A stretch of 14,891 nt of DNA, from assembly GCA_004211235.1 (NCBI GenBank), contig SEEY01000045.1, positions 1 through 14,891 of the forward strand, read 5' to 3'. This stretch comes from Rubrivivax sp. Its GTDB lineage: Bacteria; Pseudomonadota; Gammaproteobacteria; Burkholderiales; Burkholderiaceae. Both the position numbers and the translations under genes were made by a program. The notes below the pieces were generated by a model, which saw only the letters and a list, made by a program, of their open reading frames with translations, searched no databases and was not told the DNA's origin. This document shows positions 1 through 14,891 of this stretch, in pieces. How positions within the stretch are numbered: position 1 is the first letter of the stretch; each line of letters starts with the position of its first letter.

Positions 1-632
1 GCGCCGACGACGGCGTGGTCGGTGCGGTGGTTGGCGTTCTCGGTGGCCACGTACGGGCGGTCGATGCGGGCGTTCGCCTCCACCATGGTCGCCGCATAGC
101 CTCGCACGCTCTGCAGCAGCACCGGCATGCCGACGTGCAGGAACAGGCCGAAGCTGTGCGCCAGATCAGGCGACAGGCCCGGCAGTTCGCGGGCAATCGC
201 GGCCATCGCGATGGCGCGCTTGGCACTGCGCTCCCAGAAGCGCGCCAGCTGGGGCGAATTGACGGGAATCGCGTGCTGCACCAGAAAGCCGGTCATCACG
301 GCCACGCTCTCGCGCAGGCCGATGCGCGTCATGGCCTGGCCGACGGTGGTGCAGGGCAGGCCCACGGGCTTGAACAGCGGCCCGTTGGCGATGCGCAGCA
401 GCGTGGCGGCCATGGCCACGTCGCTGGAGGCGATGCGGGCGACGAGGTTGAGATCGGGCTCCGGCTGGCCCATCGCCTGCTGCAGCTGGGCCAGCAGCTC
501 GGGGCAGGGCGGGATCTGGATGTGCTGCAGCGGCCCACGGCGGCGCGACTGGTCGAGGTCGTCGCGGATCTGCTGGCTGCGCGTGCCAGGAACGGCGCTG
601 CCGTGGGAAGGTGCCGGGTTCTGCATGGCCAT
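1..632 (-). CDS. HDOD-domain protein (3' end outside window)
   Basis: The reverse strand reads about 210 codons without a stop from an ATG at 632 (MAMQNPAPSHGS...) and runs off the left edge, so the C-terminus is missing. Residues from about 40 onward (IPPCPELLAQLQQAM, then IASSDVAMAATLLRIANGPLF) match the start of an HDOD domain, an HD-like fold without the metal-binding HD pair that is found in bacterial signalling proteins. The Phe-Trp-Glu-Arg-Ser segment and following helices continue the domain. The start is supported by AAGGA six bases upstream (complement of 636-641). A downstream GGDEF, EAL or other output domain could lie beyond the edge. It is divergent from lapG. The target process is unknown; regulation of motility or c-di-GMP signalling is only a family-level guess. 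Confidence 0.85.
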   Translation of the reverse strand, partial: MAMQNPAPSHGSAVPGTRSQQIRDDLDQSRRRGPLQHIQIPPCPELLAQLQQAMGQPEPDLNLVARIASSDVAMAATLLRIANGPLFKPVGLPCTTVGQAMTRIGLRESVAVMTGFLVQHAIPVNSPQLARFWERSAKRAIAMAAIARELPGLSPDLAHSFGLFLHVGMPVLLQSVRGYAATMVEANARIDRPYVATENANHRTDHAVVG

Positions 633-720
633 CAGGTTCCTTGCGCGTTGGTCTCCGGCCGCGAGGCTGGTCGAGGTGTCCGGGCTCCTGCGCGTCATGA
701 GTTCACGCGCAAGGGACCAT
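633..720 (-). promoter_or_regulatory. HDOD gene leader with alternative hairpins
   Basis: On the minus strand a TAAGAT hexamer (731 to 726) could be a -10 box, placing the transcript start near 720. The leader then starts with CCTTGCGCGT (714 to 705). This can pair over 10 bases with ACGCGCAAGG (648 to 639), which contains the Shine-Dalgarno, or over 7 bases with the nearer ACGCGCA (695 to 689) across a 9-nt loop. The two pairings exclude each other. No good -35 was seen. The repeats are plain in the sequence; the regulatory role is inference. Confidence 0.35.
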
Positions 721-792
721 CAAAAATCTTAGAGGTCGCGGGGCGGCATTTCGCGCGGGTACAGTGAATTCAATCGCTGCCCGCCGTCAATC

Positions 793-1467
793 TTGCCGCC
801 TTCGCCCGCCTGTTTCGCCCTGCCGACCCGGCTGAGCCGGTGGTGGCTGGCCGCACTGGTCGTGCTGCCGCTGCTGGCCGCGGCGGCCTACGACGCGAGC
901 CGCGTGCTGGAGGCGGCAGCCCGGCGCGGCCCGCGCGTGGCCGAGCAGGCGCAGGCGCTGGTGCAGCTGATTGAGCGCAGCGGCACGGTCGAGGAGCTCC
1001 AGCGCCTCAAGGACATCAACGACTTCTTCAACCGGCGCCTGGCCTTCCGGGAAGACGCCGTCACCTGGGGCCTGCCCGACTACTGGGCCTCGCCGCTGGA
1101 GAGCCTGGACAAGCGCGCCGGCGACTGCGAGGACTACGCCATCGCCAAGTACTTCAGCCTCGCCGCCACCGGCGTGCCGACCGCCCGGCTGCGCATGGTC
1201 TACGTGCGGGCCCGGCTGCAGGGCCAGTCGCTGGCCCACATGGTGCTGGCCTACCATGCCGAGCCGGGCGCCGAGCCGCTGATCCTGGACAACCTGCGCC
1301 CCGAGGTGCTGCCCGCGTCGCAGCGCCCCGACCTGACGCCAGTGTTCAGCTTCAACACCGAGGGCCTGTGGCAGGGCGTGGGGCAGGTGGAGGCGGGCGA
1401 TCCGCTGGCGCGGCTGTCGCTGTGGCGCGAGCTCGTGGCCAAGGCGAGGGCGGAGGGATTTCTATGA
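793..1467 (+). CDS. lapG: LapG-type periplasmic cysteine protease
   Basis: This is a 224-residue bacterial transglutaminase-like cysteine protease. LapG cleaves the N-terminal retention region of giant LapA-type adhesins in the periplasm and so releases cells from surfaces; LapD holds it back when c-di-GMP is high. Residues 15-36 form a hydrophobic export or anchor segment. The triad is visible: Cys112 in GDCEDYAIAKY, His149 in LAHMVLA and Asp166 in ILDNL. The 37- and 17-residue spacings equal those of Pseudomonas LapG (Cys135, His172, Asp189). Acidic residues flank the Cys (D111, E113), as in the LapG calcium site. The start is uncertain: TTG at 793 is the first usable start after an in-frame TAG at 730-732, has no clear Shine-Dalgarno, and no ATG is available. 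lapD begins 10 bases after the stop, so the two are co-transcribed. Confidence 0.9.
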   Translation: MPPSPACFALPTRLSRWWLAALVVLPLLAAAAYDASRVLEAAARRGPRVAEQAQALVQLIERSGTVEELQRLKDINDFFNRRLAFREDAVTWGLPDYWASPLESLDKRAGDCEDYAIAKYFSLAATGVPTARLRMVYVRARLQGQSLAHMVLAYHAEPGAEPLILDNLRPEVLPASQRPDLTPVFSFNTEGLWQGVGQVEAGDPLARLSLWRELVAKARAEGFL

Positions 1468-1472
1468 GGAAG
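1466..1472 (+). promoter_or_regulatory. lapD ribosome binding site
   Basis: GAGGAAG lies 5 bases before the ATG at 1478 and overlaps the lapG stop codon (1465-1467). It favours this start over the second ATG at 1487 and suggests that lapD translation is coupled to lapG. Confidence 0.7.
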
Positions 1473-1477
1473 ACGAC

Positions 1478-2665
1478 ATGTCCTTGATGCGTCAGATCGC
1501 CTGGCTGGTGCTCGCCGTCGTGCTGGCCGCGCTGGTGGGGGCCGTCGGCCTGTCGACGCTGTCGCTGCGTCAGCTGATGCAGACGCAGCTGGAGCTGAAG
1601 AACGCCGACAACGCGCAGTCGCTGGCGCTGGCGCTGTCCCAGCAGCAGGGCGATGCCGAGCTCATCAAGCTGCTGGTGTCGGCGCAGTTCGACACCGGTG
1701 CCTATGAATTCGTGCGCTGGCGCGGCGCCAAGGGCGAGCTCTTGTTCGAGCGCGCCGGCGCCGCCGCTCAGGGGCGGTCGCCGGCCTGGTTTCGCGACCT
1801 CGTGGCCATCGACGCGCGGCCCGGCGTGGCGCAGCTGTCCAACGGCTGGAATGCCATCGGCTCGGTCGAGCTGAAGAGCCAGTCCAGCTACGCGCACGAC
1901 GCGTTGTGGCTGGCCTCGCGCCGGCTGCTGGCCTGGCTGCTGGTCGTCGGCATCGTCGCGGCGGTGGCGGCTTCGGCCGGCCTGCGGCGCATCCGCCGGC
2001 CGCTGGACGCCGCCGTGGCCCAGGCCGAGGGCGTGCTGGCCGGCAGCTACCGTCAGCTCACCGAGCCGCGCGTGCCGGAGCTGCAGCGGCTCACTCGGGC
2101 GATGAACGCGATGGTGCAGCGCGTGCGCGAGCTGTTCGAGGCGCAGGCCGGGCAGCTGCTCGTGCTGCGCGAGCAGGTGCACCACGACGCGCTCACCGGC
2201 GTGTCCACACGCAAGCATTTCCTGGCCGAGCTGGACGCCGCGCTGCAGCGCGACGACGGCCCCGCCGTGGCCGGCCTCGTCCTGCTGCGCCTGCGTGATC
2301 TCGCCGGCCTGAACGCGCGCCTGGGCCATGCCGCGGTGGACGACGTGCTGCTGACGGTGGTGGCGGCGCTCCAGGCCTATCCCGAGTCCGTGCCCGGCTG
2401 CCGCGTGGGCCGGCTCAATGGCGGCGACTTCGCGCTGTGGCTGCCGGCCGAAGGCGTGGCCGCCGAGTCGGCCCAGGCGCTGGCCGACGCGCTGCGCGCC
2501 AGCTTGCCGGCCTTCGGCGCCGGCGTTCAGGTGGCCCTGGGCGCGGTGGAGCTGCCGCGCGAGCGGCCGGGCAGCGTCTGGCTCGGCGAGGCCGACGCCG
2601 CGTTGGCGCGTGCCGAGCATCTGGGCGAATTGCGCGGCAGCTCCACCGCGCCCAGGGCCACCTGA
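1478..2665 (+). CDS. lapD: LapD N-terminal part (periplasmic, HAMP, degenerate GGDEF), truncated
   Basis: LapD is an inner-membrane c-di-GMP receptor that sequesters LapG through its periplasmic domain. This frame gives 395 residues: a membrane segment at about 5-27, a LapD/MoxY-type periplasmic domain at about 28-145, a second membrane segment at about 147-165, and a HAMP linker (RRIRRPLDAAVAQAEG) to about 220. A GGDEF domain follows, starting at HHDALTGVSTRKHF (about 234) and carrying the degenerate motif RLNGGDF (about 311-317), as expected for a receptor without cyclase activity. The frame ends with TGA at 2663-2665, inside the right arm of an inverted repeat, after about 12 residues encoded by that arm. 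Intact LapD proteins are about 640-650 residues and carry an EAL domain, whose C-terminal part lies downstream in another frame. As written this is a truncated product unable to bind c-di-GMP. Confidence 0.85.
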   Translation: MSLMRQIAWLVLAVVLAALVGAVGLSTLSLRQLMQTQLELKNADNAQSLALALSQQQGDAELIKLLVSAQFDTGAYEFVRWRGAKGELLFERAGAAAQGRSPAWFRDLVAIDARPGVAQLSNGWNAIGSVELKSQSSYAHDALWLASRRLLAWLLVVGIVAAVAASAGLRRIRRPLDAAVAQAEGVLAGSYRQLTEPRVPELQRLTRAMNAMVQRVRELFEAQAGQLLVLREQVHHDALTGVSTRKHFLAELDAALQRDDGPAVAGLVLLRLRDLAGLNARLGHAAVDDVLLTVVAALQAYPESVPGCRVGRLNGGDFALWLPAEGVAAESAQALADALRASLPAFGAGVQVALGAVELPRERPGSVWLGEADAALARAEHLGELRGSSTAPRAT

Positions 2666-2669
2666 ACGC
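2523..2669. repeat. 38-bp perfect inverted repeat inside lapD
   Basis: Bases 2523-2560 and 2632-2669 are exact reverse complements over 38 bp, with a 71-nt spacer (2561-2631); pairing ends at 2522/2670 and 2561/2631. The left arm encodes normal GGDEF sequence (VQVALGAVELP). The right arm is therefore a copy of it in inverted orientation, placed where the GGDEF-EAL linker and first part of the EAL domain should be. It introduces the lapD stop codon. No transposase, target duplication or terminal repeat features were seen. Confidence 0.95.
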
Positions 2670-3210
2670 GGTGCGGGCGCGCATGACCGCCCAGGTGGAC
2701 CTGTTCGCCGTTGGCCTGGCGTTGCAGGCCATCGCGGCCGATGGCCGTGCGCGCTGCATCAACGTGGCGCCGGTGTCGCTGGCCGATACCAGCTTCCTGC
2801 CGCAGTTGCGCGAGCTGCTCGCGCAGGCGCCCCAGGCCGCGCGTGCCTTGCTGCTCGACCTGGCCGAGGCCGCGGCGACCGATCATTTCGAGCGTCTGCT
2901 GGAGCTGGGCCGGCAGCTGCGGCCGCTGGGCGTGAAGCTCGGCCTGGAGCATGCCGGCGCCGGCCTCGCCCAGGTGGAGCGGCTCTACCAGGCCGGGCTG
3001 GACTACGTGAAGCTGGATGCGTCCGTCCTGCTGGGCGTGGCCGGGGAGGCGGGGCGCGCGGCGTTCGTGCGCGGCATGGTCATCATGCTGCGCAGCCTGG
3101 CGCTGAAGGTCTATGGCGAGGGCGTCGTCGACGGGATGGATGCGCAGGCCTTGTGGGACTGCGAGCTGGATGGGTTGACGGGGCCGTGGGTGACGGCGGC
3201 GCTGCGCTGA
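2670..3210 (+). pseudogene. lapD: LapD EAL-domain remnant, out of frame and lacking its beginning
   Basis: This frame continues as a degenerate EAL domain from VRARMTAQVDL to the TGA ending at 3210. Recognisable blocks are CINVAPVSLADTSF (the Asn-containing strand), LLLDLAEAA, LGLEHAGAG (at the place of the DDFGTG motif), LDYVKLD (D-x-x-K-x-D) and KVYGEGVVD (at the place of AEGVE). The front of the domain, including the strand that carries the EAL/EVL motif, is missing: roughly 70-80 residues by comparison with LapD architecture. The frame differs from that of the upstream lapD part. An ATG at 2683 could start a 175-residue product, but it would lack the EAL-motif strand and has no clear ribosome binding site. 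I read it as the 3' part of a rearranged lapD rather than a separate gene. Confidence 0.8.
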
Positions 3211-3234
3211 CGGGCCAACACAGCGGAGTCCGCA

Positions 3235-3272
3235 GCGGCAGGGCCGCCATCTGCCGCGGGTGACGATTCACC
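3235..3272 (+). other. Two small hairpins after lapD
   Basis: GCGGCAG (3235-3241) pairs with CTGCCGC (3251-3257) across 9 nt, and GGTGA (3259-3263) pairs with TCACC (3268-3272) across 4 nt. There is no T-tract, so a terminator role is weak. The 137-nt gap from 3211 to 3347 shows nothing else I can name. Confidence 0.3.
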
Positions 3273-3347
3273 GGCCATGCACCAGGCCGTGGCATCGGCG
3301 GTCCGATAGAGTGCGGCCGCAATCCTCACTCTTGTCCTGGAATCCCG

Positions 3348-4289
3348 ATGCGCCTCGTCCTCGCGACCCTTGTTTCACTCACCCTGTGGCTGCCGTCCGC
3401 GCGTGCCGAGGAAGCCGGCTGCCCGCCCACCGCGCAGCCGCCCACGGCCGAGCAGATGCAGGCGGCGCAGGCGGCGGCGAAGGACCGCGGCGCGCTGTGG
3501 CAGTTGCGCAAGGACGGTCGCGTGTCCTACCTGTACGGCACCGTGCATGTCGGCAAGCTGGACTGGGCTTTTCCCGGGCCGCAGCTGCAGGCGGCGATGC
3601 GGGCGACGGAGGTGCTGGCCGTGGAGATCAATCCTCTCGAGCCTGGCTTCATGGCTGACGTCCAGACGGCGCAGGCGAAGGCCGCCAAGCTCGAACTGAC
3701 GAGCGCCGAACAGGCCCGCCTGGACGCCCAGGCCGACGCGGCGTGCCTGCCGCGCCCGGCGCTGGCTGCGCTTCACCCCGTGATGCAGGCCATCACCTAC
3801 GTCTCTCTGGCGGGCCGCCGCGACGGTCTCGATCCGGCCTTCGGCCAGGACATGGTGCTGCTCGGCGGCGCCCAGGCGCTCAAGCGGCCGGTCGTGGCGC
3901 TGGAGTCGGTGGCGAGCCAGATGGCGGTGCTGCTGCCGGCCGATCCGGCCGCGGCCCGCGAACTGCTCAACCAGACGCTGGACAGCCTGCAGCGTCAGGA
4001 AAGCCGCTTGTCGCTGAAACGCATCGGTCAGGCCTGGGAGGTGGGCGACCTCGATGTCATCGGCTCACCCGCCAAGCTGTGTGATTGCGTGCCGACCGCC
4101 CAGGAAATGCAGTTGATGCGCCGCCTCAACGATGACCGCAACCCGACCCTGGCCGACCGCATTGCCGAGGAGCATGCGAAGGGCAAGCCGTTGCTGGCGG
4201 CCGTGGGCACGCTGCACATGACCGGCCCCCAGGCCTTGCCGCGCCTGCTTCAGGAGCGTGGCTTCGAGGTGGAGCGCGTGAAGTACTGA
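3348..4289 (+). CDS. TraB/GumN family secreted protein
   Basis: The 313-residue product begins with a signal peptide (residues 1-20, cleavage likely at ARA/EE). The TraB/GumN fold is shown by YLYGTVHVGK (GTVH at 64-67) near the start, the central LESVASQ, NPTLADRI, and VGTLHMTG near the end (His at about 290). These histidine-bearing GxxH elements are the signature of this putative metal-dependent hydrolase clan, related to TIKI-type proteases; the bacterial function is mostly unknown. Extra cysteines, including a CDC triplet, suit an exported, disulfide-bearing protein. The ATG at 3348 directly precedes the signal peptide and the upstream Shine-Dalgarno is weak. It is 137 bases after lapD and convergent with the TonB receptor gene, with 13 bases between the stop codons. 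Confidence 0.85.
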   Translation: MRLVLATLVSLTLWLPSARAEEAGCPPTAQPPTAEQMQAAQAAAKDRGALWQLRKDGRVSYLYGTVHVGKLDWAFPGPQLQAAMRATEVLAVEINPLEPGFMADVQTAQAKAAKLELTSAEQARLDAQADAACLPRPALAALHPVMQAITYVSLAGRRDGLDPAFGQDMVLLGGAQALKRPVVALESVASQMAVLLPADPAAARELLNQTLDSLQRQESRLSLKRIGQAWEVGDLDVIGSPAKLCDCVPTAQEMQLMRRLNDDRNPTLADRIAEEHAKGKPLLAAVGTLHMTGPQALPRLLQERGFEVERVKY

Positions 4290-4302
4290 AGCGACTGCCG
4301 CC

Positions 4303-6579
4303 TCAGATCTTCATCTCCCACCGCAGCTGCCACTGCGTGTAGCTCGGCCCGCCGCTGTTGCTGGTGATCAGCTGATCGCCGGTGTTGATCACGCTGCCGG
4401 TGAAGTAGTCCAGCGGCGTCATGTTGCTGGCCGACAGCCGCAGCGACTGCTCCGGCGTGAAGTTCCACAGCGCGAAGGCATCGGTCACCGCCTTGCGGCT
4501 CGTCGTCACTTCCGTCAGCACGCTCTGCTGGATGGTCGACTGCGGCGTCCAGTTCAATGACGCGCCGATGGACAGTGGCAGCGAACGCAACCGGTAATCG
4601 AAGCCCAGGTTGGCCGTCGCCTTGGGCTGCGCATCCAGCCGGTTGTTCGGGCCCGGGATGCCCTCCACCTTCGACGTGAAGAAGCTCAGGTTGCTGCGCA
4701 CGTTGACGGGCAAGGCGCCGTCGAAGTATTCGTCCAGCCGGAACTTCGCCTCCAGCTCCACGCCCGAGGTCGTCGCCTTGCCGATGTTGCGCGGCCGCGA
4801 GACCCAGCGGGGCGTGGCGGCCCAGGGCACGGTCTCCAGGTCGGTCACGTTGCGCATCAGGTTGGTGATGCGCCGCGTGAAGAAGTTGACGCTCAGCAGG
4901 CCGCCCTTGCTGAGGTATTTCTCGTAGCCGATCTCCATGCCCGTGGCCAGTTCGGGCCTGAGGTCGGGGTTGCCGGCGCGGTCCGGCGTGTTGGCCTGGT
5001 GGGGCACCTGGCTGTTGATGCTGGGGCGGGCGATCAGGTCCTGCACCTGCGGGCTGCGGTAGCTGCGCGTCAGGCTCGCGCGGATGTTCTCGCGGCCGCT
5101 GGCGTCGAGCTTGTAGCGCGCATGGGCGAGCGGCGTGAAGACGCTGGACTTGTTGCTCACCGCGTAGCTGGCGGCACTGCTCTCCGTCTTGATGCCTTCC
5201 CAGCGCAGGCCGGCGTAGAAGTCCCACTGCTTGCCGACGTTCCACTCGTCCTGCGCATAGGCCGCGAAGCGGGTCGTGGACGCATCCAGGTCGTCGCCGA
5301 AGTCGCCCAGGCCGGCCTGCGGCGAGCCGTTGACGAGCGTGATGCGGGTCTGGTTCTGGGTGTTGCCCTCACCCTCGGCGCCGAACACCAGGCTGTGGTC
5401 GTTGTCCAGGCTGCGCGACAGCTTGGCCACGAGGTTCCAGTTGCGGCCGCGGCTGTCGGTCGTGTCTTCCTGCGTGCGGTTGATGAGGCCCGTCTCGGAG
5501 CGCAGGCTGTGGCTGTCGCCGCTGACCCGGCCCGCGCCGCCGCGCAGCTCGATGCGCGTGTCGCTGCTCGGCCGCGTCATCCACTGCACGTTCAGCCGCG
5601 CCATGGAGAAGCGGTTGTCGCCCTGCGTGTCGGCGCGGTCGTAGGTGTCGTTGGTGCGCAGGATCGTCGAGCTGTTCTCGGACTTGCTCGTGACGATGAA
5701 GGGCTGGATGGCCAGGCTGTCCGTCGCGCTGAGCTTGAGCTGCACGCGGCCCGTGAGGTTGAGACCCTGCCGCGTGTCTTCGCTGCGGCCGCGGGTGGTC
5801 TGCAGCAGCTCGTTGCCGGTGGCGATCGTGCGCGTCGTCGTTTCGCTGAAGAGGTCGTCGACGCGCTCGCCGCGCTGGGCGTTGACGGTGAGGTTGTAGG
5901 CATGCCCGTCGCCGAAGCCATCGTTGCGGCTCCAGCTGATGTTGGGGTTGAGCTTGCCGCGCTCGATGCCCACGCCAGCGCGGAACTCGTTGAGCTTCTT
6001 CTTCAGCGCCTCGCGCAGCACCACGTTGATGGTGCCGGCCATGGCGCGCGTGCCGTACTCCGCAGTGGGCGCGCGCAGCACCTCGATGCGCTCGACCTGC
6101 TCGGGGGGCAGCTGGTCCAGCGAGAAGCCGGGCGGCATGCGCTCGCCGTTGACGAGGATCTGCGTGTAGCCGCCGCCCATGCCGCGCATGCGCACGTCGC
6201 CGCCGCGGCCCGGGCGGCCGCCGGTCGTCACGCCGGGCAGGCGCTTGAGCACCTCGCCGACGGTGGAGTCGCCGAACTTCTCGATCTCCTCGCGGGTGAT
6301 GACGATCTTGCTGGCCGTGGAGGCCCGGCGGATGGACTCGTCGCTGGCCGTGCCGCTGATCTCGACGCGCTTGAGCTGTTCGGACGACTTCGGGTCCGCA
6401 GGCCGCTGCGTGGGCCGGGCGGGCGCGGAAGCCGCGGCCTCCGGCGGTGTGGCAGGCGTCTGTGCCGATGCGGGGACGGCAAGGGCGCCGCAGGCCATCA
6501 GGGCCGCAGCGGCAGGCAGGCGCCGATGCAGGCGGGCGGGGAAGCGGAGGTGACGGGGCATAGCACGCCAGCTTGCCAT
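4303..6579 (-). CDS. TonB-dependent outer membrane receptor
   Basis: The product is 758 residues from the first ATG (MASWRAMPRHL), or 752 from the ATG at 6561, which gives a more ordinary signal peptide; neither has a strong Shine-Dalgarno. Residues up to about 40 are a signal peptide (VPASAQ). A Pro/Ala-rich stretch follows, then a possible TonB box (VEISG, 72-76) and a plug domain (about 85-200: ITREEIEKFGDSTVGEVL, LPGVTTGG, VRMRGMGGGYTQILVNGE, VERIEVLRAPTAEYG, MAGTINVVL). The rest is a long beta-barrel with RSYRSPQVQDL and NPDLRPE motifs typical of siderophore- or haem-type receptors. The last residue is Ile rather than the common Phe or Trp. The ligand cannot be read from sequence. It is the last gene of the operon with the exported truncated haemoglobin and DUF3034 protein, which makes haem, iron or another metal-bound ligand plausible. 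Confidence 0.92.
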   Translation of the reverse strand: MASWRAMPRHLRFPARLHRRLPAAAALMACGALAVPASAQTPATPPEAAASAPARPTQRPADPKSSEQLKRVEISGTASDESIRRASTASKIVITREEIEKFGDSTVGEVLKRLPGVTTGGRPGRGGDVRMRGMGGGYTQILVNGERMPPGFSLDQLPPEQVERIEVLRAPTAEYGTRAMAGTINVVLREALKKKLNEFRAGVGIERGKLNPNISWSRNDGFGDGHAYNLTVNAQRGERVDDLFSETTTRTIATGNELLQTTRGRSEDTRQGLNLTGRVQLKLSATDSLAIQPFIVTSKSENSSTILRTNDTYDRADTQGDNRFSMARLNVQWMTRPSSDTRIELRGGAGRVSGDSHSLRSETGLINRTQEDTTDSRGRNWNLVAKLSRSLDNDHSLVFGAEGEGNTQNQTRITLVNGSPQAGLGDFGDDLDASTTRFAAYAQDEWNVGKQWDFYAGLRWEGIKTESSAASYAVSNKSSVFTPLAHARYKLDASGRENIRASLTRSYRSPQVQDLIARPSINSQVPHQANTPDRAGNPDLRPELATGMEIGYEKYLSKGGLLSVNFFTRRITNLMRNVTDLETVPWAATPRWVSRPRNIGKATTSGVELEAKFRLDEYFDGALPVNVRSNLSFFTSKVEGIPGPNNRLDAQPKATANLGFDYRLRSLPLSIGASLNWTPQSTIQQSVLTEVTTSRKAVTDAFALWNFTPEQSLRLSASNMTPLDYFTGSVINTGDQLITSNSGGPSYTQWQLRWEMKI

Positions 6580-6624
6580 GCGTGCCCGCCGGCCTTGTGG
6601 CCCGCCGGTGAACGAAAGAATTCT

Positions 6625-7122
6625 TTACCGGCGCTGCTGCGTTTCGCTCACGTCGGTGACGATCTCGCGGTGCATCGGTGCCAACCGGGCCAGCATGCGG
6701 TTCTGCGCGGAGAAGGGAATGCCCTTGGCGTCCATCGCCTGCTGCAGGATCTCCACCAGCGCATTGAAGTCGCGCCGTCCGATGCCCAGCTCGTCGTGCA
6801 CGAGCTTCATCGGCGCACCGGTGTACTTGCAGGGGCCGCCGGACTCCTGGCAGAGCTGGTCGGTGAGCTGCTCCAGCAGGTTGTTGCGGTTGGCATCCTT
6901 GAAGAACGGCGCCGTGCGCGGGTCTGTGAACAGCCGGGGGACGAAGTCGTCCATCACGGCGCGGATGCCGGCCTTGCCGCCCCAGGCCTGGTAGAGGCTG
7001 TCGTCGGCATGCGCGGGGAAAGCGCTGCCGGCGAGCAGCAGGGAGGCCAGGGCAAGCGGGGCAAGTGGGGCAACACGGCGGGCAAGACGGGCAACACGGG
7101 AAAGGCGGGCGAGGGCGCGCAT
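6625..7122 (-). CDS. Exported group 1 truncated haemoglobin
   Basis: The 165-residue product has an Arg-rich n-region and hydrophobic signal peptide (residues 1-39, PAHA/DD), then a 2-on-2 globin domain (AWGGKAGIRAVMDDFVPRLF, DPRTAPFF, ESGGPCKYTG, MKLVHDELGI, DFNALVEILQQAM). The proximal haem ligand is His109 in MKLVHDELGI. The B10 position, often Tyr in NO- or O2-handling truncated globins, appears to be Val61 after Phe60. Cys91 and Cys98 could form a disulfide outside the cytoplasm. The role (O2, NO or haem handling) is not established. The start was chosen at the ATG at 7122 because AAGGAG lies six bases upstream; a TTG at 7137 in the same frame lies upstream of that site and overlaps the previous gene's stop. 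It is the middle gene of the operon. Confidence 0.88.
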   Translation of the reverse strand: MRALARLSRVARLARRVAPLAPLALASLLLAGSAFPAHADDSLYQAWGGKAGIRAVMDDFVPRLFTDPRTAPFFKDANRNNLLEQLTDQLCQESGGPCKYTGAPMKLVHDELGIGRRDFNALVEILQQAMDAKGIPFSAQNRMLARLAPMHREIVTDVSETQQRR

Positions 7123-7128
7123 GGCGGT

Positions 7129-7134
7129 CTCCTT
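7129..7134 (-). promoter_or_regulatory. Ribosome binding site of the truncated globin
   Basis: The reverse strand reads AAGGAG, spaced six bases from the ATG at 7122. It shares base 7134 with the TGA stop of the DUF3034 gene, so the two are probably translationally coupled. This decides the globin start. Confidence 0.85.
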
Positions 7135-8027
7135 CAAAACGCGAGCTGGGCCGACAGGTAGGCGCCGGTCTGCCTTTTCGGCTGCACGGCGGGGGCGATG
7201 CGGCCGAGGTCCACCCAGGCGGCCGTGATCGACACCTGCTTGTTGGGTGCCCAGGCGACGAAGACGTCCTTCCAGTCGTCCTCCTTCAGTGCGCCGGCGC
7301 CGAGCACCGAGTCATGCAGGTTGTCCGGCTTGGCGCGGAACTCCAGGCCGATGGCGAGGTTCCTGGTGAGGAGCTTGGCAATCGAGAACTCGGGCTGCAC
7401 GCGCATGCCCCGCCCCTGCGCACCGCCGAATCCCAGCAGGCCGTTCTGGTTGGCCTTCGTCGCGCGCAGCGTCAGGTTCACCAGCAGGCCTTCGGCCAGG
7501 AACAGCTTGGTGGCGCTGACATAGAGGTCGGTGCCCGAGGCCCTGGCGCCCAGCGCGCCAAACAGCGTGGGGCCGAGCGCGCCGGCATCGGTCCGCTTGT
7601 GCTCGATGCCGATGGCCACCTGGGGCATCAACGTGTCACTTTCCAGCACCGCGTCGCCGACGAGTCGCAGCTTGGCGGCGAGGATGTCCTGCCTGAGGTG
7701 CAGGCCGTCCAGCCCGAGCGGGGCGAGGTTGCCCTCGGTGTCCAGGTCCTGCCTGGCGATGGAGACTTCGAAGCGGTCCTGCACCGACAGCGCCGCGCCG
7801 TAGGTCGACAGGCCGTAGTTGCCGGTCTTGGCACGGGTGACGAAGGCGGTGCCGCCCACCTCGCCCTGGGTGGCGTAGCTGCCGGTCAAGGCCCAGGGCG
7901 TGAGTCCGCCACCGGCGGCGCCGTCGATGCTGGAGACACCGCCCGTGAGCAGCAGCTTGCCGCCGGGCTGCGCCAGCACCGGGGTGGCCAGCAAGAGCAT
8001 GGCGATCAGGGCGAAAGGGCGGGGCAT
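7134..8027 (-). CDS. DUF3034 family protein, probable outer membrane beta-barrel
   Basis: The 297-residue product has a clean signal peptide (MPRPFALIAMLLLATPVLAQ). The block that follows, GGKLLLTGGVSSIDGAAGGG, is the typical beginning of DUF3034 proteins, whose function is unknown. The rest alternates short hydrophobic and polar stretches (AALSVQDRFEVSIARQDLD, LLVNLTLRATKANQ, LAIGLEFRAKPDN, VFVAWAPNKQVSITAAWVDL) and ends in LSAQLAF with a terminal Phe. This is the pattern of an outer membrane beta-barrel; I infer that rather than see it proven. The start has AAGGAA seven bases upstream (8040 to 8035). It is the first gene of the operon with the exported globin and TonB receptor, and is divergent from mrp. 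Family assignment is firm; role is open. Confidence 0.82.
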   Translation of the reverse strand: MPRPFALIAMLLLATPVLAQPGGKLLLTGGVSSIDGAAGGGLTPWALTGSYATQGEVGGTAFVTRAKTGNYGLSTYGAALSVQDRFEVSIARQDLDTEGNLAPLGLDGLHLRQDILAAKLRLVGDAVLESDTLMPQVAIGIEHKRTDAGALGPTLFGALGARASGTDLYVSATKLFLAEGLLVNLTLRATKANQNGLLGFGGAQGRGMRVQPEFSIAKLLTRNLAIGLEFRAKPDNLHDSVLGAGALKEDDWKDVFVAWAPNKQVSITAAWVDLGRIAPAVQPKRQTGAYLSAQLAF

Positions 8028-8131
8028 GGCGGGGTTCCTTGGGCTGACGCAGCCGCACTCTACGCAACGGGTCTCCCCGCCGGATGCAGGCTCTAGACTG
8101 ACCGCCCTGTTTCCGTGAAGTCCTGACCGCT
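8028..8131. other. Divergent intergenic region, DUF3034 operon / mrp
   Basis: These 104 bases must hold the promoters of the minus-strand DUF3034-globin-receptor operon and probably of mrp. Apart from the AAGGAA site for DUF3034 (8035-8040) I see no convincing -35/-10 pair, Fur-like box or strong dyad. Confidence 0.4.
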
Positions 8132-9226
8132 ATGACCGCCATCTCCGAAGCCGCGCTGCGGCCCGTGTTGCAAGCCGTTGTCGACCCGAGCAACTCCGGC
8201 ACCCTGGGCGACGCCAAGGCCCTGAAATCGCTGCGCATCGAGGGCGCGGATGTTGCCGTCGAGGTCGAACTGGGCTATCCCGCCGCCAGCCAGCATGCCG
8301 CGCTGACCGCCGCGCTCGTGGCCGCCGCGAAGGCGCTGCCCGGCGTGGGCAACGTCAGCGTCTCCATCACGACGAACATCGTCGCGCATGCCGTGCAGCG
8401 CGGCGTGCAGCTGCTGCCGGGCGTCAAGAACATCATTGCCGTGGCGTCGGGCAAGGGCGGCGTGGGCAAGAGCACGACCGCCGCCAACCTGGCCCTGGCC
8501 CTGCATGCCGAGGGCGCCCGCGTCGGCGTGCTGGACGCGGACATCTACGGCCCCAGCCAGCCGCTGATGCTGGGCGCCAGCGGCCGCCCCGAGTCGGAAG
8601 ACGGCAAGACCATGGAGCCGCATGTCGCGCATGGCCTGCAGCTCAACTCCATCGGCTTCCTCGTCGAGGACGACCAGGCCATGATCTGGCGCGGCCCGAT
8701 GGCCACGCAGGCGCTGGAGCAACTGCTGCGCCAGACAAACTGGCAGGCCCTGGACTACCTCGTCATCGACCTGCCGCCCGGCACCGGCGACATCCAGCTG
8801 ACGTTGTCGCAGCGCGTGCCGGTCACAGGCGCCGTCATCGTCACCACGCCGCAGGACATCGCCCTGATCGACGCGAAGAAGGGCCTGAAGATGTTCGAGA
8901 AGGTGGGCATCCCCATCCTCGGCATCGTCGAGAACATGGCCGTGCACATCTGCAGCAACTGCGGCCATGCCGAGCACATCTTCGGCTCTGAAGGCGGCAG
9001 CAAGATGGCTGCGCAGTACGGTACCGAGCTGCTGGCCAGCCTGCCTCTGGCCATGAGCATCCGCGCCCAGGCCGACAGCGGCACGCCGACCGTGGCGGCC
9101 GAGCCCGACGGCGACGTGGCCGCGATCTACAAGGCGCTGGCCCGCAAGGTCGCCGCCAAGATCGCCGCCCAGTCCAAGGACTACTCGTCCAAGTTCCCGA
9201 CCATTTCCATCTCCAAGAACAGCTGA
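8132..9226 (+). CDS. apbC: Mrp/ApbC iron-sulfur cluster carrier ATPase
   Basis: The 364-residue cytoplasmic P-loop protein carries and delivers Fe-S clusters to target enzymes. Residues 1-90 are a MIP18/DUF59-like domain (VLQAVVDPSNSGTLGDAKAL). The ParA/MinD-like ATPase follows with deviant Walker A GKGGVGKST (about 108-116), VLDADIYGPSQP, and VIDLPPGTGDIQL as Walker B. CSNC at about 274-277 is the CxxC cluster-binding pair. Length and all motifs are typical, so it should be active. In many betaproteobacteria this gene is divergent from metG; here its divergent neighbour is the DUF3034 operon. The next gene starts seven bases after the stop, so it may share a transcript with the ABC importer. 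Confidence 0.95.
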   Translation: MTAISEAALRPVLQAVVDPSNSGTLGDAKALKSLRIEGADVAVEVELGYPAASQHAALTAALVAAAKALPGVGNVSVSITTNIVAHAVQRGVQLLPGVKNIIAVASGKGGVGKSTTAANLALALHAEGARVGVLDADIYGPSQPLMLGASGRPESEDGKTMEPHVAHGLQLNSIGFLVEDDQAMIWRGPMATQALEQLLRQTNWQALDYLVIDLPPGTGDIQLTLSQRVPVTGAVIVTTPQDIALIDAKKGLKMFEKVGIPILGIVENMAVHICSNCGHAEHIFGSEGGSKMAAQYGTELLASLPLAMSIRAQADSGTPTVAAEPDGDVAAIYKALARKVAAKIAAQSKDYSSKFPTISISKNS

Positions 9227-9233
9227 ATCCGAC

Positions 9234-10088
9234 ATGACACGAACCGCCCGCTTCCTTGTCGCCGCCCTGGCCCTGATCGGCGCTTGCGCGCATGCCCAGC
9301 AGCAGGTGCTGCGCGTCACGGCCATTCCCGACGAATCACCCACCGAGCTGGCCCGCAAGTTCGCGCCGCTGGGCCAGTACCTGGAGAGCAAGCTCGGCAT
9401 GAAGGTCGAGTGGACGCCGGTGACCGACTACGCCGCGGCGGTCGAGACGGTCGTCAACAAGAAGATCGACCTGGCCTGGTTCGGCGGCTTCACCTTCGTG
9501 CAGGCCAATGTCCGTTCCGGCGGCAAGATCGTGCCGCTGGTGCAGCGCGAGGAGGACGAGAAGTTCCGCTCCGTCTTCATCACCGACAAGGCCAGTGGCA
9601 TCAACAAGCTCGAGGACCTGAAGGGCAAGACGCTGAGCTTCGGCTCGCAGAGCAGCACCTCGGGCCACCTGATGCCGCGCAGCTTCCTGCTGGCTGCCAA
9701 GGTCAACCCGGACGTGGACCTCAAGCGCGTGGCCTTCAGCGGCGCGCATGACGCCACCATCGCCGCCGTGGCCAGCGGCAAGGTCGACGCCGGCGCGCTC
9801 AACATCTCGGTGTGGGAGAAGTTCGTGGCCGACAAGAAGGTCGACCCGACCCAGGTCAAGGTGTTCTTCACGACGCCGGCCTACTACGACTACAACTGGA
9901 GCGTGCACGCCGACATGCCCCAGGCCCTGCAGGACAAGATCAAGGCCGCATTCCTGGCGCTGGACCCGAACACGCCCCAGGGCAAGGAAATCCTCGGCCT
10001 GCAGCGCGCCACCAAGTTCATCGCCACCAAGCCCGAGAACTACGTCGGCATCAAGGCCGCTGCCGAGAACGCCGGTTTGCTGAAGTGA
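9234..10088 (+). CDS. Periplasmic binding protein, phosphonate/phosphite/selenate-type ABC importer
   Basis: The 284-residue product belongs to the PhnD/SsuA/transferrin-like binding-protein superfamily. The signal peptide ends at CAHA/QQQ; the LIGAC stretch just before also resembles a lipobox, so membrane anchoring is possible. Diagnostic blocks are RVTAIPDESPTELARKFAPL, TPVTDYAAAVETVV, DLAWFGGFTFVQA, SVFITDKASGI, FGSQSSTSGHLMPR, VAFSGAHDATIAAVASGKVD and VFFTTPAYYDYNWSVH. From memory this wording is closest to the subgroup annotated as putative selenate importers; phosphite or phosphonate are the main alternatives. The ligand cannot be decided from sequence. It is followed by its ATPase and two permeases, so the importer is complete. 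The start ATG at 9234 lies seven bases after the mrp stop and has only a weak Shine-Dalgarno. Confidence 0.88.
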   Translation: MTRTARFLVAALALIGACAHAQQQVLRVTAIPDESPTELARKFAPLGQYLESKLGMKVEWTPVTDYAAAVETVVNKKIDLAWFGGFTFVQANVRSGGKIVPLVQREEDEKFRSVFITDKASGINKLEDLKGKTLSFGSQSSTSGHLMPRSFLLAAKVNPDVDLKRVAFSGAHDATIAAVASGKVDAGALNISVWEKFVADKKVDPTQVKVFFTTPAYYDYNWSVHADMPQALQDKIKAAFLALDPNTPQGKEILGLQRATKFIATKPENYVGIKAAAENAGLLK

Positions 10089-10097
10089 GCCCCTCGC

Positions 10098-10197
10098 CCA
10101 AGGAGTACCTTGGTCGGCCCCCCGAGGGGGCGGCGATGCTTGCCGGGTCGACCGGCGAGCACATCGCCTCACCGGGCCGGCTTGGGGGCGGCCCGGC
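10098..10197. repeat. Composite palindromic element between binding protein and ATPase
   Basis: Four stems follow one another. CCAAGG/CCTTGG: 10098-10103 with 10108-10113. GCCCCC/GGGGGC: 10117-10122 with 10126-10131. A long interrupted stem: GGCGATG 10132-10138 with CATCGCC 10162-10168, its inner part GCCGG 10142-10146 with CCGGC 10152-10156. CCGGGCCG/CGGCCCGG: 10172-10179 with 10189-10196. This density looks like a REP/BIME-type dispersed element, but copy number cannot be seen in one window. It contains the likely ATPase start codon (10136). In the mRNA it would protect the binding-protein message and damp ATPase translation. Confidence 0.7.
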
Positions 10198-11017
10198 GCT
10201 CGGCCCGCAACTGCTGGCGCTGAGCGGCCTCGATGCCGCAGCGCTCGGTGGCTCGACGCCGGTGCTGCGCAGCGTCGATCTGGCGCTCGCGGCCGGTGAC
10301 CAGGTCGCCGTCATCGGCGCCTCGGGCGCCGGCAAGACGACGCTGCTCAACCTGCTGGCACTGATGCAGGCGCCGCTGGCCGGCCGCCTCGCGCTGAACG
10401 GCATCGACCCGTGGGCGCTGGGCCGCCGCGAGCGCCAGCGCCTGCGCGCCGGCATCGCGCTGGCGCCGCAGCAGCCGCCGCTGCCGCCACGCCAGCGGGT
10501 GGCTGTCGCCGTGCTGGCCGCGCGGCTGCCGCGCATGTCGCTGGGCCGCGCGCTGCGCACGCTCTGGAGCCCGCCGGACGCGCCCCTGGCCCAGGCCGCG
10601 CTGGAGCAGCTGGACCTGCCCGACAAGCTCTGGCTGCGCGTCGACCGGCTCTCCGGCGGCGAGCGCCAGCGCGTCGGGCTGGCGCGGTTGCTGGTGTCCG
10701 AGGCACAGCTCTGGCTGGCCGACGAGCCGCTGGCCGCGCTGGACCCGACGCGTGCCGAGCTGTGCCTGGCCGCCCTGCGCCGCAACGCCGCCGAGCGCGG
10801 CGCCGCGCTGGTGTGCAGCCTGCACCAGGTGGACCTGGCGTTGAAGCACTTCCCGCGCGTCGTGGCGCTGCGGTCCGGCCGCGTCGTCTTCGACGGCCCG
10901 CCGGGCGGCCTGGACGAAGAGCTGCTGGAGGAGCTCTACAGCAGCCAGGCCGAGGCGCCGCCTGAGCTGGCGCCGCTGCCGCAGGCCGTGCCGCTGCCGC
11001 AGGCGATGTGCCGGTGA
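10136..11017 (+). CDS. ABC importer ATPase, PhnC-like
   Basis: The 293-residue product (from ATG 10136) is the cytoplasmic ATPase of the importer. Walker A is GASGAGKTT (61-69), the Q-loop is APQQPPLP, the signature LSGGERQR is at 172-179, Walker B with catalytic Glu is LWLADEPLA (about 192-200), and the switch His is in SLHQVDL (about 229). All are intact. The first 25 or so residues (MLAGSTGEHIASPGRLGGGP) are encoded by the palindromic element and do not look like ABC sequence; recognisable domain sequence starts at LLALSGLDAA. A non-ATG start (CTG near 10210) is thus possible, although no in-frame ATG or GTG lies between 10139 and the domain. The C-terminal tail is Pro/Ala-rich. The stop overlaps the next start by one base (TGATG). 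Confidence 0.9.
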   Translation: MLAGSTGEHIASPGRLGGGPALGPQLLALSGLDAAALGGSTPVLRSVDLALAAGDQVAVIGASGAGKTTLLNLLALMQAPLAGRLALNGIDPWALGRRERQRLRAGIALAPQQPPLPPRQRVAVAVLAARLPRMSLGRALRTLWSPPDAPLAQAALEQLDLPDKLWLRVDRLSGGERQRVGLARLLVSEAQLWLADEPLAALDPTRAELCLAALRRNAAERGAALVCSLHQVDLALKHFPRVVALRSGRVVFDGPPGGLDEELLEELYSSQAEAPPELAPLPQAVPLPQAMCR

Positions 11018-11820
11018 TGCGCGACCCCGACCAGGGGCGCCGCTGGGCCTTGCTGCTCGGCGCGCTGGTGCTGGCCTGGCCGCTGCTGGTGCTGGCCGAG
11101 TTCAAGCCCTGGGCCTTGTTCGACGAGCGCAGCCTGCGGGCCACGGGGCGCTTCCTGGTCCAGTTCCTCACGCCGCGGTCCGACGCCGAGTTCCTCGCCC
11201 TGCTGGCCCGCGACACCTGGCGCACGGTCGCCATCGCGACGGCCGGCATGAGCCTGGCGCTGCTGCTGGCGGTGCCGCTGGCGCTGGTGTCGACAGCGCG
11301 GCTGTCGGCCAGCACGCTGGAAGGCCGGCCCGGCCCGGCGCGCTGGCTGCGCCGCGTGGTGCGGGCGCTGCTGGTGCTGCTGCGGTCCATCCCCGAGCTG
11401 GTGTGGGCGCTGGTGTTCGTGCGCGTCGTCGGCCTGGGCGCCGCGGCCGGCGTGCTGGCCATCGCCATCGCCTACGGCGGCATGCTGGGCAAGGTCTACG
11501 CCGAGATCCTGGAGAGCGCCGACCCCGCGCCCACCCAGGCCCTGCTGCGCTCAGGCAGCGGCCGGCTGCAGGCCCTGCTGTTCGGCGCGCTGCCGAGCTG
11601 CGCGCCGGAGCTGCTGAGCTACACCGTCTACCGCTGGGAATGCGCGGTGCGCTCCTCCGTCGTGCTGGGTTTTGTCGGCGCGGGCGGGCTGGGCCAGCAG
11701 CTGGACAACGCCTCCAAGATGTTCGCCGGGGCCGAGGTCAGCGCCATCCTGCTGGTGTTCATCGCGCTGGTGATGGCCAGCGATGCGCTCAGCCACTGGC
11801 TGCGTGGGAGGCTGCAGTGA
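11017..11820 (+). CDS. ABC importer permease 1, PhnE-like
   Basis: The 267-residue inner-membrane protein has a first membrane helix at about 9-31, then helices near 75-100, 120-140, 145-165, 195-220 and 235-255. The permease EAA-type loop is present as YAEILESADPAPTQALLRSG followed by LFGALPSCAPELLSYTVYRWE, and the GFVGAGGLGQQL motif is typical of phosphonate-type permeases. ATG at 11017 was chosen because it overlaps the ATPase stop; a GTG nine bases upstream (11008) is in frame and possible. It forms the transmembrane channel with permease 2. Confidence 0.9.
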   Translation: MRDPDQGRRWALLLGALVLAWPLLVLAEFKPWALFDERSLRATGRFLVQFLTPRSDAEFLALLARDTWRTVAIATAGMSLALLLAVPLALVSTARLSASTLEGRPGPARWLRRVVRALLVLLRSIPELVWALVFVRVVGLGAAAGVLAIAIAYGGMLGKVYAEILESADPAPTQALLRSGSGRLQALLFGALPSCAPELLSYTVYRWECAVRSSVVLGFVGAGGLGQQLDNASKMFAGAEVSAILLVFIALVMASDALSHWLRGRLQ

Positions 11821-12572
11821 GGCTGTCCACCGCCGCCGTGCTGCTCGGCCTGCTCGCGCTCGTCATCGCCAGCTTCGTGTCGCTGGACCTGCAGTGGGCC
11901 GCCTTCCTCGGCCCGGACGCGCTCGCCAGCATGGGCCGCTTTGCCATGGGCTTCTTCCCGCCCGAGACGGCGCCGGCCTTCCTGGCCAAGGCTGGGTGGG
12001 CGCTGCTGGAGACGCTGGCGATGTCGGCCATCGGCACGGCGCTGGCCGTCGTCGGCGGCCTGCTTCTGGCGCTGCCTGCGGCCGGCCGTGGCCCGGCGCG
12101 TGCGGCGGCCCGGCTGGTGCTCAATGCGCTGCGCAGCGTGCCCGAGCTGGTCTGGGCCGTGCAGCTGCTCATCCTGGCCGGCCTCGGGCCGCTGCCCGGC
12201 ACGCTGGCGCTGGCGCTGCACACCAGCGGCGTGCTGGGCCGGCTGTTTGCCGAGAGCTTCGAGAACGCGCCGCCCGACGCCGCGCTCGCGCTGCGCCAGC
12301 GCGGCGTGGGCGCGGCGCGAGTGTGGCTGTTCGCCACGCTGCCGCAGACGCTGCCCCAGCTCGTCAGCTACACCCTCTACCGCTGGGAGAACAACATCCG
12401 CGCGGCGAGCGTGCTGGGCGTCGTCGGCGCCGGCGGCCTGGGGCAGATGCTGAGCTACCACCTGGGCCTGTTCCAGATGCACGAAACCTGCACCGTGCTG
12501 ATCGCCATGGTGGCCCTGGTGGGGCTGGTGGATGCCCTGTCCTGGAGCTTGCGACGGAGCCTGACGCGATGA
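11817..12572 (+). CDS. ABC importer permease 2, PhnE-like
   Basis: The 251-residue inner-membrane protein starts with GTG overlapping the permease 1 stop by four bases (GTGA). It has an N-terminal helix (TAAVLLGLLALVIASFV) and the same architecture as its neighbour: LNALRSVPELVWAVQLLILA, an EAA-like loop FAESFENAPPDAALALRQRG, then LFATLPQTLPQLVSYTLYRWE and VVGAGGLGQML. The motifs shared with permease 1 (RSxPELVWA, SYTxYRWE, GAGGLGQ) indicate an old duplication and a heterodimeric channel. A longer in-frame open stretch upstream of 11817 lies inside permease 1 and is not used. The stop overlaps the nitroreductase start (ATGA). Confidence 0.9.
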   Translation: MRLSTAAVLLGLLALVIASFVSLDLQWAAFLGPDALASMGRFAMGFFPPETAPAFLAKAGWALLETLAMSAIGTALAVVGGLLLALPAAGRGPARAAARLVLNALRSVPELVWAVQLLILAGLGPLPGTLALALHTSGVLGRLFAESFENAPPDAALALRQRGVGAARVWLFATLPQTLPQLVSYTLYRWENNIRAASVLGVVGAGGLGQMLSYHLGLFQMHETCTVLIAMVALVGLVDALSWSLRRSLTR

Positions 12573-13141
12573 CGCTCGATGCGCTGCTGACCCGCTACTC
12601 GGTCGGCCCCAAGCACCTTGTCGAGCCCGGCGCGGACGACGCCCAGCTCGGCTTGATGATGCAGGCCGCGCTGCGCGGGCCGGACCACGCCGAGCTGGTG
12701 CCTTATCGCTTCAAGCTGGTGCGCGGGCCGGCGAGGGCGAGCATGGCGACCCTGTTCGCCGACGCGGCCCGCGCCGCCGGCAAGGACGAGGCGGGTGCCG
12801 CGCTCGATGCCGAGCGCGCGGCCAGGCCCCCCGTCACCGTCGCCGTCGTCGCCCGCATCGACCTCGGCCACCCGCTGGTGCCGGCCCATGAGCAATGGCT
12901 GGCGGTGGGCGCGGCCATCGGCGGCTTCCTGACGGCGGCTCACGCCCAGGGTTTCGGCGGCAAGATGCTCAGCGGCGCGAAGGTCCGCAATCCGACCATC
13001 GCCGCGGCCTTCTGCGAACCCGGCGAGACGCTGGTCGGCTGGATCGCCCTGGGCACGCCGACCCGCCAACCGAGCGGCCCGGCCCGCAAGCCCGACCCCG
13101 GGCAGGTGCTGATCGACTGGCACCCGCCTTGCAAGCCATAG
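12569..13141 (+). CDS. Nitroreductase family flavoprotein (YdjA-like)
   Basis: The 190-residue cytoplasmic protein is of the FMN-dependent nitroreductase superfamily and close in size to E. coli YdjA. Blocks include LLTRYSVGPKHLVEPG, LMMQAALRGPDHAELVPYRF (flavin-binding helix and strand), VAVVARIDLGHPLVPAHEQW, VGAAIGGFLTAAHAQGFGGKML and FCEPGETLVGWIALGTP. The physiological substrate of this subgroup is not known. The ATG overlaps the permease 2 stop by four bases, so its synthesis is coupled to the importer; it may reduce the imported compound or simply ride in the operon. The next gene, ureA, starts 103 bases after the stop. Family assignment is firm; pathway role is inference. Confidence 0.87.
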   Translation: MTLDALLTRYSVGPKHLVEPGADDAQLGLMMQAALRGPDHAELVPYRFKLVRGPARASMATLFADAARAAGKDEAGAALDAERAARPPVTVAVVARIDLGHPLVPAHEQWLAVGAAIGGFLTAAHAQGFGGKMLSGAKVRNPTIAAAFCEPGETLVGWIALGTPTRQPSGPARKPDPGQVLIDWHPPCKP

Positions 13142-13170
13142 TCAAACCGAGCTGAACAACGAGCGACCCA

Positions 13171-13224
13171 ATGGAACTGACGCCAAGAGTTCGGCCGGTA
13201 CCTCCGGCCGCACGTGCTAACTGA
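13171..13224 (+). other. Aborted second copy of the ureA start (17-codon ORF)
   Basis: ATGGAACTGACGCCAAGA encodes MELTPR, exactly the first six residues of UreA, 74 bases before the real start. The frame then diverges ([11 protein letters not shown]) and stops at 13222-13224. Both copies are preceded by CGAGCGA. Synonymous codons differ at three positions (CTG/CTA, ACG/ACA, CCA-AGA/CCA-CGT), so this is not a fresh duplication. It could be a vestige or a leader peptide. Confidence 0.6.
13192..13210 (+). promoter_or_regulatory. Hairpin in the ureA leader
   Basis: CGGCCGG (13192-13198) pairs perfectly with CCGGCCG (13204-13210) across the loop TACCT. It lies inside the short ORF and 34 bases before ureA. 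No T-tract follows, so it is not a standard terminator. It could shield or pause the leader; this is untested. Confidence 0.45.
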
Positions 13225-13244
13225 AAAGAATCGAGCGAAGCGAG

Positions 13245-13547
13245 ATGGAACTAACACCACGTGAGAAAGACAAGCTGCTGTTGTTCACCGCAGCCCTGCT
13301 TGCCGAGCGCCGCAAGGCCCGCGGGCTCAAGCTCAACTATCCCGAGTCGGTCGCCCTCATCAGCGCCGCCATCCTCGAAGGCGCGCGTGACGGCAAGACC
13401 GTCGCCGAGCTGATGAGCGAAGGCCGCACGGTGCTGACCCGCGACGACGTCATGGACGGCATCGCCGAGATGATCCCGGAGATCCAGGTCGAAGCCACCT
13501 TCCCGGACGGCACCAAGCTCGTCACCGTCCACCAACCCATTGCCTGA
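13245..13547 (+). CDS. ureA: Urease gamma subunit
   Basis: UreA is the 100-residue gamma subunit of nickel urease, which hydrolyses urea to ammonia and carbamate in the cytoplasm. The sequence is canonical throughout: [84 protein letters not shown]. Length is exactly that of the family. The start is fixed by homology; the Shine-Dalgarno is only GAGCGAAGCGAG. ureD, which often precedes ureA, is not upstream here; the preceding gene is the nitroreductase. The next ORF begins 10 bases after the stop. Confidence 0.97.
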
Positions 13548-13557
13548 AGCCACCACC

Positions 13558-13719
13558 ATGCGCGCACTTGCACTGCTCCTGATCGCCGCTCCGGCGCTTG
13601 CCCACGACGGCCACGGCGCGCCGTCCGCTCACCTGCACGGTTGGGACGGCACCGGGCTGATGGCCCTCGCGGCCGCGGCCGGCGTGGCCATCTGGTGGCT
13701 CGCCAAGGGCCGCAAGTGA
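13558..13719 (+). CDS. Small His-rich membrane protein between ureA and ureB
   Basis: This 53-residue product has three parts: a signal-like hydrophobic start ([15 protein letters not shown]), a short His-rich segment ([15 protein letters not shown], His at 16, 19, 25 and 27), and a C-terminal membrane helix ([16 protein letters not shown]) with a basic GRK end. I cannot name the family. The AxAHxGHG start recalls HupE/UreJ nickel permeases, which begin the same way, but the multi-helix body is absent. The stop overlaps the ureB start by one base (TGATG), so it is coupled to ureB and is very likely a real gene. A role in nickel binding at the membrane is an inference from the histidines and operon position. 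The Shine-Dalgarno is poor. Confidence 0.75.
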
Positions 13720-14024
13720 TGATCCCCGGCGAACTCATCACCGCCGAGGGCGAGCATGAACTCAACCCCGGCCGCCGCACGCTGACGCTGAAGGTGGCCA
13801 ACACCGGCGAGCGGCCCATCCAGGTCGGTTCGCACTACCACTTCGCCGAGACCAACGCGGCCCTCGGCTTCGACCGCGAGGCCGCGCGCGGCATGCGGCT
13901 CAACATCTGCAGCGGCACGGCCGTGCGCTTCGAGCCCGGGCAGTCGCGCACCGTCGAACTCGTCGACCTCGGCGGCGACCGCGCCGTCTGGGGCTTCCGC
14001 GGCCTGGTCCAGGGAAAACTATGA
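13719..14024 (+). CDS. ureB: Urease beta subunit
   Basis: UreB is the 101-residue beta subunit. Canonical blocks are [73 protein letters not shown] and [12 protein letters not shown]. The start ATG at 13719 overlaps the stop of the small His-rich gene by one base; the open frame extends further upstream but that part lies within the small gene. The stop overlaps the ureC start (ATGA), so the subunits are made in coupled amounts. Confidence 0.97.
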
Positions 14025-14891
14025 AGATCAGCCGCCGCGCCTACGCCGAGATGCTCGGCCCCACCGTCGGCGACAAGCTGCGCCTGGCCGACACCGCCCT
14101 CATCATCGAAATCGAGCAAGACCTGACCCTGCGCGCCGGCGGCTACGGCGAAGAGGTCAAGTTCGGCGGCGGCAAGACCGTGCGCGACGGCATGGGCCAG
14201 TCCCAGCGCATCAACGGCCCAGGGCTGGGTGACGCCGTCGACACCGTCATCACCAACGTCGTCATCCTCGACCACTGGGGCATCGTCAAGGCCGACATCG
14301 GCCTGCGCGGCTGCCGCATCGCCGCCATCGGCAAGGCCGGCAACCCCGACGTGCAGCCCGGTGTGGACATCGTCATCGGCCCCGGCACCGAGATCATTGC
14401 GGGCGAGGGCTTCATCGTCACGCCCGGCGCCATCGACACCCACATCCACTTCATCTGCCCGCAGCAGATCGAAGAGGCGCTGATGAGCGGCGTCACCACC
14501 ATGATTGGCGGCGGCACCGGGCCGGCCACCGGCACCAATGCGACCACCTGCACCTCGGGGCCGTGGCACATGGCGCGCATGCTCCAGGCTGCCGATGCCT
14601 TCGCCATGAACATCGGTTTCACCGGCAAGGGCAACGCCAGCCTGCCCGAGCCGCTGATAGAGCAGGTCAAGGCCGGGGCCATCGGCCTCAAGCTGCACGA
14701 GGACTGGGGCACTACCCCGGCAGCCATCGACAATTGCCTGAGCGTGGCCGATCAATACGACGTGCAGGTTGCGATCCACACCGACACCCTCAACGAGTCG
14801 GGCTTCGTCGAGACCACTCTGGCCGCCTTCAAGGGCCGCACCATCCACACCTACCATACCGAAGGCGCCGGCGGCGGCCACGCCCCGGACA
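14021..14891 (+). CDS. ureC: Urease alpha (catalytic) subunit, 3' end outside window
   Basis: The first 290 codons of the roughly 570-residue catalytic subunit are present. It starts [20 protein letters not shown]. Nickel ligands and active-site residues can be placed with a constant offset of 7 from Klebsiella numbering: His141 and His143 in DTHIHF (134, 136), Lys224 in GLKLHEDWG (217, carbamylated), His253 in VAIHTDT (246) and His279 in [11 protein letters not shown] (272). The offset comes from the longer [13 protein letters not shown] loop of this urease type. The distal Asp ligand and mobile-flap His lie beyond the window. All visible active-site residues are intact, so a working urease is expected, given accessory genes further downstream. 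Confidence 0.97.

What the first reader, a model, noticed from the sequence alone, without database searches (positions are those of the whole stretch)
2523..2669. lapD interrupted by a 38-bp inverted copy of its own sequence with loss of about 70-80 codons
Bases 2632-2669 are an exact reverse complement of 2523-2560. The left arm is native GGDEF coding sequence, so the right arm is an inverted copy sitting where the GGDEF-EAL linker and the start of the EAL domain should be. The frame shifts across it and the segment carrying the EAL/EVL strand is absent. An inverted copy plus deletion, without any mobile-element feature, is the signature of template switching or fold-back during replication. 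The same pattern is produced by chimeric reads or a mis-assembled palindrome, so it is either an unusual mutation or an assembly fault.
Basis: partly seen in the sequence, partly recalled or inferred. Interest (0 to 1): 0.7.

Follow-up and report, generated by a model that had tools for sequence, protein, structure and literature searches.

The report
lapD broken by foldback-type inverted insertion
A biofilm-control gene in an unidentified Roseateles-like bacterium has lost about 72 codons and gained a short backwards copy of its own sequence, the scar expected when a DNA end folds back and copies itself; it looks like an ordinary kind of mutation, although a laboratory-made chimeric molecule cannot be ruled out without the reads.

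Summary
Bases 2632-2669 are the exact reverse complement of 2523-2560; the longest inverted match in 200 simulated windows was 24 bp. Against lapD in 19 related loci (of 67 fetched), the left arm is native. The right arm stands where 216 bp lie in 17 of 19 (219 and 222 bp in two): the end of the GGDEF-EAL linker and the first 50 EAL residues. Against the 216-bp relatives the net change is -187 bp, so the frame shifts. The 395-aa product keeps periplasmic, HAMP-like and GGDEF regions and loses EAL.

The left junction overlaps native sequence by 7 bp (10 of 11 with one mismatch), paired across a 71-nt loop; the right by 2 bp (3 bp if the ancestor was like 3 of 19 relatives). Foldback insertions at yeast breaks have the same form (PMC11724301). 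A purely computational mis-join is unlikely with such short overlaps. A chimera made in vitro remains possible: the window is one whole contig and no reads are held. The downstream EAL part shows no relaxed constraint, so the event is recent or artificial.

The parts
793..1467 (+). lapG homologue (bacterial transglutaminase-like cysteine protease), open frame intact, directly upstream
   Evidence: PF06035 E 7.9e-17; NF045674 LapG 205.7 bits, under that model's cut-off of 320; 224 of 224 residues aligned to L021
1478..2665 (+). truncated lapD, 395 aa: LapD_MoxY_N periplasmic domain, HAMP-like region, GGDEF, then an 8-residue tail from the inverted copy; stop TGA 2663-2665 lies inside the inverted arm
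   Evidence: PF16448 and PF00990 above cut-off, HAMP 20.7 bits under its cut-off of 25; model mean pLDDT 77, pTM 0.42, residues 182-199 and 388-395 under 50
2523..2560 (+). left arm: native GGDEF coding sequence, template of the inverted copy
   Evidence: aligned in 19 of 19 relatives; base 2527 T not found in any of the 19
2554..2560 (+). GCCGCGC, pairing partner of the priming site 2632-2638
2561..2631 (+). 71-nt spacer, native sequence, loop of the hairpin
2632..2638 (+). left junction: 7-bp overlap GCGCGGC shared by native continuation and inverted copy; next native base is G in 19 of 19 relatives, A in the window
   Evidence: 7 bp or more in 0.3% of random inverted junctions
2632..2669 (+). 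right arm: exact inverted copy of 2523-2560
2668..2669 (+). right junction: 2-bp overlap GC (3 bp if the ancestor had C at 2667, as L005, L012 and L014 do); native sequence resumes at the codon equivalent to P0003 residue 460
2671..3210 (+). orphan 3' part of lapD: EAL domain from profile position 57 on; ATG-started reading 2683-3210, 175 aa
   Evidence: PF00563 E 5.1e-25, profile 57-233 of 236; P0121

Best explanation
A recent mutation inside the cell. A DNA 3' end within lapD (a resected break end or a stalled nascent strand) ending at about 2632-2638 folded back. Its GCGCGGC paired with GCCGCGC 71 nt upstream on the same strand, and a polymerase copied about 31 nt of the strand back on itself (2553 to 2523). 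The hairpin then opened and the new end was joined, with only 2-3 bp of help, to sequence about 216 bp further on. The first junction fits hairpin-primed synthesis and the second fits end joining or re-annealing. The result is a LapD without EAL, so without c-di-GMP control. Shown: the sequence anatomy and junctions relative to relatives. Inferred: the order of steps, the in vivo origin, and break repair versus replication-fork switching (I lean slightly to break repair). Inferred consequence: a c-di-GMP-blind protein, more likely null for LapG control than partly locked on, because the EAL site is required for LapG inhibition in P. fluorescens.
For: Exact 38/38 inverted copy of the lineage's own DNA, including a base (2527 T, copied as 2665 A) absent from the 19 relatives aligned. 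Left overlap 7 bp exact, 10 of 11 with one mismatch; 7 bp or more occurs in 0.3% of random inverted junctions simulated on L006 lapD. The complementary 7-mers pre-exist in 5 of 19 relatives. Yeast break repair gives the same form: imperfect 10-bp inverted microhomology, 41-nt loop, 0-5 bp (median 2) at the other end, insertions of 10 to over 150 bp (PMC11724301 section 15). Ku is present in 4 of 8 related genomes. No other lesion was seen in the window genes that had a relative to compare. The downstream EAL part is mid-rank in constraint, 9th of 18. If the copy were as old as the split from the nearest locus, about 4.7 arm differences are expected, P(0) about 0.01; if half as old, P(0) about 0.10.
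Against: One contig only; no reads, no second isolate. The nearest lapD in the 20 genus-level genomes searched is 88% identical. Recent origin is also what an artefact predicts. Ku was not found in the genome of the locus closest by lapD DNA, L006/G004, nor in three others of the eight. In a Salmonella study the microhomology cut-off deduced from verification was 12 bp or more for inversions (PMC3411829, passages), above the 7 bp here. The 2-bp right overlap is not informative: 25% of random junctions reach it. The N-terminal part of the gene ranks 15th of 18 in constraint, so the gene as a whole is not unusually conserved in this lineage.
Confidence: 0.6

Rival explanations
1. In vitro chimera: template switching during whole-genome amplification, or fold-back priming during library end repair plus a second join, gave a molecule that the assembler took into the consensus.
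For: Inverted chimeras are the dominant single-end type in MDA data, on average 91% (PMC6515389, passages). Self-pairing single-strand ends give inverted-repeat chimeric reads in libraries (PMC10908179, passages). Single contig, exact arms, no relaxed constraint downstream.
Against: Needs two joins on one molecule, or two chimeric molecules meeting in 38 bp, and a lack of intact reads to win the consensus of a 14.9-kb contig (inference). No second exact inverted repeat of 18 bp or more in the window and no other lesion seen. Whether the sample was amplified is unknown.
Confidence: 0.33
2. Pure assembly mis-join with no chimeric molecule.
For: Palindromes do trouble assemblers (general knowledge).
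Against: Native and inserted sequence share only 7 and 2-3 bp at the junctions, far below usual k-mer or overlap lengths (general knowledge). The arms would have to exist already for a palindrome to be mis-resolved.
Confidence: 0.05
3. An invertible DNA switch (intragenic inverton): 38-bp inverted repeats flanking a 71-bp flippable segment.
For: Size and geometry of the repeats.
Against: The right arm replaced about 216 bp of native lapD that flipping cannot restore. 0 of 19 relatives aligned have the right arm. No recombinase family among the window genes run against family libraries (the second PhnE-like gene and ureA were not run).
Confidence: 0.02

Closest known systems
Local foldback insertions at double-strand breaks in yeast (PMC11724301, abstract and section 15 read)
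   Same: Short inverted copy of adjacent sequence, imperfect inverted microhomology of about 10 bp with a loop of tens of nt, second junction with about 2 bp
   Different: Yeast and an induced break there; here a bacterium, no known break, and a deletion of about 216 bp
Short-range template-switch mutation, four-point model (PMC7954356, passages read)
   Same: Three fragments L-1, 2-3 (reverse complement), 4-R describe this allele fully and create a perfect inverted repeat
   Different: Described there in great apes; mechanism-agnostic; whether jumps of this size are typical was not checked
Quasipalindrome-associated template-switch mutation in E. coli (PMC7202029, passages read)
   Same: Nascent strand uses itself as template after pairing of an imperfect inverted repeat
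   Different: The outcome described there makes an existing imperfect repeat more perfect and returns to the correct template; here the pre-existing pairing was only about 7-11 bp and the return point is about 216 bp away
LapD c-di-GMP receptor with LapG protease (PMC3032553, PMC3032545, PMC4359373, passages read)
   Same: Adjacent lapG; LapD_MoxY_N, GGDEF, EAL order in the intact relatives scanned, P0003 and P0008
   Different: This allele lacks part of the linker and the N-terminal part of EAL; the GWxQ loop reads GWNA, or GWSA/GWTA in some relatives

Membership tests
Foldback/template-switch insertion mutation | Inserted segment is the reverse complement of nearby sequence | tested here: met
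   38 of 38 bases, 71 nt away
Foldback/template-switch insertion mutation | Inverted microhomology at the priming junction | tested here: met
   7 bp exact, 10 of 11 imperfect, using the native base G found at 2639 in 19 of 19 relatives; chance 0.003
Foldback/template-switch insertion mutation | Ancestral state without the insert in relatives | tested here: met
   19 of 19 aligned relatives (of 67 loci) have the native stretch
Foldback/template-switch insertion mutation | Present in the organism's genome, not only in one assembly | not testable with these tools
   no reads, no own genome held, one contig in the protein database
LapD | LapD/MoxY periplasmic output domain and GGDEF | tested here: met
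   PF16448 and PF00990 above cut-off
LapD | HAMP domain | tested here: inconclusive
   HAMP 20.7 bits, under the 25-bit cut-off; not listed for intact P0003 and P0008 either
LapD | Complete EAL domain that binds c-di-GMP | tested here: not met
   EAL matched only from profile position 56-57 on and the frame is broken; this is a broken LapD allele; binding itself was not tested
LapD | Encoded beside LapG | tested here: met
   PF06035 gene ends at 1467, lapD starts at 1478
Inverton | Both orientations of the segment occur | not testable with these tools
   no reads
Inverton | Repeat pair conserved as a unit in relatives | tested here: not met
   right arm in 0 of 19 relatives

The most novel reading that the evidence does not exclude
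A real bacterial case of the foldback-plus-end-joining break-repair outcome known from yeast, which in one step removed the c-di-GMP receptor domain from LapD. It would leave a c-di-GMP-blind protein that still carries the LapG-binding output domain, without the S-helix-EAL autoinhibition, and the allele may be favoured because it fixes the adhesion state.
Probability: 0.12. Interest if true: 0.5.

Novelty: new member of a known kind. Interest (0 to 1): 0.3.

Why it matters
If real, it is a clean, base-resolved natural example in a bacterium of a hairpin-primed inverted insertion with deletion; both junctions can be read because relatives show the ancestral state. It also predicts a bacterium whose LapD can no longer sense c-di-GMP. 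If artificial, it shows how a convincing 'mutation' can enter a contig, which matters for calling pseudogenes from assemblies.

Tried and rejected
Chance repeat: rejected. Mobile element or known structured RNA at the site: the left arm is native and the right arm is a copy of it; the only Rfam match at gathering threshold in the window is elsewhere. Same-species intact or broken copy: none found. The nearest lapD was 88% identical over the 20 genomes searched (I asked for up to 200); the best proteins were 91% identical in the N-terminal part (best 120 of 1271 listed). That database is clustered at 90%, so an intact same-species copy could be hidden inside a cluster. Same junction elsewhere: the left-junction 21-mer gave 0 hits in viral contigs, a weak test, since that collection is not where this bacterium would be. 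The right-junction 24-mer was in 0 of 77 loci. The 192-aa reading across the right junction gave 70 hits; of the 190 proteins listed, none holds any of four 6-residue words of that reading's inverted-arm part, and only P0001, the window's own, holds the tail words of the truncated protein. P0121, the window's own EAL fragment, starts at 2683, so it does not contain the junction; its cluster counts 9 member sequences with one contig shown, and I could not see the others. Lineage-private substitutions were few (N part 5, all nonsynonymous; C part 2 synonymous and 1 nonsynonymous), so nonsynonymous fractions were used. Base rate: a scan of all 67 loci (891,128 bases) gave 5 inverted repeats with arms of 24 bp or more and loops of 20 to 500, none inside lapD by coordinates. 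A 183-bp palindrome in L067 from the first scan is a run of 366 N. Rows dropped: 19 of 67 loci were aligned; 17 of those 19 (without L002 and L012, which differ in length) were used. Plasmid search: one short partial match. Papers on LapD looked into for a tested EAL-less LapD: none was seen in the passages shown. A solved-structure search with P0003 gave a P. fluorescens-type c-di-GMP binding protein as best match (3pjw) and was not taken further. One listing on evolved lapD mutations gave three papers, not opened.

Full report
What is there. Window bases 2632-2669 are the exact reverse complement of 2523-2560, with 71 nt between the arms. In 200 third-order Markov simulations of the window the longest inverted match at any spacing was 24 bp, and the second longest real one in the window is 17 bp. 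As single-stranded DNA, 2515-2677 folds at -88.2 kcal/mol against a shuffle mean of -52.4 (z -11.5). No whole genome is held for the window. The protein database lists the 395-aa product on one contig of 14,891 bases, the window's length, so the window is taken to be the whole contig.

The gene. The 395-aa reading 1478-2665 matches LapD_MoxY_N and GGDEF, and HAMP below its cut-off; the downstream part matches EAL from profile position 57 on. A lapG-type gene lies directly upstream. Of the 120 homologues listed, 108 are 637-644 aa (range 329-667), up to 91% identical over the N-terminal part; many that bear a name are called Roseateles or Pelomonas. The genome collection gave 67 loci, matching the query from residue 1 to residue 607-640.

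Base-resolved comparison. I aligned 19 of the 67 loci at the site. The left arm is native in 19 of 19; the right arm is in none of them. Going right, the window follows native sequence to 2638 (GCGCGGC), where 19 of 19 continue with G and the window continues with the inverted copy. It rejoins native sequence at 2668. The stretch in between is 216 bp in 17 of 19, 219 in L002 and 222 in L012: 72 codons, P0003 residues 388-459. The EAL model starts at residue 410 of P0003, so 22 linker residues and the first 50 EAL residues are gone. Against the 216-bp relatives the net change is -187 bp, hence the frameshift; the stop codon 2663-2665 lies inside the inverted arm.

Junctions. The first junction shares 7 bp (10 of 11 allowing one mismatch) between native continuation and inverted copy. 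Random inverted junctions on L006 lapD reach 7 bp in 0.3% of cases. The second junction shares 2 bp if the ancestor had G at 2667, as 16 of 19 relatives do, or 3 bp if it had C, as L005, L012 and L014 do; 25% of random junctions reach 2 bp. The complementary 7-mers already exist in 5 of 19 relatives, so the site was predisposed in part of the clade. The one base of the left arm absent from the 19 relatives (2527 T) is present in the copy (2665 A), so the copy was made from this lineage's own DNA.

Mechanism. This is the pattern of hairpin-primed self-copying followed by a join. In yeast, foldback insertions at an induced break had an imperfect 10-bp inverted microhomology separated by 41 bp, lengths of 10 to over 150 bp with many shorter ones, and 0-5 bp (median 2) at the other end (PMC11724301, abstract and section 15). 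The four-point template-switch model (PMC7954356, passages) and the E. coli quasipalindrome model (PMC7202029, passages) describe replication versions of the same step. Sequence alone does not separate break repair from fork switching. Ku, the end-joining protein, is in 4 of 8 related genomes searched but was not found in four, among them that of the locus closest by lapD DNA.

Real or artificial. Overlaps of 7 and 2-3 bp are too short for an assembler to invent the joins (inference from usual k-mer lengths), so a molecule with these joins was probably sequenced. In vitro sources exist: MDA (PMC6515389, passages) and library self-priming (PMC10908179, passages). In a Salmonella study the microhomology cut-off deduced from verification was 12 bp or more for inversions (PMC3411829, passages), which counts against over-reading 7 bp. 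The downstream EAL part has an ordinary nonsynonymous fraction, 9th of 18 taxa, and no stop in the 173 codons compared; the N-terminal part ranks 15th of 18. If the copy dated from the split with the nearest locus, about 4.7 arm differences would be expected and none is seen (P about 0.01; about 0.10 if half as old). So the event is recent, or not biological. I put a genuine in vivo event at about 0.6.

Consequence if real. The AlphaFold model of the 395-aa product (26-sequence alignment, mean pLDDT 77, pTM 0.42) has helices and strands in an order that fits a periplasmic domain, long helices and a complete GGDEF domain, with residues 182-199 and the last 8 under pLDDT 50; the low pTM means the arrangement of domains is not to be trusted. 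In P. fluorescens, c-di-GMP binding by EAL is needed for LapG inhibition (PMC3032545, passages), which predicts a null allele. But the S-helix-EAL contact is what holds LapD off (PMC3032553, passages) and the isolated output domain can bind LapG (PMC4359373, passages), which leaves a weak constitutive state possible. I lean to null.

Known or new. The kind of mutation is known. A bacterial example with both junctions resolved against relatives is useful but not surprising. My searches on template switching and foldback listed many eukaryotic papers and E. coli quasipalindrome work; they were seen as listings apart from the papers named, so I make no claim that bacterial cases are unpublished.

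Noticed in passing
window 14179-14477, - strand: Rfam RF02514 (5' ureB sRNA) match, 98.9 bits against a cut-off of 40, antisense to ureC.
   Followed up: no
L002 7989-8501 and L005 8090-8592: Element of about 500 bp with 62-bp perfect inverted ends just downstream of lapD in two loci, MITE-like in shape (my reading); the window has no inverted repeat of that length.
   Followed up: partly
window 3348-4289: TraB/PrgY/GumN-family gene (PF01963) between lapD and the TonB receptor gene; among the 67 loci only L034 gave a tblastn match (77%), and in L014 the receptor gene follows lapD directly. Loci reach only about 6 kb either side.
   Followed up: partly
window 9234-11820: PhnD/PhnC/PhnE-like transporter; the binding protein scores above the cut-off of TIGR04553, putative selenate binding protein; no locus matched the PhnE readings tried, but loci reach only about 6 kb either side of lapD.
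   Followed up: no
window 1478-2665 and relatives: The GWxQ motif for LapG binding in P. fluorescens LapD reads GWNA here, GWSA or GWTA in some relatives (motif from PMC4359373).
   Followed up: no
G001, G002, G003, G006: Two Ku genes each in four related genomes, none found in four others.
   Followed up: no
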